DNA of 64,000 nt from the NCBI GenBank assembly GCA_902386205.1, contig CABMIH010000088.1, positions 1 to 64,000 on the forward strand, read 5' to 3'. Below, piece by piece: positions 1-64,000 of the stretch. The first letter of the stretch is position 1. Every line of letters starts with the position of its first letter. This DNA comes from an uncultured archaeon (GTDB lineage: Archaea > Halobacteriota > Methanosarcinia > Methanosarcinales > Methanoperedenaceae). A program made the position numbers and the translations under genes. The notes under the pieces were generated by a model, which was given only the letters and a program-made list of their open reading frames with translations, did not search any database and was not told the origin of the DNA.

Positions 1-107
1 AGAAGGTCAGCGAAGGGGAGATGGCAGAGATCCGTGATATTGATACAAAGATGAGGCGTGGCGAAAGAACCAGACTTGATGATGCCCTGGCTGAATTGAA
101 TGTTTGA
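1..107 (+). CDS. RelB-like antitoxin, C-terminal end only (partial)
   Basis: The window opens inside this gene. The frame from base 3 is open and encodes 34 residues ending in DDALAELNV before TGA at 105-107. The stop overlaps the ATG of the RelE-like gene (100), the usual coupled arrangement of an antitoxin followed by its toxin. The visible tail is charged and helical, as expected for a toxin-wrapping antitoxin C-terminus. The family call rests mainly on this context because the DNA-binding part lies outside the window. Confidence 0.55.
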   Translation, partial: KVSEGEMAEIRDIDTKMRRGERTRLDDALAELNV

Positions 108-369
108 AATTTACCTGAGCAATTCTGCCCTGAAGGCTTTAAAGAATTTTGATAGGCGGATAGTGGATAAAACAAAGAAAGCTCTTCTCATATTGAAGAA
201 TTCCCCGTTGCCGATAAAAGAATATGACATCAAAAAGGTTGAAGGGGCAGATGACATCTACCGCATGAGAATCTCAAGATACAGAATTGTCTATAGAATT
301 GATTGGGGCAAGAAGGAGATTAACATTATCAAAATCGAAAAGAGAAATGAAAAAACATATCGTTTGTAG
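100..369 (+). CDS. RelE/ParE-family toxin
   Basis: This 89-residue protein has the compact RelE/ParE layout. It starts MFEIYLSNSALKALKNF, has a basic helix around residues 18-32, and ends with the strand pair seen as YRMRISRYRIVYRI and a KIEKRNEKTYRL tail. Family members are ribosome-dependent mRNA endonucleases or gyrase poisons; the sequence alone does not say which. The gene overlaps the upstream antitoxin by 8 nt, so the two are probably co-translated and autoregulated as one operon. The call is confident at family level only. Confidence 0.8.
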   Translation: MFEIYLSNSALKALKNFDRRIVDKTKKALLILKNSPLPIKEYDIKKVEGADDIYRMRISRYRIVYRIDWGKKEINIIKIEKRNEKTYRL

Positions 370-397
370 CCCGATTGATGTTCTTATTCATGATCTT

Positions 398-489
398 GCC
401 CGGGCTCCCCCTTCCCTGCCGGTTCGCTGATGGATTCCGGCTTTGTTTCCCTGAAACAGGCGCTTAAAACAGACAAAAGATTCAGGCAC
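398..489 (+). repeat. Copy 1 of a dispersed ~80-bp repeat (decayed coding fragment)
   Basis: The stretch from 'cccccttccctgcc' through 'cagacaaaagattcagg' recurs, nearly identical, at about 3866-3942. In one frame both copies read MDSGFVSLKQALK followed by (A/T)DK(S/R)FR and then diverge into stop codons. This copy has a 5-nt insertion ('ggttc') before the shared gctgatgg. It looks like the relic of a duplicated gene. The parent family was not recognised. The rest of 370-640 shows no gene. Confidence 0.65.
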
Positions 490-664
490 ACCGCGCCGTT
501 CCTCCTGACATAGCTTTGATCATCTCCCATAGGGCGAGTGCTGCCTGATTACAGTACCGGCACGAAGTGAATCTGTATACTCTTATATTGAACAAAACTT
601 TATTTAGTTTTAAGATGAATGCATAATGTAACAACTAGGAATGGAACCTGATACAGGGGTTAAG

Positions 665-3600
665 ATGAAAACCATATTGTTTATTGCACTTATAGTGAGC
701 GGAGTTTTCATATCCGATGTAGCGGCAGGGGAAAACCTTCCGTTTTACAACCTCTCTATCTCATTCGATATTTCAAAGAATCTTCTCAAAGGCGTCTCAA
801 CGATCACCCTTTCAGAAAACAGGGACATGAATATTTCTACCGGTAACCTTGATATCACATCTGTAAAGCTAAACGGATCGCCTCTTGAGCCCCAGATTAA
901 AGATGGGATATTTAATGTAAAAGGCAATGGTACGCTTGAAATTTTTTTTCAGTGTAAGTTTGCAAGAGTAAATGGAAATGAAAACCTTGAAAATGCCGGT
1001 GTAGTCTCATATGATACTATCAGTGATGAGGGGATATCCCTGACAGGAATATGGTATCCTCATATTGAGGGTAGAGCATATTACCATTTGAAGGCGCTCC
1101 TTCCAGAAGGTTTTAGTGCAATCTCCGAAGCGGATGGGATTACTGCCAAGAGTACACCGCAGGGTATAGAATATACTTTCAACTTTCCTCACCCCCTGAA
1201 TAAAATAAACCTCGTTGCAGGTAAATACATGATACGGAAAGAGACCTTTCATGGCGCAGACATTTATGTATATTTTTTTCCCGGTGACATCTCACATGAC
1301 ATTATCGGATATCTTGACGACATCTCACGTGCAGATACTTACATCGAATATACGAAGAAATACCTGAAGATGTATGAGGAACTTATCGGCCCTTACCCGT
1401 ACAAACGGTTCTCTGTTGTTGAGAATGTCCTCCCTACAGGGTATTCAATGCCCACATTTACACTACTGGGCAAAGATGTTATACGTCTTCCATTCATTGT
1501 CAATACATCCCTGGGACATGAGATTCTTCACCAGTGGTTTGGAAATTATGTCTATGATGACTTTGAAAAGGGAAACTGGATAGAGGGGCTTACTACATAC
1601 CAGTCCGACCATCTTTATAAAAAACAGAATGGCGAGGGTGAGCAGTACAGGAAGAAACTCCTCATTGACTATCAGAGCTATGTTATACCTGATAAGGAGA
1701 CTGAACTTGCGGATTTCTTCCAGAGGATGGATTTCGCATCCGGGTCAATTGGCTATGGAAAGGGGACATTGTTGTTCCATATGCTAAATAACGAGATAGG
1801 AGATGATGCATTCTACAGGGGGTTAAGGGAGCTTATCAAAGAAAAGGCATTCCAGGATGCAACATGGGATGATGTAAAAATAGCCTTTGAAAACGCCTCT
1901 GGCAGGAACCTGGAGCGGTTTTTCAACCAGTGGCTTTACAGAAAAGGAGCGATATCAATCGATATAGTAGACCAGAGAGTGACCGTCCTGAATGGCGTTC
2001 CCACAACATCTTTTAAGGTTATCCAGGAAGGGGAGCCATATGAATTTATGCTGCCGCTCAAGATAAATACAGACAAAGGTGAAGTTATAAGGATTTTGAA
2101 TGTTAAAAAGGAAAATGAAACGTTTGAGATCCCTTCAAACGGGACCCCTCAAGATATGGTTTTAGATGGCGACTACGACTTAATGCGCAGACTTTCAGAA
2201 AAAGAATTCCCGCCCGTTATATCAAGGCTCCTGGGAGATGAAAAAAGGCTGATCCTTATCCCTGAAAAAGATAAAGAAAAATATGAGGATTTAATAAATG
2301 TTTTCAAAGGTGAGGGCTTTATCCCAAAGGAAGAAAAGGAAATTAAGGATGAAAATATAACAGCATCTTCCATTCTCGTGTTAGGTTCTGACAGCCCGAT
2401 TCTTAAGAGACTCTTCGGTGGATGGAAAATGCCAGAGCCGGGATTCAGCCTCGCCATAGTCAAGAATCCTCTGAACACATCAAAGGTGGTGGCTGTTGCC
2501 GAAGCAGGCTCAAAGGAGGAGGTTGACCTGGCGTCAAGAAAGATATTTCACTACGGGCAATATTCTTTTATAAGGTTTGAAAAAGGTAAAAACGTAGAGA
2601 ATAGAACAGATGGAACCGAACAGGGGATAAGGGTTAGTTTATACGAGCCTGTGATGGGGATCCAGCCTCAAAAAACAATTAAGCTCGATGAGATCGTTCG
2701 CAATATTTCTGACAAGACTATTATCTATATTGGAGAGACACATACCAACTATGAGGAACATAAGGTGCAGCTTGCGGTTATTATGAATCTCTCTGAGAAG
2801 GGACATAAGTTTGCCATTGGCATGGAGATGTTCCAGAAACCGTTCCAGAAAGCAATTGATGACTATATCGCCGGAAATATAACAGAAAAGGATTTTTTGA
2901 AAAAAACCCAGTATTTCAAGAGATGGGGATATGATTATAATCTTTATAGGGAAATTATTAATTTTGCAAAAGCAAAGAATATCCCTGTCGTAGCCCTTAA
3001 TCTTCGATCAGAGATTATTGATAATGTCACAAAAGGTGGTCTTGACGCCCTTACTGATGAGGACAAAAAACAAATCCCCAGGGATATGGATATGTCGGAT
3101 GAGGATTACAAAAAAAGTCTCAAAGAGATTTTCGACGAGCATGGAAATCAAGGGTTCGGAAACTTTGACTATTTCTACCAGTCCCAGATACTCTGGGATG
3201 AAACCATGGCTCATTCAGTGGATGAATTCCTGAAACATAACCCGGATTATCAAATTGTTGTACTTGCCGGTTTGGGCCATATTATGTATGGTTCGGGTAT
3301 CCCGAAACGGGCATACAGGCTGGATGGTAAAGATTATGCAACGTTGATACAGGGTTCTGAAAGCACTGATGAAAACGTGGGGGATTTTGTACTTTTCCCG
3401 AAACCCATATCGCCGATACCTGCTGTGCAGCTTGGGATTTTCCCTGCGGAAGCAGATGGCAAAGTCAAGATAGTTAATGTTGGAACTGATAGCGTTGCAG
3501 AGAAAGCAGGTCTCAAAAAAGATGATATCTTCATCTCCATTGATGACTGGAAAATCGAGGGCATAGAAGATGTAAGAATCTCTATGTTTGATAAAAAGGA

Positions 3601-3679
3601 GGGCGATACTATAAAGGTCAGGATATTGAGAAAAAGCCTGACCGGGGAGAAGGAGCTTGATTTTACGATAACTCTTTAA
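665..3679 (+). CDS. Exported M1-type metallopeptidase fused to a ChaN/Tiki-like domain and PDZ
   Basis: About 1004 residues from ATG 665. That start is preferred over ATG 641 because it puts a clean signal peptide (MKTILFIALIVSGVFISDVAAG) at the N-terminus. The M1-like half carries the zinc motif HEILHQWFGN at nt 1517-1546, with a downstream Glu in WIEGLTTY at 1583. The spacing from the second His to that Glu is 17, one shorter than the classical M1 spacing. From about nt 2680 the protein becomes a ChaN/DUF399 (Tiki superfamily) domain, with IIYIGETHTNYEEH, GMEMFQKPFQ and VVLAGLGHIMYG. A C-terminal PDZ domain (about nt 3420-3670) has VGTDSVAEKAGLKKDD. Inference: an extracytoplasmic peptidase whose ChaN part may bind haem or cleave peptides. 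No operon partner is seen. Confidence 0.85.
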   Translation: MKTILFIALIVSGVFISDVAAGENLPFYNLSISFDISKNLLKGVSTITLSENRDMNISTGNLDITSVKLNGSPLEPQIKDGIFNVKGNGTLEIFFQCKFARVNGNENLENAGVVSYDTISDEGISLTGIWYPHIEGRAYYHLKALLPEGFSAISEADGITAKSTPQGIEYTFNFPHPLNKINLVAGKYMIRKETFHGADIYVYFFPGDISHDIIGYLDDISRADTYIEYTKKYLKMYEELIGPYPYKRFSVVENVLPTGYSMPTFTLLGKDVIRLPFIVNTSLGHEILHQWFGNYVYDDFEKGNWIEGLTTYQSDHLYKKQNGEGEQYRKKLLIDYQSYVIPDKETELADFFQRMDFASGSIGYGKGTLLFHMLNNEIGDDAFYRGLRELIKEKAFQDATWDDVKIAFENASGRNLERFFNQWLYRKGAISIDIVDQRVTVLNGVPTTSFKVIQEGEPYEFMLPLKINTDKGEVIRILNVKKENETFEIPSNGTPQDMVLDGDYDLMRRLSEKEFPPVISRLLGDEKRLILIPEKDKEKYEDLINVFKGEGFIPKEEKEIKDENITASSILVLGSDSPILKRLFGGWKMPEPGFSLAIVKNPLNTSKVVAVAEAGSKEEVDLASRKIFHYGQYSFIRFEKGKNVENRTDGTEQGIRVSLYEPVMGIQPQKTIKLDEIVRNISDKTIIYIGETHTNYEEHKVQLAVIMNLSEKGHKFAIGMEMFQKPFQKAIDDYIAGNITEKDFLKKTQYFKRWGYDYNLYREIINFAKAKNIPVVALNLRSEIIDNVTKGGLDALTDEDKKQIPRDMDMSDEDYKKSLKEIFDEHGNQGFGNFDYFYQSQILWDETMAHSVDEFLKHNPDYQIVVLAGLGHIMYGSGIPKRAYRLDGKDYATLIQGSESTDENVGDFVLFPKPISPIPAVQLGIFPAEADGKVKIVNVGTDSVAEKAGLKKDDIFISIDDWKIEGIEDVRISMFDKKEGDTIKVRILRKSLTGEKELDFTITL

Positions 3680-4022
3680 TTTACCTTTGCGCCAAATTGT
3701 TAATAAAAGCACCCTACTCTAATCGATCTTATTTATTATTTTCTCGCAGCACTGATTGATTTACATAATCACCGACGCCGCATCGCGATCAACAACAGGC
3801 GCTTTCCTCACATGATTCTTCTCCGGGCTCCACCTCCCAGGAAAGTCAAATCATTCTACACATTCGCCCCCTTCCCTGCCGCTGATGGATTCCGGCTTTG
3901 TTTCCCTGAAGCAGGCGCTTAAAGCAGACAAAAGCTTCAGGGACTTCATCAAGAAATGATATGAAACAGGTGTAACAGCTTCATGTTATGAGAGATTCAT
4001 TTTTTCATCAGGTATTCTATCA
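3680..4022. repeat. Intergenic with copy 2 of the dispersed repeat
   Basis: The 343-nt gap holds no intact gene. Bases about 3866-3942 are copy 2 of the repeat seen at 398-489, reading MDSGFVSLKQALKADKSFR and then DFIKK before TGA. A shorter shared piece, 'ccgggctcc' (about 3824), also precedes copy 1 (about 400) and is followed there directly by the cccttccctgcc segment. The intervening bases differ, so one copy has an insertion or the other a deletion. This supports two relics of the same lost gene. Confidence 0.6.
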
Positions 4023-4490
4023 TCACAAGAGAGTCTCCAAACGCCGACTCCATTCATCGAGTTTTTCGCCGGGAATTACTAAACCTTTCTCTTGCTTTTC
4101 TCTGCTCTTAGCCTTTTTAAGTGCATCATAAAGACTATTGTAATGAAACCGATGCCTTTTGCTAACCTGTTTCACATTCAGTACTAGATTCATCATTCGA
4201 GAGAGATTGTTTAATTCGTGTTCTGCGTCCTCCTGGTGGGATTCCAAAATCAGATAGATTGCTGAATTGATTAAAAGGGAAATACTCATATCTCTGAAAC
4301 GATTATTCTCCCAGTACGCTTCAATAGCCGCAATGCCAAGATTTCGTCTTTGGCTTTTCCCCGACAGCCAATCGAGAGCATGATAGAAAATTTCATCTGA
4401 TTTTTGTCTATAGTTCAACCATGCAATAAAGGCGGCCAAACCCCAACCACCAAGCGCAACAATTAGGGTAATTATCTCTGATATGGTCAC
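4023..4490 (-). CDS. Hypothetical single-pass membrane protein
   Basis: 155 residues. The N-terminus (MTISEIITLIVALGGWGLAAFIAWLNYRQK) is one hydrophobic helix followed by a basic residue cluster, so the remaining ~125 residues should be cytoplasmic. The soluble part is rich in Arg, Lys and Glu and predicted helical (for example AIEAYWENNRFRDMS and ALKKAKSREKQEKG). I do not recognise a family. It stands alone between a repeat-bearing intergenic region and the divergently transcribed hisG. Confidence 0.6.
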   Translation of the reverse strand: MTISEIITLIVALGGWGLAAFIAWLNYRQKSDEIFYHALDWLSGKSQRRNLGIAAIEAYWENNRFRDMSISLLINSAIYLILESHQEDAEHELNNLSRMMNLVLNVKQVSKRHRFHYNSLYDALKKAKSREKQEKGLVIPGEKLDEWSRRLETLL

Positions 4491-4628
4491 TTCCTTCAGA
4501 CCTCCTAACTTTACTTATTACAGGCAACTCAGCATTATATATAGATTGTCGTGTCTGGAAGGCCAGCGACAGGAGATACCCTCAGCAAAGCTTTTAATCA
4601 GGGGATTCGTGTAGAAGGTCGAATTATT

Positions 4629-5501
4629 ATGATAGACATCGCGATCCCAAAAGGCAGCCTTGAAGAGCAGACACTCCTTTTATTCAAGCAGGCTGACCTT
4701 GAGATAAGAAAAACCGACAGGGAATACAATCCCACGATAAAAGACCCGAGGATAAAGAAAGTGAAGATCCTGCGACCGCAGGAAATACCCAAATACGTTG
4801 AAGAGGGCTATTTTGACCTTGGCATATCGGGGAAGGACTGGGTAATGGAATCAGAGTCCGATGTGGTCGAAGTCGCAGACATGTTCTACAGCAAAATGGG
4901 GGAAGGGATTGTGAAGATCGTAGTGGCCGTACCCAACGACCGCGACATCAAAAGCGGAAAAGACATAAAACCCGGAAGCAGGGTATCGACAGAATACCCA
5001 AAACTCACAAAGAAATTTTTTGATGACCGCGGCATCCCCGTGGACATACGCTACTCCTACGGCGCCACGGAAGCCAAAGTCCCGGAACTTGTAGATGTGA
5101 TAGTAGATCTTACAGAAACAGGCTCGACTCTCCGTAAGAACGGGCTAAAGATCGTGGATGTCATACTTGAATCCAACACGAAACTGATAGCAAATAAGAA
5201 AAGCTGGAAAGACCCTGTGAAACGAAAGGAGATAGAGGAGATAAAGATCCTCCTCCAGGCCGTACTTGAAGCGCGCGGCAGGGTATATATCGTGATGAAC
5301 GTGCCTGAGAACAAACTGGATTCGGTAGTTAGCGCCGTCCCGGCAATGAAGAAACCTACGGTATCCAAGCTCTACAAATCAGATTATTATGCCGTCGGAA
5401 CGGTAGTAAGCAAGAGCGAGATCAATATCCTCATACCGAAACTGAAGAGTCTCGGAGCTGAAGATATAATCGAAATGGACATTGCAAAGATCGTTCATTA
5501 A
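4629..5501 (+). CDS. hisG: ATP phosphoribosyltransferase, long form
   Basis: Catalyses the first step of histidine synthesis, ATP + PRPP to phosphoribosyl-ATP. The protein is 290 residues from ATG 4629, with 'gaaggt' about ten bases upstream. The longer frame from 4551 adds 26 unconserved residues and is rejected. It opens MIDIAIPKGSLEEQTLLLF. The PRPP-binding region reads DVIVDLTETGSTLRKNGL. About 80 extra C-terminal residues (MNVPENKLDSVVSAVP onward) are the ACT-like regulatory domain of long-form HisG, which binds histidine and does not need HisZ. hisD lies about 11 kb away rather than in the same operon. Confidence 0.95.
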   Translation: MIDIAIPKGSLEEQTLLLFKQADLEIRKTDREYNPTIKDPRIKKVKILRPQEIPKYVEEGYFDLGISGKDWVMESESDVVEVADMFYSKMGEGIVKIVVAVPNDRDIKSGKDIKPGSRVSTEYPKLTKKFFDDRGIPVDIRYSYGATEAKVPELVDVIVDLTETGSTLRKNGLKIVDVILESNTKLIANKKSWKDPVKRKEIEEIKILLQAVLEARGRVYIVMNVPENKLDSVVSAVPAMKKPTVSKLYKSDYYAVGTVVSKSEINILIPKLKSLGAEDIIEMDIAKIVH

Positions 5502-5575
5502 AAATATATCCAGATATTTTCCTGGATTTTTTGCCCTGCCATGTTTATATCCCCACACCGCTATTTCTTATATGG

Positions 5576-6673
5576 ATGTCCCTGCCAGAAGACTCGCACA
5601 GGAGAATAATCCTTCATGTGGATATGGACTATTTCTTTGCCCAGTGCGAGGAAAGAGAACGCCCCCAGATAAAGGGCAAGCCTGTGGTCATATGCGTATA
5701 TTCGGCCCGCGGCGGCGATAGCGGCGCCGTGAGCACAAGCAATTACGAGGCAAGAAAACTCGGGATAAAAGCCGGGATCCCTATAAGCCGCGCAAAAAAA
5801 ATCGCCCCTGACGCTGTGTTTTTGCCAGTAAATATGGAACTTTATCACAGCATCTCAGATGAGGTGATGGAAATGATCAAAAACCATTGCGGGATATTTG
5901 AGCAGGAAAGCGTGGATGAAACATTCTGTGATATAACAGGTAAGGTTTCGGATTTTGAAGAAGCCGGGATCCTGGCTCAAAGGATAAAAGATGAGATCAG
6001 GCAAAAAGCGGGATTGACATGCTCGGCCGGAGCCGGGCCAAATAAGCTTGTCGCAAAGATAGCTTCTGATTTCAAGAAACCGGATGGCTTGACTGTCGTG
6101 AAACCCGGCGAAGTCTTATGGTTCCTTGAACCTCTTAAAATCACGGAACTGCCTGGCGTGGGCAAAAAGACAGGAGACAGGTTGAACGAACTCGGCGTGA
6201 AAACCATCGGCGGGTTATCAAAGTTATCAATAGATGAACTTATCCGGGAATTCGGGCAGGCAAAAGGCATCTGGCTAAAACAGGCATCAGAAGGCATAGA
6301 CGATTCACCTGTTGTTGAGCGCGAAGGCACCGAACAGATAGGGCGGATGACAACGCTGAAGACCGATACAGCGGATCCTGACGTGATAATCGAGGCCATA
6401 AATGAGCTTTCAGGGGATGTCCACAGGAAACTGGAAGCGCGAAAGCTCAGCTTCAAATCCGTTACATTTGTTGCGATCTCCACAGATTTCAAGACCCACA
6501 CCAGAACCCATACTTTAAGCGCGGTTGCAAAAGACCTCGATACGATAAAGAATACAGCCCATGTCCTTGCGAAAGCTTTCCTTGATGAAAACCCGTTCCC
6601 TCTTCGCAGGGTGGGAATAAGGGTAGCGAATCTGGAAGAGAAAAAGGGCCAGAGAACTCTCGTGGAGTTCTGA
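5576..6673 (+). CDS. dinB: DNA polymerase IV (Y-family)
   Basis: A translesion polymerase of about 365 residues. ATG 5576 is chosen because the family N-terminus (RRIILHVDMDYFFAQCEERE) follows within ten residues; the open frame from 5531 adds hydrophobic residues unlike the family. Catalytic acidic motifs are visible: HVDMDYFFA near the start and QESVDETFCDITG around residue 115. Helix-hairpin-helix motifs follow (ITELPGVGKKTGDRLNELG). The protein ends GQRTLVEF, which fits a PCNA-interacting PIP box (Q-x-x-L-x-x-F). The gene starts 74 nt after hisG, so the two may be co-transcribed, though no functional link is evident. Confidence 0.95.
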   Translation: MSLPEDSHRRIILHVDMDYFFAQCEERERPQIKGKPVVICVYSARGGDSGAVSTSNYEARKLGIKAGIPISRAKKIAPDAVFLPVNMELYHSISDEVMEMIKNHCGIFEQESVDETFCDITGKVSDFEEAGILAQRIKDEIRQKAGLTCSAGAGPNKLVAKIASDFKKPDGLTVVKPGEVLWFLEPLKITELPGVGKKTGDRLNELGVKTIGGLSKLSIDELIREFGQAKGIWLKQASEGIDDSPVVEREGTEQIGRMTTLKTDTADPDVIIEAINELSGDVHRKLEARKLSFKSVTFVAISTDFKTHTRTHTLSAVAKDLDTIKNTAHVLAKAFLDENPFPLRRVGIRVANLEEKKGQRTLVEF

Positions 6674-6677
6674 TATC

Positions 6678-7253
6678 CTATTTCGTGATTCCGATCAATT
6701 TATAAAGCATCACCATCGCTTCCTTCTCCCTTTCCCCGCCGCATTTTTTTACAATGGTGTTGTAATGTTCAATGCTGTCAATATGTTTTTTCTCCCTGAA
6801 AACAACATATCTTGTAGCATGGATCGCCGCTTCAATGACAGCATTGAAACCGCGATTTACGGGCTGGATTTTTCGCCGGTTTATTTTTCCGTCAACAGGA
6901 GATAGCTCCACGAGCGAAATCCTCTCTCCTTTTTTACATTTGCAATCAAAGAGGATCCACCCCAGGGCATCCTTCATGACCGGAAAACCATTAACATATT
7001 CGAATCTCTCAGGTTCAAGGTCGCAAAGTGAGGACCGCACGAACAATACCGGTTCATCCACGATGTTTGCGACAGCAACAGGCCTGTCAAGTATATTCTC
7101 AAGCGTCCTTGAATAATAAATCATGGCAAAAAGTCTCCCTTCCTTCCTGTGCAAACCCATAGGCGCAGCATTTGGTTCTCCATCTTTTGAGAGGGTTGTG
7201 AAAATCACTTCCGATATCCCGTCATGTATCCCGAAATCCCCGGTATCTATCAA
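6678..7253 (-). CDS. DUF447 family flavin-binding-fold protein
   Basis: 191 residues resembling the DUF447 family, which has a split-barrel flavin-reductase-like fold. It starts MIDTGDFGIHDGISEVIFTT and then shows EPNAAPMGLHRKEGRLFAMIYYSRTLEN. The start overlaps the stop of the upstream CitG-like gene by 4 nt (7250-7253), so translation is coupled. From family knowledge, DUF447 and CitG-like genes co-occur in organisms that make tetrahydromethanopterin and have been proposed to act in that pathway. The specific reaction is not established here. Confidence 0.75.
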   Translation of the reverse strand: MIDTGDFGIHDGISEVIFTTLSKDGEPNAAPMGLHRKEGRLFAMIYYSRTLENILDRPVAVANIVDEPVLFVRSSLCDLEPERFEYVNGFPVMKDALGWILFDCKCKKGERISLVELSPVDGKINRRKIQPVNRGFNAVIEAAIHATRYVVFREKKHIDSIEHYNTIVKKCGGEREKEAMVMLYKLIGITK

Positions 7254-8113
7254 AATTTCATCCCCTCAAAAAGTGAGATGAACAGGCCTGCAATAATAAT
7301 ATCTGCGCTTGACCCGGGATTTACTCCTTCCTTCAGCAATTCCTCATCAAAAGACCTTATATCGTTCCTTATCACGTTAATATCGCCTTTTTGCAGGATT
7401 CTTTTTGCGCGCATTGAAACTTCCTCCGCCTTTTTGCTGTCAAATTTGGTCTGGATAAAAGTGTCATTATTGCTTGATAAAAACTCCATAAAGGTAATGA
7501 CCACCGCATCATTGATGCCATATTCCACCACCTTATCCCTGATCGATGCTGCGCATTCAAAAGTCCTTTCAAAACCATTGATCCATTCATTCGCGATCAT
7601 ATCGTAGCTTTCTGCTATTTCCATCAACTCAAAAAGTGTCAACCCCTGCTCTTTTATTTTATTAATAGATGATGCGTCGCCAAGGCCAAGTTCATCAACA
7701 GGTTTGACACGGACTTTTGCTTCGGAAAAAGCCCTGTATAATTCTACGGCATCATCCACTGAAGTTTCCCTTACTACTTGCCGCACCTGCGCTTTTAAGC
7801 ATGCTTTATTTGTACACCTGCCGGCTGCCATCACAAGCGGGATAAGCAAAATAAATGCCCCGAAATGTGTATTGCCCCCGTCCTGCCAGCGGTTGCTTTC
7901 GATAACTGCACAACGTATCAGAGACCCAACCCCTGATCTTGATTTTGCAGCCTTCTCCAGCACAGGATACACACCTGCTGAACTTGCAAGGAAATGCTCA
8001 AAACGGGTATCCGGATAATTATGGTCCCTGTCGATATTGCCGGGTTTTGGCGTGGCGGAAACCTCAAGGAGCATAGCAAGCTGTGCACAACGGGCGATGC
8101 GATTTGGCTTCAT
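7250..8113 (-). CDS. CitG/MdcB-like triphosphoribosyl-dephospho-CoA synthase homologue
   Basis: 287 residues of the CitG superfamily. It has the early EVSATPKPGNIDRDHNY motif (residues ~19-35) and a mid-region DGGNTHFGAFILLIPLVMAAG motif that carries conserved nucleotide-binding residues. In bacteria the family makes the prosthetic group of citrate lyase. Methanogens lack that enzyme, and the archaeal homologues are thought to work in C1-carrier or related cofactor synthesis. First gene of a two-gene minus-strand operon with the DUF447 gene (4-nt overlap). A candidate terminator of the upstream aconitase X unit lies at about 8186-8250. Confidence 0.8.
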   Translation of the reverse strand: MKPNRIARCAQLAMLLEVSATPKPGNIDRDHNYPDTRFEHFLASSAGVYPVLEKAAKSRSGVGSLIRCAVIESNRWQDGGNTHFGAFILLIPLVMAAGRCTNKACLKAQVRQVVRETSVDDAVELYRAFSEAKVRVKPVDELGLGDASSINKIKEQGLTLFELMEIAESYDMIANEWINGFERTFECAASIRDKVVEYGINDAVVITFMEFLSSNNDTFIQTKFDSKKAEEVSMRAKRILQKGDINVIRNDIRSFDEELLKEGVNPGSSADIIIAGLFISLFEGMKF

Positions 8114-8185
8114 CTGGAAGGCTATATTCTTTTAATGTAACATTAATGTTTTATTAAAAACAAGACAATTCCGATATTAAAGTGA

Positions 8186-8249
8186 GAGGTTGGAGAAAAA
8201 AAAAGCTCACTGATGGATAGGATAGCTTTTGCCCACTTGCCCCAACCTC
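8186..8249 (-). terminator. Candidate intrinsic terminator / nested stem-loop
   Basis: Two nested inverted repeats lie between the acnX 3' end (8381) and the citG-like start (8113). The outer arms are GAGGTTGG (8186-8193) and CCAACCTC (8242-8249). The inner arms are AAAAGCT (8201-8207) and AGCTTTT (8224-8230) with a 16-nt loop. Read on the minus strand, the inner hairpin runs straight into a run of about nine T. That fits termination of the acnX transcript. The outer stem is more than a terminator needs and could mean a small structured RNA. Confidence 0.5.
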
Positions 8250-8380
8250 ATCATATATGTTTTCTTACAAGCTAATAAAACTTGTTATCCGTATTTTGTC
8301 AATGGTCAAACAATTATGGTCTTAAAAGCCAAAATTGAAGATTTCTGGTATGTTACGACCATTAACCATCAAAAAGGGTC

Positions 8381-9538
8381 TTATTCCGAAACCGCCTCAG
8401 CAATACAGTCTTCGGTCGTTGCCAGGATACTCTTCACACCGCAAAGATTGGGAACATACTTATGCGCTTTTCCCGAATTCACCATCATGCATTTGAATCT
8501 CTCGCTTGCGGGTGATACGACCATGCAGGTGTCGCAAAAAACTTTTGCGCCGCTTCTTTCGATGCGCTCTATCAAAAGAGGATGTTTGTCTTTTATAGAG
8601 CGTGAAGTACATACCCATACTTCTTTTTTAACCTTTTTCCCATTCAACAGCCGTGCGAGATTTTCCAGTTCACCAACACTCGCATGTGGACATCCGAACG
8701 CGATCAGGTCGGGTTTGCCTTTTGAATAGATATCTTTTATTTGCTTACCTTCGATAGTTATCTTCTCAGCAGGCGCTTCATATTTCCCGGCTTCAGGAGT
8801 GGCGCCTGAAACATGATACAGCGCCACCGCACCTGATGCGGCCATTGCGGCACCGAGTGATTTTAACTCGTCTTTTGAGGGGGTTGACCTGAGTTTAAAT
8901 AAAGGCACTTTATCACCGACCATATCCCCTACAATATAGCCGAGCGCCCCGTAATCCGAATCATGCAACCCAGACTCGACAGTTACCATGACATCGGGTT
9001 TCCTGTTCTCATCCAGGTGAAAGCCGTAATTTGGCGTTTTTCCGATGAGCGCAGCCGAAAGTGCGCCCGGCCCCCCTTCCCTGTTGGTCCGTGCGCCGAT
9101 AACGGAATTGGCGTACGAGATAGCCGAGGATTCACTCCACGCCACGTGGTCCCCAAAAGCTGCAAGGTTATCAAAGATGACATAGGGCGTGCAGGAACAT
9201 TCGGTTCTTACCCCCAGCGCTTCATATGCCCGGATTATTTTTTCCTGCTTAGCTGCAAAATCCGGGCTTATGCCCATCTCTTTCCAGCATTCCCTGTCCA
9301 TCCCGGCCGGGTTAAGAATAGACGGCACAGCGACCTTTCCCTTCAGGTCTGATATCCATTCAAGACCTGCTTCTCCTATCGTCTTGTATGAAACCCCGGC
9401 TATCTGTGCGCTTTTTATGGAGATAAGCCTGTCCGCGTCATAAATATCGCCCAATGCAGTGAGTATCTCAATCGCTTTCTGGTATGTAGCACCGTGATCT
9501 CCCTTGAGAATATTTTCTTCTTCAGGCGTGAGATACAT
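8381..9538 (-). CDS. Aconitase X catalytic (large) subunit, probable phosphomevalonate dehydratase
   Basis: 385 residues of the AcnX/DUF521 family. It starts MYLTPEEENILKGDHGATY, the family signature. Iron-sulphur and substrate motifs are visible: SCTPYVIFDN, GCPHASVGELENLARLL and FCDTCMVVSP. In archaea the AcnX pair dehydrates 5-phosphomevalonate to trans-anhydromevalonate 5-phosphate in the modified mevalonate route to isoprenoids. The small subunit (DUF126/AcnX_S), often adjacent or fused, is not next to it and must lie elsewhere. The length is normal for a stand-alone large subunit. Confidence 0.88.
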   Translation of the reverse strand: MYLTPEEENILKGDHGATYQKAIEILTALGDIYDADRLISIKSAQIAGVSYKTIGEAGLEWISDLKGKVAVPSILNPAGMDRECWKEMGISPDFAAKQEKIIRAYEALGVRTECSCTPYVIFDNLAAFGDHVAWSESSAISYANSVIGARTNREGGPGALSAALIGKTPNYGFHLDENRKPDVMVTVESGLHDSDYGALGYIVGDMVGDKVPLFKLRSTPSKDELKSLGAAMAASGAVALYHVSGATPEAGKYEAPAEKITIEGKQIKDIYSKGKPDLIAFGCPHASVGELENLARLLNGKKVKKEVWVCTSRSIKDKHPLLIERIERSGAKVFCDTCMVVSPASERFKCMMVNSGKAHKYVPNLCGVKSILATTEDCIAEAVSE

Positions 9539-9567
9539 CTACACCTCAGGAATTCTTGAACAGCATT

Positions 9568-9900
9568 TCAATAAGCCCTGGGGCGAGTGTTAGAGAAATT
9601 GCTGTTTAATACCATCTTTACGATGTCCCCGTGTTTCTCTTTCAGGGAGTAGAAATTATGTTCTTTTGATAAATAGATACTCAGTATCCCGAGTCTTGAG
9701 TGCATTTGTCCGACCATGGCCGAGACACCTTTGTAATTTATATCAAAACCGCGCTTTTTAAGGTAATCGTATATCTCGCAGGTATTGTAACTTTTAGCTT
9801 CTAAGAAAAGGTTTAAAAGGCATTTCCTGATCCCGATCTTGTCCTTTAAGAGATATTTTACCAGTCTGGTCCTGACTCCTTCCTCCGCATTATCAGTCAT
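9568..9900 (-). CDS. DUF2551 winged-helix-like protein
   Basis: 110 residues from ATG 9900. This start is chosen because GGTGAT sits just before it, whereas ATG 9915 has no Shine-Dalgarno. The sequence resembles the methanogen DUF2551 family: TRLVKYLLKDKIGIRKCLLNLFLEAKSYNTCEIYDYLKKRGFDI would be a winged helix-turn-helix, followed by a short basic wing (LSKEHNFYSLKEKHGD). A regulatory role is inferred from the fold only. It ends 29 nt upstream of acnX and may be co-transcribed with it. Confidence 0.65.
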   Translation of the reverse strand: MTDNAEEGVRTRLVKYLLKDKIGIRKCLLNLFLEAKSYNTCEIYDYLKKRGFDINYKGVSAMVGQMHSRLGILSIYLSKEHNFYSLKEKHGDIVKMVLNSNFSNTRPRAY

Positions 9901-9999
9901 TGGATCACCCAACATAATAATGCTTTCAGGTTTCTTAAATGTATGGCTTCCCTATGGGAAAAAATATCCTGAAAATAAGAATTCCGATCATAGGTTTCA

Positions 10000-10071
10000 T
10001 GCGCCGGTCGGGACTCGAACCCGAGTTTAAGCGTTGGCAACGCTCAGTGATAACCGCTACACTACCGGCGC
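10000..10071 (-). tRNA. tRNA-Gly (GCC)
   Basis: On the minus strand the 72-nt sequence folds as a complete tRNA. The acceptor is GCGCCGG/CCGGCGC with discriminator A at 10000. The anticodon stem GAGCG/CGCTT encloses the loop TTGCCAA (anticodon GCC). The T-arm is TCGGG-TTCGAGT-CCCGA. CCA is not encoded. It lies alone between the DUF2551 gene and the suf operon. Confidence 0.95.
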
Positions 10072-10448
10072 GAACCGGAGCCGAAGGGCATTCCCTAAAT
10101 AATCTAATCCGTATTACATGAGCGAGGCAAGATAATATCTTATCCCTTTTTTAAATCACTTTTGTAATATGGTAGGTATAGGGGTACTCGCTTAATTATT
10201 CTACTACTTAAAAAAGATATGGGTATCGCACTGATCATCAAAGACTATTTGGTAGACATGAACACCAGTGGAAATGGCAGGATAAGCCAGAGCTTATTAT
10301 AGGTATAACAAGAGAAGGACTCGTGCCGGCGCGTGTTAAAAAAAAGAATAGAAATATATAAGCTGACAAACAAGAAATAAACGTTATGGGGTAAGAAGAT
10401 GAGGGTTAGAGCTATTGCAGCCCAAGAATCCACATTGAAAGGTTAGAA
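10072..10448 (+). promoter_or_regulatory. Upstream region of sufCB with TATA-like box
   Basis: The 377-nt gap between tRNA-Gly and sufC has no convincing gene. An archaeal TATA-like box, gaaatatataag, lies at 10351-10362, so transcription could begin around 10385. Between that point and sufC there is a 15-codon frame (ATG 10399, stop 10444-10446) that ends two bases before the sufC ATG. It could be a leader peptide or chance. A 62-codon frame on the opposite strand has no supporting features. Confidence 0.4.
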
Positions 10449-11189
10449 ATGATAGAAATAAAGAACTTAACGGTCAGCATCGAAGACAAAAGAGTACTAA
10501 ATGATGTGAATCTGTACATCGCACAGGGCGAGACCATTGTCCTGTTAGGCCCGAATGGTTCCGGAAAGACCTCTCTTTTGAATACGATAATAGGGATTCC
10601 GGAGTACAGGGTAGAGTCCGGCAGGATTCTTTTCAGCGGTAAGGACATCATCGGGCTCACCATAGATGAGCGTGCAAGGCTCGGGATTGGTATAGCCTTT
10701 CAGCGACCGCCGGCGGTTAGAGGGGTGAAGTTAAAGGATATGTTGCGCATCTGCATGGAAAAAAGAGGAGATTTCGATGAGGAAAAAATCAATGAGTTTG
10801 CCCAAAAACTGAACCTCCTCAGTTGTCTGGACCGGGATATCAACCTGGGCTTTTCCGGCGGGGAGATCAAGCGTTCTGAACTCCTCCAGTTGCTGGCTCA
10901 GAATCCCGGATTTATAATGCTTGATGAACCTGATTCAGGCGTGGATCTGGTAAATATAAATTTAGTGGGGAGGGTAATAAATGAGCTTCTTGAAAAGGAG
11001 AAAATGGCAAGCAAGAGGACCAAAGCGGGACTGATTATAACCCATGCCGGGTATATCCTGGATTATGTCAATGCTGACAGGGGCTGCATCATGGTGAACG
11101 GTACTGTAATCTGCTCCGGGAATCCAAGAGACCTTTTAGAGGATATAAGAACCAAAGGTTATGAGGGGTGTGTAAGATGTCTAAATTAA
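10449..11189 (+). CDS. sufC: Fe-S cluster assembly ATPase SufC
   Basis: 246-residue cytoplasmic ABC-type ATPase of the SUF system, which builds Fe-S clusters together with SufB. It has Walker A LLGPNGSGKTSLLNT (about residue 33), the Q-loop in GIGIAFQRPPAV, the signature FSGGEIKRSELLQLL, Walker B FIMLDEPDSGVD and a switch His in LIITHAGYILDY. The archaeal minimal system uses only SufB and SufC, and only those two are present. sufC overlaps sufB by 13-22 nt depending on the sufB start. Confidence 0.93.
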   Translation: MIEIKNLTVSIEDKRVLNDVNLYIAQGETIVLLGPNGSGKTSLLNTIIGIPEYRVESGRILFSGKDIIGLTIDERARLGIGIAFQRPPAVRGVKLKDMLRICMEKRGDFDEEKINEFAQKLNLLSCLDRDINLGFSGGEIKRSELLQLLAQNPGFIMLDEPDSGVDLVNINLVGRVINELLEKEKMASKRTKAGLIITHAGYILDYVNADRGCIMVNGTVICSGNPRDLLEDIRTKGYEGCVRCLN

Positions 11190-12397
11190 GTGCCGGGGAG
11201 ATGGCAAAGAAAGCCGTAAAAAAACCCTCAGCTATTGGTCCTGATATTGATCTTAACGCTTACTCCGCGGAAGTTAAGGAGCATGGTAAGATTCAAAGGC
11301 TAAAGGAGCTATCTGGCGAGGTCAAGGAAAAAGCCATAAGTGTGGGTGTTGATGCAGAAGAGGCGTGCAGGTCGGGGTCATTTTTTCAGATGGACCACTC
11401 AGTCATATTATCCTCCGCCTATCAAAAAGGCATTGAAGTGATGAGCAGCACAGAGGCGCTTAAAAAATATGACTGGCTCTCAGACTACTGGTGGAAGGCT
11501 GTAAACGTGGATGCCGACAAATACACAGCCCAGGCTGAGCTGAAACAGAACCATGGATATTTTTTGAGGACGCTGCCCCGGGCAAAGGTAGAGTTTCCTC
11601 TACAGGCATGTCTCTACATGACCCGGGACGGTCTGGCGCAGAATGTACATAACATAATAATTGCCGAGGAGGGCTCTGAACTTCACATCATAACCGGCTG
11701 CACAACAGCCCCAAAGGTGAGAACAGGCCTGCATATAGGTGTTTCAGAGTTTTATGTTAAGAAGAACGCCATGGTTACTTTTACAATGATCCACAATTGG
11801 GCGGAGGACGTAGAGGTAAGACCAAGAACAGGCACAATCGTGGAAGACAACAGCATATTCCTTAGCAACTACGTTTGCATGAAGCCTGTAAAGACCCTGC
11901 AGATGTACCCAACTGCCTATTGTGTGGGTGAGGGCGCTACTGTGAGATTCAATACCATTTTATTCGCAAGAGAAGGTTCGAATATGGATGTAGGTTCGCG
12001 GGTCTTCTTGAGAGCAAGGGGCAGCAGGGCTGAGCTTGTTTCAAGGGCTATAACCGGAGGAGGCGATATAGTTACGCGGGGTCATCTGATAGGCGAGGTT
12101 CCGGGCATCAAGGCACATCTGGAGTGCAGGGGGCTTATACTATCTGAAAAGGGAAGGATTCACGCCATTCCTGAACTTGAAGGGAAGGTAAATAATGTTG
12201 ATATGTCTCACGAAGCTGCTGTGGGTAAGATCGCAGAGGAAGAGATTCAATATCTAATGGCAAGGGGATTGAGCAGTGAAGAGGCAACATCTGCCATAAT
12301 CAGGGGTTTTCTGGATGTCGAAATAAAGGGCATCCCGGAGCATTTAAAGAGAGAAATAAGAAAGGCGGTCAGTATGGGAGAAGAGCGCCTCATGTGA
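11177..12397 (+). CDS. sufB: SufB/SufD-family Fe-S scaffold protein
   Basis: About 406 residues from ATG 11177, with GAGGGG upstream; GTG 11168 in the same frame is less likely. The protein forms the β-helix scaffold on which SufC acts. Family signatures are visible: LHIITGCTTAPK, FTMIHNWAEDVEVRPRTG, MYPTAYCVGEGA, and near the end LEGKVNNVDMSHEAAVGKIAEEEIQYLMARGLS, where the His and Glu are typical of SufB/D. Overlap with sufC shows one operon. It is the only SufB/D copy here, so it presumably acts as a homodimer. Confidence 0.9.
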   Translation: MSKLSAGEMAKKAVKKPSAIGPDIDLNAYSAEVKEHGKIQRLKELSGEVKEKAISVGVDAEEACRSGSFFQMDHSVILSSAYQKGIEVMSSTEALKKYDWLSDYWWKAVNVDADKYTAQAELKQNHGYFLRTLPRAKVEFPLQACLYMTRDGLAQNVHNIIIAEEGSELHIITGCTTAPKVRTGLHIGVSEFYVKKNAMVTFTMIHNWAEDVEVRPRTGTIVEDNSIFLSNYVCMKPVKTLQMYPTAYCVGEGATVRFNTILFAREGSNMDVGSRVFLRARGSRAELVSRAITGGGDIVTRGHLIGEVPGIKAHLECRGLILSEKGRIHAIPELEGKVNNVDMSHEAAVGKIAEEEIQYLMARGLSSEEATSAIIRGFLDVEIKGIPEHLKREIRKAVSMGEERLM

Positions 12398-12492
12398 GGC
12401 AAAGTCAGAATATCGTACTCCAATACCTCGAACAGCCTGCATATATATACAATGGAGACTCTAATAAAATATAGGAATTGGAGGTAGGAATC

Positions 12493-12777
12493 ATGGGAAG
12501 ATATGTTATAATATCAACATTGACAGATGAAGGTGCCAAGACTCTCAAAAAGAATCCTGGCAGAGTGAAAGAAGTTAATGAAGAAATTAAAGAAATGGGT
12601 GTAAACGTATTGGATCAATACGTCGTCTTGGGAAATTTTGACTTTTTGACCATCGTAGAAGCGGATGATGAATCCAAGGTTGCCAAAGCAATTGTCGAAA
12701 TTTTATCCCGCGGCAGCATAAGAACATCGACATACAAGGCGATACCAGTAGACGAGTTCATCGAATCACTTAAATGA
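12493..12777 (+). CDS. GYD-domain protein
   Basis: About 94 residues from ATG 12493, preceded by GGAGGT at 12480-12485; the longer TTG-initiated frame at 12478 begins inside that ribosome site and is rejected. The sequence (GRYVIISTLTDEGAKTLKKNPGRVKEVNEEIKEMG, then YVVLGNFDFLTIVEADDESK) fits the GYD family, a small ferredoxin-like α+β domain of unknown role. It overlaps the downstream radical SAM gene by 4 nt, so the two are translationally coupled and probably work together. Confidence 0.8.
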   Translation: MGRYVIISTLTDEGAKTLKKNPGRVKEVNEEIKEMGVNVLDQYVVLGNFDFLTIVEADDESKVAKAIVEILSRGSIRTSTYKAIPVDEFIESLK

Positions 12778-13526
12778 GTATGTTCGACCCTGTTGAGTTG
12801 GCTGAACTCACCAGAAGTATCGTATGCAAAAATAATCAGAGAAAGTATTACCGATTCAGGTCCTCGATATTCTATGGCGGCATATCGACGGCAGATTGTG
12901 TCGGCTGCTGCCTGAGATGCGCCTTCTGCTGGTCGTGGAATGTGGTTACAAGACCGCAGGAAAACGGAAACTTCTACTCTCCTGGAGAGATTGCACGGAA
13001 ACTAATTGCAATAGCAAAAAGCAAAAAATTGCGCCAGTTAAGGATAAGCGGAAATGAACCAACGATCTGTAGAGAACATCTGATCCAAGTCCTCGAACTG
13101 ATTCCAGAAGATTATTTATTTATTCTTGAGACAAACGGAATTCTCATAGGCAGTGACCCGATCTATGCAGAGGAGTTCTCAAGGTTTTCTAACCTTTATG
13201 TAAGGGTAAGCCTCAAAGGCACATGCGAGGAGGAATTTTCAAGACTGACTGGTGCGATACCGCAAGGATTTCAATTGCAGCTTAAGTCCCTCGAATTCCT
13301 CACCAGGTGCAGGGTAAATGTCCATCCTGCATGCATGATAAGCTTCAGCCAGCCTGAAAATATCACAGCTTTGAGAAAGAGATTAAAGGCAATTAATCCT
13401 GCATTTGAAAATTTCGAAGTGGAGGAACTCATTCTCTACCCCTCTGTTGAAAAGAGACTGAAGAAACTGAAAGTGAATTATATGACAGGCTATAAGCCTG
13501 AGAGCATACCGGCTGAACAGATATAG
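12774..13526 (+). CDS. Radical SAM protein
   Basis: 250 residues. The cluster motif lies in DCVGCCLRCAFCW (about residues 41-52): a CxxxCxxC set (Cys45, Cys49 and Cys52 by my count) with an extra Cys immediately before. Next come SAM-binding elements LRQLRISGNEPTICREH and FILETNGILIG. The length and spacing resemble radical SAM activase-type enzymes rather than NifB or MoaA. No C-terminal SPASM cluster is present. The 4-nt overlap with the GYD gene is the only context clue. The substrate is unknown. Confidence 0.8.
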   Translation: MSMFDPVELAELTRSIVCKNNQRKYYRFRSSIFYGGISTADCVGCCLRCAFCWSWNVVTRPQENGNFYSPGEIARKLIAIAKSKKLRQLRISGNEPTICREHLIQVLELIPEDYLFILETNGILIGSDPIYAEEFSRFSNLYVRVSLKGTCEEEFSRLTGAIPQGFQLQLKSLEFLTRCRVNVHPACMISFSQPENITALRKRLKAINPAFENFEVEELILYPSVEKRLKKLKVNYMTGYKPESIPAEQI

Positions 13527-13532
13527 AAACCG

Positions 13533-13940
13533 TTAAGAGCTGCCTCTCCCAATCTCCCTGACAATGTCGCTGGCACTTACTATGCCAATGGGCATCTGGG
13601 GTTCGCTTAGATCCCTTCCCATCACCAGTAACCTGTGGATGTGTTTCTTCTGCATTACGCCTGCGGCCTGCTCAAGAGTCGTCTCCGGCCTGATAGCCTC
13701 CACATAAGGGGTCATTATCTCCTCGGCTGTTAGAAGCTCCCAGTTCTGTTTACCAAAGTGGCGGAGCACGTCGCATTCTGAGACTATTCCCATTGCTCCT
13801 CTCTCCGGACCTGCTACAGCAACTCCAGATACCTCTTCCCGGGCCATAATCTTAGAGATCTCTTTGATTGAGAGCGTTGATGGGATGATTATCACCCTGT
13901 CCGCCATCACATCCTTGAGTAACTTGACTTTCTTTTTCAA
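13533..13940 (-). CDS. CBS-domain pair protein
   Basis: About 135 residues holding two tandem CBS motifs: VKLLKDVMADRVIIIPSTLSIKEISKIM with GIVSECDVLRHF, then EEIMTPYVEAIRPETTLEQAAGVM with GIVSASDIVREI. Such pairs bind adenosine nucleotides or SAM and usually regulate a partner. The likely start is TTG at 13940, since GGGAGGC lies just before it; no ATG fits. It is convergent with the radical SAM gene and divergent from the next gene, so its partner is not evident. Confidence 0.85.
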   Translation of the reverse strand: MKKKVKLLKDVMADRVIIIPSTLSIKEISKIMAREEVSGVAVAGPERGAMGIVSECDVLRHFGKQNWELLTAEEIMTPYVEAIRPETTLEQAAGVMQKKHIHRLLVMGRDLSEPQMPIGIVSASDIVREIGRGSS

Positions 13941-14085
13941 AACTTTGCCTCCCAAGTGAATTTAGAGTTTTACGATTAAATAGCTGTCGCAGAATGATGA
14001 TACCATAAGCTACTTGTATGATTAAAAAACATATACTATTGGGGCTAAAAAGAGCCTTGAGCAAAAATAGGTGGAGGTTAGAAAG

Positions 14086-14595
14086 ATGAAACGTTTAGAA
14101 GATATTCTCATGGAGAAGAGGTGGGAGATTGCAGCTAAATCAGCCAGTGCTATGCCATTAATATATGACATGCATTTCAGGAAAGTCCTTGGAGAGAAAT
14201 ATGATGAGATCGAGAGGCCTATCTGGACCGAAAGTGGAAAGGAAGTGAATAAACTTGCAACGGCACTTGGTTTACCTTTAAGTAATGCCATTGAAGTCAA
14301 TGAGGCCTTTGGAGTTATTGGAACGATCCTCTATGGGCCTGAGTTCAAGTTCGATATCATAGAAGAGACAAGAGACAGAGTAGTGGGGAAGGTGATCGAA
14401 TGTCCCATACTGAACAGGGCAAGAGAGATGGGTTTAGATCCAGAAATTGTTGCTCTCAAAGCGTGTATGATCTACGATAAATCGGCTGTTGAGAACCTTA
14501 ACCCTGGGTACACCCACAGGTTAAATGCGAACATGTGCAGCGGCAGCCGATATTGTGAGATGGTCATCGAGCGCCAAATAAAGCCAGAGATCTAG
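14086..14595 (+). CDS. L-2-amino-thiazoline-4-carboxylate hydrolase-like protein
   Basis: 169 residues from ATG 14086, with GGAGGT at 14073-14078; the GTG at 14071 overlaps that site and is rejected. The C-terminal part (VVGKVIECPILNRAREMGLD, then MCSGSRYCEMVIE) resembles the ATC_hydrolase/DUF6125-like group, which ends in a C-x-G-x-x-x-C-E pattern. Named members open thiazoline rings on the way to cysteine, but most family members are uncharacterised. I claim only the family resemblance. The gene is monocistronic by position. Confidence 0.5.
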   Translation: MKRLEDILMEKRWEIAAKSASAMPLIYDMHFRKVLGEKYDEIERPIWTESGKEVNKLATALGLPLSNAIEVNEAFGVIGTILYGPEFKFDIIEETRDRVVGKVIECPILNRAREMGLDPEIVALKACMIYDKSAVENLNPGYTHRLNANMCSGSRYCEMVIERQIKPEI

Positions 14596-14914
14596 AACGC
14601 CTGGTTTGAGATTCCTGCCATCTCCTTTTTTAAGCCCAGCGCCCTATTCCCAAGTTTAGTCCACAGTCCTCTAAAATTTGCCTTTTTGAGTTTCAAGCTT
14701 GGCCACATCCAAATAGTGAGAGTTATCAGTTCTGATTACCAAAATTTATAAATGTCATTAATGTTATACTTTTAAATTGGAGAGTAAACCGGGTGATCAT
14801 TATCTGGACTTACGGTAGTCCCATAAGTTTGGAGTGGTATGGAAATACCAAACACAGGTAAAACTGCGAGCGGAATAGCTATGGATTTGGTTCCCATCCG
14901 GGCTTGTATCCTTT
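14596..14914 (+). promoter_or_regulatory. Intergenic region with TATA-like box upstream of the TRAM relic
   Basis: No gene is seen in this 319-nt stretch. A TATA-like sequence, aaaatttataaatg, lies at 14741-14754 and would start transcription near 14775. That is about 270 nt before the CxxC mini-protein start at 15048, so most of the leader would be the dead TRAM gene. A small inverted repeat, TGGTAT-GGAA-ATACCA, lies at about 14832-14847. Confidence 0.35.
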
Positions 14915-15032
14915 TGAGCATTCAGAGCTTTGTGATTTTCTTGCCCGGCACGAAGGTCGAAGACCAGATCACGAAAGATTGAGCGGGACATGCGGAAATC
15001 GCGATAGCAGCTTTTGCTGAAAAGAACCAACT
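14915..15032 (+). pseudogene. Decayed TRAM-domain protein (3' part)
   Basis: This aligns base for base with the intact TRAM gene at 53402-53614. SFVIFLPGTKVEDQIT corresponds to GFVIFVPGTKVGDNVT, and IAIAAFAEKN to FAIAALAEKN. Relative to the intact copy there is a 2-nt deletion after 'atcacg', giving an in-frame TGA, then a 1-nt deletion after 'cggaaat' that restores the frame. The N-terminal ~35 codons are not recognisable. The next gene (CxxC mini-protein) follows as it does in the intact pair, so this is a dead duplicate of a two-gene unit. Confidence 0.8.
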
Positions 15033-15047
15033 GAGGAAGAATAACTT

Positions 15048-15227
15048 ATGAGCGATGAAAGAAGAGGCGGCGAAAGAAGAGGTGGCTTTAGGCCGGGCGG
15101 TCCGAGAGAGATGCACAAGGCAACTTGCGCAGACTGTGGCAAGGAAACTGAAGTACCTTTCAAGCCATCTGGCGACAGACCGGTATACTGCCAGGAATGC
15201 TACCAGAAACATAAACCAAAGAGATAA
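15048..15227 (+). CDS. CxxC-x17-CxxC zinc-binding mini-protein
   Basis: A 59-residue protein, MSDERRGGERRGGFRPGGPR followed by EMHKATCADCGKE and PSGDRPVYCQECYQK. The pairs CADC and CQEC are separated by exactly 17 residues, the pattern of the CxxC-x17-CxxC family (TIGR04272-like) known from methanogens and some bacteria. The Arg/Gly-rich N-terminus suggests RNA binding; the four Cys should bind zinc. It is nearly identical in its core to the protein at 53632-53820. The start is ATG 15048, with 'gaggaag' upstream. Its stop TAA shares one base with the ATG of the next gene. Confidence 0.9.
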   Translation: MSDERRGGERRGGFRPGGPREMHKATCADCGKETEVPFKPSGDRPVYCQECYQKHKPKR

Positions 15228-15925
15228 TGCAAGGCTGGATAATCCCGCCGCCAAAAGAACCTGCTAAAAGCAAAGAAGAATTTAAAAAGGAAAGGGAGGA
15301 GAAAGTGAGATGGCTCATTAATCAGTGCTTTCTCACGTCAAATCGCATAAAGGATGCAATGCTGAAGGTTCCGAGGGAAGAGTTCGTCCCACCTCTTTAC
15401 AGGGACTATGCCTATCTTGAAGTCCCTCTCCCCCTGCCTGGAAAGAAAGCGACCATTTCGTGCCCGCACAGTTATCCACTCTTTTATGAGCCCCTGGGTC
15501 TGGATAAAGGCCATAAATTTCTCGAAGTTGGTCTTGGATCCGGCTACGGCACTGCGCTGGCAAGGGAAATCGTTGGATATAGAGGTCTTGTTGTATCCAT
15601 TGAAATCGACCAATTGACCTTTGAATTTGCCAGGAAAAATCTCAAAAATTTAGGTTATGCGGATATTATCCTTGTAAGAGGTGACGGTGGTCTTGGGTAT
15701 CCAGCAATGTCTCCATATGACAGGATTTGTATCACCGCTGCATGCATCGAGATTCCTCCTCCTTTGATAGAACAGCTCAGGACAGGTGGGAGGCTGATAG
15801 CACCTGTGATAGAACATGGGGTTCAGAACCTTGTCTTGCTTGAAAAGAGCGAAAAGCGTATCATAAGAAAGGTCATCTGTGAAGTGTTATACATTCCTTT
15901 AAGTGGAAAGTATGGGGGCAAGTGA
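15227..15925 (+). CDS. pcm: Protein-L-isoaspartate O-methyltransferase-like enzyme
   Basis: 232 residues. The core shows VPREEFVPPLYRDYAYLEVPLPL, CPHSYPLFYEPLGL and the SAM-binding loop KFLEVGLGSGYGTALAREIVG, followed by YDRICITAACIEIPPPLIEQL and LRTGGRLIAPV, the order seen in PCMT enzymes. The family methylates isoaspartyl residues in damaged proteins as the first repair step. The usual 'TISAPHM' motif appears here as TISCPHS, so the substrate may be altered. It starts on the last base of the mini-protein stop codon, so the genes are coupled. Confidence 0.85.
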   Translation: MQGWIIPPPKEPAKSKEEFKKEREEKVRWLINQCFLTSNRIKDAMLKVPREEFVPPLYRDYAYLEVPLPLPGKKATISCPHSYPLFYEPLGLDKGHKFLEVGLGSGYGTALAREIVGYRGLVVSIEIDQLTFEFARKNLKNLGYADIILVRGDGGLGYPAMSPYDRICITAACIEIPPPLIEQLRTGGRLIAPVIEHGVQNLVLLEKSEKRIIRKVICEVLYIPLSGKYGGK

Positions 15926-15932
15926 GGAGTGA

Positions 15933-16229
15933 ATGAAAGAGATTTCCTTCATCGATGGTAAAACAAAAATAAGAATAGAAAATAACCATCTTGCAGCATA
16001 TCTGGAAAGAATTATTGCTGCTGGTTATGTTGTGAAGGCAAATAAATGTAAGGGAAAGGAAGGGTGGAGGGATGTATTAATGATAGGTAAAGCCAGCGAT
16101 TTTGAGGAATTTTTCAGTGGGAAGGCTGCAATAAAAGAAATCTATAAACAGTTTCCGCAGATTTATCGCCTTCTTTTTAACCATGGAGAGATTGTACTGT
16201 ATATGCTCCAGGATCATGAGATTGTATAA
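15933..16229 (+). CDS. Hypothetical small protein
   Basis: 98 residues (MKEISFIDGKTKIRIENNHLAAYLERIIAAG...), with GAGGAG just upstream of ATG 15933 and only 7 nt after the methyltransferase stop, so it is probably in that operon. Predicted α/β, no Cys pairs beyond one, and no membrane segment. I do not recognise the family. Its position suggests a role linked to the methyltransferase or the zinc mini-protein. Confidence 0.65.
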   Translation: MKEISFIDGKTKIRIENNHLAAYLERIIAAGYVVKANKCKGKEGWRDVLMIGKASDFEEFFSGKAAIKEIYKQFPQIYRLLFNHGEIVLYMLQDHEIV

Positions 16230-16308
16230 CAACTGTATTGGCTATTTTTAACAGCTATTCCATTAAGATTATCAGCTTGAAGGATAATTTTCTATAGGGG
16301 TGTTTTTC

Positions 16309-17586
16309 ATGCTGTACAAGAAAATTTCTGAACTTACCCAGGAAGATATGGAACAGATTATGCTAAGAGAAGTAGAATTTTTTAAAGTGATGGATGACGT
16401 GAGCGTAATAATAAATGAAGTAAAAAAAGAAGGCGATGATGCTCTAAAAAAGTTCACAAAGGAATTCGATGGGGCAGATATAGTGAATATTGAAGTGGAA
16501 GATATCGAGATAGAAAATGCATACGAAGAGGTAGAACCAGAACTTATTGAAGCGCTGGAAAATGCTGCCGCAAATATTGCAGCCTATCATGGCAGCCAGG
16601 TGGAAGCGGGTCTTTCGCTTACAGAAGTTGAGCCTGGTCTTACCCTTGGTTACAAAGTAACACCTATCGCAAGCGTGGGCGTCTATGTGCCAGGCGGAAC
16701 TGCGGCATATCCTTCCACTGCCCTGATGACCATAATTCCGGCAAAAGTAGCAGGGGTTATGGAAGTAATAGCATGTACGCCGCCAAATAAAGATGGTAAA
16801 ATCAACCCGCTTACCCTGGTAGCTGCAGATATGGCAGGGGCGGACAGGATATTCAAAGTTGGCGGGGCGCAGGCGATTGCAGCCATGGCTTTTGGAACAG
16901 AGACCATACCATCGGTGGATAAGATAGTGGGGCCAGGCAGCGTTTATGTTACAGCAGCAAAGATGCTTGTCAGGAACACAGTCGAGATAGATTTTCCAGC
17001 AGGCCCTTCCGAGGTAGTTGTTCTTGCAGACGAAAGCCAGGAGGCAGGCTGGATTGCGGCAGACATGATAGCGCAGGTCGAGCATGACCCAAAGGCTACA
17101 GCTATCCTGATCACAACTTCTTCCCAACTTGCAAAGGAAGTAAAAAAAGAACTTGAGATTCAGTCAAAAATTCTGCCAAGAAGGGATATTATTGAAAAAT
17201 CTTTAGAACACGCTGCCATTTTGATAGCAAACCATTTGGATGAAAGTATAGTTACGTCAAACAAGCTTGCTCCGGAGCATTTAGAGATTATGGTAGCTGA
17301 TCCATTAAGCGTTCTTGAAAAGATACAGCATGCAGGTTCTATCTCCGTGGGCAAATATGCACCTGCTGCTGCAGGTGATTATGCTTCCGGCACTAACCAT
17401 GTACTTCCGACAGGAGGATATGCGAGGATGGTGTCAGCCCTGAACGTAGACCATTTTATCAAGAAATCCTGTGTGCAAATAATAAACGAATTCGGGCTAA
17501 AAAATTTAAAGGATACTATTGTCAAATTGGCTGAGGTTGAGGGATTTCAAGGTCACGTTGCATCCATCGAGAAAAGATTCAGGTAA
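16309..17586 (+). CDS. hisD: Histidinol dehydrogenase
   Basis: About 425 residues from ATG 16309, with AGGGGTG six bases upstream; the GTG at 16300 lies inside that site. It oxidises histidinol to histidine in two NAD-dependent steps. Family motifs are present: PIASVGVYVPGGTAAYPSTALM, KVGGAQAIAAMAFGTETIP, IVGPGSVYVTAAK, the zinc-site QVEHDP and LAPEHLEIM, and the late GDYASGTNHVLPTGGYAR. The gene stands alone, separated from hisG by 11 kb, so the his genes are scattered. Confidence 0.96.
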   Translation: MLYKKISELTQEDMEQIMLREVEFFKVMDDVSVIINEVKKEGDDALKKFTKEFDGADIVNIEVEDIEIENAYEEVEPELIEALENAAANIAAYHGSQVEAGLSLTEVEPGLTLGYKVTPIASVGVYVPGGTAAYPSTALMTIIPAKVAGVMEVIACTPPNKDGKINPLTLVAADMAGADRIFKVGGAQAIAAMAFGTETIPSVDKIVGPGSVYVTAAKMLVRNTVEIDFPAGPSEVVVLADESQEAGWIAADMIAQVEHDPKATAILITTSSQLAKEVKKELEIQSKILPRRDIIEKSLEHAAILIANHLDESIVTSNKLAPEHLEIMVADPLSVLEKIQHAGSISVGKYAPAAAGDYASGTNHVLPTGGYARMVSALNVDHFIKKSCVQIINEFGLKNLKDTIVKLAEVEGFQGHVASIEKRFR

Positions 17587-17598
17587 AAATACCATTTC

Positions 17599-18141
17599 TC
17601 ATTCAATGAATACTGCAGCAGCAAATACGGTAGTCCATAATCCGTCTTTATTCCCCTCAGCTGACTGGCAGATATTAGAGGTCTTGAATATGTGGCCGCT
17701 TGCCTTGTATATCTGCTTTCTCTCATCCCATGCCCTGTTTATATCGAATTCAATACCCAGGGTTGTTGCAAGCATCGTGGCTGCAAGGTCTTCCGCATAT
17801 TCCCCTGCCTTTTTTGCAATTTCCCCAAACGAATGATGCTCGGATAGATATCCATAAACACTGGTATCTTTCGGAATAGCAACCCCAATCGCTGCAGCCA
17901 TTAATCGATTAGGCTCATTGGTTTCATTCCTTGCGATTACGCAGAATGTTATCTGGCCCGGGTTTAAATTCTTTAATCCCTCCTCTTTTGGAATTATCCT
18001 GCAATTTGGAGGCAAGATGCTTGATACTGAAACAAGGTTACATTTCTCAACACCTGCTTCCCTCAATGCAAGCTCAAATGAAGTAAGCCTGTCCTTATGT
18101 ACTCCTACTCCTTTTGTGAAAAATATTTTTTTTGGGATCAT
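17599..18141 (-). CDS. pdaD: Pyruvoyl-dependent arginine decarboxylase
   Basis: A 180-residue proenzyme of the PvlArgDC family. It cleaves itself at the Ser-Ser pair in [12 protein letters not shown] (about residue 45) to make the pyruvoyl prosthetic group. The decarboxylase converts arginine to agmatine for polyamine and agmatidine synthesis in archaea. Other family motifs are [20 protein letters not shown] at the start and [11 protein letters not shown] in the middle. It is convergent with hisD (12-nt gap) and lies just downstream of the acyl-CoA synthetase on the same strand. Confidence 0.93.
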
Positions 18142-18150
18142 TATTAAGCC

Positions 18151-19818
18151 TTACCTCTGCCACAAACCTTTCTCCTTGAGTTTTTCAACCAAATCTTTCT
18201 TTTTCTCAAACTCCATGATTCGAAGCTCTCTGCGCTTGATCTTGCCGCTGATGGTTTTTGGCAGCTCTTTAACAAACTCTATGGCTCTTGGATACTTATA
18301 TGGGGCAGTCATCTTCTTGACATACTGCTTTATATCTTTAACAAGTTCCTCCGAGGGTTCATAACCCTCCTTCAAGACCACAAAGACCTTGACGATCTCA
18401 CCCCGCATGAGATCCGGGCTCGGTATCATCGCGCTCTCAAGAACTGCCTCATGCGAATCCACAACACTCTCAACTTCAAATGGACCGATCCTGTACCCTG
18501 AACTCTTGCAGATATCATCTGCTCTTGATTCAAACCAGATGTATCCTGCTTCATCCATCATTGCGAGGTCTCCAGTCAGATACCAGTTACCAGTAAAGCA
18601 TTCTGCGGTTTTTTCTGGTTTATTGTGATATCCTTTAAACAGCATGGGATGATCCCTGGTTACGGCGATCACCCCTTTCTCGCCTGCCTTCACTCGTTCT
18701 CCGGTTTCAGGGTTCACGATCGCTCCCTCTACTCCTGGCGTGAACTTTCCCATCGATCCGGGCTTTATCTCCATTCCAGGCAAAGTGCAGGCAACAACAC
18801 AGGTTTCAGTCTGTCCATACCCTTCCCGAACACAAATGCCAAACTTTTCATTGAAGAATCTGATTATCCCTGGCGTGCAAGGTTCCCCGGCAGTCAAAAT
18901 GACCTTCAGATCCTTCAAATCATATCTCCTGTTCGCATCATCGATCGTTGCCATAGCCCGCAATTCCGTAGGGGTCATGCATGCCCTGCTTATTCTCCAT
19001 TTTTCAAGCAGTTCAAACCATTTTTCATGGTGAAATCGTCCTGTGTAATGGAAATTCGTTGCGCCGGCATTGAGAATAGCACCAAAAGGTGCCCAGTACC
19101 ATTTGGCCCATCCGGGTTCTGTCGTTGCCCAGCAAAGTTCGTCTTCATGGGTATTCCACCAGTAATATCTATTTAGCCTGTCGAAGCAGTACATCAATGA
19201 ATGAGTGTGTACGACTCCTTTAGGCGCGCCCGTGGTACCGGAGGTATAATTGATAGCAAGAGGGTCACTTTTCTTGATTTTTTCAAGATCTACTTCTCTT
19301 GATGCTGAATTAATCTCCGAGCGCAGGTTTCTCCACCCCTCCCTCTCACCTAAGAAGAAAAAATTGTCAATTGAAATCTTGTCTTTGAGCGTATCCACCT
19401 CATCAGCAACTTCTGCATCACCTGTAATTAACGCCTTGACCCCGGCATCGGAAATCCTGTATTCTATATCCTTTCTCCTTAGCATTATTGTACCAGGGAC
19501 AACAACACCGCCAATTGCCCAGATACCGATGCTTGCAACATACACGTCAACTCCCCGTGGAAGTAGTACTAAAACCCGATCACCTTTTTGGATATTTGAA
19601 TCTTTCAGGACATTTCCCAGTCTCATAGCATTATCCCATACTTCCCAATATGTTGCTTTCTCAACCTCACCGTCCGGATGTTCAGTAATTGCCATCAACT
19701 TTGTTCTATTCTTTGTCCATCTTCCAATATTATCGAGAAAACTGTAATCTTCGGGGATATCCCAGGTGAACTTCTTTCTCTCCTCTTCGTAATCGAATAC
19801 TGTAGTTTCTTTTCCCAT
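18151..19818 (-). CDS. Acyl-CoA synthetase, AMP-forming (medium-chain-like)
   Basis: 555 residues of the ANL adenylate-forming family. The P-loop-like motif is LAINYTSGTTGAPKGVVHTHSL (about residue 185). Later motifs are EGYGQTETCV, the hinge-proximal WYLTGDLAMMDEAGYIWFESRADDICKSSGYRIGP and the catalytic Lys region LPKTISGKIKRREL. The layout is closest to the MACS/AcsM group acting on short or medium-chain acids. A strong Shine-Dalgarno, GGAGGT, precedes ATG 19818. The arginine decarboxylase follows after 9 nt, so they may share a transcript without an obvious metabolic link. Confidence 0.9.
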   Translation of the reverse strand: MGKETTVFDYEEERKKFTWDIPEDYSFLDNIGRWTKNRTKLMAITEHPDGEVEKATYWEVWDNAMRLGNVLKDSNIQKGDRVLVLLPRGVDVYVASIGIWAIGGVVVPGTIMLRRKDIEYRISDAGVKALITGDAEVADEVDTLKDKISIDNFFFLGEREGWRNLRSEINSASREVDLEKIKKSDPLAINYTSGTTGAPKGVVHTHSLMYCFDRLNRYYWWNTHEDELCWATTEPGWAKWYWAPFGAILNAGATNFHYTGRFHHEKWFELLEKWRISRACMTPTELRAMATIDDANRRYDLKDLKVILTAGEPCTPGIIRFFNEKFGICVREGYGQTETCVVACTLPGMEIKPGSMGKFTPGVEGAIVNPETGERVKAGEKGVIAVTRDHPMLFKGYHNKPEKTAECFTGNWYLTGDLAMMDEAGYIWFESRADDICKSSGYRIGPFEVESVVDSHEAVLESAMIPSPDLMRGEIVKVFVVLKEGYEPSEELVKDIKQYVKKMTAPYKYPRAIEFVKELPKTISGKIKRRELRIMEFEKKKDLVEKLKEKGLWQR

Positions 19819-19964
19819 TTCATTACCTCCTTAATAAAAATCCAGCTTATTACACACGATATGAGCCTGAAGGCGAAGCCAAAAAGACCGGTTTGAGCAA
19901 ATTGCAGACGTATTAACCCCTCTTTTCTTCCAATATTCTCAACGCTTCCAGGGTAATTAAAGTT

Positions 19965-20099
19965 TTACGATAAGTGCCTGGAATATCTCACAATAGGTAT
20001 GGCTTCCCCACATCTCAGGCATCTTTTATCCTTGAGATTAAAGGCAGTTACCCTGTAGCCAGAACGCCTGATACGAACCTCGCCCCATGATGAGCAGCA
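19965..20099 (-). pseudogene. Relic: C-terminal tail of an AmrS-like archaeal radical SAM protein
   Basis: The minus strand encodes, in one frame ending at TAA 19965-19967, CCSSWGEVRIRRSGY, then RVTAFNLKDKRC and LRCGEAIPIVRYSRHLS. This matches the C-terminal zinc-ribbon of the archaeal AmmeMemoRadiSam-type radical SAM proteins as I know them (CPxCG-x-x-I-x-R-x-G-(F/Y)-x-V ... CPxCGEEIPG). One Cys of the first pair is replaced by Trp, there is no start codon, and the catalytic domain is missing. It abuts the stop of the small RHH gene at 20102. A fragment of the N-terminus of the same family lies at 20981-21175. Confidence 0.65.
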
Positions 20100-20101
20100 G
20101 T

Positions 20102-20329
20102 TCAGTTCTTGAATTCATAATGGTCAGGCCATTTCTCCGGAGGTTTGAATGGAGGCGGATATTCTGGAATCGGATGAACATCTATCTCTCCTCGTTTTCT
20201 CCATGCGATCAGACCTGCTTTTATCAGGGCGATTATGGCCTCTTCTTTTTCCTTATAGATTCCTCGGGACACCAGATTTTCTATACCTTCTTCTAAATCT
20301 GAAGGCAAATGTAAGATGATTTCTCCCAT
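20102..20329 (-). CDS. Small RHH-type (CopG-like) regulator or antitoxin
   Basis: 75 residues. The N-terminal β-strand and two helices (MGEIILHLPSDLEEGIENLVSRGIYKEKEEAIIALIKAGL) match the ribbon-helix-helix layout. A Pro-rich tail follows (HPIPEYPPPFKPPEKWPDHYEF). Such proteins bind DNA as dimers and many are antitoxins, but no toxin gene is adjacent, so a free-standing regulator is equally possible. Its stop lies next to the radical SAM relic. Confidence 0.6.
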   Translation of the reverse strand: MGEIILHLPSDLEEGIENLVSRGIYKEKEEAIIALIKAGLIAWRKRGEIDVHPIPEYPPPFKPPEKWPDHYEFKN

Positions 20330-20454
20330 GGTTTAAAATTAGCATGTTTTGACAAATAGATTTCCAAAATACTTTTTCTATTCATGGATTCACCATTTGG
20401 TCCAGTGGGTTTAAGCCTGCAAAGGGAAGATAATTAAGAAATGAAACACAAGAG

Positions 20455-20976
20455 ATGAAATACATTTATATTCAGCCAATTTGTGAGGTCGGAGAGGAAT
20501 TATTGGGGTATCTTGTAATCAAGTTAGAAGGGATCTATGGCTACCCCTGCAGGATCGCTCCGCCTTTCAGGGTTCCCGAGTCTTCATATAGCGCTGATAG
20601 GGATCAGTACAATGCTGAAATCATAGTTGAAAAGATAATGGAAAAGATGCCCATTAATGCGGAGAAGCTCCTTTGCGTGGTTGATGTTGACCTGTTTGTG
20701 CCTGACCTGAACTTCGTCTTCGGATTAGCCGCTGGCAATGCTGCGATTATATCCCTGGCAAGGTTAAGGCCTGAGTACTACGGAGAGAAGGAGAATGAAT
20801 ATTTGTTCAGGGAACGCACCTTAAAGGAAGCAATTCATGAGCTTGGTCATACATTTGGTTTGCATCATTGCCACGATATTAGATGTATAATGCATTTCTC
20901 AAACCGCCTTGAGGACACAGATATCAAAGGCCCTGGTTTCTGTGAGGTATGTTCAGCCAGAATTAGAAGGAAATAA
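20455..20976 (+). CDS. amzA: Archaemetzincin (zinc metalloprotease)
   Basis: 173 residues. The family signature HEXXHXXGX3CX4CXM is complete: H128-E-L-G-H132-T-F-G, then C139, C144 and M146. Two further Cys follow in GFCEVCSARI, giving the structural zinc site known from archaemetzincins. The active-site zinc is held by His128, His132 and His138. Its proteolytic targets are unknown. The next frame begins five bases after the stop. Confidence 0.93.
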   Translation: MKYIYIQPICEVGEELLGYLVIKLEGIYGYPCRIAPPFRVPESSYSADRDQYNAEIIVEKIMEKMPINAEKLLCVVDVDLFVPDLNFVFGLAAGNAAIISLARLRPEYYGEKENEYLFRERTLKEAIHELGHTFGLHHCHDIRCIMHFSNRLEDTDIKGPGFCEVCSARIRRK

Positions 20977-20980
20977 AGTC

Positions 20981-21175
20981 ATGTATCCGTATTCACCAAG
21001 GACTGAGAATGCTAAATGCGTTATCTGCGGCCGTTCTTCTTCCCTTATTTCCAAAGCTATAGGGATATGCGGTGACTGTATCAGGAAGAAACCTGAGGAA
21101 GCCCTCGCTGCGGTAAGGAGAGTTCGCGCCGAAAGCAGAAGATATGCTCATTCAAAAGGAAGAGAGTATGGCTAG
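20981..21175 (+). pseudogene. Truncated N-terminal zinc-ribbon domain of an archaeal radical SAM protein
   Basis: A 64-codon frame from ATG 20981. It reads AKCVICGRSSSLISKAIGIC and then GDCIRKKPEEAL, followed by a basic helix. The spacing of CxxC...CxxC with 'CIR' resembles the N-terminus of archaeal AmrS-like radical SAM proteins, in which the catalytic domain follows about 40 residues later. Here the frame ends in TAG, and the nickel transporter gene starts 16 nt further on the other strand, so the catalytic part is gone. Alternatively it is an expressed free-standing zinc-ribbon protein; it follows archaemetzincin closely enough to be co-transcribed. Confidence 0.5.
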
Positions 21176-21191
21176 CAATCTTTCTTGTTTT

Positions 21192-22028
21192 CTACTTGGA
21201 AAGCGGTATAACTATTAAAGAAGTAATATACATCTGCGCTAAAATGATTATCCCAAGTGTCAATATGAGGAAAAAAAAGTCAACGGTTCCCAGTTTTTTC
21301 TTGCCCACATAAACGTGTGCATCGGCATTATATCCCCTGCAGAGCATGCTCTGGTATGTTCGTTCGCCCTGCTCATATGAGCGTATGAACAGGGAACTGA
21401 TGGTGTAGCCCACCTGTGTAAGTTTCCATCTTCGGGGCACATTTTTGTTCCAGATGTCAAAGCACCTGGTTTTCTGCGCCGTCCTTATCCGCCCGAGAAT
21501 ATTCCAGAAAACAAAGATATAACGCACCATCATGGTAAAAAGGAGGGCCAATTCCCTGGGCAAGCCGAGCCTGCGGGCCGAAGCAACAAGTTCACTCATG
21601 GACATTGTGGAAGATATGAGTATCACTGCGGTTATGCATACAATGAATTTGGCGAACACGATGGCGCCGAATAACGTGCCTTCCCGGGTTATCTCAAGCC
21701 CCATCGGCAGGGTGTATATGACCGTGAAATCTGTGGTGAATGGCTGCCTCAAGAACGGCTGGAATACTGCTAATCCAAACCCGAAAGGAAGCGCCATGGC
21801 AAACCTGAAGGCGATGTATGAAAAGTCAAGCCTTGCAGAAAGCATGAGAACTATCAGATAGAGTTCAAGCAGCCCGAATTTCATGAAATTCATGGTATCC
21901 ATGCGCGGAAGGGCAACCGCATAAACGATGATGGCCAGCGCCATCAGGATTTTGATCCTGCCGTCAATGCCATGTATAGGGGTTTTCCTGTAAGTCTCGC
22001 GTTCGATCTCCCCAAGGGATATGTGCAT
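21192..22028 (-). CDS. cbiQ: ECF transporter transmembrane component (CbiQ/NikQ)
   Basis: 278 residues with five or six hydrophobic segments and the T-component signature near the end of the membrane part (SARRLGLPRELALLFTMMVRY, then ARYxx-type cytoplasmic helices with RGYNADAHVY). It couples ATP hydrolysis to metal uptake as part of a nickel or cobalt energy-coupling-factor transporter. Third gene of the minus-strand operon M-O-Q: only 1 nt separates it from the ATPase gene. The metal is inferred as nickel from the operator upstream of the first gene. Confidence 0.9.
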   Translation of the reverse strand: MHISLGEIERETYRKTPIHGIDGRIKILMALAIIVYAVALPRMDTMNFMKFGLLELYLIVLMLSARLDFSYIAFRFAMALPFGFGLAVFQPFLRQPFTTDFTVIYTLPMGLEITREGTLFGAIVFAKFIVCITAVILISSTMSMSELVASARRLGLPRELALLFTMMVRYIFVFWNILGRIRTAQKTRCFDIWNKNVPRRWKLTQVGYTISSLFIRSYEQGERTYQSMLCRGYNADAHVYVGKKKLGTVDFFFLILTLGIIILAQMYITSLIVIPLSK

Positions 22029-22029
22029 C

Positions 22030-22854
22030 CTATTTCACGACCCGCAGTAGTTCGTCCCGCGCCTCTTCAAGCGTGAACTTGACTTTGACGGGTACGCCTT
22101 CTTCCTGGAGCATTTCGATGAGCTGGGCAACGATAGGTAAGCGCAGGTGTGTTTTCCGGATGAGTTCGTCAGTTGAAAATATTTCATCCGGGCTGCCATC
22201 CCCGATTATCTTCCCTGATGACATGATACAGACCCTGTCAGCAAGCAGCGGCACTATGTCCACTTCATGGGTGGCAATGATCGTGGTTATGCCAAGGTAC
22301 CTGTTCATCTCGTTTATCAGCCTGATGAGACGTACGGCCCCGCCGGGGTCAAGTCCTGCTGTGGGCTCATCAAGCACAAGAACCTCCGGCTGCATTGCAA
22401 GAATGCCTGCTATTGCGACCTTCTTTTTTTCACCTGTGCTCAGGTGGTGCGGTGCCCTTTCCTCAAAACCTGTAAGGCGCACGGTCTCAAGCGACTCACG
22501 CACGCGTTTTTCAATGACATCCTCGCTGAGGCCAAGATTCATGGGACCAAAGGCCACATCCTGTTTCACTGTGGGTGCGAATATCTGGTCATCTGGGTCC
22601 TGGAATACCAATCCCACGGTTCTCCTGGCATCGAGTATGTTCTTATTGTTAATAGGTTCGCCTTTAATCAGGACCTCACCACTTGTCGGTTTAAGTATTC
22701 CGTTGAAGTGTTTGAAAAGTGTGGATTTGCCTGCGCCGTTCGCTCCGATGAGGGCTATCCGTTCCCCCGGTCTTGCTGTGAAATTGACGCTGTCAAGCGC
22801 CTTTATTTTTCCCCTGTAGATATGGGTCAGGTTGCGGGTTTCTATTATGTTCAT
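22030..22854 (-). CDS. cbiO: ECF transporter ATPase (CbiO/NikO)
   Basis: 274-residue ABC ATPase. Walker A is LIGANGAGKSTLFKHFNG (about residue 36), the Q-loop VGLVFQDPDDQIF is typical of CbiO, the signature is LSTGEKKKVAIAGIL, Walker B is VLVLDEPTAGLDPGG and the switch His is in IIATHEVDIVP. It powers metal import with the Q and M components. It is placed between them, 1 nt from each neighbour. Confidence 0.93.
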   Translation of the reverse strand: MNIIETRNLTHIYRGKIKALDSVNFTARPGERIALIGANGAGKSTLFKHFNGILKPTSGEVLIKGEPINNKNILDARRTVGLVFQDPDDQIFAPTVKQDVAFGPMNLGLSEDVIEKRVRESLETVRLTGFEERAPHHLSTGEKKKVAIAGILAMQPEVLVLDEPTAGLDPGGAVRLIRLINEMNRYLGITTIIATHEVDIVPLLADRVCIMSSGKIIGDGSPDEIFSTDELIRKTHLRLPIVAQLIEMLQEEGVPVKVKFTLEEARDELLRVVK

Positions 22855-22855
22855 T

Positions 22856-23794
22856 TTAAACCTTTTTCAATATTTTCATAATGCCAAGCCAGAGAATCAG
22901 TATCACTGCCAGTCCTATGACAATAGCGGCTATTTCACCTGTTTTACCAAAACCGGCTATTGAATAACCAGGGAATATGGGAGTGATCGGGGATACTGCG
23001 CTGTTGATCCCGTTTTTTATGACCATGCTTGCTGTCTGCCCAAGGCCATCGGGATTGCTGGACGCAAGAAATGGCGCAGCTATCGCGATCCCGGCAAACG
23101 CAATAATACATGCCGCAGCAACCTTTGCTGTGCTGACTTTATTGTGGGCCCCGTTCATAACGATCTCAGGTTTGGCTTTGGCTATGGCCCCAAATACTAT
23201 GACAGTTATCATGCCTTCTCCTATCCCTGCCACACCTTGGAATATTCCCATGAGGACGACACCCTGCTTTAGCGGGAATGTGCCTGCAAGCCACAGTTCG
23301 AAAGCAAGCGCGATAGCAGGCAGTATCATGCTGGCCCATGCACCGGCGAACATGGCAACAGGACGTTTTACAGAGAGTTTTGAGAGGCCGATGTAGGTAT
23401 AGTAACCCATGAATCCCCCGATAATTCCCATGTTCACTATGTTCGCACCCATGACAGTTAATCCGCCATCACCGAAGAGTATGAACTGCACGGCAAGGAC
23501 CGATGTCATCAACAGTACCGCGGCCCAGGGACTTGCAAATATTATCGCCGCAAGCGCCGCGCCCACTATATGCCAGCTTACCCCGCCCATCATGGGTATC
23601 GGGACAAGAAGGCTCGCTGCGATATTTATTGTTTGTAAAACGAACATCCCGGCGGCCACTACTGCCAGCAGGGGTAACATATCTTCATTCATATCCTTCC
23701 TGGCCCATTTTATCGATCTTGCGATAAAAACAAGGGCTATTATCCAGTAAATCGCGGCCTGGTCGAGCGGTATGTAGCCGTCGGGAATGTGCAA
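22856..23794 (-). CDS. ECF metal substrate-binding component CbiM/NikM with fused PDGLE domain (NikMN type)
   Basis: 312 residues. The N-terminus MHIPDGYIPL is the conserved metal-site start of CbiM/NikM, where His2 helps coordinate the metal after Met removal. Around seven transmembrane helices follow. From about residue 240 the protein has ASSNPDGLGQT and a last hydrophobic helix, which is the PDGLE (CbiN/NikN-like) part fused to the C-terminus, so no separate N gene is needed. First gene of the operon. A NikR-like operator 57-84 bp upstream favours nickel over cobalt. Confidence 0.88.
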   Translation of the reverse strand: MHIPDGYIPLDQAAIYWIIALVFIARSIKWARKDMNEDMLPLLAVVAAGMFVLQTINIAASLLVPIPMMGGVSWHIVGAALAAIIFASPWAAVLLMTSVLAVQFILFGDGGLTVMGANIVNMGIIGGFMGYYTYIGLSKLSVKRPVAMFAGAWASMILPAIALAFELWLAGTFPLKQGVVLMGIFQGVAGIGEGMITVIVFGAIAKAKPEIVMNGAHNKVSTAKVAAACIIAFAGIAIAAPFLASSNPDGLGQTASMVIKNGINSAVSPITPIFPGYSIAGFGKTGEIAAIVIGLAVILILWLGIMKILKKV

Positions 23795-23850
23795 ATTATA
23801 TACCTCCTTAAATAAATTTTATTAACAATTTTTAATTTTACGCCCATATA

Positions 23851-23878
23851 GTATTACGAATTTGTAATTTTGTAATAC
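23851..23878 (-). promoter_or_regulatory. NikR-type operator
   Basis: A perfect inverted repeat GTATTAC-N14-GTAATAC spans 28 bp, with arms at 23851-23857 and 23872-23878. Known NikR sites are 28-bp palindromes of the same architecture (GTATGA-N16-TCATAC in Escherichia coli; GTATTA- or GTGTTAC-type arms elsewhere). It lies 57-84 bp upstream of the NikMN-like start, where it could block the promoter when nickel is abundant. No nikR gene is in the window. Confidence 0.75.
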
Positions 23879-23974
23879 TACAGGATAGTGCATAATAAAT
23901 CGTTATAGTATATGTATATTTTGATTCGTTGTTTTTGTGCTTCAAAGGCAGTTTTGGACTTTGCCGGGGTTACT

Positions 23975-24628
23975 TCATCTTCCGAATCTGCGCTGCCGTT
24001 TCTGGTAATCCCTGATAACCCTCAGGAAATCCACCTTGTGGAAATCCAGCCAGTTGACATCTGTGAAATAAAGCTCCGAATAAACAGATTGCCAGATAAG
24101 AAAATCAGTAAGCCTCTTGCCTCCAGCCCGTATCACAAGATCGGGCTCGGATTTGAACAATAAATGGGATTCAATTGCATTTTCATTAATATCGCCGGGA
24201 TTCATGCTCCCGTTTTCTACTTTCGCCATGATCTCTTTGATCGCCCGGGTCAATTCATATTTCCCGCTGTAGCCCAGCGAAATATCAAGTCTCATCCCTT
24301 CGTTCCCTGATCTCCTTATTTCCTTGTCCCAGCGGGTAATTATATTAATGTTCCCTGTTATGCTGGAAAGTACGGACGGTATTTCAGTGGATAGTTTTTT
24401 TCCCAGTTTTATTCCCAGTTTCGCTTCTACCTCGATAATACTGACATATACGGTCACGTTTTTTATCCCTGCTTCCCTGCACCAGGAGACAAATGACCTG
24501 AGTTTGGTATAATTATTGTCGGAAAGTAAATCACTTTCGGCAAGTGCAAGGACAATATGTTCCGGAACTTCCTGCTTTTTTATTGCCCGTTTGAGTTTCC
24601 ATTCATACAATCCTGAAATCAGTCCCAT
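23975..24628 (-). CDS. Degenerate cis-prenyltransferase (UppS-like) protein
   Basis: 217 residues. The C-terminal half has the family signature EPDLVIRAGGKRLTDFLIWQ, then SVYSELYFTDVNWLDF, matching the allylic and isopentenyl substrate region of undecaprenyl/polyprenyl diphosphate synthases. The N-terminal catalytic motif HxxxxMDGNxR is absent: the equivalent place reads EHIVLALAESDLLSDNN, without the essential DGN aspartate. It is therefore probably not a conventional synthase; it may be a regulatory subunit, as NgBR and Nus1 are in eukaryotes, or an altered enzyme. It is divergent by 59 bp from the SEC59/DUF92 gene. Confidence 0.75.
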   Translation of the reverse strand: MGLISGLYEWKLKRAIKKQEVPEHIVLALAESDLLSDNNYTKLRSFVSWCREAGIKNVTVYVSIIEVEAKLGIKLGKKLSTEIPSVLSSITGNINIITRWDKEIRRSGNEGMRLDISLGYSGKYELTRAIKEIMAKVENGSMNPGDINENAIESHLLFKSEPDLVIRAGGKRLTDFLIWQSVYSELYFTDVNWLDFHKVDFLRVIRDYQKRQRRFGR

Positions 24629-24687
24629 GACTTTTTATTGGGGTGGAAGGATAAAGTATTTGCCTATTAGTACAGATTCTGTGTAAA

Positions 24688-26043
24688 ATGAAACCGATAT
24701 ATAAGAAGCAATTTATATTTATTTTTCTTGGATTAATTGCACTTGTATTTCCTTTCTTAGATACGCTTTTCCTGGTGCTGGTGTTTCTTGCCGGGACACT
24801 GTTTTTTAAAAAAGTATCCCCGGGATCGCCTGTTTTTAAAATGCTTGCCCGCGAATCCGATATCAAAACAGGGAAACTCACAGGCCTGGTACAGCTTTTT
24901 TGTATAATGACGATCCTGTTATTAATAAGTTTTATAATCCCCGATAAATTCCCCATATTCATAATCGGTGGGGCTTATGCTATTACAACATTTGGCGACG
25001 GTGTTGCCGACATTATAAATATTCATGACAGGGAAAAAACCCAGAACAACACAAAGATATATTCGGCAAGATCAAGCATTGCCTTTTTGATTTCCGGCTG
25101 TATATTTGCCTTCATTGTCGGGGCCCTGATAGTGGCTTGGAAAGGACCTGTCATATATCCTAACCCGTATGGTATCCTCTTTTTCCTCGCTGCGCTTGGG
25201 GCCATTACCGGGGCACTTCTTGAATCTGTGACCAGGGATGAAGATAATATCGTTATCCCTTTTGGTTCGGCGATGACCATGTGGCTTTTCTATATCTTCA
25301 GGTTCACCTATAAAATGGAGAATCTTATCATCGTACTTGTTTTCGCATTTGTTCTCGGATACCTTGCATACAGGGCACGCATTGCGGATATCTCTGCAAT
25401 GCTGAGCGCGACATTGATGGGGGTCGTTATTATTATATCCAGTGATAGATCCTGGTTTTTCATCCTTCTTGCTTTCTTTTTCCTGGGAAGCCTTTTCACC
25501 CGTTATAAATACAGTTATAAAAAAGCACATGGATTAGCCGAGAAAAAAGGCGGGGCGCGCGGATACAAGAATGTTTTCAGCAACTCACTGGCCGCACTTT
25601 CCCTGGCAGTTGCATACAGGATATTTTATCCTTCCTACGACCTGCTTTCGCTGACCATGTATCTTGGTTCTGTCGCCACGGCATGCGGCGACACGCTGGC
25701 AAGCGAGATAGGACAGACCTATAAAGGAGAGCCGCGGATGATCACGACATTCAGGAAAGCGCCGCCGGGCACAGACGGGGCGGTATCCGGCCTTGGCCTG
25801 GGCGCTGCGCTTTTTGGCGCATTGGCGATCGCGCTCCTTGCAATGTTAATACCTGGGATAAATATAGACTACAGGATCGCAGCGATCGTCGTGGCAGGAG
25901 GATTTATCGGGACGAACATCGATAGTGTGCTTGGCGCGACGCTCCAGCAGAAAGGTTACCTGACGAACAACGGCGTCAATCTTTTCGCAACCATTTCAGG
26001 AGCGATCATTTCGGGAATAATTTATTTAGGGCTCGTAGTATAG
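24688..26043 (+). CDS. Membrane protein: SEC59/dolichol-kinase-like half fused to DUF92 half
   Basis: 451 residues with roughly 12 hydrophobic segments. The N-terminal half has GGAYAITTFGDGVADII and SIAFLISGCIFAF motifs resembling CTP-dependent polyprenol kinases and cytidylyltransferase-like proteins. The C-terminal half is DUF92, with GGARGYKNVFSNSLAAL, GSVATACGDTLASEIG and FRKAPPGTDGAVSGLG. DUF92 includes the plant phytyl-phosphate kinase VTE6. Inference: phosphorylation of polyprenols or related lipids. The neighbour on the other strand is a degenerate prenyltransferase, which supports a lipid-carrier role. The 3' end overlaps tRNA-Arg by 15 nt. Confidence 0.8.
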   Translation: MKPIYKKQFIFIFLGLIALVFPFLDTLFLVLVFLAGTLFFKKVSPGSPVFKMLARESDIKTGKLTGLVQLFCIMTILLLISFIIPDKFPIFIIGGAYAITTFGDGVADIINIHDREKTQNNTKIYSARSSIAFLISGCIFAFIVGALIVAWKGPVIYPNPYGILFFLAALGAITGALLESVTRDEDNIVIPFGSAMTMWLFYIFRFTYKMENLIIVLVFAFVLGYLAYRARIADISAMLSATLMGVVIIISSDRSWFFILLAFFFLGSLFTRYKYSYKKAHGLAEKKGGARGYKNVFSNSLAALSLAVAYRIFYPSYDLLSLTMYLGSVATACGDTLASEIGQTYKGEPRMITTFRKAPPGTDGAVSGLGLGAALFGALAIALLAMLIPGINIDYRIAAIVVAGGFIGTNIDSVLGATLQQKGYLTNNGVNLFATISGAIISGIIYLGLVV

Positions 26044-26102
26044 TCCGGATAGTACATGGGCCTCCGGAGCCTATGACCCGGGTTCGAATCCCGGCGAGAC
26101 CG
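26029..26102 (+). tRNA. tRNA-Arg (CCG)
   Basis: 74 nt. The acceptor GGGCTCG pairs with CGAGACC except for one G-A mismatch at the third pair. The D-arm is GTAT/GTAC. The anticodon stem TGGGC/GCCTA encloses the loop CTCCGGA (anticodon CCG). The T-arm is CCGGG-TTCGAAT-CCCGG. Discriminator G; CCA not encoded. The first 15 bases are also the last codons and stop of the DUF92 gene. Confidence 0.88.
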
Positions 26103-26373
26103 TTGCGATTTTAAAAAACCGAAGAAAAATGGTATCGATACGCGCGAATTTGAGACGTTTCTCAGAGTTCAAAAAAAATCTATCTGTTGTTACGTGGAGA
26201 AGCGATTGATGAGAGGGTGGGGAATGATGCTATTTGTGACAATTATTATGATTGTAATCATTTAAATTCTGTTAAAATGATAATTATATATGTTAAGCAG
26301 TTGTTATAGATATAGTTCTATTTGAGGATAGGGGAAAAACGTTCAAGATAAACTTGAGATAGGGGTGATATGA

Positions 26374-26958
26374 ATGAGAAATAAAATAGTGATGATAGTG
26401 GCATTGTTCGCTGTGATGGCGGCGATGACGGGAATAGCAATTGCAGCATGTCCAGGAACTGGAGCAGTTAATCCTCCAGCGGGTATCGCAAGTGTTTCTT
26501 CAGGTTTCAGTGGAGACACTGAAACTTATACCATCGCCACAAATAATGTTGGTGTGGATATAAAGGGTTTATGCGTAATTACAGGAGATGGAATACCAGG
26601 CGCAGATATAACAGGGGAAGGACTATATGATAGTTGGGGATTCGATCATCCTGATAGCCAAGCATACTTTTCGTTTGAGGGTAGTGGAGTTAATTTATTG
26701 AATGCTAACGGCCAAACACAACCTGTGGGAAAAGCTACTTTTACTTCAGGTATACCAGATACTGGTAGAACTTATGTACTTCATGTTTCTGATACCACGG
26801 GTAGATATTGCCCTGGGGGAACAACAAATGACCCAGAAACTTGTTTCTATTACCCCGGAGGCAAAGTAATTCCAGAATTCCCCACAGTCGCCCTGCCCAT
26901 AGCAGCAGTGATCGGACTAGTATTTTTCTTCCAGCACAAGAAGAAAAAAGAAGAGTAA
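26374..26958 (+). CDS. Secreted PEF-CTERM surface protein
   Basis: 194 residues. A signal peptide (MRNKIVMIVALFAVMAAMTGIAIAAC) precedes a Gly/Thr-rich β-type domain of unrecognised family with five further Cys. The C-terminus IPEFPTVALPIAAVIGLVFFFQHKKKKEE has the PEF motif, a hydrophobic helix and a basic tail: the PEF-CTERM sorting signal handled by archaeosortases in Methanosarcina and relatives. The archaeosortase gene is not in the window. AGGGGTGAT stands four bases before ATG 26374. A small inverted repeat ATGATT-GT-AATCAT lies at about 26248-26261 upstream. Confidence 0.85.
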   Translation: MRNKIVMIVALFAVMAAMTGIAIAACPGTGAVNPPAGIASVSSGFSGDTETYTIATNNVGVDIKGLCVITGDGIPGADITGEGLYDSWGFDHPDSQAYFSFEGSGVNLLNANGQTQPVGKATFTSGIPDTGRTYVLHVSDTTGRYCPGGTTNDPETCFYYPGGKVIPEFPTVALPIAAVIGLVFFFQHKKKKEE

Positions 26959-27066
26959 TTTGAAAGAAGTCTAAAATCTCTCATACTCTTTTTCTTTTTT
27001 CATAAAAGTATAGATTGACTGTGATTATATCATTACAAAACTCAAGATTTCCGGGGAGGCACTAAA

Positions 27067-27117
27067 ATGAAATGGATTGCCGAAGGAAAATATAGAAGCG
27101 ATGAGTATCTGAGGTGA
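27067..27117 (+). CDS. Possible 16-residue leader ORF upstream of the SDR gene
   Basis: ATG 27067 is preceded by GGGGAGG at 27053-27059, a strong Shine-Dalgarno at good spacing. It opens MKWIAEGKYRSDEYLR and stops at TGA 27115-27117. The SDR start codon follows four bases later, so ribosomes ending here could re-initiate. It could also be a relic. No family is recognised. Confidence 0.35.
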   Translation: MKWIAEGKYRSDEYLR

Positions 27118-27121
27118 TTTT

Positions 27122-27808
27122 ATGAAACTTCAAAATAAGAGCGTGATTGTAACCGGAAGTGGAAGGGGCATCGGAGAATATATTGCAAAGAAGTTGGCGA
27201 GGGAAGGGGGAAATATAGTGCTAACAGGAAGAACAACAAAAGATATAGAAAAAGTAAGTAAAGATATAAATGATGCAGGGGGAAGGGCGATTTTTATCAG
27301 GGGGGATGTAACGAGAGAAGAAGATGTGAAAACAGTCATTCATGAAACTATCGAAGAATTCGGGAAAGTTGATGTGCTTGTAAATAATGCGGGGATAGGG
27401 TTAAAAAAATACATATGGGAAACTGGTGTCAAAGAATTTGATGAAGTAATGGATGTTAATGCAAAAGGAGTTTTCCTGTATATGAAGCATATTATTCCTG
27501 AAATGGATTTGAATGGTGGCTTGATAATAAATATTTCCTCAGGCGCAGGAAAGGAAGGAATCCCCATGTTGAGCGCATACTGTGCATCAAAATTTGCAGT
27601 GATCGGCCTTACCGAATCTGCTGCAGCCGAAGTTAAAAATGTCAAAATAGTTGCATTATGCCCGGGAAGTGTTGATACAGGGATGTTCAGGCAGCTGTTC
27701 CCGGATGAAAAGGCAGACCTCAAACCGGATGATGTCGCTGAAAAGGTGGCAGATATCTGCATCCATCCGGGAAAATATCGTCAGGGCCAATCTATTGAAA
27801 TTTACTGA
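27122..27808 (+). CDS. Short-chain dehydrogenase/reductase
   Basis: 228 residues of the classical SDR type. The NAD(P)-binding motif VTGSGRGIGEYIAKKL is at residues 10-25, DVLVNNAGIGLKKY carries the structural NNAG, and the catalytic set is Ser in NISSGAGKEG with YCASK (Tyr-x-x-x-Lys). It ends shortly after PGSVDTGMFRQLFPDEKADL and a short C-terminal segment. Arg at RTT after strand 2 suggests NADP preference. The substrate cannot be told. It lies on its own, convergent with rubredoxin. Confidence 0.9.
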   Translation: MKLQNKSVIVTGSGRGIGEYIAKKLAREGGNIVLTGRTTKDIEKVSKDINDAGGRAIFIRGDVTREEDVKTVIHETIEEFGKVDVLVNNAGIGLKKYIWETGVKEFDEVMDVNAKGVFLYMKHIIPEMDLNGGLIINISSGAGKEGIPMLSAYCASKFAVIGLTESAAAEVKNVKIVALCPGSVDTGMFRQLFPDEKADLKPDDVAEKVADICIHPGKYRQGQSIEIY

Positions 27809-27854
27809 TGAAAAAATTTGAACCTGGAAACCAGGGAATTGTACTAAATGCCGA

Positions 27855-28010
27855 TCACATCTTCTCAAACATATCTTTCGGTGCCCCGCAAACAGGGCAG
27901 ACCCAATCATCAGGAAGTTCTTCAAAAGCAGTTCCCGGTTTAGCCCTGGGCGGGTCCCCCATTTCAGGATCGTATATATAGCCGCAGATAGTGCATCGGT
28001 ATTTTGTCAT
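27855..28010 (-). CDS. Rubredoxin
   Basis: About 51 residues from ATG 28010, which has GGTGAGG just upstream; the frame from 28040 adds ten unconserved residues. Two Fe ligands pairs are visible: [17 protein letters not shown] and [15 protein letters not shown]. It is a one-electron carrier with a mononuclear Fe(Cys)4 centre, used in archaea in oxygen and peroxide defence and other reductase chains. No partner reductase is adjacent. Confidence 0.95.
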
Positions 28011-28090
28011 TTCCTCACCACATGAATAAACTATCCGCATTGATAAAACTTTTGCTCACCTTTTACCACAATTTAGGTTACAACCCTATT

Positions 28091-30076
28091 TTAACCTGAC
28101 TTAAAAACCAGTGAAGATACACCTGAAATGCTGTCTTTTGTCCCTATCATGACAACAATATCCTGCGCTTCTAACGTGATATCTCCCGCAGGATTTGTTA
28201 TGGTCTGCCTGCCGCGCTGGATAGCAAGTACCGTAACACCGAATTTTCTCCTGAAAGCGATCTCAGCAAGGGACTTGCCTGCCAGGGGCGAAGCGACCTC
28301 GATCCTTATGGTCTCGATCTCAGTATCGGGCAAATGCTGTTTCAATTCCGGGAAAACCTCATACTTTTGCTGTATGTTCCTGAACATCTCATAACCATCC
28401 TTCCTGACCTCGCCAATGTGTTTTTCAATTTCATTGACCGGAATGAAATACCGATGCAGTACCCTTGAGATTATTTCGATCGAGGTTTCAAACTCCTCAG
28501 GTATCACATCATTTGCGCCAAGTGAATATAACGGATTGATTTCACTCGTATAACGTGTCCTGGCAATGATGAAAACCGAAGGATTAAAACGCCTTGTGAG
28601 TTCCACGATCCTGCGTGTTGCAGATGCATCGGAAATGGCGATCACCACGCAGCGTGCGGTCCCGATATTGACATTACCCAGCACCGCTTCTTTTGCGGCG
28701 TCGCCGTAAAATATGGGAACGCTTCTTCTTTTCTCGACCCTCACTGTCTCGGGATTCATTTCCAGCACTACAAACGGGATTTTCGATGCTGACAGGACCC
28801 TTGAAACATTCCTGCCGTTTAAGCCAAAACCCACGACAATTACATGATTTTTTAATTCCGCCTTCTCCATGGTATTTTCGGGCAGGCGCCCGAATTTCAG
28901 TACGCTGGATACCGGAAGCCGTTCAACAAGTTCGGAAAACCTCCCGCTCCCCTGTATCATAAAAGGGGTGAACACCATTGTTATGATCGATGATGCAAGA
29001 AACACCTGGTATTCCTGTGCCGAGATCAGTCCTGTATTAATTCCTTCCCTGGACAGAACGAAAGAGAACTCGCCGATCTGGGAAAGCGCTACACCCACAA
29101 GAACGCCTACCCTGAGCGGATAACCAAAAACCAAAGGAACAAGCGTTCCTGCCGCAAACTTGATCACAAGGATCGCAAGCACGGACAGCACTACAATAAG
29201 GGGATTGCCAATTACGGAACTTACATCAAGCAGCATGCCTATCGATACAAAAAAAAGTATGCTGAAGATATCCTTTAGAGGCAGTATCTCACTGAAAGCC
29301 TGGTTGCCGTACTCTGATTCGGAAATTATAAGACCGGCAAGAAAAGCGCCGAGGGCAAGTGATAATCCAACAAGTGACGTAAGCCACGCTGTCCCAAAAC
29401 ATATCAAAACGATGCTTATCAGGAACAACTCGCGGTTATGGGTCTGGACAATGCGGTAAAGAATGCCCGGAACGACAAAACGTGATATAATGATAATTAT
29501 ACCTACAAATGTCAGCGCCCGGGAAACATTAAATATAACATCAAAAGCAGACACATCCGATTTCCCGCCAAGCATAGGCATAAGCAGGACTATGACAACA
29601 ACGCTCAGGTCCTGGAATATCAATATAGCGGCAGCCAGGCGCCCCTGCGGTGAATCGATCTCGCCCCGGTCAGATAGTACCTTGAGCACTATGGCTGTGC
29701 TGCTCATCGCCACCAGGAAACCCACAAATAATCCCTGCCTGAGAGGGGCGCCAAACGACAGGGCTATCACCAGCACCGCGATCGTGGTCAAAAAAACCTG
29801 GAGAAATCCCCCCAGGAACACTGCCCGGTTTATCCTGATTATCTGGGCAAGTGAAAACTCAACCCCGATCAAAAACAATAGCAGGATAACACCGATCTCG
29901 GCAAGGCCCTCTATTAACCCCGCATCTTTTACGATACCCAGCATCGAAGGGCCAAGCATTACGCCGGCAATAAGATAGCCCACTATAGACGCAATGCGAA
30001 GATGATGGAACAAAAAAGTAATAATCACAGCAACGCCAAAAACAATTACGAAATCCCTCAGAAAAACAAGATCCAT
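28091..30076 (-). CDS. Kef-type monovalent cation:proton antiporter with TrkA domains
   Basis: About 661 residues from ATG 30076 (MDLVFLRDFVIVFG). The first ~390 residues hold about twelve membrane helices of the CPA2 family, including GYLIAGVMLGPSMLGI and FQDLSVVVIVLLMPML, which carries the conserved QD. A TrkA-N (RCK) domain follows with HVIVVGFGLNGRNVSRVL at about residue 415, then a TrkA-C domain near the C-terminus (ASPLAGKSLAEIAFRRKFGVTVLAI). The architecture is that of KefB/KefC-like K+ or Na+/H+ antiporters gated by nucleotide. Divergent from the ion channel gene at 30162. Confidence 0.9.
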   Translation of the reverse strand: MDLVFLRDFVIVFGVAVIITFLFHHLRIASIVGYLIAGVMLGPSMLGIVKDAGLIEGLAEIGVILLLFLIGVEFSLAQIIRINRAVFLGGFLQVFLTTIAVLVIALSFGAPLRQGLFVGFLVAMSSTAIVLKVLSDRGEIDSPQGRLAAAILIFQDLSVVVIVLLMPMLGGKSDVSAFDVIFNVSRALTFVGIIIIISRFVVPGILYRIVQTHNRELFLISIVLICFGTAWLTSLVGLSLALGAFLAGLIISESEYGNQAFSEILPLKDIFSILFFVSIGMLLDVSSVIGNPLIVVLSVLAILVIKFAAGTLVPLVFGYPLRVGVLVGVALSQIGEFSFVLSREGINTGLISAQEYQVFLASSIITMVFTPFMIQGSGRFSELVERLPVSSVLKFGRLPENTMEKAELKNHVIVVGFGLNGRNVSRVLSASKIPFVVLEMNPETVRVEKRRSVPIFYGDAAKEAVLGNVNIGTARCVVIAISDASATRRIVELTRRFNPSVFIIARTRYTSEINPLYSLGANDVIPEEFETSIEIISRVLHRYFIPVNEIEKHIGEVRKDGYEMFRNIQQKYEVFPELKQHLPDTEIETIRIEVASPLAGKSLAEIAFRRKFGVTVLAIQRGRQTITNPAGDITLEAQDIVVMIGTKDSISGVSSLVFKSG

Positions 30077-30161
30077 CATATTACAAACAGCACTAATATA
30101 GTACTGCAACTATAAATAATTCCCGCAATATTATTAACTCATTAATACAATAATTAACCGG

Positions 30162-31166
30162 ATGTTCAGGCTTCGAATAAACAAATCAATCATAGCCTAT
30201 GTTTCTATCGCAGTATTTCTCGTTATATTACACAGCCTGGTCTTCCTGTACCTGATGAGAACATATGAGAACAAGAATTGGGGCATTATAACTGCGGTTT
30301 ACTGGGTAATTGTGACCATGACCACGACAGGTTTCGGCGAGATCTATTTCACATCAGCCATCGGGCAATTGTTCACCATCGCCGTGATCATTTCAGGCGT
30401 GATAATGATATTCGCTCTTCTTTTCCCCCTTGTGGTCACGCCCTGGCTTGAAGAGAGTATACGGAAGGCATTGCCATCAAAAGTCCCGGCAGACCTGAAA
30501 AACCATATCATAATCTGCGGATATAACCAGCTTGTAGAAACACTCATTGCGGAACTGGAAGAGTATAAAATCCCTTTCATGGTCATCGATGAAAATGAAA
30601 AAAACATCAACCAGTTGATTTCCAGGAAAATACTATGCGTTCACGGTGATGCAACAGATGAAAATGTTTTACTGAATTCAAATATATCCTCTGCAAAAAT
30701 GCTCATAGCAAACCAGAGTGATGAAAAAAACGCCAGTATCATACTCACGGCAAAAGAGCTGAACAAGATCGAATTAATAGCCCTGGTTGAGGGCATAGCC
30801 AGGGCGGGATACTTAAAATATGCGGGCGCTGACCGCGTGATTTCACCAAAAACATTGTTCGGGACGTATATAGGCCGAAAAGCCATAGATCCCCTTACAG
30901 ACCATCTTGCCGGAGCTACCAGGTTCTTTGAGGATCTAAGCATAGTTGAGTTTCCCATTTATCCACGCAGTCCTCTTATCGGGAAAAAATTGAACGATAC
31001 GAGAATCAGGCAGCAAACGGGAGCAAATATCGTGGGCCTGTGGAGCGGGGGTAGGTTATTAATGAATCCGCAGCCCGATAGTTTAATAAAAGAAAGCTCT
31101 ATACTTCTGGCAGTCGGCACTGAAAAACAGCTTGAATCATTAAAAAGGTTAACACGGGGAATATGA
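30162..31166 (+). CDS. Potassium-channel-like protein with RCK (TrkA-N/TrkA-C) domains
   Basis: 334 residues. Two membrane helices (residues ~10-28 and ~70-95) flank a pore loop whose filter reads VTMTTTGFGEIYF. The sequence TTTGFGE replaces the canonical TVGYGD, so selectivity may be altered. TrkA-N follows with HIIICGYNQLVETLIAELEEY and DATDENVLLNSNISS, then TrkA-C with SPLIGKKLNDTRIRQQTGANIVGLW. This is the MthK-like layout. Its last 4 nt overlap the next trkA-like gene, so both are made together. Confidence 0.87.
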   Translation: MFRLRINKSIIAYVSIAVFLVILHSLVFLYLMRTYENKNWGIITAVYWVIVTMTTTGFGEIYFTSAIGQLFTIAVIISGVIMIFALLFPLVVTPWLEESIRKALPSKVPADLKNHIIICGYNQLVETLIAELEEYKIPFMVIDENEKNINQLISRKILCVHGDATDENVLLNSNISSAKMLIANQSDEKNASIILTAKELNKIELIALVEGIARAGYLKYAGADRVISPKTLFGTYIGRKAIDPLTDHLAGATRFFEDLSIVEFPIYPRSPLIGKKLNDTRIRQQTGANIVGLWSGGRLLMNPQPDSLIKESSILLAVGTEKQLESLKRLTRGI

Positions 31167-31813
31167 AAAAACATTTTATTCTGGTAGGATACGGGGATGT
31201 AGGAAAAAGCATAGCCGATGTGCTTGAAAAAGCCCATGTGGATTTTGTGGTCATTGACAGGAATGAGTCCAAGTTGAAGGATAAAGGTTTCACTTACGTT
31301 GCCGGGGACGCAACTGATGAAGAAGTCCTCAGGCGGGCAGGCATCCAGAACGCCTCAACAATAATTATTGTCCTGAATAATGACGACGATATTATTTTTA
31401 CTTCGCTTATCGTAAAGAACTTGAATTCCCGCTCAATAATCATCGCACGTGCAAATGCCACGAGGTCGATTGACAAGATATACAAGGCCGGGGCTGATTA
31501 CGTGGCATCTCTATCTATCGTTGCAGCGCAGATGCTTGCCCATATAGCTATCGGGCGTAAGGAAGAAACCATAATGATGCTTGAGGGATTGGAACTCAGC
31601 CGCTACACAGTGACCGCAGGTTCGCCCGTGATAGGGACAACCATAGCAGAGGCAAAGATACGTTCCAGGATAGGATGCACGATAATAGGTATTGAAGAGA
31701 ACGGGAAGACCACCACGGATATCGATCCCTCGATTGTGTTAAAAGAAGGAATGACACTTGCCATTATCGGGAACTGCGAGCAGATCGAGAAATTCAAGGA
31801 AGAATTTGTTTGA
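31163..31813 (+). CDS. TrkA-like RCK protein
   Basis: 216 residues with no membrane segment. TrkA-N has HFILVGYGDVGKSIADVLEK and GDATDEEVLRRAGIQNAST; TrkA-C has GSPVIGTTIAEAKIRSRIGCTIIGIEENGK. The protein is a nucleotide-binding gating subunit. Because it overlaps the channel gene by 4 nt (ATGA), it probably forms a hetero-gating ring with that channel's RCK domains. It is convergent with the membrane protein at 31817, three bases away. Confidence 0.88.
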   Translation: MKKHFILVGYGDVGKSIADVLEKAHVDFVVIDRNESKLKDKGFTYVAGDATDEEVLRRAGIQNASTIIIVLNNDDDIIFTSLIVKNLNSRSIIIARANATRSIDKIYKAGADYVASLSIVAAQMLAHIAIGRKEETIMMLEGLELSRYTVTAGSPVIGTTIAEAKIRSRIGCTIIGIEENGKTTTDIDPSIVLKEGMTLAIIGNCEQIEKFKEEFV

Positions 31814-31816
31814 TGT

Positions 31817-32446
31817 TCATTTAAACCCGTATTCCCTTTTAGCGCGCATCAGGTCCCCGATCCTTGTAGAAGTCAAAAGCTCAAAGACGATAAGTAACAG
31901 GAATAAAATTCCAAGGTTCGCTGCCGCCCCTGCCGCGCCTTTGCTTATGGCGATAAGAGCCGGGATAAGTGGCGCTGCAACAGTTCCGATAACGCCTGAC
32001 ATATGCATGAGAGCCCGGCTTCTGGCAGGGGCTTTCAGGTACGTGAAATAATTTATCCGCAGCGTTGGCTCGATCCTGGCGGGGCCGTTCAGGTAATAAT
32101 GCGTGAACTTTATGCCAAGGAGACTCCCGATAATGTAATGTGAAAGGGGGTGCAGCGTGGTCATCAGTACCAGTGCTGCGATGTAGAGCATCCAGTCCGC
32201 GCCTCCCTGGAAAGCAAGAGCTATGGCAGCAACAGTTACAATTAACTCCATCATGTTCCCGCCAAATACGCTGAAACTGAAAGAAACCTTCTCCCTGAAC
32301 TTTTTCTGGCTGATCTTCTCTATAAGATCCAGCATCTCCTCATCGCCGACCTTATCTTTTTTCACGATGTTGATAATAGCCTGGAACGCTTTTCCGTCGT
32401 ATTTATTTTCAATCAGCTTCAACTTCTCTTTTAATTCTTCTTGCAT
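31817..32446 (-). CDS. Multi-pass membrane protein, M50-like with HPxxH
   Basis: 209 residues from ATG 32446, which has GAGGTAG upstream; the longer frame to 32539 runs into birA and is rejected. The N-terminal ~70 residues are soluble and charged. About four membrane helices follow. One contains LHPLSHYIIGSLLGIKFTHY, resembling the zinc helix of site-2 proteases but with Pro where the catalytic Glu (HExxH) should be. It is therefore probably not an active M50 peptidase. Its role is unknown. It follows birA on the same strand with 25 nt between. Confidence 0.6.
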   Translation of the reverse strand: MQEELKEKLKLIENKYDGKAFQAIINIVKKDKVGDEEMLDLIEKISQKKFREKVSFSFSVFGGNMMELIVTVAAIALAFQGGADWMLYIAALVLMTTLHPLSHYIIGSLLGIKFTHYYLNGPARIEPTLRINYFTYLKAPARSRALMHMSGVIGTVAAPLIPALIAISKGAAGAAANLGILFLLLIVFELLTSTRIGDLMRAKREYGFK

Positions 32447-32471
32447 ACACACTACCTCGTGACTGTTCTTT

Positions 32472-33446
32472 TTAAGGTCTTCGCAGGTGCTCGCAGTTCC
32501 CCGCGACGATTTTTTCAAGCTTCCCTTCGCCTGTCTCAAGTATCAGCGCTCCTTCGCTGTCCACGCCGACGGCTTCCCCGTAAATGGTTGCGGCATGGGT
32601 CGTTATCTTGACCCATTCCCCTATGGTAGCAGACATGTTCCTCCATTCTTCAAGTATGGACGGAAAATCATCTTTCTGGAATAAGAGATAAAGCTCCTCG
32701 AATTCGAGAAGTAACCTCTGGACGAATCCGATACGATCTATCTCACGCCCCAGTTCCTTCTTCAGGGATGTGGAGCCATCGCGGATTTCATTGGGAAAAG
32801 ATTCGGTATCCACATTTGCATCTATCCCGATGCCAACTATGCAATAATCAATAAGGTCGATTTCAGCCCCTACCTCGGTAAGAATACCGCAAACCTTTTT
32901 CCCGTTGATAAGTACATCATTGGGCCATTTTATTTTTGCCTGGATACCATAACTGCTTATTGTTTTTGCAACTGAGACTCCGGCAAGGAGCGTGATCCTG
33001 GAAGCATGTAAAGGCTGTATCCTGGGTTTAATTATTATAGAAAGCCATATTCCTCCCTCAGGCGATATCCATTTCCGCCCGAGGCGTCCGCGCCCGCCTG
33101 TCTGGGACTCGGCTATTACGACAGTCCCCTCATCGGCCTGGCCTGCTATCTCTCTTGCTATTATGTTGGTGCTTTCGGTCTCTTCAAAATATTCAATGTC
33201 TTTCCCGATAATTTTTGTCTTGAGGCCGGCCCTGATCTCACCGGGAGCAAGCTTTCCTGACGAGCCCACAAGCGAATACCCAAGATGTGTGGAAGATTCT
33301 ATCCTGTATCCTTCATCCCGCAGTGCCTGGATATGTTTCCAGACAGCCGCCCTTGAAACTGAAAGCTCATGGGCAAGTTTTTCACCCGAAACCTGCTCTC
33401 CCTTGCCTATTAAAAGTTTTTCAAGTATCTTTTCCCTGATCTTCAT
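32472..33446 (-). CDS. birA: Biotin-protein ligase with DNA-binding domain
   Basis: 324 residues. An N-terminal winged helix ([32 protein letters not shown]) precedes the ligase domain, with [24 protein letters not shown] (biotinyl-AMP loop), [13 protein letters not shown] and [21 protein letters not shown]-terminal SH3-like part ends the protein. It attaches biotin to the carrier domain of PycB, and the HTH part may repress biotin genes. The start overlaps the stop of pycA by 4 nt, placing it in the pycB-pycA-birA operon. Confidence 0.95.
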
Positions 33447-34927
33447 TTTGTCCCCTCTGCTCTTGCGTTCTGCATGTACGCCCCGACCGCAGCAGTTATT
33501 GCAGCGACTTTCTTGTCATCTGCACCCAGGGCTGAAGCGAGCGTGGCGCCTTTCTCCTTCTCTGCCTCCACTATCTTTTCCACTTCTGCGATGATATTGT
33601 GGTCTTCTATGAAATGCGTGGTCAGGTCACCGCGCCTGAAATATTCGTTGTTCATCACTGCTTTGTGGAAAGATATATTCGTCGTGACCCCGACAATGAT
33701 ATATTCGTACAAAGCACGTTTCATGCGCGCTATGGCTTCGTTCCTGTCCCTGCCCCATACCGTGAGTTTTGATATCAGTGAATCATAGAATGGCGTAATG
33801 GTATATCCTGTGTGCACGCCGCTGTCCACCCGCACGCCCGGGCCGCCTGACGAACGGTATCTCCTGAGTTTCCCGGGGGCTGGCGTAAAATTGTTAAGCG
33901 GGTCCTCGGCGTTCAGGCGGCATTCGATCGCCCAGCCCGTCTGCCTGATATCTTTTTGTTTATAGCTCAGTTCCTGGCCCGACGCTATCCGCAACTGCTC
34001 TTTTGCAAGGTCCACTCCGGTGACAACCTCCGTGATCGGGTGTTCAACCTGGAGCCTTGTGTTCATCTCAAGGAAATAGTAATTGCCTTTCGAATAAAGG
34101 AACTCGATAGTGCCGGCATTAGTATAATTGATGGCTGCTGCGGCTTTCACAGCATCTGAGCCCATCCTTTCCCGTAATTTCGGCGTCATAATAGGAGAAG
34201 GCGACTCTTCGATAAGCTTCTGGTGCCTCCGCTGTATCGAACATTCACGGTCGCCTACATGGATAATATTCCCGGATGAATCCGCAAGTATCTGGAATTC
34301 TATATGCCTCGGTTCTTCAAGGTATTTTTCAATGAACACCGTGGCGTCCCCGAAAGTTGATTTCGCAACCGAGCGGGCGGATTCTATCATCTCTATGAGT
34401 TCGCCGCTTTTGCGTACCACTTTCATCCCGATTCCCCCGCCCCCCGCCGAGGCCTTCACGATCACAGGATACCCGATTTTTCCGGCTGTATCAAGCGCTT
34501 CATCAAAATCATTTACCCCGTTCTCGCTTCCCGGGATAACAGGGATCCCGGCGGCTTTCATAGTTTTCTTCGCTTCGATCTTGCTGCCTACACTCTCAAT
34601 GGCCTCACTCGACGGGCCGATGAAAGTTATTCCTTCTTTCTCACATCTTTCTGCGAATTCAGGGTTCTCAGCAAGAAAACCGTATCCGGGGTGAATCCCT
34701 TCCGCGCCTGTTTTATGCGCCACATCAAGGATATTGTCCATGTTCAGGTAGCTCTGGGTTGCAGGGGCGGGGCCTATGGGATATGCCTCGTCCGCGTATT
34801 TTGCGAAAAGGGCGTTCTTATCGACCTCGGAATACACGGCAACTGTCTTTACGTCAAGCTCCCGGCATGCACGCATGACACGAATCGCGATCTCACCGCG
34901 GTTGGCGATCAGTACTTTTTTGAACAT
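33443..34927 (-). CDS. pycA: Pyruvate carboxylase subunit A (biotin carboxylase)
   Basis: 494 residues. The protein carboxylates biotin at the expense of ATP and bicarbonate. It opens [25 protein letters not shown], has the ATP-grasp motifs [17 protein letters not shown] and [21 protein letters not shown] with the catalytic region [13 protein letters not shown], and [16 protein letters not shown]. With the separate subunit B it forms the two-subunit archaeal pyruvate carboxylase that makes oxaloacetate. It lies 2 nt after pycB and overlaps birA by 4 nt. Confidence 0.95.
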
Positions 34928-34929
34928 GA

Positions 34930-36645
34930 TTATCCTATAACAATCAACGTGTCCCCTGCGCCCACTGTGCTGCCCTCTTTTACGAGTATTTCTTTCACAG
35001 TTCCGGCATGGGGTGCATGGATATTGTTTTCCATTTTCATCGCTTCAAGTACTATCACTATGTCGCCCCTGGCGACTGAGTCGCCTTTTTTGACCTTGAT
35101 CTTGAGCACCATACCCTGCATGCTTGCAGTAATGGCACCATCCAGTGTTTTTGGGTGCTCGGCTTCAGCCGGGCGAACGGATACACCGCCTCCTGTAGAG
35201 ATGATCCTCACATTGAACAGGTCGCCATCCACCTCGACCTTGAACTCTGTAGGTAATGGCGCAGCAGCCTTCCCGTTATTAGTTTTTGGAGCAAGAAGCG
35301 CTTCTTCTTTAGTTTCACCGCGCAGGAATTTCGGGGCTATTGCAGGATAAAGCGCATAAGTGAGTATATCTTCGGGTTTTTTTACGATCCCAAGGCCATA
35401 AGCTTCTTTCGTGACTTTATCAAGTTCGGGCTGCAACAGGTCGGCGGGGCGGCAGGTAATGGGCTGTTCTTCCCCGAGTATTTTTGCTAATATCTCTTTA
35501 CTAATGGGAGCAGGTGTGCGCCCGTACAGGCCTTTGACATAATCCCTGACCTCTTTAGGCACGACTTTGTATCTCTCGCCCATAAGCACATTGAGCACGG
35601 CCTGAGTTCCTACTATCTGGCTTGTCGGTGTGACAAGGGGCGGATATCCAAGTTCCTCTCGCACCCTTGGCATCTCGGCCTGTACAGCCTCGTATTTGTC
35701 AAGCGCATTTTGTTCTTTTAGCTGCGATACGAGATTGGAAATCATCCCCCCCGGGATCTGGTATTTCAGAACATTCGTGTCAATCCTTTCCGATATGGGG
35801 TCGAGTATCCCGCGGTATTTTTCCTTTATCTCCTCAAAGTATTTCTTGATCTCAATGAGCAGGAAGAGGTCAAGCCCAGTGTCATAGGGTGTCCCGCGAA
35901 GCGCAGCAACGGTAGTCTCAGTGGGAGGCTGCGATGTACCCCACGCAAAAGGTGAGAAAGCCGTATCGAGGATATCCACTCCTGCTTCGCATGCGAAAAG
36001 GTAGCTCATGGGAGCCATTCCGCTCGTGCAGTGGCTGTGGAGGTCAACAGGAATGCTTATTTCCTCTTTCAGCGCACTGACAAGGTCAAAAGCGTTCTGC
36101 GGGGATATAAGGCCGGCCATGTCTTTTATGCACAGCGAATCGCACCCCATTTCCTCAAGCTCCTTTGCCATCTTGACAAACAGCGGAATGGGATGTACGG
36201 GACTTATTGTATAGCATACCGTTCCCTGCACATGGGCGCCGACGCGCTTTGCTGTCCTGATGGATACTTCCATGTTCCGTATGTCGTTCACGGCATCGAA
36301 TATCCTGAAGATATCAATCCCGGATTCTGCCGCATGCTCGACGAATTTTTCAACAATGTCATCGGGATAATGCCTGTAACCCACGAGGTTCTGCCCCCGC
36401 AGAAGCATCTGGAGGGGTGTTTTCTTGATAGTTTTCTTAAGTGCCCGAAGCCTATCCCAGGGATCTTCGTTCAAAAAGCGTATCGATGTATCGAATGTCG
36501 CACCGCCCCATACTTCAAGTGAGAAGAATCCCACATCGTCCATCTTCTCGGCAATAGGAAGCATATCTCTTGTTCGCATGCGCGTGGCTATGAGGGATTG
36601 ATGGGCATCCCTGAGGGTTGTGTCAGTGAGTTTTACTGGTGGCAT
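34930..36645 (-). CDS. pycB: Pyruvate carboxylase subunit B (carboxyltransferase with biotin carrier domain)
   Basis: 571 residues. The TIM-barrel carboxyltransferase starts [21 protein letters not shown] and includes [15 protein letters not shown] and the metal-site [13 protein letters not shown] middle linker domain precedes a biotinyl domain with [14 protein letters not shown] near residue 530, whose Lys is biotinylated. First gene of the operon with pycA and birA. In methanogen-type archaea the enzyme feeds oxaloacetate into the partial TCA pathway for biosynthesis. Confidence 0.95.
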
Positions 36646-36732
36646 GTTTTCTGGAACTTAATTGGCTGTATTGTTATTTAATTTATGGTCTTTTCTAAGC
36701 CTTCATATATAATCCCTTCAAGCCAAAATAGA

Positions 36733-37689
36733 TCAAAAGCCATTCCCTCTTAACGCCCTCATGATCCCAATTATCGAATCAACATCTCTTGCATCATTTA
36801 TCTTTTCACGCACTGGTTTTATGTTCTCTTTATATTTAAGGAACCACTGTGCTTTGAGCTTCAAATCACTGTATGCCATCAGGTCGTATTTGCGGCATAG
36901 CTCCTCATACCCAAAAAAATCATCCAGGCGTTCCTCAAAGGTCCTGGCGGGCAGCAGTTCCCCTCTATCAAGATATTGGGAAAGGCGGCGGAATATGTAC
37001 GGGTCACCCATAGCGGCCCTTCCTATCATAAGCCCGTCGCACTGCGTATATTCAAGTACATGCATTGCCTGTTTTTCATCAAAGACATCGCCGTTTGCGA
37101 TAACAGGAATAGAAAGCCTTTCTTTGACACATTTGATAAAATCGAGATCGGACTTTCCTGAATATCCCTGTTTTTGCGTTCTTCCGTGGACTGTAAGCGC
37201 CTGTGCGCCTGCACTCTCGATGCGCCAGGCAATTTTGCATGTCTCTTCAAGGCTGTCCAGTATCCTCATTTTTGCAGTTACGGGTACATCTACTGATCCT
37301 GAAATTTTTTCAATGATCTCACCGATTTTTTCTGGATCTTTTAAAAGTGCAGACCCAAACCCATTTCTAATAACGTTCTGGTCAGGACAGCCAAGATTTA
37401 CGTCTATAATTTCGGGCCTGTATGTTTCCTGCATGATAACTGCTGAACTGGCAAGGATATCGGGGTCAGAACCCAGTAACTGTATCCCCATCGGCCTTTC
37501 CTCGAGGGAGGTAAAACCGCGTTCCATGCTTTTGGGATTTTTCCTCACAATAGCTTCGGAACATGCCATTTCTGAAAACACAAGCGCTGCCCCGTATTTT
37601 TTACAGAGGAGCCGGAATGGCAGGTTCGTTACACCGGACATGGGGGCAAGGATAAGGTTTCCGTTTAATTTCAATTTTCCGATGATCAT
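36733..37689 (-). CDS. dus: tRNA-dihydrouridine synthase
   Basis: About 318 residues from ATG 37689 (MIIGKLKLNGNLILAPMSGVTN); ATG 37710 in the same frame adds seven residues. It is a flavin TIM-barrel enzyme reducing uridines in the tRNA D-loop. Key motifs are LAPMSGVTNLPFRLLCKKYG, IDVNLGCPDQNVIRNGFGSALL (catalytic Cys in NLGCP), VTAKMRI, ALTVHGRTQKQGYSG and GLMIGRAAMGDPYIF. It lies 22 nt upstream-strand-wise of the VIT1-like pseudogene and may be co-transcribed with it. Confidence 0.93.
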   Translation of the reverse strand: MIIGKLKLNGNLILAPMSGVTNLPFRLLCKKYGAALVFSEMACSEAIVRKNPKSMERGFTSLEERPMGIQLLGSDPDILASSAVIMQETYRPEIIDVNLGCPDQNVIRNGFGSALLKDPEKIGEIIEKISGSVDVPVTAKMRILDSLEETCKIAWRIESAGAQALTVHGRTQKQGYSGKSDLDFIKCVKERLSIPVIANGDVFDEKQAMHVLEYTQCDGLMIGRAAMGDPYIFRRLSQYLDRGELLPARTFEERLDDFFGYEELCRKYDLMAYSDLKLKAQWFLKYKENIKPVREKINDARDVDSIIGIMRALRGNGF

Positions 37690-37728
37690 ACTTTTTTGGC
37701 ACTTGAACAAATTGTTTTTATAAAAACC

Positions 37729-38233
37729 TTACCCAATCCATTTGGATAATAAATTGCCGGCCAGATAAGATACGAAAATAACAAATACTGCAAGCGAAAC
37801 GTGCCCGAAAATAAGTTTGACCGGATCTTCCTTCTTGAACCTGGCAATATAAAAATTAAGCACTACCAGCAGCAGCAGACCCCCAGGCAATATCCACAAT
37901 AATAGCGGTCTGAAGTTGAAAAACCAGAATGGGAACTGCAAAGGTCAATATAAAGATGCAAACTGCAAGGAATGTAAAAAAAGTGGTCATCCAGACCTCT
38001 TTTGAAGTATGTGTGGGTTTTCCATTCTCAAATTCGGCTTCTTCTGTGATGTGGAAACCTGCAGCATCCGCAAGGCCATCTGCTATTGCCATGATAACTA
38101 TCCCGGCAAGAACGGCTATTTTTGATGAGGTGGCTTCGTGCAGCCCGACTATCATTCCGAGTGCTGTGATCACCCCGGATGTAACACCAAAAGAAACCCC
38201 GGTGATGATCTGATGTGCATATTTTGGACACAT
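37729..38233 (-). pseudogene. VIT1/CCC1-family transporter broken by a one-base frameshift
   Basis: The first frame (from ATG 38233) reads GVSFGVTSGVITALGMIVGL, then ADGLADAAGFHITEEAEFE and FAVPILVFQLQTAIIVDIAWG, typical of VIT1-like iron/manganese transporters, before running into a stop at 37856. Translation continues in the +1 frame as GLLLLVVLNFYIARF and so on to 37729. Removing one G from the G5 run (C5 on the plus strand at 37880-37884) joins them as AWGLLLLVVLNFYIARF without a break. Either a recent inactivation, a sequencing error or, less likely, programmed frameshifting. Confidence 0.75.
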
Positions 38234-38297
38234 TTATAATTAACAGTAAGTTCTACATCAATTAAGCTTATTGCTTCACTCCGTATCCCAGTCATCT

Positions 38298-38367
38298 TTC
38301 ATCCTTGAAATTCCCTGATTTACCTTGAGGCTCAACTTCGGGGGGACGGAATCAAGAAGTCCGGGAG
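38298..38367 (-). repeat. 70-bp relic of the TPR gene 3' end (left flank of the chaperone block)
   Basis: This matches 51842-51911, the end of the TPR gene, in the same orientation with about four mismatches. On the minus strand it reads PGLLDSVPPKLSLKVNQGIS and then RMKDDWDTE before a stop; the intact gene reads the same to RMKNE. Similarity stops abruptly after 'ccgggag' at 38367. It marks either a lost paralogue or a duplication flanking the block inserted between the copies. Confidence 0.8.
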
Positions 38368-38429
38368 GGGGAATAGAGCGGTTGTATCTTTATCCAAAAA
38401 ATTTGAATGAAAGCTATTAATACTATTAA

Positions 38430-38456
38430 CATATTAACAAATAACTTGTTAATATG
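38430..38456 (+). promoter_or_regulatory. Perfect 11-bp inverted repeat before the secreted protein gene
   Basis: Arms CATATTAACAA (38430-38440) and TTGTTAATATG (38446-38456) are separated by 5 nt. It lies 27-53 bp before ATG 38483, in an A/T-rich promoter region, so a dimeric regulator could bind there. The winged-helix gene at 50580 in the same block is a candidate, but no matching copy is found upstream of that gene. Confidence 0.55.
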
Positions 38457-38482
38457 ATTAACACAACTTAGGAGGTATAACA

Positions 38483-39313
38483 ATGAACAATAAAATGAAA
38501 TGTAAGGGAAATCCAATAACAGGGGTTGCAATGACTGCAATAATTTTAACCTCTGTATTCGTTACAATTGTGCCCACAGTGAATGCTGGAATTAGTGATG
38601 GAATAGGATTACAGAATTATGTAACAAATTTCCCTGATATTAATGGTTTTAATAAACTAACAGAAAAGATAACAAAACCAGCGCCTACCGGGATATACCC
38701 AGGGGGTATACCACAAATGACACAGCTAAGAGAAACAGAGCGTAAATTAATGAACTCAATCCCGAACCCGGCAATGGAGTACAACGCTATTAGTTTTGTG
38801 GAAGATCTTTACAAATATCAGGGGTATGCAATGAAAGCTGGTTCAATACTATCTGGCGACATCCCTCTAAGCATACCTTCGAATAATAAATTCAACCTCC
38901 CCTTCCTCAGCTATGTCAAATTTAAAGTTCCTTTCGATCTTGGTCCGCCAATCGGCATTGATACCCCCAGATTAAATCTCAATCCAATGTCAACGGGGAT
39001 AAATCTTTTTAGGGATAACATAAAAAGAGACCTTCAAATCACGAAGCAACGACTTACAGAACCTATGGTTCATAATATTGAATATAAGTTCAGGGATTAT
39101 GGAATAAGCGGGTTTGGAAAAATAAATATCTGGCAGCAATGGACTCCGGGTGGAGATCTGGGTACTATGACACGGAATATCAACAAAAGGTCAACATATA
39201 ATATTAAAATCCCTGACCCCAGCTATTCTCGCCAGCAAATTCCTCAGATACGACCAATATCACAATCAAATTACAGAATGCCGGGTTATAGCACGTATCC
39301 AAGATACCGTTAA
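38483..39313 (+). CDS. Secreted hypothetical protein
   Basis: 276 residues with a strong AGGAGGT before ATG 38483. A signal peptide (VAMTAIILTSVFVTIVPTVNA) is preceded by an unusually long charged N-region. The mature part is rich in Asn, Pro, Ile and Arg, has no Cys apart from one near the N-terminus, and no C-terminal membrane helix or sorting motif. I do not recognise a family. It is the first gene of the accessory block; its product could be a client of, or exported by, the downstream chaperone system (inference). Confidence 0.65.
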   Translation: MNNKMKCKGNPITGVAMTAIILTSVFVTIVPTVNAGISDGIGLQNYVTNFPDINGFNKLTEKITKPAPTGIYPGGIPQMTQLRETERKLMNSIPNPAMEYNAISFVEDLYKYQGYAMKAGSILSGDIPLSIPSNNKFNLPFLSYVKFKVPFDLGPPIGIDTPRLNLNPMSTGINLFRDNIKRDLQITKQRLTEPMVHNIEYKFRDYGISGFGKINIWQQWTPGGDLGTMTRNINKRSTYNIKIPDPSYSRQQIPQIRPISQSNYRMPGYSTYPRYR

Positions 39314-39509
39314 TTCTCAAGCTCCCGGGAAATTAAAAATACACATAGGCACATTAGAAAATGAAAGAAGGTATAGTTATTGACTTCCATGTGATAGTTC
39401 TACCATCTGTGGATGCAATAGCAAAAATCGAAGGCTGGATTAAATGTGACTTTGGCTAACACCTGGCTGGTGATACTTCACGCTTTGTCGCTAAAATATT
39501 ATCCAGAAT

Positions 39510-39520
39510 CTTTATAAATA
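39510..39520 (+). promoter_or_regulatory. TATA-like box upstream of the HEAT-repeat gene
   Basis: The sequence ctttataaatatttaaa, centred on 39510-39520, lies about 33-43 bp before ATG 39553, so transcription would start only some ten bases upstream of the start codon. The preceding part of the 239-nt gap contains a 32-codon frame (ATG 39361 to TAA 39459) of unknown meaning and nothing else recognisable. Confidence 0.5.
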
Positions 39521-39552
39521 TTTAAATCAAAATAGAAAAAGGAGATGCGAAT

Positions 39553-40200
39553 ATGGGAATATTTGATGATCTGTTTAAGTCAAAAGAGCCGAATATAGAC
39601 GAGATGAAGGCGAAGAAAAATGTTAAAGGACTGGTTAAAGCATTGCAATACAAAAAGAATCCCGAGATTCAAATATATGTAGCTCGGACTCTTGGAGAGA
39701 TAGGAGATGCGAGAGCAGTTAAACCCCTCATTCAAGTTCTGTTAAAGGATGAAAATCCAACTATTCGAAAGACTGTGGCTGAGGCTCTTGGAGATATAGA
39801 AGATAGGGACTACAAATCATCCAGCATAGCCGCAACAAAGGCTCTTAAAAGGGCCATTAGAGGTATAGAGTACGCAGATGCAGAAGAGCTAGAAAAGTCT
39901 CTTGAAAAATTAGGAGATGCAAGAGCTGTGGAAGAGGCTCTTGGAGAAATAACAGAAGTAAGGGCGGTTGGCCCTCTCATTCAAGCTCTATTAAATGATG
40001 AAGATTCTGTTGTTCGTGGGTCTGCGGCTGAGGCTCTTGGAAAGATAGGAGATATAAGAGCAAGAGAAGCACTTATTGAAGCTAAAGAAGATGAAAATCA
40101 GTATGTTAAAGAGGCTGCACAAAAGGCGGTGGATAAAATCAACTTATGCTTTACAAAAAAGTATTTAATAGAGTCCGCGCTGAAATCCTCATTTCGTTGA
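39553..40200 (+). CDS. HEAT-repeat (PBS-lyase-like) protein
   Basis: 215 residues. Repeats of the EZ-HEAT type are clear: VARTLGEIGDARAVKPLIQVLLKDENPTIRKTVAEALGDI, and later GEITEVRAVGPLIQALLNDEDSVVRGSAAEALGKIGDIRA and EALIEAKEDENQYVKEAAQKAV. Such proteins form curved scaffolds for binding other proteins. It opens the gene run that continues with the AAA ATPase 68 nt later and could act as an adaptor for it. AAAGGAGA precedes the start. Confidence 0.85.
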   Translation: MGIFDDLFKSKEPNIDEMKAKKNVKGLVKALQYKKNPEIQIYVARTLGEIGDARAVKPLIQVLLKDENPTIRKTVAEALGDIEDRDYKSSSIAATKALKRAIRGIEYADAEELEKSLEKLGDARAVEEALGEITEVRAVGPLIQALLNDEDSVVRGSAAEALGKIGDIRAREALIEAKEDENQYVKEAAQKAVDKINLCFTKKYLIESALKSSFR

Positions 40201-40268
40201 AACAATTCAATTGATTTAAATGGTGAGTGAATGATACGTTTGTAAAATAAACATGTGGATGATGAACT

Positions 40269-41540
40269 ATGCAACTAAAAGTAATGGACGTGCCCTGGAA
40301 TCTTATAGGTGGTAAGGAAATCATAATTAACGCCGATAACAAAGAATTTGAAGCAGGGAATGTAGTAAAAATTTGGAAGGAAGGAAAAATCACAGCTGCC
40401 AAAATTAATAAGATAGATCAAAGCGGTAAAAATACAATACGTCTGGATAAACATTTGCGGGGGAATCTTTCAGTTGAGATTGGAGATAATGTGAATGTTG
40501 AAAAACTTGACAGGATAACAGATGCTGAAAAGGTACAAGTCTCAAGTAATGTCGAAATGGATGAAACCAAAGTAAAAGTCTTTCTGAATGGTTCAATTGT
40601 ATGCGAAGATAACAATGAGCATTTCCCGAAAGAGGGGGTGGTAATCCATATATCCAAAACATTGCCAAAAGGAATAGTCAAAGTTGTCCAATCAACCGAA
40701 ATTCAGATAACGCCTCTGAATGCAAGATTGAAAACCGTTTCACACACAGACAATAAATCCTTTGATATATCAACCGAGATTCCTAATGTTAGTTATATTG
40801 ATGTTGGTGGTCTCGATAATGTGAAAAGACTGTTGACTGAAAACATAGTTTATGCCATGAAAAAAGCAGATGTATATAAAAAAATCGGCTACAGGCCAAT
40901 TAAAGGGATAATGCTTTATGGCCCGCCGGGTACAGGCAAAACATTGATTGCAAAAGCAACTGCTTTTGAGTCAGCGGCCAATTTCATATTTGTCCCGAGC
41001 TCAAAATTGAAGAACATGTATTATGGTGAATCTGAAAGAAAGATGCGCGAGATCTTCATAAAAGCTAAAGAGCATACCCCTTGTATAATATTTTTTGATG
41101 AAATTGATGCTATAGCGGAAGAAAGAACAGATTGGAAAATTACAATCGTCAATCAGTTACTGGTATTGATGGATGAAATTGCAGACATGGACATATTTGT
41201 CATAGGTGCAACCAATATGATTCATCTCATTGACCATGCGCTTCTCAGGCCAGGCAGATTCATACCAATAGAAGTGCCTCCTCCAGATAAAATTGCAAGA
41301 GAACAGATATTTAGAGTCCACCTAACTAACAACTTAATAGATGATGTTGAATTCAAAGAGCTCGCTTCAGCTACCGATAATTTGACGGGGGCGGAAATTT
41401 CGGCCATTTGCAACAGGGCTAAGATGGAGGCAATGCGCGAGATGGATTTCTCACCGGAATCTAAACTTGAAATAAAACATCTTCGGGAAGCTATCAAAAA
41501 TCAGATTGATAAGAAACCTCCTTCAACTATGTATGTATAG
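40269..41540 (+). CDS. Cdc48-like single-ring AAA ATPase with HbYX-type C-terminus
   Basis: 423 residues. Residues 1-80 resemble the Cdc48 N-domain double-psi barrel and 85-165 the second N-subdomain. One AAA module follows, with VGGLDNVKRLLTENI, Walker A GPPGTGKT at residue ~218, the pore-loop region FIFVPSSKLKNMYYGESERKMREIF, Walker B IIFFDEIDAIAEER, sensor VIGATNMI and arginine-finger LLRPGRF. A normal Cdc48 has two AAA rings of ~800 residues in all; the second is missing. The last residues MYV match the HbYX motif by which PAN and archaeal Cdc48 dock on the 20S proteasome. Twelve nt separate it from the GrpE-like gene. Confidence 0.9.
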   Translation: MQLKVMDVPWNLIGGKEIIINADNKEFEAGNVVKIWKEGKITAAKINKIDQSGKNTIRLDKHLRGNLSVEIGDNVNVEKLDRITDAEKVQVSSNVEMDETKVKVFLNGSIVCEDNNEHFPKEGVVIHISKTLPKGIVKVVQSTEIQITPLNARLKTVSHTDNKSFDISTEIPNVSYIDVGGLDNVKRLLTENIVYAMKKADVYKKIGYRPIKGIMLYGPPGTGKTLIAKATAFESAANFIFVPSSKLKNMYYGESERKMREIFIKAKEHTPCIIFFDEIDAIAEERTDWKITIVNQLLVLMDEIADMDIFVIGATNMIHLIDHALLRPGRFIPIEVPPPDKIAREQIFRVHLTNNLIDDVEFKELASATDNLTGAEISAICNRAKMEAMREMDFSPESKLEIKHLREAIKNQIDKKPPSTMYV

Positions 41541-41551
41541 GAGATAAAATC

Positions 41552-42046
41552 ATGCAAAATTACCCTTTGCTTGCCGAAAAATTGAAAAAAGGATATGAAC
41601 AATTAGATCAGTTCTCAATAGGATTAATAAAATTAAAGCGGGACTTCGAAGAACTTTTACCTCAAATGGAAAGTTATCGTCAAATAATAGAAACTGATAA
41701 AAGAAATTATTCAGATTCGTATGATAGACTAACTCTCAGGTTGATCGATATTTTGGATGACCTCCAATCGCAGAATCTTAAAGGGATGGATACAGATGCT
41801 AAATTCGAAGGCTTTATTATTGCAAGATTGGAGGATGTGGTGAGAAGAGAAAGCGTCTTGCCTTTTAATGCTGAATTCGGAGAATTATTTAATTCTGAAA
41901 AACATGAAGTCATCAAAAGTATTGTGGATAACGAGAAACCTGATGGTACTATCATAAAAATACTTAAACCGGGATACTTACGAAATCAAAAAATAATAAG
42001 GAGAGCAGAGGTAATTGTAACCCGCAGGGAGGTTGATGAGATATGA
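41552..42046 (+). CDS. GrpE-like nucleotide exchange factor
   Basis: 164 residues. An N-terminal helical part (LDQFSIGLIKLKRDFEELLPQMESYRQI) is followed by the GrpE head: LTLRLIDILDDLQSQNLKG, RRESVLPFNAEFGELFNSEKHEVIK, PDGTIIKILKPGYLRNQKII and RRAEVIVTR. This tracks canonical GrpE (FDPxxHEA, GTVxxVLxxGYxxxxRxxRPAxVxV) in order and spacing. The long dimerising coiled coil of typical GrpE is shorter. It overlaps the Hsp70-like gene by 4 nt, so it is presumably that protein's ADP-release factor. Confidence 0.8.
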   Translation: MQNYPLLAEKLKKGYEQLDQFSIGLIKLKRDFEELLPQMESYRQIIETDKRNYSDSYDRLTLRLIDILDDLQSQNLKGMDTDAKFEGFIIARLEDVVRRESVLPFNAEFGELFNSEKHEVIKSIVDNEKPDGTIIKILKPGYLRNQKIIRRAEVIVTRREVDEI

Positions 42047-44316
42047 TGTACCTTGGAATAGATTTTGGAACATCGAATTCCGGCATAGCTTTTTTTGATG
42101 ATAAGAGAAAAATGCTTGAAGTAGTTAATCCTGAAATTGACAAGATGCCAGGTGGTCGTGTCTATCCATCAGTTGTTGCCTTTGATAGAGAGGGAAACAT
42201 GATAGCAGCGGGCTGGTATACCCGGAGTTATGGCCAGGCATTCCCGAAGCTTGTTGTTGATCAGGTGAAACGCTGGATTGGTAAACCCTATGTTGATGCA
42301 ATTACAGATCCAAGATTGAGGAATCTGGGATATAATATAATCGAGAATGAGGGGAAAGCTTTAGTGGAAGTTGGAAGAAGAACGTATACCGCCGAAGAGA
42401 TAGTTACGTATATACTTAAACATCTGGTTGAAGAAGCGAGAGCGTATCTAAAAAACAAGGATATCGATATCAGAAAAGAAAAAGTAACAGTAATAGTATC
42501 CCATCCTGCTTATTATCTGCAAAATCAAGTGGAAGCCATAAGAGAATCCATTAATAAAATGAAAGAACAGGTCAATAACATAGAAATAGGGGATGTGAAA
42601 GTAATACCTGAACCAGTGGCTTCAGTATGTGCTGCCATGTATTGGGGGAAACTGAGCAAGAATGACAGATATGTAATTGTAATTGATGAGGGTGCAGGAA
42701 CACTTGACACCATGCTTGTAGATATGCAACAGGTAAATCCTGGAGAGGAGAAGGAAATAGAAGCGAGGGGAATAACTATAGGGGGGCATGCAATGCTTGG
42801 TGGCTCAAATATGGACAATTATATTGTGGAGTGGGTACTGGACGAATTAAGGAAAGATGAGAACATCAACCGCGATGAGATTATGAATATTAACATTCGA
42901 GAATTGAGAATCGAAGCGGAGTCCGCAAAAATAGATATTTCGGAAGGGAGAACAAAAGTTGCCCAGATAAAAGTTCCGGGTTTTGCCAGATATTTTGAAC
43001 TATCTGAAAGTCTATTGGATTCTCTTGTTTCTCCAGTAATTAGGGATTGTAAAAAAACTATTTTAGAATCTTTGGAGGAAATAGAAAAAAATTATAAAAT
43101 CCAGAGAGGAGAAATAACCAAAGTCATACTTGTTGGGGGCCCTACACGGATGAAAAATTTCCGGCGTATGGTAAATGATATCTTTAAAGCAGAAATTGTG
43201 GACATTAATCCCATGGAGTGCGTAGCCGTAGGCGCATCTGTCAGTCCTGATATGCGTTATAAAGTCCCGGCAGATCGCACATATGGATTACTCAAGAAAG
43301 AAGACAAAAGTGAAATGCTCATTGAAGTTGTGCAGAAAGATACGCCCCTTCCGAAAAGTGTTGTATTACCCTGGAAAGTTGAGGCTTTTGAGGGAAAGAT
43401 ACCAATTGAGGTTGCACAGGTACTTGAAAAAGATAATACAGAAATGGTCTGTATGAAGATGGGAAAATATGAGTTTGCAGCATCTCCTTTTGAAAAAACC
43501 TATTTCATCGTCTTTAATCTTGATGAAGAAAGAAAGGTGGAGGTCATAGTGACAAGTTCTAAAAACAGGGCAGAAGACTATAGCCAAGGAATAATCAAGG
43601 AAATACAGAGAGGGGATTTTAGATTAGAATTTATACGCGATATAGTTCCCTGCGTTTTACGGACAACACTCAAAGATACTGACCAAAATCCATTATGGGA
43701 AGTCTTCTTTAAAAATGCCCCAGGATTGTATACAAAACTCAAAGCAACAGATAAAATCGTAAAGGACTGCAATAGGATTATCGAATTCGGTATTGAAGAA
43801 TCTTTATTGAAAAATTTGTTACAGGAAAAGACAGATTTAGAAAACATATTAGATAAAATAATGCAAGATATAAACTCTGGATTGGAGCAGATGCCAAAAG
43901 ATGAAACTGTGAACAAAGAAACGGACAAGGTGATGAAGCAATTGGTAGATAATATAGTGAGAAGCGATGAATTTTTAAAACTGTCAATAAAATTGGATCC
44001 TTTAGAGAGAAGGATAGACGAGTTAAAGGATTATATGGTATATGATAAAAATAAAATAAGAACTTTAATAAATAAGATCTCAGATAAAAAAACTGAAGCT
44101 TCAGTCAAAATGCAAACATTCAAGAAAATCCTACCTGAAAATACTATAAAAGAAATAGAAAACTTGTTGGACGAACTCGATCGGATACAAATATTTCTGG
44201 AAAACAAGAACGAAATTATGGTGAACTCAGTAGATGGAGAAATGTACAGAGAGGGAGAGCGAAAGGAACAAACACTCAAAAGTATTATTGACCAAAGGCT
44301 TGTGCAGGATAAATAA
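42043..44316 (+). CDS. Divergent Hsp70-like protein (first of two)
   Basis: 757 residues, longer than DnaK. The nucleotide-binding domain starts MMYLGIDFGTSNSGIAFFDD, with VIVSHPAYYLQNQVEAIRESI, IPEPVASVCAAMYWG, the second phosphate loop VIVIDEGAGTLDTMLVD (normally DLGGGT) and the adenosine motif VILVGGPTRMKNFRRMV. After ~residue 400 it has no recognisable DnaK substrate domain; the last ~200 residues are charged helices (for example ENTIKEIENLLDELDRIQIF), possibly coiled coil. It is coupled by a 4-nt overlap to the GrpE-like gene and followed 13 nt later by a membrane GrpE-like gene. Confidence 0.88.
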   Translation: MMYLGIDFGTSNSGIAFFDDKRKMLEVVNPEIDKMPGGRVYPSVVAFDREGNMIAAGWYTRSYGQAFPKLVVDQVKRWIGKPYVDAITDPRLRNLGYNIIENEGKALVEVGRRTYTAEEIVTYILKHLVEEARAYLKNKDIDIRKEKVTVIVSHPAYYLQNQVEAIRESINKMKEQVNNIEIGDVKVIPEPVASVCAAMYWGKLSKNDRYVIVIDEGAGTLDTMLVDMQQVNPGEEKEIEARGITIGGHAMLGGSNMDNYIVEWVLDELRKDENINRDEIMNINIRELRIEAESAKIDISEGRTKVAQIKVPGFARYFELSESLLDSLVSPVIRDCKKTILESLEEIEKNYKIQRGEITKVILVGGPTRMKNFRRMVNDIFKAEIVDINPMECVAVGASVSPDMRYKVPADRTYGLLKKEDKSEMLIEVVQKDTPLPKSVVLPWKVEAFEGKIPIEVAQVLEKDNTEMVCMKMGKYEFAASPFEKTYFIVFNLDEERKVEVIVTSSKNRAEDYSQGIIKEIQRGDFRLEFIRDIVPCVLRTTLKDTDQNPLWEVFFKNAPGLYTKLKATDKIVKDCNRIIEFGIEESLLKNLLQEKTDLENILDKIMQDINSGLEQMPKDETVNKETDKVMKQLVDNIVRSDEFLKLSIKLDPLERRIDELKDYMVYDKNKIRTLINKISDKKTEASVKMQTFKKILPENTIKEIENLLDELDRIQIFLENKNEIMVNSVDGEMYREGERKEQTLKSIIDQRLVQDK

Positions 44317-44329
44317 ATGGAGGAAGAGT

Positions 44330-45238
44330 ATGAAAAAAGATGATAAAAATAATATTTTTAGGAAAAACCTTCAGGAATATATCAGGTTTCCGGGTATACT
44401 TATAACCGGAATTTTCTTGTTTTTTTACTCGGTCTTACGCTTTAATCACTGGGCTTTGATAGATATTATGTTCCTATCTGGAATAGGAATTGTTATTATC
44501 CTCCTCGGGATAATCATGTATTATCATTCTCCGGCAGCATCAATGACTGCGGCCGGAATAGGATTATCGGGCATAGCTTTAGGAATTTTTTATCTTTACG
44601 ACCGTAAAGTAACTGATATTATAGCAATTTCATACTCCTTTGGTGTAATCATGCTTTTATTGAGTGTTATAAGTGTAACTAAAAATAAAACTTCAGCAAT
44701 AATAACAAAGACTTACAATTTACCTATGCAAAATCCAGGCATTCTGAAAATGGATACAGTCGAGGACAGATATACAAAAACAGTTTCTTCTGGATTACAG
44801 AATTTACAGGATATTATAATTGGCTATAGGGATGTTATAGCAGAAGAAAAATCAAAAATCAAAGCTTCCGTGGAAAAGCAATTACTGGACATTTTAGAGT
44901 TAAATGATGGTTTTGAAAGTTATATCAACAAATATAAAGACCAGGAGCAGAAACCAGAAGGTTTTATCCAGATTAAGAAAATGTATGATTTCGTGCAGGA
45001 GACATTAGACAACGAAAATGTCCATCCAATAGAAGTCCAGATAGGTGAAAGTATCGATGAAAAAAGACATGAGGTCATCAAAGTAACCAACGAACCTCCA
45101 GCAGATCTTTCTGGAAAACCAAGCATAGTACAGGTTAGACGAAAAGGGTTTTTCATAAATTCGCCCGTTCCCGGGAAAGTTCTGAGACGTACCAGGGTCG
45201 AAGTTGAATGGAAATCGGATAATTATTATAAAAAATGA
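44330..45238 (+). CDS. Membrane protein with C-terminal GrpE-like domain
   Basis: 302 residues from ATG 44330, with GGAGGAAGAG just before it; the frame from 44234 overlaps the Hsp70 gene and is rejected. Four hydrophobic helices occupy about residues 20-116. The remaining cytoplasmic part resembles GrpE: LLDILELNDGFESYINKYK, YDFVQETLDNENVHPIEVQIGE, EKRHEVIKVTNEPPAD, IVQVRRKGFFINSPVPGK and VLRRTRVEVEW. The HEVIK and RRxxVxV stations are shared with the soluble GrpE-like protein at 41552. A membrane-tethered GrpE domain would recruit an Hsp70 to the membrane; I know of no described example in archaea. Confidence 0.75.
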   Translation: MKKDDKNNIFRKNLQEYIRFPGILITGIFLFFYSVLRFNHWALIDIMFLSGIGIVIILLGIIMYYHSPAASMTAAGIGLSGIALGIFYLYDRKVTDIIAISYSFGVIMLLLSVISVTKNKTSAIITKTYNLPMQNPGILKMDTVEDRYTKTVSSGLQNLQDIIIGYRDVIAEEKSKIKASVEKQLLDILELNDGFESYINKYKDQEQKPEGFIQIKKMYDFVQETLDNENVHPIEVQIGESIDEKRHEVIKVTNEPPADLSGKPSIVQVRRKGFFINSPVPGKVLRRTRVEVEWKSDNYYKK

Positions 45239-45241
45239 TCA

Positions 45242-45307
45242 TATGAGGATGCTGAAGAGATACCTCTTGAAAGGAAAAAGTTTGAAGAAATAATATTTAA
45301 CATTTGA
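45242..45307 (+). pseudogene. Short Hsp70-gene relic
   Basis: The frame reads YEDAEEIPLERKKFEEIIFNI and then TGA. It matches EDVEDIPLERKKLEEIISPI of the Hsp70 gene at 46499-46561, and the nucleotide sequence agrees at most positions. It has no start and no flanking similarity. This is a scrap left from a duplication or rearrangement of hsp70 sequence. The rest of the 269-nt gap holds the promoter of the second Hsp70 gene. Confidence 0.75.
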
Positions 45308-45433
45308 ACAATGTAATAAAAGTAGTATAAGAAAAGTCCAAAGCAAAAATAAAATGATGCCTGGGGGGATTCGGTGTCCCGAGTTGCTGAGGGTTTAGTA
45401 AGATATATGTAGTTATACATTATCGATTGTAAA

Positions 45434-45490
45434 GCGAAACTTATTTATACCATAAACATATTAGATTAGAATCTGTTGATGACATCAACA
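45434..45490 (+). promoter_or_regulatory. Promoter and operator-like palindrome of the second Hsp70 gene
   Basis: A TATA-like box cttatttatacc (about 45440-45451) is followed about 25 bases later by a perfect inverted repeat, TGTTGATG-A-CATCAACA, at 45474-45490. AGGAGGT and ATG 45508 follow. The palindrome covers the expected transcription start, so a repressor bound there should block initiation. Confidence 0.6.
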
Positions 45491-45507
45491 AATAGGAGGT
45501 TTAAACT

Positions 45508-47643
45508 ATGACGGGAATCGATTTGGGTACATCCCAATCCGCCGGATGCTATCCTTATGGCAGAGATGAAAAAAATAATACCAGATATAAACAAGTTGAG
45601 AATGAATTGGCAGGTACAATAACGGAAGTGACAAATGAAAAATCACATCCTTCTTTTGTTCAATATGACAGGAATGCGAAAGCCATTAACACAGGAATCC
45701 GGGGTAAGCATCTTGCCAGTAGTTTCCCAAAATCAACAATATACGACAGTAAACGACTTATTGGAAGGCGATTTGATGATCCGGAAGTGCAAAAGTTCAA
45801 GAAAATACTGGATGAAAGAGGCCATTATGAGATATGTGCAGACAAAAAAGGAGAAGTTGCAATAAAAATTGGAGACAAAGAGATATCACCTAAAGAAGTA
45901 GCCTCTGAAATTATTGTAGAAATATTAAAGGATGCATTTCAGCAGAAATGCGACTTGATAGAAAATCTGGTCATTTCTGTGCCTGCATACTTCACTGAAA
46001 TTCAGAAATCGAGAACAAAAGAAGCTGCAATTCTGGCTATCGAGAAATTGCAGAACACAGAAAATGCCGGACGCATTAAGATGGATGTTAGAGGTAAAAC
46101 TGCGGAAAGTGTGAAAGGCATAGAACTTATTTCCGAGCCATCTGCAGCGTTAATAACTTACATGGCCAGGACCGGGCTGAATGAAGTAACAAATGATAAA
46201 TACATTCTTGTTTTTGATCTTGGCGCAGGCACGCTTGATATTTCCATCGGAACAGCTATTAAAATAAAAAAACCGAGGGGGGGAGAAGAATATATTTTGA
46301 ATGTTACAACTACTCATGGCGATACAGCTCTTGGCGGCAGGGATATGGATCAAAGGATAATAGAGTGGGTTAAACCTGAACTTCAAAGAAAAAATATCCC
46401 AATTGACAATAAAATAATGTTAGATTTAATGGATAAGGTGGAAAAAGCAAAGATAACGCTTTCTTTCAAAGAGAAAGCAGTTATCAGGCTTCTTGATGAG
46501 GATGTTGAGGATATACCTCTGGAAAGGAAAAAATTGGAAGAGATAATTTCTCCGATATTGAACCGGTGCAGAGAGGTAATTAGAGAAGCAATGGAGAAAG
46601 CAAAGATAAAAAAAGATGATGTTGCTGAGGTTGTTATGGTCGGCGGCCCAACATTCATGCCATCTGTCCGAAGAGTTGTTGAGGAAGAACTGGGAACAAA
46701 AATACGTGACGTTGCAGGATGGAATCCGATGCTATGTGTTGCAGAAGGTGCAGCAAGACATGGAAAAGGAGAAGGAATTGTTGAGGAGCCGATACCTTTC
46801 GACTATTATGTTGCTCCGGCGATATTTGATCTTGAGGACAAATGCAACAATGTTGGCACTAAAATAGCTTCTGTAGGAGACCCTGCAAATGTTGATCGCG
46901 ATGCCGAGATCTTTGTACCTCTGTATATAAATAATCAATCAGTGATTGAATCAGGAGCTAATTTTGAAATTGTTAAACTTCGCATGGTAAGACACATGGG
47001 TGGAAATTTTACATGCATACAAGAGATTTCGCTGTCAGTGGCAGCCTTGTTTGTTGATCGTCAGGACGAACACTGCAAAATCAAAAAAATAAGATATTCC
47101 GGCAAAAATGTGAATGGTGAATTTCTTTTCAGGTATGAAAAAATAAAAATCAATTTTAGAATAAACAATGAAGGTCTCATGATGAAACCTGGCTTTATTC
47201 AAACCAGGAACGGAAATAGTATAGGATACCCTGATCTTCCCGTAGAAGATAAAGGTCATCTCGAACTCATGGACTGGCCAACATTTTTTGATAGGAATTG
47301 GGATAAATTGGCAAGAGAATTTCTCTCATATATAGATAATAATCCGTATGTAAAATGTCCTCATTGCAATACAAAGAATAAAATGGAAGCCAAATATTGC
47401 GTTAATTGCAATAATCCAATTATTAGTGCCGGTGACCTGCCTCTGGATTTTTTAAAACTCATGGGAAAAGAAAGAATTGAACAGGCAAACAGGCTAAATC
47501 GTAACGCCAGAACTAAAGATTTGATTGAACAACTGGAGAAAGCAATTATTGAAGCAAATACGGACACTCCTACAAAGAAGGCAAAACTCGTAGGTGCTAT
47601 TATTGCTCTGGAAAAAGACCTGGAAATCAATAGCAATAGATGA
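45508..47643 (+). CDS. Hsp70-like protein with C-terminal zinc ribbon (second of two)
   Basis: 711 residues. The nucleotide-binding domain begins MTGIDLGTSQSAGCYPYG and includes LVISVPAYFTEIQKSRTKEAA, ISEPSAALITYMAR, the phosphate-2 motif ILVFDLGAGTLDISIG, GDTALGGRDMDQRIIEWV and VVMVGGPTFMPSVRRVVEEE. Identity to DnaK is clearer than in the first Hsp70. The substrate region from ~residue 420 is not typical, and Cys617, Cys620, Cys631 and Cys634 (CPHC ... CVNC) form a zinc ribbon, followed by a helical tail. AGGAGGT precedes the start. The J-like membrane gene begins 18 nt downstream. Confidence 0.9.
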   Translation: MTGIDLGTSQSAGCYPYGRDEKNNTRYKQVENELAGTITEVTNEKSHPSFVQYDRNAKAINTGIRGKHLASSFPKSTIYDSKRLIGRRFDDPEVQKFKKILDERGHYEICADKKGEVAIKIGDKEISPKEVASEIIVEILKDAFQQKCDLIENLVISVPAYFTEIQKSRTKEAAILAIEKLQNTENAGRIKMDVRGKTAESVKGIELISEPSAALITYMARTGLNEVTNDKYILVFDLGAGTLDISIGTAIKIKKPRGGEEYILNVTTTHGDTALGGRDMDQRIIEWVKPELQRKNIPIDNKIMLDLMDKVEKAKITLSFKEKAVIRLLDEDVEDIPLERKKLEEIISPILNRCREVIREAMEKAKIKKDDVAEVVMVGGPTFMPSVRRVVEEELGTKIRDVAGWNPMLCVAEGAARHGKGEGIVEEPIPFDYYVAPAIFDLEDKCNNVGTKIASVGDPANVDRDAEIFVPLYINNQSVIESGANFEIVKLRMVRHMGGNFTCIQEISLSVAALFVDRQDEHCKIKKIRYSGKNVNGEFLFRYEKIKINFRINNEGLMMKPGFIQTRNGNSIGYPDLPVEDKGHLELMDWPTFFDRNWDKLAREFLSYIDNNPYVKCPHCNTKNKMEAKYCVNCNNPIISAGDLPLDFLKLMGKERIEQANRLNRNARTKDLIEQLEKAIIEANTDTPTKKAKLVGAIIALEKDLEINSNR

Positions 47644-47661
47644 GTTAAGGGGAAGACCAAA

Positions 47662-48741
47662 ATGTTGCCGATATTCCTTAAACTTTTTGATGAGGAACTA
47701 ATATTTGATGGTGACAAAGTTAGTGATGAAAAAGTTATTCCACTATACAAAATTTTTGATTTTCAGACATCTTTATATTTTTGTGTTTTGAGTGGAACAG
47801 ACAGAGCAAGAAATTGGTATCTTCTTAATAATAGCAATGATATAAAAGAGGATGACACATTTGATGAACTAAAGTTCATATATTCCAATAAGGGAAGCTT
47901 CGATGTATATTCATCAAATGGAGATCTAAAGCCGATTAATGATATAAAAAAATATTTCACTGAATTAGATGACAAAGTCAAAGATTGCGAGATACTTGGA
48001 ATAAAAAAAGATTGTGCAAATGAAGAAATAATTCTAAAGGCATGGGGGGCACAGAGACGAATCTTTTCCTATGAGAGGGATTTGCATTATATATTTAATA
48101 ATGCCAGAGATAGGCTATTAAGAGAAACCAAGAATCTTGGATTTGTGGAAATTTCGACTGATTTGTCAATAGATGTCTATTTTGATGAGGATTTCATAGA
48201 AACCATACCGTATAATATTAATTCCCAGCCAATCCGCTCCAAAGGAGGGGAACATCAAATAGTACTGAAAAAGGACTCCCATGAAATTGGTTCTGCTACA
48301 GTTTATATTAATCCTGGAAGTAAAGAAAAAGTAAATATACCTATATCGATTAGAACAAATAGTAGAACCGAGCTTGAAAAGAAAGTTCAAAATCTGAAAA
48401 ATGAGAACCAGAATCTGAAGAATGAGAACAATAAGTTCAGACGGCAAGTTGAAAATATCATAAATGGGGATCAAATTCCTGCGCCCTCCAAAATAACTTT
48501 ATCTTTATTGGTGCTTCTTGCCATCATGTCTGCAATAGACATTATATCCCCTTTCCCTTTGTTATTTATATTATACATCATAAGTTTCATCGGTGTCTTT
48601 TATAAGAGACGAAAAATGGGATCTGGATTGGCTATGTTGTCAGGATTTCTCTCCCTTCCGGGTGGTACTTTCATATTCCTATTGGGCTGTCTTTTGATGT
48701 TTTTAGGGTGGAAAGAATATTCAGTACTCAAAACTTCTTAG
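47662..48741 (+). CDS. Membrane protein with degenerate J-like domain
   Basis: 359 residues. Around residues 108-155 the sequence DCEILGIKKDCANEEIILKAW, then RRIFSYERD and FNNARDRLL, lines up with helices I-IV of a J-domain (YEILGIxxxAxxxEIKKAY...). The catalytic HPD tripeptide is missing, its place being occupied by FSYERD. A β-rich segment (TDLSIDVYFDEDFIETIPY) that could be PEGA-like follows, then a coiled coil with the repeat KNENQNLKNENN, then C-terminal hydrophobic helices. It stands directly after the second Hsp70 gene. It probably docks or regulates Hsp70 at the membrane, without stimulating ATPase in the standard way (inference). Confidence 0.55.
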   Translation: MLPIFLKLFDEELIFDGDKVSDEKVIPLYKIFDFQTSLYFCVLSGTDRARNWYLLNNSNDIKEDDTFDELKFIYSNKGSFDVYSSNGDLKPINDIKKYFTELDDKVKDCEILGIKKDCANEEIILKAWGAQRRIFSYERDLHYIFNNARDRLLRETKNLGFVEISTDLSIDVYFDEDFIETIPYNINSQPIRSKGGEHQIVLKKDSHEIGSATVYINPGSKEKVNIPISIRTNSRTELEKKVQNLKNENQNLKNENNKFRRQVENIINGDQIPAPSKITLSLLVLLAIMSAIDIISPFPLLFILYIISFIGVFYKRRKMGSGLAMLSGFLSLPGGTFIFLLGCLLMFLGWKEYSVLKTS

Positions 48742-48747
48742 GAGTTT

Positions 48748-50520
48748 ATGGATATGTTATTAAAAATTGTTATTCACAAAAACATATCATTTTTAATTTT
48801 TTTGATTATAATTTCAATTTTTTCGCTTATTCCCGCAAATGGTGCAACCGGAGACATATTAATAAACAATGAAAATAAGATTTTAGATATCGGGATACCA
48901 TGGACATTGCAAGAGGGTTATGAGGTTACAATTACTGATCTGGACCAGTTAAGAGTAATTATTTCCCTCTCAAAAAATGGGAAAGAGATACATCGTAAGG
49001 GTGAATATAAAACCTATACCTATGAATACAGAAATCCGGCCAATGTAAGCCAGTTGATTCTTCGTTTTCGTATCGTTGACGTTAATGATAATAAAATTCA
49101 ACTTGGAAATATATATCAATATTCTGATGGAAGTATTTTATCCGATATCCCTGCATCGATACCTGCGATCATAGACTCGCCCGCGCCTACTCCTGCTCCA
49201 ATAGCCACAAATACTATTACCCTTCGACAGTGGGCAGTCAATGCAATTGCAAGCAGCGAGTACACCTCAACCTCCTGGTCGGCAAAGCAGGCAACAGGTG
49301 CACCGGATACACTCAGTTATGGCGACATTCGAACAGCATGGGCAACTTTGAACGAAGACGAATCAATCCAATGGATAGAGCTGGATTACTCGGCGCCGGT
49401 CTATGCAACTGATGTCAATGTGCGCGAAACTTTTAACCCTGGAGCACTTATCAGGATCGAGCTTAAGGATAGCACTGGAGTATATCATACTGTGTGGAGA
49501 GGAACCGATCCAAATATTGGAAGTAAAAAAATAAGCTGGTCAAATATATCCTTTGAACAAACAATTTATCCCACGAGCACGATAAAGTTGTATATTGATA
49601 CAAATCTCATTCCTGGCTGGCAAGAAATCGATGCAGTGGAATTGGTCGGTATCTCAGCAGGCACAACGCCGGAACCTACAATCGCCACGATATCACCTTC
49701 TATCCGGGCGAACCAATTTTCAGATGATTTTAGCGGTTCGAAGCTCAGCCCTGGATGGACCGTGATCAACAATAACGATGATTCCGACGTCTTCCTGACA
49801 GGAACCGGATACCTGCAGATGAAAGCTTCACCTAAGAACGGCGGCTCAGATTATTCCAACCGTTCTAACTACAATGCCTTAAGAATATTACAGCCCGTAA
49901 GCGGCGACTGGATCATTGAGACAAGAATGGATTTTTCCCCTACTGATAATTATCAGGGTGCTGGAATAATGATATGTTTTGAGGATATTCCAGAATCTAA
50001 CACCTGCAACAGAATTGCAGAAAGGGCGTTTTATCCTAATGAAGGAGGATCAGTCATTAAGTCCGTCGGTAATTATAAGGCTTATACAAATAGTGTTAGT
50101 TACTTCAGGGTCATGAAGGAAGGAACAAGTTACATGGGCTGGTATAGTTCGGATGGGGTGAATTGGATCTTAAATGGTAAAAGCACCAAGAGCCGAACTG
50201 TAAAATATGCGGGTCTTTTCACAGTACGACAACCCTGGGACGGTAATACAGATGTCTATTCAGTCGCTGATTATGACTACTTTAATATCACGGAATTAAG
50301 TCCAAATCAAAAGCCTGCTGTTACACCAATGGTGGCAGTTACCACAGGACCCTCCCCAACTTTACAACCTACAAAAACAGCGATAAAATCCATAGAAACA
50401 GGAACTCCATATCCTGCTCCCCCACATCCCGAACCTGAAGGGGGATCTCCTGTCCGTATTTTGGCCTTAATGCCGATGGCTTTTTTATTGGTCCAATATA
50501 TAAAAAAGTTTAATAAATAA
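48748..50520 (+). CDS. Large surface protein with adhesin-like β-domains
   Basis: 590 residues. A signal peptide (ISFLIFLIIISIFSLIPANGA) precedes an S-layer-like small domain (ILDIGIPWTLQEGYEVTITDLD). Next comes a Pro/Ala linker, then a discoidin-like domain (QWAVNAIASSEYTSTSWSAK, IQWIELDYSAPVYATDV). A second linker leads to a concanavalin/DUF1349-like domain (FSDDFSGSKLSPGWTVINN, GDWIIETRMDF, YMGWYSSDGVNWI). A Pro/Thr stalk ends in a C-terminal hydrophobic helix with a Lys/Asn tail. The layout fits a membrane-anchored extracellular glycan-binding protein. Its gene lies 6 nt after the J-like gene, so it is in the same operon. Confidence 0.75.
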   Translation: MDMLLKIVIHKNISFLIFLIIISIFSLIPANGATGDILINNENKILDIGIPWTLQEGYEVTITDLDQLRVIISLSKNGKEIHRKGEYKTYTYEYRNPANVSQLILRFRIVDVNDNKIQLGNIYQYSDGSILSDIPASIPAIIDSPAPTPAPIATNTITLRQWAVNAIASSEYTSTSWSAKQATGAPDTLSYGDIRTAWATLNEDESIQWIELDYSAPVYATDVNVRETFNPGALIRIELKDSTGVYHTVWRGTDPNIGSKKISWSNISFEQTIYPTSTIKLYIDTNLIPGWQEIDAVELVGISAGTTPEPTIATISPSIRANQFSDDFSGSKLSPGWTVINNNDDSDVFLTGTGYLQMKASPKNGGSDYSNRSNYNALRILQPVSGDWIIETRMDFSPTDNYQGAGIMICFEDIPESNTCNRIAERAFYPNEGGSVIKSVGNYKAYTNSVSYFRVMKEGTSYMGWYSSDGVNWILNGKSTKSRTVKYAGLFTVRQPWDGNTDVYSVADYDYFNITELSPNQKPAVTPMVAVTTGPSPTLQPTKTAIKSIETGTPYPAPPHPEPEGGSPVRILALMPMAFLLVQYIKKFNK

Positions 50521-50579
50521 CAAGAAAATCTGTTCATCACATAGATAAATTTATTAGATAATATGTTAATTAAACTAAT

Positions 50580-51002
50580 ATGCAACAAATCCTGTCAAAA
50601 GATAACATGGGAATGACTGACGTGGAAGAGAGATTGGCAGCTATACAATTATTAGTTGATGAAATTAATGAGACAACAAACAGGAACTTAAAAAAAATAA
50701 ATGAGCAAATCAATGAGATAGTTTATAAATTAAAAATTGAGTCAACAAAAATTAAATCCAAAGGTTTTGAACCAGGCCTCTTACTTGAATTTCCCGATCA
50801 CCTGAGACTAACAGTCCGAGTACTTTTAGATCTTGGCATGGCCACAGCAGAAGAAGTAAGCAAAAAAACCGGTCGCTCCCGTTCCATGGAGAGTTCATAT
50901 TTGAATCAACTCACAACTATGGGCTATGTACAAAAAGATAGAAAAGGCCAGCTTGTATATTATAAGATTAAGTTTGATACTGAAAAAATAAAAGGAGAAT
51001 AA
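50580..51002 (+). CDS. Winged-helix transcriptional regulator
   Basis: 140 residues. An N-terminal helical, coiled-coil-prone region (ERLAAIQLLVDEINETTNRNLKKINEQINEIVYKL) is followed by a winged HTH: FPDHLRLTVRVLLDLGMATAEEVSKKTGRSRSMESSYLNQLTTMGYVQKDRKGQLVYYKIK. This resembles TrmB/MarR-type archaeal regulators. It lies 4 nt before the ParA-like gene and is a candidate regulator of the block's palindromic sites. No ligand-binding domain is visible. Confidence 0.75.
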   Translation: MQQILSKDNMGMTDVEERLAAIQLLVDEINETTNRNLKKINEQINEIVYKLKIESTKIKSKGFEPGLLLEFPDHLRLTVRVLLDLGMATAEEVSKKTGRSRSMESSYLNQLTTMGYVQKDRKGQLVYYKIKFDTEKIKGE

Positions 51003-51006
51003 AAAG

Positions 51007-51780
51007 ATGAAGGTAATTACAGTTCATTCATTCAAGGGAGGAACTGGAAAGACAAATATAATTGCAAGTATTTCCTTTGCACTTGCCAGCGCAGGTTATA
51101 AAGTAGGGGTTGTCGATTCTGATATGGCTCATCCCAGCTTACACATTATATATGGCATGGGAAATCAGCCGCCTCATCCGACCCTGACTGAATTCCTCCT
51201 TGGAAAATGTGAATCAACAGAAATAGTTCATGACGTCTCTCCTGAATACGGCTTCAAAAACAAACTGTATCTGATACCTTCAAACCTTAATGAGGAGATC
51301 ATCACTAAAATAGTGAGAGAAGGTTTTGAGATTGGACATATGTTCAGAGGTTTGAAGGAGATAGGGAGAAAGAAAAACCTTGACGTATTATTGATTGACA
51401 CAAAACCTGGACTTGATGAAAAAACCATGCTTTTTTTCATGATGACAGATGCCCTTTTTATTGTAATGCGCAATGATGAGGCCGACATTCGTGGTACGAT
51501 GGAATTACTAAAAATAATTGCTCATTTTAAGGTACCTATAAAATATATAATTCCTAACATGATTGAAAGCTCACATATTGAAAATGTTAACAATGAATTG
51601 AAAAAATTATTTAAAAAGGATGATGTTATAATTGCATCCTCGCTTCCTTATTCGAGTAAATTGGCCATGGAGCATTCCCCGCATATAGACAAGTTATTTA
51701 TCAGCAAATACCCGGACGATCCTTTTTCAAAGTCAATTCTTAAATTGAGAGATATGACCACACAAAAAATGGGAATATGA
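51007..51780 (+). CDS. ParA/MinD-family ATPase
   Basis: 257 residues. It has the deviant Walker A HSFKGGTGKTNIIASISFALA, the switch I region DSDMAHPSLHIIYG and the switch II/Walker B LDVLLIDTKPGLDEKTM, typical of ParA/MinD. Family members dimerise on ATP and position cargo on the nucleoid or membrane. There is no amphipathic membrane-targeting tail (the end is LRDMTTQKMGI), and no ParB partner nearby. Its place at the end of the chaperone block suggests it may localise that system or belong to a mobile or plasmid-derived segment. Confidence 0.88.
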   Translation: MKVITVHSFKGGTGKTNIIASISFALASAGYKVGVVDSDMAHPSLHIIYGMGNQPPHPTLTEFLLGKCESTEIVHDVSPEYGFKNKLYLIPSNLNEEIITKIVREGFEIGHMFRGLKEIGRKKNLDVLLIDTKPGLDEKTMLFFMMTDALFIVMRNDEADIRGTMELLKIIAHFKVPIKYIIPNMIESSHIENVNNELKKLFKKDDVIIASSLPYSSKLAMEHSPHIDKLFISKYPDDPFSKSILKLRDMTTQKMGI

Positions 51781-51831
51781 AGAGAGATTTCAGAAATTGG
51801 TTGTTCCGCTTATAGCAGATTTGACAACCTG

Positions 51832-53166
51832 CTATTCATTCTTCATCCTTGAAATCCCCTGCCTTACCTTGAGGCTCAATTTCGGGGGGACGGAATCAAG
51901 AAGTCCGGGAGCAAGATAAACTGCCTTCATGAATGCGCGGGAAGCCCTGTCGTAACTGCCAAGGTTATAATATACAGACCCGATGCCGTGGTAGGCCTCA
52001 GGAAATTCGGGAACAAGCCTTAGAGCTTCTTCAAATTCCCTGAGAGCCTCATCGTATTTTCCCTGCCCTGCATAGGCATTTCCGAGGTTATTATGGGCAG
52101 GGGCATAGCCTGGGTCGATCCTTATCGCTTCCCGGAACTCCTCGATCGCCTCCTGCTCTTTTCCCTGTTCTGTGAAAATAGTCCCGAGGGCGTTATGGGC
52201 AGGGGCATAGCCCGGCTTTATCCGCAGCGCCTCCTTTAACTCCTCGATGCCCCCTTCGAACCTGCCCTGTCCTGCATAGATATTGCCAAGGTTGCTGTGC
52301 GCTTCCACATACTGCGGGTTCAGCCTGAGGGCATGCCCCAGTTCTGCTATTGCTTCTTCGGTCCTGCCCGTATGTTCATACGCGATGGCAAGATTATTAT
52401 GTGCTTCGATATAACCGGGATCGAGATCCAGTGCGCATTGAAGCTCCTCGATCGCCTCGTCGTATCTGCCTATTTTATCGTAGGCAATTCCGAGGTTGTT
52501 ATGGATGTTGTGGGAAAGTCCCGTGCCTGCTGTCGCCTGGAAAAAGGAATAATACTCTGTGAGGAGTTTTGAAGTTTCATCATCTGTTCCGGGATTTTTC
52601 AGGTAATAATAATTTTCTTTCTGGAGATATTGCCGCCTATCCACTTCGATGATCGAGTCGATGCTGAAATCCACGAAAATCATGGAATCCGGGGAGATAC
52701 CATTAATTATAAGAAATACGTGCACACCGGCGCTTGCAGATTTTACTTCGGGTACAAGGCTGCCTGTGAGTATGTACCCGAGCTGGGTGATGGCGGCGCA
52801 TGATGCGAGTAATTCCTTTTCTTTATCTTTTTCTATTTCAGGAATATTTGCCCTATCCAGAACAGCGAAGATATCCTCATTCCGAAGATTTAGGCCGTTA
52901 ACAAGGAGCCTTATCAACTCGGTGGGAGCGTCGGGACGGTAGTAGCCCCTGTCTTCCAGGAGTTTCATTAGATTTTTTAACAAGCCAATCAATTTTTCAG
53001 TATCGTTCGATCCTGATGCAATACCTGCTGCCTGTTTGATTTTATCGAACTCTATCCCGTTGAATAAATTATCAAGGCAGCCCATGATATCATCTATTTT
53101 CGCTTCGTTATAACCAAGTCGAATGAGCTGTTCTCTGATAACATGTATAGAATTTATATCGGTCAT
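51832..53166 (-). CDS. TPR-repeat protein
   Basis: About 444 residues from ATG 53166 (MTDINSIHVIREQLIRLGYN); ATG 53220 adds 18 hydrophobic residues and lacks a ribosome site. The N-terminal ~200 residues are of unrecognised type (SIHVIREQLIRLGYNEAKIDDIM looks like a helical UBA-like motif). From about residue 215 there are six TPR units, including NNLGIAYDKIGRYDEAIEEL and SNLGNIYAGQGRFEGGIEEL. TPR arrays bind partner proteins. The 3' end is repeated at 38298-38367. Confidence 0.88.
   Translation of the reverse strand: MTDINSIHVIREQLIRLGYNEAKIDDIMGCLDNLFNGIEFDKIKQAAGIASGSNDTEKLIGLLKNLMKLLEDRGYYRPDAPTELIRLLVNGLNLRNEDIFAVLDRANIPEIEKDKEKELLASCAAITQLGYILTGSLVPEVKSASAGVHVFLIINGISPDSMIFVDFSIDSIIEVDRRQYLQKENYYYLKNPGTDDETSKLLTEYYSFFQATAGTGLSHNIHNNLGIAYDKIGRYDEAIEELQCALDLDPGYIEAHNNLAIAYEHTGRTEEAIAELGHALRLNPQYVEAHSNLGNIYAGQGRFEGGIEELKEALRIKPGYAPAHNALGTIFTEQGKEQEAIEEFREAIRIDPGYAPAHNNLGNAYAGQGKYDEALREFEEALRLVPEFPEAYHGIGSVYYNLGSYDRASRAFMKAVYLAPGLLDSVPPKLSLKVRQGISRMKNE
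51842..51911 (-). repeat. Right copy of the 70-bp direct repeat (inside the TPR gene)
   Basis: The last part of the TPR coding sequence (PGLLDSVPPKLSLKVRQGIS) is about 94% identical over 70 bases to 38298-38367, in the same orientation. The two copies are about 13.5 kb apart and enclose the chaperone block. Confidence 0.8.
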
Positions 53167-53401
53167 TTTTAGCTGGATATTCAGGAAGGATGATGTTATA
53201 TATAATACTGGCCACCTCAAAAAATAATATTTCTGACTTTTTAATTTCGTGTCTTCATCCGCATGATGCTACAAAGAGTTATATATGAACAGGATACATT
53301 ATGTCATATCAGTTAGCTTATTAGGTAGTTATAGAGCGCGGGGTTATCCCCTCTGTTCTTGCTTTTTTAGGTAGATTGATTAAATATAAACAGAGGTAAA
53401 G

Positions 53402-53614
53402 ATGTTTACAGAACAAGATAGAAATTCTCCTGTCTCAGCAGGCGCTGTCCACGATGTAGCAATTGAGGGCATTGCCAGAGAAGGAGATGGCGTTGCACGC
53501 ATAGAGGGCTTTGTGATTTTTGTGCCAGGCACGAAGGTCGGAGACAACGTAACGATAAAGATCGAGAGGGTCATGCAAAAATTTGCGATTGCAGCCCTTG
53601 CTGAGAAGAACTAA
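53402..53614 (+). CDS. TRAM-domain RNA-binding protein
   Basis: 70 residues, essentially a single TRAM (OB-fold) domain: VHDVAIEGIAREGDGVARIEGFVIFVPGT and KVGDNVTIKIERV. Stand-alone TRAM proteins are abundant in methanogenic archaea and act as RNA chaperones, some at low temperature. The CxxC mini-protein gene follows after 17 nt. A dead duplicate of this gene is at 14915-15032. Upstream, a GGGG-TTAT-CCCC hairpin near 53339 followed by a T-run could be a terminator or attenuator. Confidence 0.93.
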   Translation: MFTEQDRNSPVSAGAVHDVAIEGIAREGDGVARIEGFVIFVPGTKVGDNVTIKIERVMQKFAIAALAEKN

Positions 53615-53631
53615 ATTAAGGAGATACATAT

Positions 53632-53820
53632 ATGAATTACGAAAATAGAGGCGGCTTCAGACCGAGCGGTCCGAGAAATATGCACATGGGTCCAAGAGAG
53701 ATGCACAAAGCAACCTGCGCTGACTGCAAGCAGGAAACTGAAGTACCTTTCAAGCCGTCAGGCGACAGGCCTGTATATTGCAGGGAATGCTACCAGAACC
53801 ATAGACCAAAGAGATACTAA
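53632..53820 (+). CDS. CxxC-x17-CxxC zinc-binding mini-protein
   Basis: 62 residues. CADC and CREC are separated by 17 residues (KATCADCKQETEVPFKPSGD, then RPVYCRECYQ), and the N-terminus is Arg/Gly-rich. Nearly identical to the protein at 15048-15227. AAGGAGA precedes ATG 53632, and the TRAM gene lies 17 nt upstream, so the pair is one operon. Both partners look RNA-related; the function is unproven. Confidence 0.92.
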   Translation: MNYENRGGFRPSGPRNMHMGPREMHKATCADCKQETEVPFKPSGDRPVYCRECYQNHRPKRY

Positions 53821-53845
53821 AATAAGACGATTTTTTTATTATAAA

Positions 53846-53875
53846 CGGGCACTGATATAACAATATCGATGCCCG
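53846..53875 (+). terminator. Stem-loop after the TRAM/CxxC pair
   Basis: Arms CGGGCA (53846-53851) and TGCCCG (53870-53875) enclose a second stem GATAT/ATATC with a 4-nt loop, interrupted by one short internal mismatch. It lies 26 nt after the stop of the zinc mini-protein. A T7 run precedes rather than follows the hairpin on the plus strand, so classical termination is uncertain. Confidence 0.4.
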
Positions 53876-53977
53876 CAGAACCGTCCTTGTATCGGGGGGA
53901 GAATGTTTGACCCTTCAATCTGTTTTTAATAACACTATCATAACTTTATATATTTTTAAAACATATTTTATATTGAT

Positions 53978-55096
53978 ATGGATGCGACCAGCGAGTTTAC
54001 AATAATAGATGGCAAGCTTACGATTCTTGCAGCCTTCGGGCATGGGGGGGAACTGGATAAAACCCAATTAAAGAGGTTGATCGGTTCAGAAGTAATTGCT
54101 GAAAGATGGAATAAACCAATAGAAATTGAAAAAGCAGAAGGCGTGACCGTTATTGCCGCAGGTAGCGAAAAAATTACCTGCAATACGAATATATATACTG
54201 ATATTTTTGCCGCAGGGGTATCAATACTGCGGACAGAAATCGAGATCCGGGATAAGATTTCATTGAATGATATCCTGATAGCCCTTCATTCAAATACCAT
54301 TATCGTGGAAGGACTTGACTACCAGTCATATGTAAATAAGAGGATAAAGGAAATACGCGGGAAAATCAATCCAATAAAGGCGGTCGCATATTATCCGGAT
54401 ATTAAAAAATTCACATTTCTGAAAATTAAGGATTTTGCTCCCCAGCTCGACCAGAAAAGCCTGAGAGAGCAATATGGAGAGATAATCACACGTTTCCTTT
54501 CAGGAGAGACATCCAGCCGTGCGCTGCACAGCAAGGAAATCATGGAAAAGATCGCAAATGACCTGTCATATTATGATGAAGACCTGTTTCTTGCTACGAC
54601 CGAAGGGGCTTTTGTTATTGGCTGTGATGGTTACATCAACGAACTGCGCGAATTACTGGAACTTGCCATATCGCTTTTGCTTTTGTTCCAGATATATGAC
54701 AGAAAGATCGATCTTGAAATATCCAACGCTTTCGAGGCCCTGAAAAAACTTAACAGTTCAAGATATTATTTCATTACACAGGTGCCAAGAAAACTTGAGA
54801 AATCACTATTTATGGTCAGTGAAATCGGGCTTGTTATCCTTGATGATATTAAAGACCTGATGAATCCCCACAAAATTACGAATGATTGGTATTACCAGTC
54901 TTTCTATCAGAAAATGCTGGATACCCTCAAAGTACGGGACTATGGAAAATTGGTGCAGGAAAAGATCGATTCTCTGCAGGACCTCTACTCAACAGCAAGA
55001 GAACTTTCTACTGAGCAACTGGCTCTTTTGCTTGAGGTTGCAATAGTTCTCCTGATCTTATGGGAAGTAATTAAACCTATTATTGAATTGCTTTAA
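53978..55096 (+). CDS. RMD1/DUF155-like membrane-anchored protein
   Basis: 372 residues. A soluble N-terminal domain of ~300 residues includes VAYYPDIKKFTFLKIKDFAPQL and EDLFLATTEGAFVIGCDGYINELRELLELAISLLLLFQIYDRKI. A helix-rich stretch (YQKMLDTLKVRDYGKLVQEKIDSLQDLYSTARELS) then leads to a C-terminal hydrophobic helix (ALLLEVAIVLLILWEVI). This order resembles the RMD1/DUF155 proteins known from mitochondria, bacteria and archaea, but similarity is weak and I hold the family name loosely. Monocistronic by spacing. Confidence 0.5.
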   Translation: MDATSEFTIIDGKLTILAAFGHGGELDKTQLKRLIGSEVIAERWNKPIEIEKAEGVTVIAAGSEKITCNTNIYTDIFAAGVSILRTEIEIRDKISLNDILIALHSNTIIVEGLDYQSYVNKRIKEIRGKINPIKAVAYYPDIKKFTFLKIKDFAPQLDQKSLREQYGEIITRFLSGETSSRALHSKEIMEKIANDLSYYDEDLFLATTEGAFVIGCDGYINELRELLELAISLLLLFQIYDRKIDLEISNAFEALKKLNSSRYYFITQVPRKLEKSLFMVSEIGLVILDDIKDLMNPHKITNDWYYQSFYQKMLDTLKVRDYGKLVQEKIDSLQDLYSTARELSTEQLALLLEVAIVLLILWEVIKPIIELL

Positions 55097-55203
55097 TTGC
55101 TTTGTTCAATCATCATTCGTAATTATAATTGGTATATTAGTAATAAACGATGTTTTTCTGCGGTTATGATAGGCATGTTCGGTAAATTTCAAATTTTTTT
55201 GGT

Positions 55204-55446
55204 TTAAGGTTTCAGAATCTCTAACCCGGTTACTTTTGAAATTTCGTCGAATCTCTTATCTGTCGAGGCAATCTTATCTGCTCCATTCGTCACGGCAATA
55301 CCCGCTATAAGTACATCAAGAGCGTTAACAGGTTTTCCAACAGTTAAGATATCTGCCATTATTTCGCTTGATTTTTCTGCGGCTCTAAAACTACTTTTGA
55401 AACCCCAAAATTCAGGCGCCGATGTAAATCGAAAATATTCACTATA
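55204..55446 (-). pseudogene. Truncated VapC (PIN-domain) gene
   Basis: The minus-strand frame is open for about 80 codons without a start codon. It reads EFWGFKSSFRAAEKSSEIMA, then PVNALDVLIAGIAVTNGADK and IASTDKRFDEISKVTGLEIL. The latter is the C-terminal half of a PIN ribonuclease with its conserved acidic residues (D-V-L-I-A and T-D-K-R-F). The N-terminal half with the first catalytic Asp is missing and no antitoxin gene is adjacent. A remnant of a toxin-antitoxin locus. The rest of 55097-55600 shows nothing else. Confidence 0.75.
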
Positions 55447-55600
55447 TCAATTATTCTCAAAAGGAAGGTTTTTGATTACTGTTATTTATATCAAATGGAA
55501 CAAATGAATTCGAGTATCTCAATCTCCAGCGATCAATATATGAAAATTTGGGCGAAAGTTTAATGGGAAAATATTCGAATAGCAAGAGGGGTGAAAAATA

Positions 55601-56182
55601 ATGAAAATTTGGATAAAGGCTCTTTTGCTGGCAATTATATTAATGGCTGTTATAAATGTTTTAATTTATGCAACAACCGGATTACAGCAGGGGTTTGTTA
55701 TAGAGTCAAACAGTATGAATCCAAATATGCAAAGTGGCGATTTGATTTTGGTGCAATCATCTCAACGTGTAGATATCAAAACATACGAAGATGGTAAGCT
55801 ACTTGATTATAAATCTTTTAACGATTATGGTGATGTAATTGCATATAAACCGTTTGGGAGGGAAAGATTATCACCTATCATACATCGTGCCATGTATTAT
55901 GTTGAAGAAGGAAAACCTATGTGGATTGACGGACCTTCGGCGCCTCATGCAGGTTATATCACAAAAGGGGACAATGTAAAGACAAACCCTTCCTATGACC
56001 AGCAAGGAAGCATCAGTTATAATCAGCCGGTTAAAAAGGAATGGATTATAGGAGTTGCAAAAGTAAGATACCCTTATCTGGGGTATTTATCATCTGGTAT
56101 AGGCGGCACTATTCTTATTTGGGCTGTGGTGTATATTATTATTTTAGGATATTTAATTAGAAGGAGAAAACATACTTCATAA
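55601..56182 (+). CDS. Signal peptidase I (archaeal/ER type)
   Basis: 193 residues. An N-terminal membrane helix precedes the catalytic Ser motif VIESNSMNPNMQSGDLILV (Ser about residue 38) and the catalytic His in SPIIHRAMYYVEEG (about residue 93), which marks the Sec11-like Ser/His type. GYITKGDNVKTNPSYDQ is the Box E Asp region. A second C-terminal helix with a basic tail ends the protein, as in archaeal enzymes. It cleaves signal peptides of exported proteins. GGGGTGA precedes the start. No operon partner. Confidence 0.88.
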   Translation: MKIWIKALLLAIILMAVINVLIYATTGLQQGFVIESNSMNPNMQSGDLILVQSSQRVDIKTYEDGKLLDYKSFNDYGDVIAYKPFGRERLSPIIHRAMYYVEEGKPMWIDGPSAPHAGYITKGDNVKTNPSYDQQGSISYNQPVKKEWIIGVAKVRYPYLGYLSSGIGGTILIWAVVYIIILGYLIRRRKHTS

Positions 56183-56325
56183 AAATTATTAATCTATTAT
56201 AAGATGTTGTAAAATAGATCGTCACAGCATGTTGATTTTAATGTTGCTACTATTTGTAGGATTCATTCTCATGCCCCGATTATATATTTATTATCAGATT
56301 TAAAAACATGAGGGATTTTTTATGC

Positions 56326-58848
56326 TTAAAATCTCACCCTCCTGTAAAAGACCGCTTTCACCATTTCTGCCGCGATAATGTAAATGGCCACGATCACTAC
56401 CATAAGAATAAGGAACGAAATCGGAAGTTGGCTGAATCCAAATACCTTCCCGATCGGCATGAATGGGAAAAGAAATGCGCTTGCAGCGATCAGCAGTGTG
56501 GCTGCGGACAGGTACTTCCCCGGGACGCTCTTGAAGAAAGGTTTTTTTGTACGGATAACGAGCACGATCAACGAAGCTGAAATAACAGATTCCATGAACC
56601 AGCCTGTCCTGAACTGGTCAGGTGTTGCTTGCAAGATGAAAAACAATGCGCCGAATGTAAGATAGTCAAATACGGAACTTAAGATTCCAAAGACAAGCAT
56701 AAAATTGCGGATAAAACCTATGTCCCAGCGCCTGGGATGATCGACCATTTCGCTATCCACGCTATCGTTAGCTATTGTCATCTCCGGGATATCAGTCATG
56801 AGATTGGTGAGCAGGATCTGTCCGGGCAACAGGGGAAGAAAAGGCAGGAAGAGCGATACTCCAGCCATGCTGAACATGTTCCCGAAATTGGCGCTCGTGG
56901 CCATGAACACATACTTGAGGGTATTAGCAAATGTCATTCTTCCTTCGCGCACACCCTGAACAAGAACACCTAAATCCTTTTCCTGAAGCACAATATCGGC
57001 AGCATCTTTTGCAACATCCACGGCGCTATCGACAGATATGCCGACATCGCACACATGAAGTGCAGAAGCGTCATTAATTCCATCTCCAATATACCCCACA
57101 ACATTCCCACTCTTTTTTAGAGCCAGGATAATACGTTCTTTCTGGTTTGGCTCGACTTCTGCAAATATATTTATATCATTCACCCGCTTGCGCAGCGCTT
57201 CATCACTCATTGAGCGAAGGTCCGAACCCGTGAGGATTTGCGGGTTCGAAAATCCAACCTGATGACTGACATTGGCGGCGACCAGTCTGTTGTCCCCTGT
57301 GACGACCTTGAGTGAGATTCCAAGGTGATTCAGCTGGTTTATTGTGTCTGCAATTCCAGACTTTGGCGGATCAAAGAGAACGAGAAATCCTAAAAATGTC
57401 ATCGCCGTTTCATGGTCTTTGGTTATGAGCGAATCTGGCCCGACATCCCTGTAAGCAACACCCAACATGCGCAGGCCCTTACTGCTGTGCTTCTCAAAGC
57501 ACTGCTGGATATGTTCCTTCACCGTGGCTATATCCACGATCTTTCCATCGGAAGTTTCTGCTGATGAACAGACAGCCAGCACATTCCGCAGGGCGCCTTT
57601 GGTCACCATCAGGTGCTTATCGTCTTTCAAGATAAGGATGCTCAGTCTCTTGCGAATGAAGTCATACGGTACTTCATCCAGTTTCTGGTAGCCAGGCACT
57701 TTAAACTGGCTAAAGCTTCGGATAGCGCTGTCTATCGGGTTCGTGAAACCTGTCTCGAAAAAAGCATTGAGATAAGCATAGAAAAGAACTTTTTCGCTCT
57801 CCTTTCCTTCAACATCAAGAGTGGAGTGGACTCGAACCACCCCTTCTGTCAGAGTGCCGGTCTTATCTGAACAGAGCACGTTCATACTGCCAAAATTCTC
57901 AATAGAGGCAAGGCGTTTAACGATCACTTTCTTGAGCGCCATTCGCTTTGCGCCGTGCGCAAGGTTCACGCTGATTATCGCAGGCAGCAGTTGCGGGGTC
58001 AGCCCGACAGCGAGCGCCAGGGAAAAAAGAAGAGATTCCAGTACCGGGCGTCCCAGATAGGCGTTGATTGCAAAAATTGCGATCACCAGCAGGAGGGTAA
58101 TTTCCATAAGGAAATACCCGAACCTCCTGACGCCGCGCTCAAACTCCGTCTCCGGCGGCCGCAGTTTTAACCGCTCTGAGACCTTACCGAATTCGGTTTC
58201 TGTCCCTGTGCAGACAACCACAGCTTTCGCACTGCCACTCACAACATGAGTACCCATAAAAAGCGTGTTGTTCCGCTGACCAAGCTCTGTTTCTTTCGCC
58301 AGTTCCCCGGCTGATTTTTCTACCGGATATGTTTCGCCTGTCAGCGTGGCTTCATCGACAAATAAGTCTTTGGATTCAAGGATCAGGCAGTCCCCGGGAA
58401 TAATATCTCCTCCGCTGAGGATAATAACATCCCCGGACACTATCTCTTCGACAGGAATTTCGCTCGGGCTTCCATCACGCAGCACTGTGGCTTTAATTTG
58501 CACGATAGCGAGCAACTTCTCGATTGCATTAGCCGCTCCTCGCTCCTGCCAGAATCCGAGAAGGCCGCTTATAAAGACAATTGCAAGGATAATAAGAACA
58601 TCAAAATGTTCATGCAGGAAAAATGACAATCCTGCCGCAAAGAGAAGGATGAGTGTAATGGGACTTTTGAATTGGGCAAGAAAAAGCGCAAGTGAGTCCG
58701 ATCTTTTTCTGGGCGTCAGGAGATTGGAGCCAAAACGCGTGAGTCGCTTCCGTGCTTCATTGCTGGTAATGCCCAGTGTTGTTGTCTTGAGGCGCGAAAG
58801 TATTTCGGCGGCAGGGAGGCTCCAGAAAGCCAGAGGTCGTTGATCCAT
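56326..58848 (-). CDS. mgtA: P-type ATPase, MgtA-like (P3B magnesium type)
   Basis: About 840 residues from ATG 58848 (MDQRPLAFWSL); ATG 58884 adds twelve residues in the same frame. Signature features are the actuator motif DEATLTGETYPVEKS, phosphorylation site VLCSDKTGTLTEG, nucleotide-binding GALRNVLAVCSS and the hinge GYIGDGINDASALHVCDVGISVDSAVDVAKDAADIVL. Ten membrane helices are expected. The pattern NFGNMFSMAGVSLFLPFLPLLPGQILLTNLMTD in M5-M6 fits MgtA/MgtB. It imports Mg2+. No MgtC or leader regulator is visible. Confidence 0.88.
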   Translation of the reverse strand: MDQRPLAFWSLPAAEILSRLKTTTLGITSNEARKRLTRFGSNLLTPRKRSDSLALFLAQFKSPITLILLFAAGLSFFLHEHFDVLIILAIVFISGLLGFWQERGAANAIEKLLAIVQIKATVLRDGSPSEIPVEEIVSGDVIILSGGDIIPGDCLILESKDLFVDEATLTGETYPVEKSAGELAKETELGQRNNTLFMGTHVVSGSAKAVVVCTGTETEFGKVSERLKLRPPETEFERGVRRFGYFLMEITLLLVIAIFAINAYLGRPVLESLLFSLALAVGLTPQLLPAIISVNLAHGAKRMALKKVIVKRLASIENFGSMNVLCSDKTGTLTEGVVRVHSTLDVEGKESEKVLFYAYLNAFFETGFTNPIDSAIRSFSQFKVPGYQKLDEVPYDFIRKRLSILILKDDKHLMVTKGALRNVLAVCSSAETSDGKIVDIATVKEHIQQCFEKHSSKGLRMLGVAYRDVGPDSLITKDHETAMTFLGFLVLFDPPKSGIADTINQLNHLGISLKVVTGDNRLVAANVSHQVGFSNPQILTGSDLRSMSDEALRKRVNDINIFAEVEPNQKERIILALKKSGNVVGYIGDGINDASALHVCDVGISVDSAVDVAKDAADIVLQEKDLGVLVQGVREGRMTFANTLKYVFMATSANFGNMFSMAGVSLFLPFLPLLPGQILLTNLMTDIPEMTIANDSVDSEMVDHPRRWDIGFIRNFMLVFGILSSVFDYLTFGALFFILQATPDQFRTGWFMESVISASLIVLVIRTKKPFFKSVPGKYLSAATLLIAASAFLFPFMPIGKVFGFSQLPISFLILMVVIVAIYIIAAEMVKAVFYRRVRF

Positions 58849-58925
58849 TGGATCAATTTTCTTAGAAATGTTGAATAGTTGCATATGATCATCAGGTAAA
58901 TTCGGTACTGTTAATTTATTCTTGA

Positions 58926-59414
58926 TTAAGATAATATATACCTTCTCGTTTCGATATTATTTCTCAAAAATTCTAATACATCTCTCAAATACGGTTCTGT
59001 CCCCGGAACAATAACTGCATGGCTTTTTCCCCAATTGTTTATACAATTGTCAATAGTCTCCCCACGATTCTTTATCCGATCCTTATTATCGTAAATATTA
59101 TCGACAGCAAGATGCAGATAGTAGCACTTTATATATTCTTTTCTTGTTGCCAGCAGCCATTTTAGATCCTCTTCCTTTACCCATTTCTTTTTTCCTCTTT
59201 CGCCCAATGGATCCTTTACTGATCCTGCACTTTCGATTAAAGTTCTAATTGACACATTCAAGTGCCCACACACGAATATTTTTCTCTCAGTATTGTGTTC
59301 TTCAAATTCTTTTGGAGGATCTATATCATCTATGAATCTATTGATTTCATTTGATATGCGATTCGGTATCCCTGCCATTTCTGCTATTTTATCGTGTTCT
59401 GTAAATCCTGCCAT
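58926..59414 (-). CDS. Hypothetical protein
   Basis: 162 residues, soluble and highly charged, with AAAGGT before ATG 59414. Segments such as TERKIFVCGHLNVSIRTLIESAGSV and SHAVIVPGTEPYLRDVLEFLRNN suggest an α/β fold, and the middle (KYYLHLAVDNIYDNKDRIKN-like stretch) is helical. I do not recognise a family. It lies between the MgtA gene (same strand, 41 nt after this gene's stop to the ATPase start codon region) and the divergent kinase gene. Confidence 0.55.
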   Translation of the reverse strand: MAGFTEHDKIAEMAGIPNRISNEINRFIDDIDPPKEFEEHNTERKIFVCGHLNVSIRTLIESAGSVKDPLGERGKKKWVKEEDLKWLLATRKEYIKCYYLHLAVDNIYDNKDRIKNRGETIDNCINNWGKSHAVIVPGTEPYLRDVLEFLRNNIETRRYILS

Positions 59415-59580
59415 TTTTTTACCTTTGACTATGATTGCTTTTTATGCAATAAAATAATAAGCGTATATTCATAAGACGAAGCAAAACGCATAGTTTCTTC
59501 GCACACCTTCCACTCCCATCCAGGGGCAATCTCAAGCACAAAGTAAATATAGAATTCAGGCAATAAATACAGATGATTGA

Positions 59581-61206
59581 ATGACACCAACAAAAAGCAA
59601 TTCAGATCCTTCATCTGGAAGCCAGGCGCCATTCCATGAAAAAGAAACCGGGGAGAATTACCTCAGCCTGTTCAATACTGTAAGCGATGCAGTGATAACA
59701 AGCGACCTTGAAGATCGCATAATGTCATGGAACCGGAGCGCAGAGAAAATATTTGGCAGGAAGTCTCAGGATGTCATAGGAAAAAACCTTTCACAATTAA
59801 CAGTCCCGTTTGAACTGTGGGATGAAAGGGAAGCTGTGCTCCGTCATGTCAAATCGGGCTCTATGACTGCGGGCATAGATACACAACGTCTGCGCGGGGA
59901 TGAGACATTGATAAACGTGAGTATGACAACTTCTCCTGTCAGGGATGCTAATTTCAATATAGTTGGAGTTTTATATGTATTCAAAGATTTAGATGAGTCC
60001 ATGCGGATGAGGGAGGAGTTAAAAGAAGGTGAAGAAAAATTCCACTCGGTTGTCCAATCCAAAACAGATGCGGTCATCCTGTCAGACAGCATTGGAAAGA
60101 TCATTTCCTGGAACCGTGGCGCGCAAAAAATATTCCAGTATTCAGAAGAGGAAGTGCTGGGTAAACCCCTCACCATCCTGATACCCGAAAGGTTCAGGAT
60201 ACCCCACGAAAATGGTTTAAAATGGATGATCTCTACAGGCGAATCACACATAATCGGAAAAACCGTAAAATTATACGGTCTTCGCAAAGATAGAAGTGAA
60301 TTCCCCATAGACCTTACTCTTTCCAAATGGCGCAAAGGGAAAACATCATTTTATAGTGGTATTATCCGTGATATCACACAGCGCAAAAAAGCTGAAGAAA
60401 TATTGTTTGACATTGAGTGCCGAAAGCGCCTCTCGGATATCGGCAGCAATGCAAATTATATAACTGACCGTAAAAAAGCCGAAGAAATATCTCTTGAAAA
60501 TATGCGATTAACACTTGCAGGTAAAGCAGAATCAGAATTCCTTGCCGGTATAAGCCATGAATTTCGCACGCCTTTGAATTCTATCATCGGCTTTGCAGAA
60601 CTCCTGAAACAGAAAATGCAGGGGGACTTAAATAAAAAACAGGAACAATATGTGGGCAATGTACTTACAAGCGGCAAATACCTGCTTAACCTTGTGGATA
60701 ATCTTGAGCTAAAGATGGTGGAGGCAGATAAGATCCAGCTTGTCATTGAAAAAGTCTCAGTTCCTGAGGTCATAAATGAAATAATCCTCCTTGTAAAAGA
60801 AAAGGCTGTAAAGCAAAACGTAACTTTAAAAAAAGATATCGACCCGCAGCTTGACTTTATTGAGGCTGATAAACGGAGGCTAAGGCAGATGCTTTTTAAC
60901 CTTGCCAGCAACGCGATAAAATTTAGCAAGGCAAAAGGGGGAACTGTAACAATAACTGCAAAAAAGGCAGGAGGTTTGGCAAAATTCCAGGTAATTGATA
61001 CAGGTATCGGGATCGAGGAAAAAAAGTTGGCGGTGTTATTTGATCAGCATGCTGATGCTGGCAAAGGAAAAAATGAAGGTTCAGGACTTGGACTTATTAT
61101 CTCAAAGAAACTGGTCGAGTCGCATGGCGGTACAATAACGGCAGAAAGCAAATACGGCGCTGGTAGTACCTTTACTTTTCAGCTTCCTCTCATAGCAAAA
61201 GTATGA
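59581..61206 (+). CDS. PAS-PAS sensor histidine kinase
   Basis: 541 residues, no membrane segment, so a cytoplasmic sensor. Two PAS domains (about residues 28-140 and 148-268; the latter begins FHSVVQSKTDAVILSDSIG) precede the dimerisation helix with the H-box FLAGISHEFRTPLNSIIGF, the N-box MLFNLASNAIKFSKAKGG and the G-boxes VIDTGIGIEEKK and GSGLGLIISKKLVESHGG. The F-box region is shortened (VLFDQHADAGKGKNEG). No receiver is attached; the next two genes carry receivers, suggesting a phosphorelay. Confidence 0.92.
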   Translation: MTPTKSNSDPSSGSQAPFHEKETGENYLSLFNTVSDAVITSDLEDRIMSWNRSAEKIFGRKSQDVIGKNLSQLTVPFELWDEREAVLRHVKSGSMTAGIDTQRLRGDETLINVSMTTSPVRDANFNIVGVLYVFKDLDESMRMREELKEGEEKFHSVVQSKTDAVILSDSIGKIISWNRGAQKIFQYSEEEVLGKPLTILIPERFRIPHENGLKWMISTGESHIIGKTVKLYGLRKDRSEFPIDLTLSKWRKGKTSFYSGIIRDITQRKKAEEILFDIECRKRLSDIGSNANYITDRKKAEEISLENMRLTLAGKAESEFLAGISHEFRTPLNSIIGFAELLKQKMQGDLNKKQEQYVGNVLTSGKYLLNLVDNLELKMVEADKIQLVIEKVSVPEVINEIILLVKEKAVKQNVTLKKDIDPQLDFIEADKRRLRQMLFNLASNAIKFSKAKGGTVTITAKKAGGLAKFQVIDTGIGIEEKKLAVLFDQHADAGKGKNEGSGLGLIISKKLVESHGGTITAESKYGAGSTFTFQLPLIAKV

Positions 61207-61324
61207 GAAAATATTTTAACTGTATAAACTCTTTTATAGGATAATTATATAAACTATTAGTAATCATGATAATTATGCTTATGATGACCATAATTTGAAT
61301 TTAAGATAATGGGGATGTGTATTA

Positions 61325-62824
61325 ATGGCAGAAACACGGATACTGGTCGTAGAAGATGAAGTTATTGTGGCAGATGACATACGCAGGACCCTGCAAAACC
61401 AGGGTTATGCCGTCCCTTCAACAGTAACTTCAGGTGAAGACGCAATAAAAAAAGCAAAGGAGAACAATCCCGACCTGGCATTGATGGATATTTTTTTGCA
61501 GGGCAAGATGGATGGGATTGAAACTGCGAAGATAATACGTTCGCTTTTTGATATTCCTGTGATATATCTCACGGCATATTCAGATAAAAAAATACTGGAG
61601 AGGGCAAAAATAACGGAACCTTTCGGTTATATCATCAAACCCTTCAAAGAAAGGGAATTGAACATTGCAATTGAAATAGCGCTCTTCAAACACAAAATGG
61701 AGAAGGAATTAAATGAGAGCAGGAAATGGTTTAACACGGCCCTCCAGAGCATCAGTGACGGCGTAATTGCCACAGACCAGAAAGGTTTTGTGAAATTCAT
61801 GAATCCTGTTGCCCAGTTTATGACAGGTTGGGGGCAGGAGGAAGCCAGAGGGAAACTCCTGATGGATGTGCTTTACATTTCAGATGGAGATAAAAACGGC
61901 ATTATAGACCCGATCAGCGGCGGAACTGGTTCTACTAAGGGGTATCGGACTGCACTGGTTTCCAGGAACAAAACAAAAACTCACATCGACCTTCGAAGCG
62001 CTCCAATCAGGGAAGAGGACGGAACTATTAGAGGCACTGTTTTTGTATTCCGTGATATCACCGAACAAAAGAGAACCGAAGAGATACGTATCGAAAAAGA
62101 ACGTCTCGCATATGCAAGCCAGGCCAAATCAGAATTCCTTGCAAATATGAGCCATGAGCTCCGCACACCCTTGAATGCGATAATTGGCTTTTCGGAACTG
62201 CTGGTACAGAAGAAAGCTGGCTATCTTAATGAAAAACAAGAACGATATGTGGATAATGTTATTTCAGGCAGCAGACATCTGCTTAACCTTATCAATGATA
62301 TTCTTGACCTTTCCAAGGTGGAAGCAAGAAAAGTTGAACTTTCCATCGAGCAGGTATCAGTACCGGATGCCATAAATGAAGCACTAATGCTCATTAATGA
62401 AAAGGCAGCAAAGCATAATGTAAACCTGAATAAGGATTTTGACCCGCAACTTGACATTATAGAGGCAGACAGGCAGAGGTTCAAGCAGATACTTTTCAAC
62501 CTTCTGAGCAACGCTGTGAAATTCAGCAAGGAAGAGGGAGGCACAGTAACAATAAGTACGAAAAAAGAAGGGGAAATGGCAAAAATTTCGGTTTCAGATA
62601 CAGGTGTCGGTATAAAGGACGAAGACATTGGTAAATTATTCAAGACATTCGGGCAGCTTGATACGGGTGGCTCAAGGAAATTAGAGGGTACTGGTCTCGG
62701 GCTTGCTATTTCAAAGAACCTTGTAGAATTGCACGGAGGCGAAATAACGGTAGAGAGCAGGTACGGAGCAGGCAGTACTTTCACCTTCAAGTTTCCCCTT
62801 GCTGCAAAAAAACAAACAAGCTAA
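61325..62824 (+). CDS. Hybrid receiver-PAS-histidine kinase
   Basis: 499 residues. An N-terminal receiver has [16 protein letters not shown] and the phospho-acceptor in [18 protein letters not shown], ending [24 protein letters not shown] domain follows (about residues 135-260), then H-box [24 protein letters not shown]-box [18 protein letters not shown] and G-boxes [25 protein letters not shown] and [25 protein letters not shown] precedes the start. The receiver closely resembles that of the next gene, indicating tandem duplication. The kinase core is also close to that of the preceding gene. Confidence 0.93.
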
Positions 62825-62835
62825 TGGGGATACCA

Positions 62836-64000
62836 ATGGTGGAAACAAAGATACTTGTAGTTGAAGATGAGGTCATTGTTGCTGATGACATACAAAAAAG
62901 TCTTAATAACCTCGGATACACAGTCCCTGCGACTGCATCTTCCGGAGAAACTGCTATAAAAAAAGCCGGGGAATATATTCCGGATTTGGTCTTAATGGAT
63001 ATCGTGCTGCAGGGCGAGCTGGATGGGATTGAAACAGCAAAGCAGATACGTTCCCGGTATGACATCCCTGTTGTGTACCTCACGGCATTTTCAGATAAGA
63101 AAACGCTTGAGAGGGCAAAAATAACAGAGCCGTTCGGTTATATTATTAAACCCTTCAGAGAGAGGGAATTGAAAATAGCCATTGAAATCGCCCTCTTAAA
63201 ACACAACATGGAGAGGAGATTAAAAGAAACCAAGGAACGGTTCACAACAACGCTGAAAAGCATAAGCGATGCCGTGATCGCCACTGACTCGAAAGGTTGT
63301 ATGAAATTTATGAATCCTGCGGCGCAGGCGCTGACAGGATGGGAACTGAAAGCGGCGGAAGGGAAGCACCTCGAAGAGATATTCAATATTATGATCGAAG
63401 AACTTGTGGCTGTACAGGGAAGCCCGGGATTCGAATATAGAACCATATTGATTTCAAGGAACGGGACAAAAATACCCATTGAAGGGAGCCGCGCCCCTAT
63501 AAAAGATGATAAAGGGAACATCACAGGTACGGTTATTGTTTTTCGGGATATTACCCGGCGCAAGAAAGCTGAGGAGGCGCTGCGCCACCAGGGTGAACAT
63601 TTCCGTTTGCTCATTGAGAATATTTCTGATGTAATAACGATCCTGAAAGAGGACGGAACCATAAGTTATCAAAGCCCTTCTATCGAACATGTGACCGGAT
63701 ACAAACCTGAAGAATTAATAGGCAGAAATGCTTTTGAGCTTATTTATCCTGAAGATTTGCAGCATGTTCTCGGCGCCTTCAATGAAGGAATCCGGAATCC
63801 GGAGTCCACAAAATCAGTCGAGTACCGTTTCAGGCATAAGAACGGCTCATGGATTTTTTTTGAATCCATAGGCAAGAGTCTTCTTGATAATAATGAACCA
63901 GGAAGAGTGATAGTCAATTCCCGTGACATTACTGACCGCAAGCGCGCTGAAGAAGCGTTCAGGGAAAGTGAGGAACAAATCCGGCTTCTGTTGAATTCAA
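62836..64000 (+). CDS. Receiver-PAS-PAS signalling protein, 3' end outside window
   Basis: The frame is open to the window end, about 388 residues from ATG 62836 (GGGGAT upstream; ATG 62824 in the same frame is less likely). The receiver opens [20 protein letters not shown]-like sequence and has the acceptor in LVLMDIVLQGELDGIETA. A PAS domain follows (TLKSISDAVIATDSKGCMKF), then a second (FRLLIENISDVITILKEDGT, with YRFRHKNGSWIFFESIG). A third begins at the edge. A kinase core is expected beyond the window by analogy with its neighbour. The start overlaps the preceding stop region, so the two are one operon. Confidence 0.88.
   Translation, partial: MVETKILVVEDEVIVADDIQKSLNNLGYTVPATASSGETAIKKAGEYIPDLVLMDIVLQGELDGIETAKQIRSRYDIPVVYLTAFSDKKTLERAKITEPFGYIIKPFRERELKIAIEIALLKHNMERRLKETKERFTTTLKSISDAVIATDSKGCMKFMNPAAQALTGWELKAAEGKHLEEIFNIMIEELVAVQGSPGFEYRTILISRNGTKIPIEGSRAPIKDDKGNITGTVIVFRDITRRKKAEEALRHQGEHFRLLIENISDVITILKEDGTISYQSPSIEHVTGYKPEELIGRNAFELIYPEDLQHVLGAFNEGIRNPESTKSVEYRFRHKNGSWIFFESIGKSLLDNNEPGRVIVNSRDITDRKRAEEAFRESEEQIRLLLNS

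Follow-up and report, generated by a model that had tools for sequence, protein, structure and literature searches.

A GrpE-like protein with a predicted four-helix membrane anchor in an archaeal cluster of divergent Hsp70 genes

The stretch of Methanoperedenaceae DNA analyzed here (64,000 nucleotides of contig CABMIH010000088.1, hereafter the window) contained a tight cluster of chaperone-related genes on the forward strand. In order, these encoded a HEAT-repeat protein (starting at 39553), an AAA ATPase, a soluble GrpE-like protein, an Hsp70 (Hsp70a), a second GrpE-like protein with a hydrophobic N-terminal part (the membrane GrpE), and a second Hsp70 (Hsp70b) (Table 1). Hsp70a and Hsp70b scored 153.5 and 212.4 bits, respectively, with PF00012. 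When they were aligned with the DnaK of the same genome, both were found to have kept the phosphate and adenosine motifs, and the sequences diverged past the ATPase domain. The short relic preceding Hsp70b matches part of that gene and is likely to be what remains of a former tandem Hsp70 copy. The coiled-coil protein encoded next is a candidate further member of the cluster. A J domain seen by eye in this protein (EILGIKKDCANEEI) was rejected: it scored no better than shuffled sequence and was absent from the DnaJ search. In the adjoining protein at 48748-50520, a concanavalin-like domain (GH43_C2) was recognized, and there was a weak match to an S-layer model. A separate locus in the same genome had the order thermosome-grpE-dnaK, with a standard GrpE of 153.5 bits and a thermosome named by eye from its sequence. 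The cluster in the window is therefore additional to a canonical grpE-dnaK locus and is probably specialized.

Table 1. Features of the chaperone cluster and of the membrane GrpE gene (positions are those of the window)
Feature	Position	Strand	Description or evidence
AAA ATPase	40269..41540	+	423 aa; CDC48-type N domain and one AAA module
Soluble GrpE-like protein	41552..42046	+	164 aa; PF01025, 68.9 bits
Hsp70a	42043..44316	+	757 aa; DnaK-type ATPase domain, divergent C-terminal part; 4-bp overlap with soluble GrpE gene
Shine-Dalgarno GGAGG, membrane GrpE gene	44319..44323	+	strong; 6 nt before ATG at 44330
Membrane-anchored GrpE-like protein	44330..45238	+	302 aa; ORF, hydropathy, Pfam, predicted fold
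TM1, predicted	44381..44437	+	residues 18-36; Kyte-Doolittle mean 1.85
TM2, predicted	44459..44515	+	residues 44-62; Kyte-Doolittle mean 2.67
TM3, predicted, weakest of four	44534..44590	+	residues 69-87; Kyte-Doolittle mean 1.63; octanol sum 0.0
TM4, predicted	44618..44674	+	residues 97-115; Kyte-Doolittle mean 2.31
GrpE domain	44798..45205	+	residues 157-292; one long and one short helix plus beta domain; Pfam PF01025 and predicted fold
52-bp relic	45243..45294	+	between membrane GrpE and Hsp70b; 87% identical to 46496-46547 within Hsp70b
Hsp70b	45508..47643	+	711 aa; zinc-ribbon-like motif near C-terminus
Coiled-coil protein	47662..48741	+	C-terminal hydrophobic helices

The preliminary description of this DNA had divided the membrane GrpE into about 116 N-terminal residues forming four hydrophobic helices and a GrpE-like C-terminal part, and both halves of this description held up. 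Hydropathy analysis placed four hydrophobic segments in the N-terminal region. There were five lysine or arginine residues on the N-terminal tail, and the stretch right behind TM4 was also positively charged, in agreement with the prediction that both ends of the protein are cytosolic. In the C-terminal part, PF01025 was the only Pfam family to score above its cut-off in the protein (48 bits against a cut-off of 25.8, E 1.4e-12), and the domain scored 49.5 bits in a genome-wide GrpE search. It fell below the NCBIfam cut-off for canonical GrpE equivalogs (best 27.5 bits vs 194). The stations HEVIK, GF, and RR-x-x-V were retained, and the soluble GrpE-like protein upstream, itself a PF01025 member, indeed shared HEVIK and RR-x-x-V as had been noted. 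The membrane GrpE was very diverged, with an end branch of 5.4 in a tree of GrpE domains, and insertions interrupted its beta domain ahead of VLRR and between HEVIK and the strand that follows it.

Structure prediction pointed to the same family. The AlphaFold model of residues 140-302 had a pLDDT of 91.2 and consisted of two helices, the first of them 62 residues long, and six strands. In a Foldseek search of the PDB with this model the only confident matches were 11 GrpE chains, from E. coli, Thermus, Geobacillus, Mycobacterium, and human mitochondria (probability 1.00, E ≤ 3.1e-4, TM-score 0.42-0.66 by query length); the next match had a probability of 0.15. The alignment behind the model comprised 20 GrpE relatives from viral contigs and the soluble GrpE of the window, so the model is biased toward this outcome and depends on the sequence result, though it does show a confident fit of the sequence to the GrpE fold. 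Neither of the two outcomes that the preliminary description had named as counting against it, a fold unlike the GrpE beta domain or the lack of any GrpE hit in profile searches, was observed. A full-length model built from a two-sequence alignment was set aside (pLDDT 40.7).

A search for the same fusion in other genomes succeeded. Among the extra GrpE copies retrieved from the order was one in a genome of another family (locus L040), where the gene order was a 428-aa AAA protein, a 308-aa GrpE with four hydrophobic segments, a 742-aa Hsp70, and a 462-aa protein (1705-3093, reverse strand) with a DnaJ-like domain that lacked HPD (DnaJ, 25.6 bits). The AAA protein was 41% identical to that of the window, and the Hsp70 was 30% identical to Hsp70a. 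There was no soluble GrpE in this cluster, the membrane-anchored protein (54.6 bits for GrpE) being its only one. Profile searches with the membrane GrpE and, separately, with Hsp70a found the same two of the 238 genomes of the class and no others, and no further genome with either protein came from 394 genomes sampled evenly across the phylum. Pattern scans of genome and viral contigs and tblastn searches of plasmids and phages, which can detect only fairly close relatives, found no relative. The searches were deep within the phylum and consisted of pattern scans beyond it, so membrane GrpE proteins may also exist in bacteria. The architecture is therefore genuine and rare, and in both cases known it goes with its own Hsp70, a co-occurrence seen in two genomes (n = 2).

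The GrpE domain of the L040 protein was a better match to the soluble GrpE of the window than to its membrane GrpE, and tree support for grouping all three was weak (46/91). The two copies may have arisen by duplication or by separate capture, between which the long branches of the tree do not discriminate.

The anchor could be assigned to a family in one of the two proteins. That of L040 belonged to DUF7139 (PF23600; 40.3 bits against a cut-off of 30, and 62 bits with a methanogen profile), a four-TM archaeal family encoded by 93 of the 295 genomes sampled across the phylum. The anchor in the window matched no Pfam family, DUF7139 included, and aligned with a similar layout to a custom profile that included L040 (9.5 bits). 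The two anchors probably share an origin, although the window anchor is too diverged for proof: its score was barely above the highest value (8.4 bits) reached by 300 segment-wise shuffles. DUF7139 proteins in these genomes differ from the L040 protein in carrying tails other than GrpE: disordered with a possible zinc finger, CHAD-like, or short and helical. Because the tails are so varied, the DUF7139 anchor seems to be a module for membrane attachment that can be reused. In two methanogen examples (L128 and L132), the tail behind the four-TM anchor resembled a CHAD domain by eye.

The reading that we consider fairly probable is that the protein acts as a GrpE-type nucleotide exchange factor, tethered to the cytoplasmic membrane through its four-helix anchor, for the divergent Hsp70s encoded beside it. 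The anchor would be inserted in the membrane with the N-terminus and the GrpE domain facing the cytosol. The protein would most likely form a GrpE-like dimer through the long helix (residues about 141-202), and its beta domain would open the ATPase cleft of Hsp70a, and perhaps of Hsp70b. ADP, and hence the client, would then be released at the membrane, beside the CDC48-like AAA unfoldase encoded in the cluster. From the anatomy of the protein and its neighbors we infer, in line with the earlier proposal, that the anchor brings Hsp70 cycling to the membrane. The proximity of the CDC48-like gene suggests that the clients are membrane proteins, or membrane-located proteins awaiting unfolding, which would be consistent with a role in membrane-protein quality control. 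The upstream soluble GrpE-like protein may act on the same Hsp70 in the cytosol or pair with the membrane copy in mixed dimers. In favor of this reading are the GrpE homology and predicted fold, the four hydrophobic segments with their flanking charges, the two neighboring Hsp70 genes with their nucleotide-binding motifs, the related cluster in L040, and the separate canonical locus. Counting against it are the divergence and insertions of the GrpE domain, the GrpE-based alignment behind the model, the co-occurrence in two genomes, the better match of the L040 GrpE domain to the soluble copy, and the weak tree support.

The main rival to exchange at the membrane is that the GrpE fold serves as a docking module, recruiting Hsp70a to the membrane with no exchange activity of its own, and that exchange is left to the soluble GrpE-like protein. 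The fast divergence of the membrane copy and the insertions in its beta domain fit such a role, since exchange activity could be lost in so altered a protein, and its soluble neighbor was nearer to GrpE (68.9 vs 48 bits). However, the membrane copy has kept the conserved stations, and the cluster in L040 has no soluble partner to which exchange could be assigned, so this explanation appears unlikely. A far less probable alternative is that the hydrophobic segments form a soluble hydrophobic domain and no anchor, or that the fusion is an error of assembly or start site. TM3 is indeed weak, and the window anchor has no significant family match. On the other hand, the frame is unbroken and the gene has a strong ribosome-binding site of its own, and a chance or assembly join is unlikely because an independent genome, L040, has the same layout with an anchor that matches a four-TM family. 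A longer frame exists from 44234 but overlaps the end of Hsp70a. The fusion of four hydrophobic segments to GrpE is confirmed as real. Slightly less probable still is a role of the cluster in anti-virus defence, with Hsp70 cycling at the membrane setting off the response: the distribution of the cluster is rare and patchy and the AAA protein matched the PADLOC IetA models (118.9 bits), but such matches are expected for any AAA protein of this type, this one scored far better as CDC48 (275.6 bits) and fell under the cut-off for an IetA-type protein (NCBIfam IteA, 113.1 bits vs 510), and the other cluster proteins checked had no convincing PADLOC match.

GrpE assists the Hsp70 chaperone by resetting it and is ordinarily a soluble protein. 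The protein in the window resembles GrpE and Mge1 in its domain, its predicted fold, and its pairing with Hsp70 genes; it differs in its predicted integral four-TM N-terminal anchor, in its strong divergence and the insertions in its beta domain, in being additional to the canonical grpE of the same genome, and in having divergent Hsp70s as partners. In the import motor of mitochondria, Hsp70, Mge1, and Pam18/Pam16 act at the inner membrane. The likeness there would be the cycling of Hsp70 with a GrpE at a membrane, whereas Mge1 is not embedded in the membrane and no import machinery was seen in the cluster of the window.

The closest working analogue is Snl1 of yeast. This BAG-domain protein, anchored in the membrane of the ER, was described in 2014 as the only Hsp70 exchange factor known to associate with a membrane (PMC3962485). 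Both place an Hsp70 exchange factor on an N-terminal membrane anchor with the exchange domain in the cytosol, as predicted for the protein in the window. The BAG domain, however, is unrelated to GrpE, and Snl1 is eukaryotic and has one N-terminal transmembrane region rather than four helices. GrpE is regarded as the only type of exchange factor of bacterial Hsp70 (PMC4753570), and no description of a membrane-anchored GrpE was found in the papers searched. It is an evenly balanced possibility that this is the first membrane-integral GrpE, part of a dedicated archaeal membrane-tethered Hsp70 machine with its own Hsp70, AAA unfoldase, and membrane-bound exchange factor, in which an archaeal four-TM anchor module was joined to GrpE in convergence with Snl1. 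If so, prokaryotes too would locate the release step of Hsp70 at the membrane, by a route other than that of Snl1. This raises the question of whether exchange fixed at the membrane steers Hsp70 clients there, perhaps to the CDC48-like unfoldase.

Extra GrpE-Hsp70 pairs of other kinds were also found in the order. A second, separate family of such pairs (L047, L048, L054, L058, and related loci) accounted for 14 loci in the tree of GrpE domains. In one genome family among these, GrpE had a C-terminal extension of about 500 aa, coiled-coil in appearance. The terminal stretch of the L047 Hsp70 resembled ubiquitin (PF00240; at 23.5 bits slightly below the cut-off), and L054 was similar. Adjoining the pair in L054 was a protein (9200-10381, forward strand) with, by eye, a J-like domain that lacked HPD. 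In another family of the order (L041, 7787-12490), a divergent GrpE was followed by two Hsp70s, the second of which had a C-terminal von Willebrand factor A domain.
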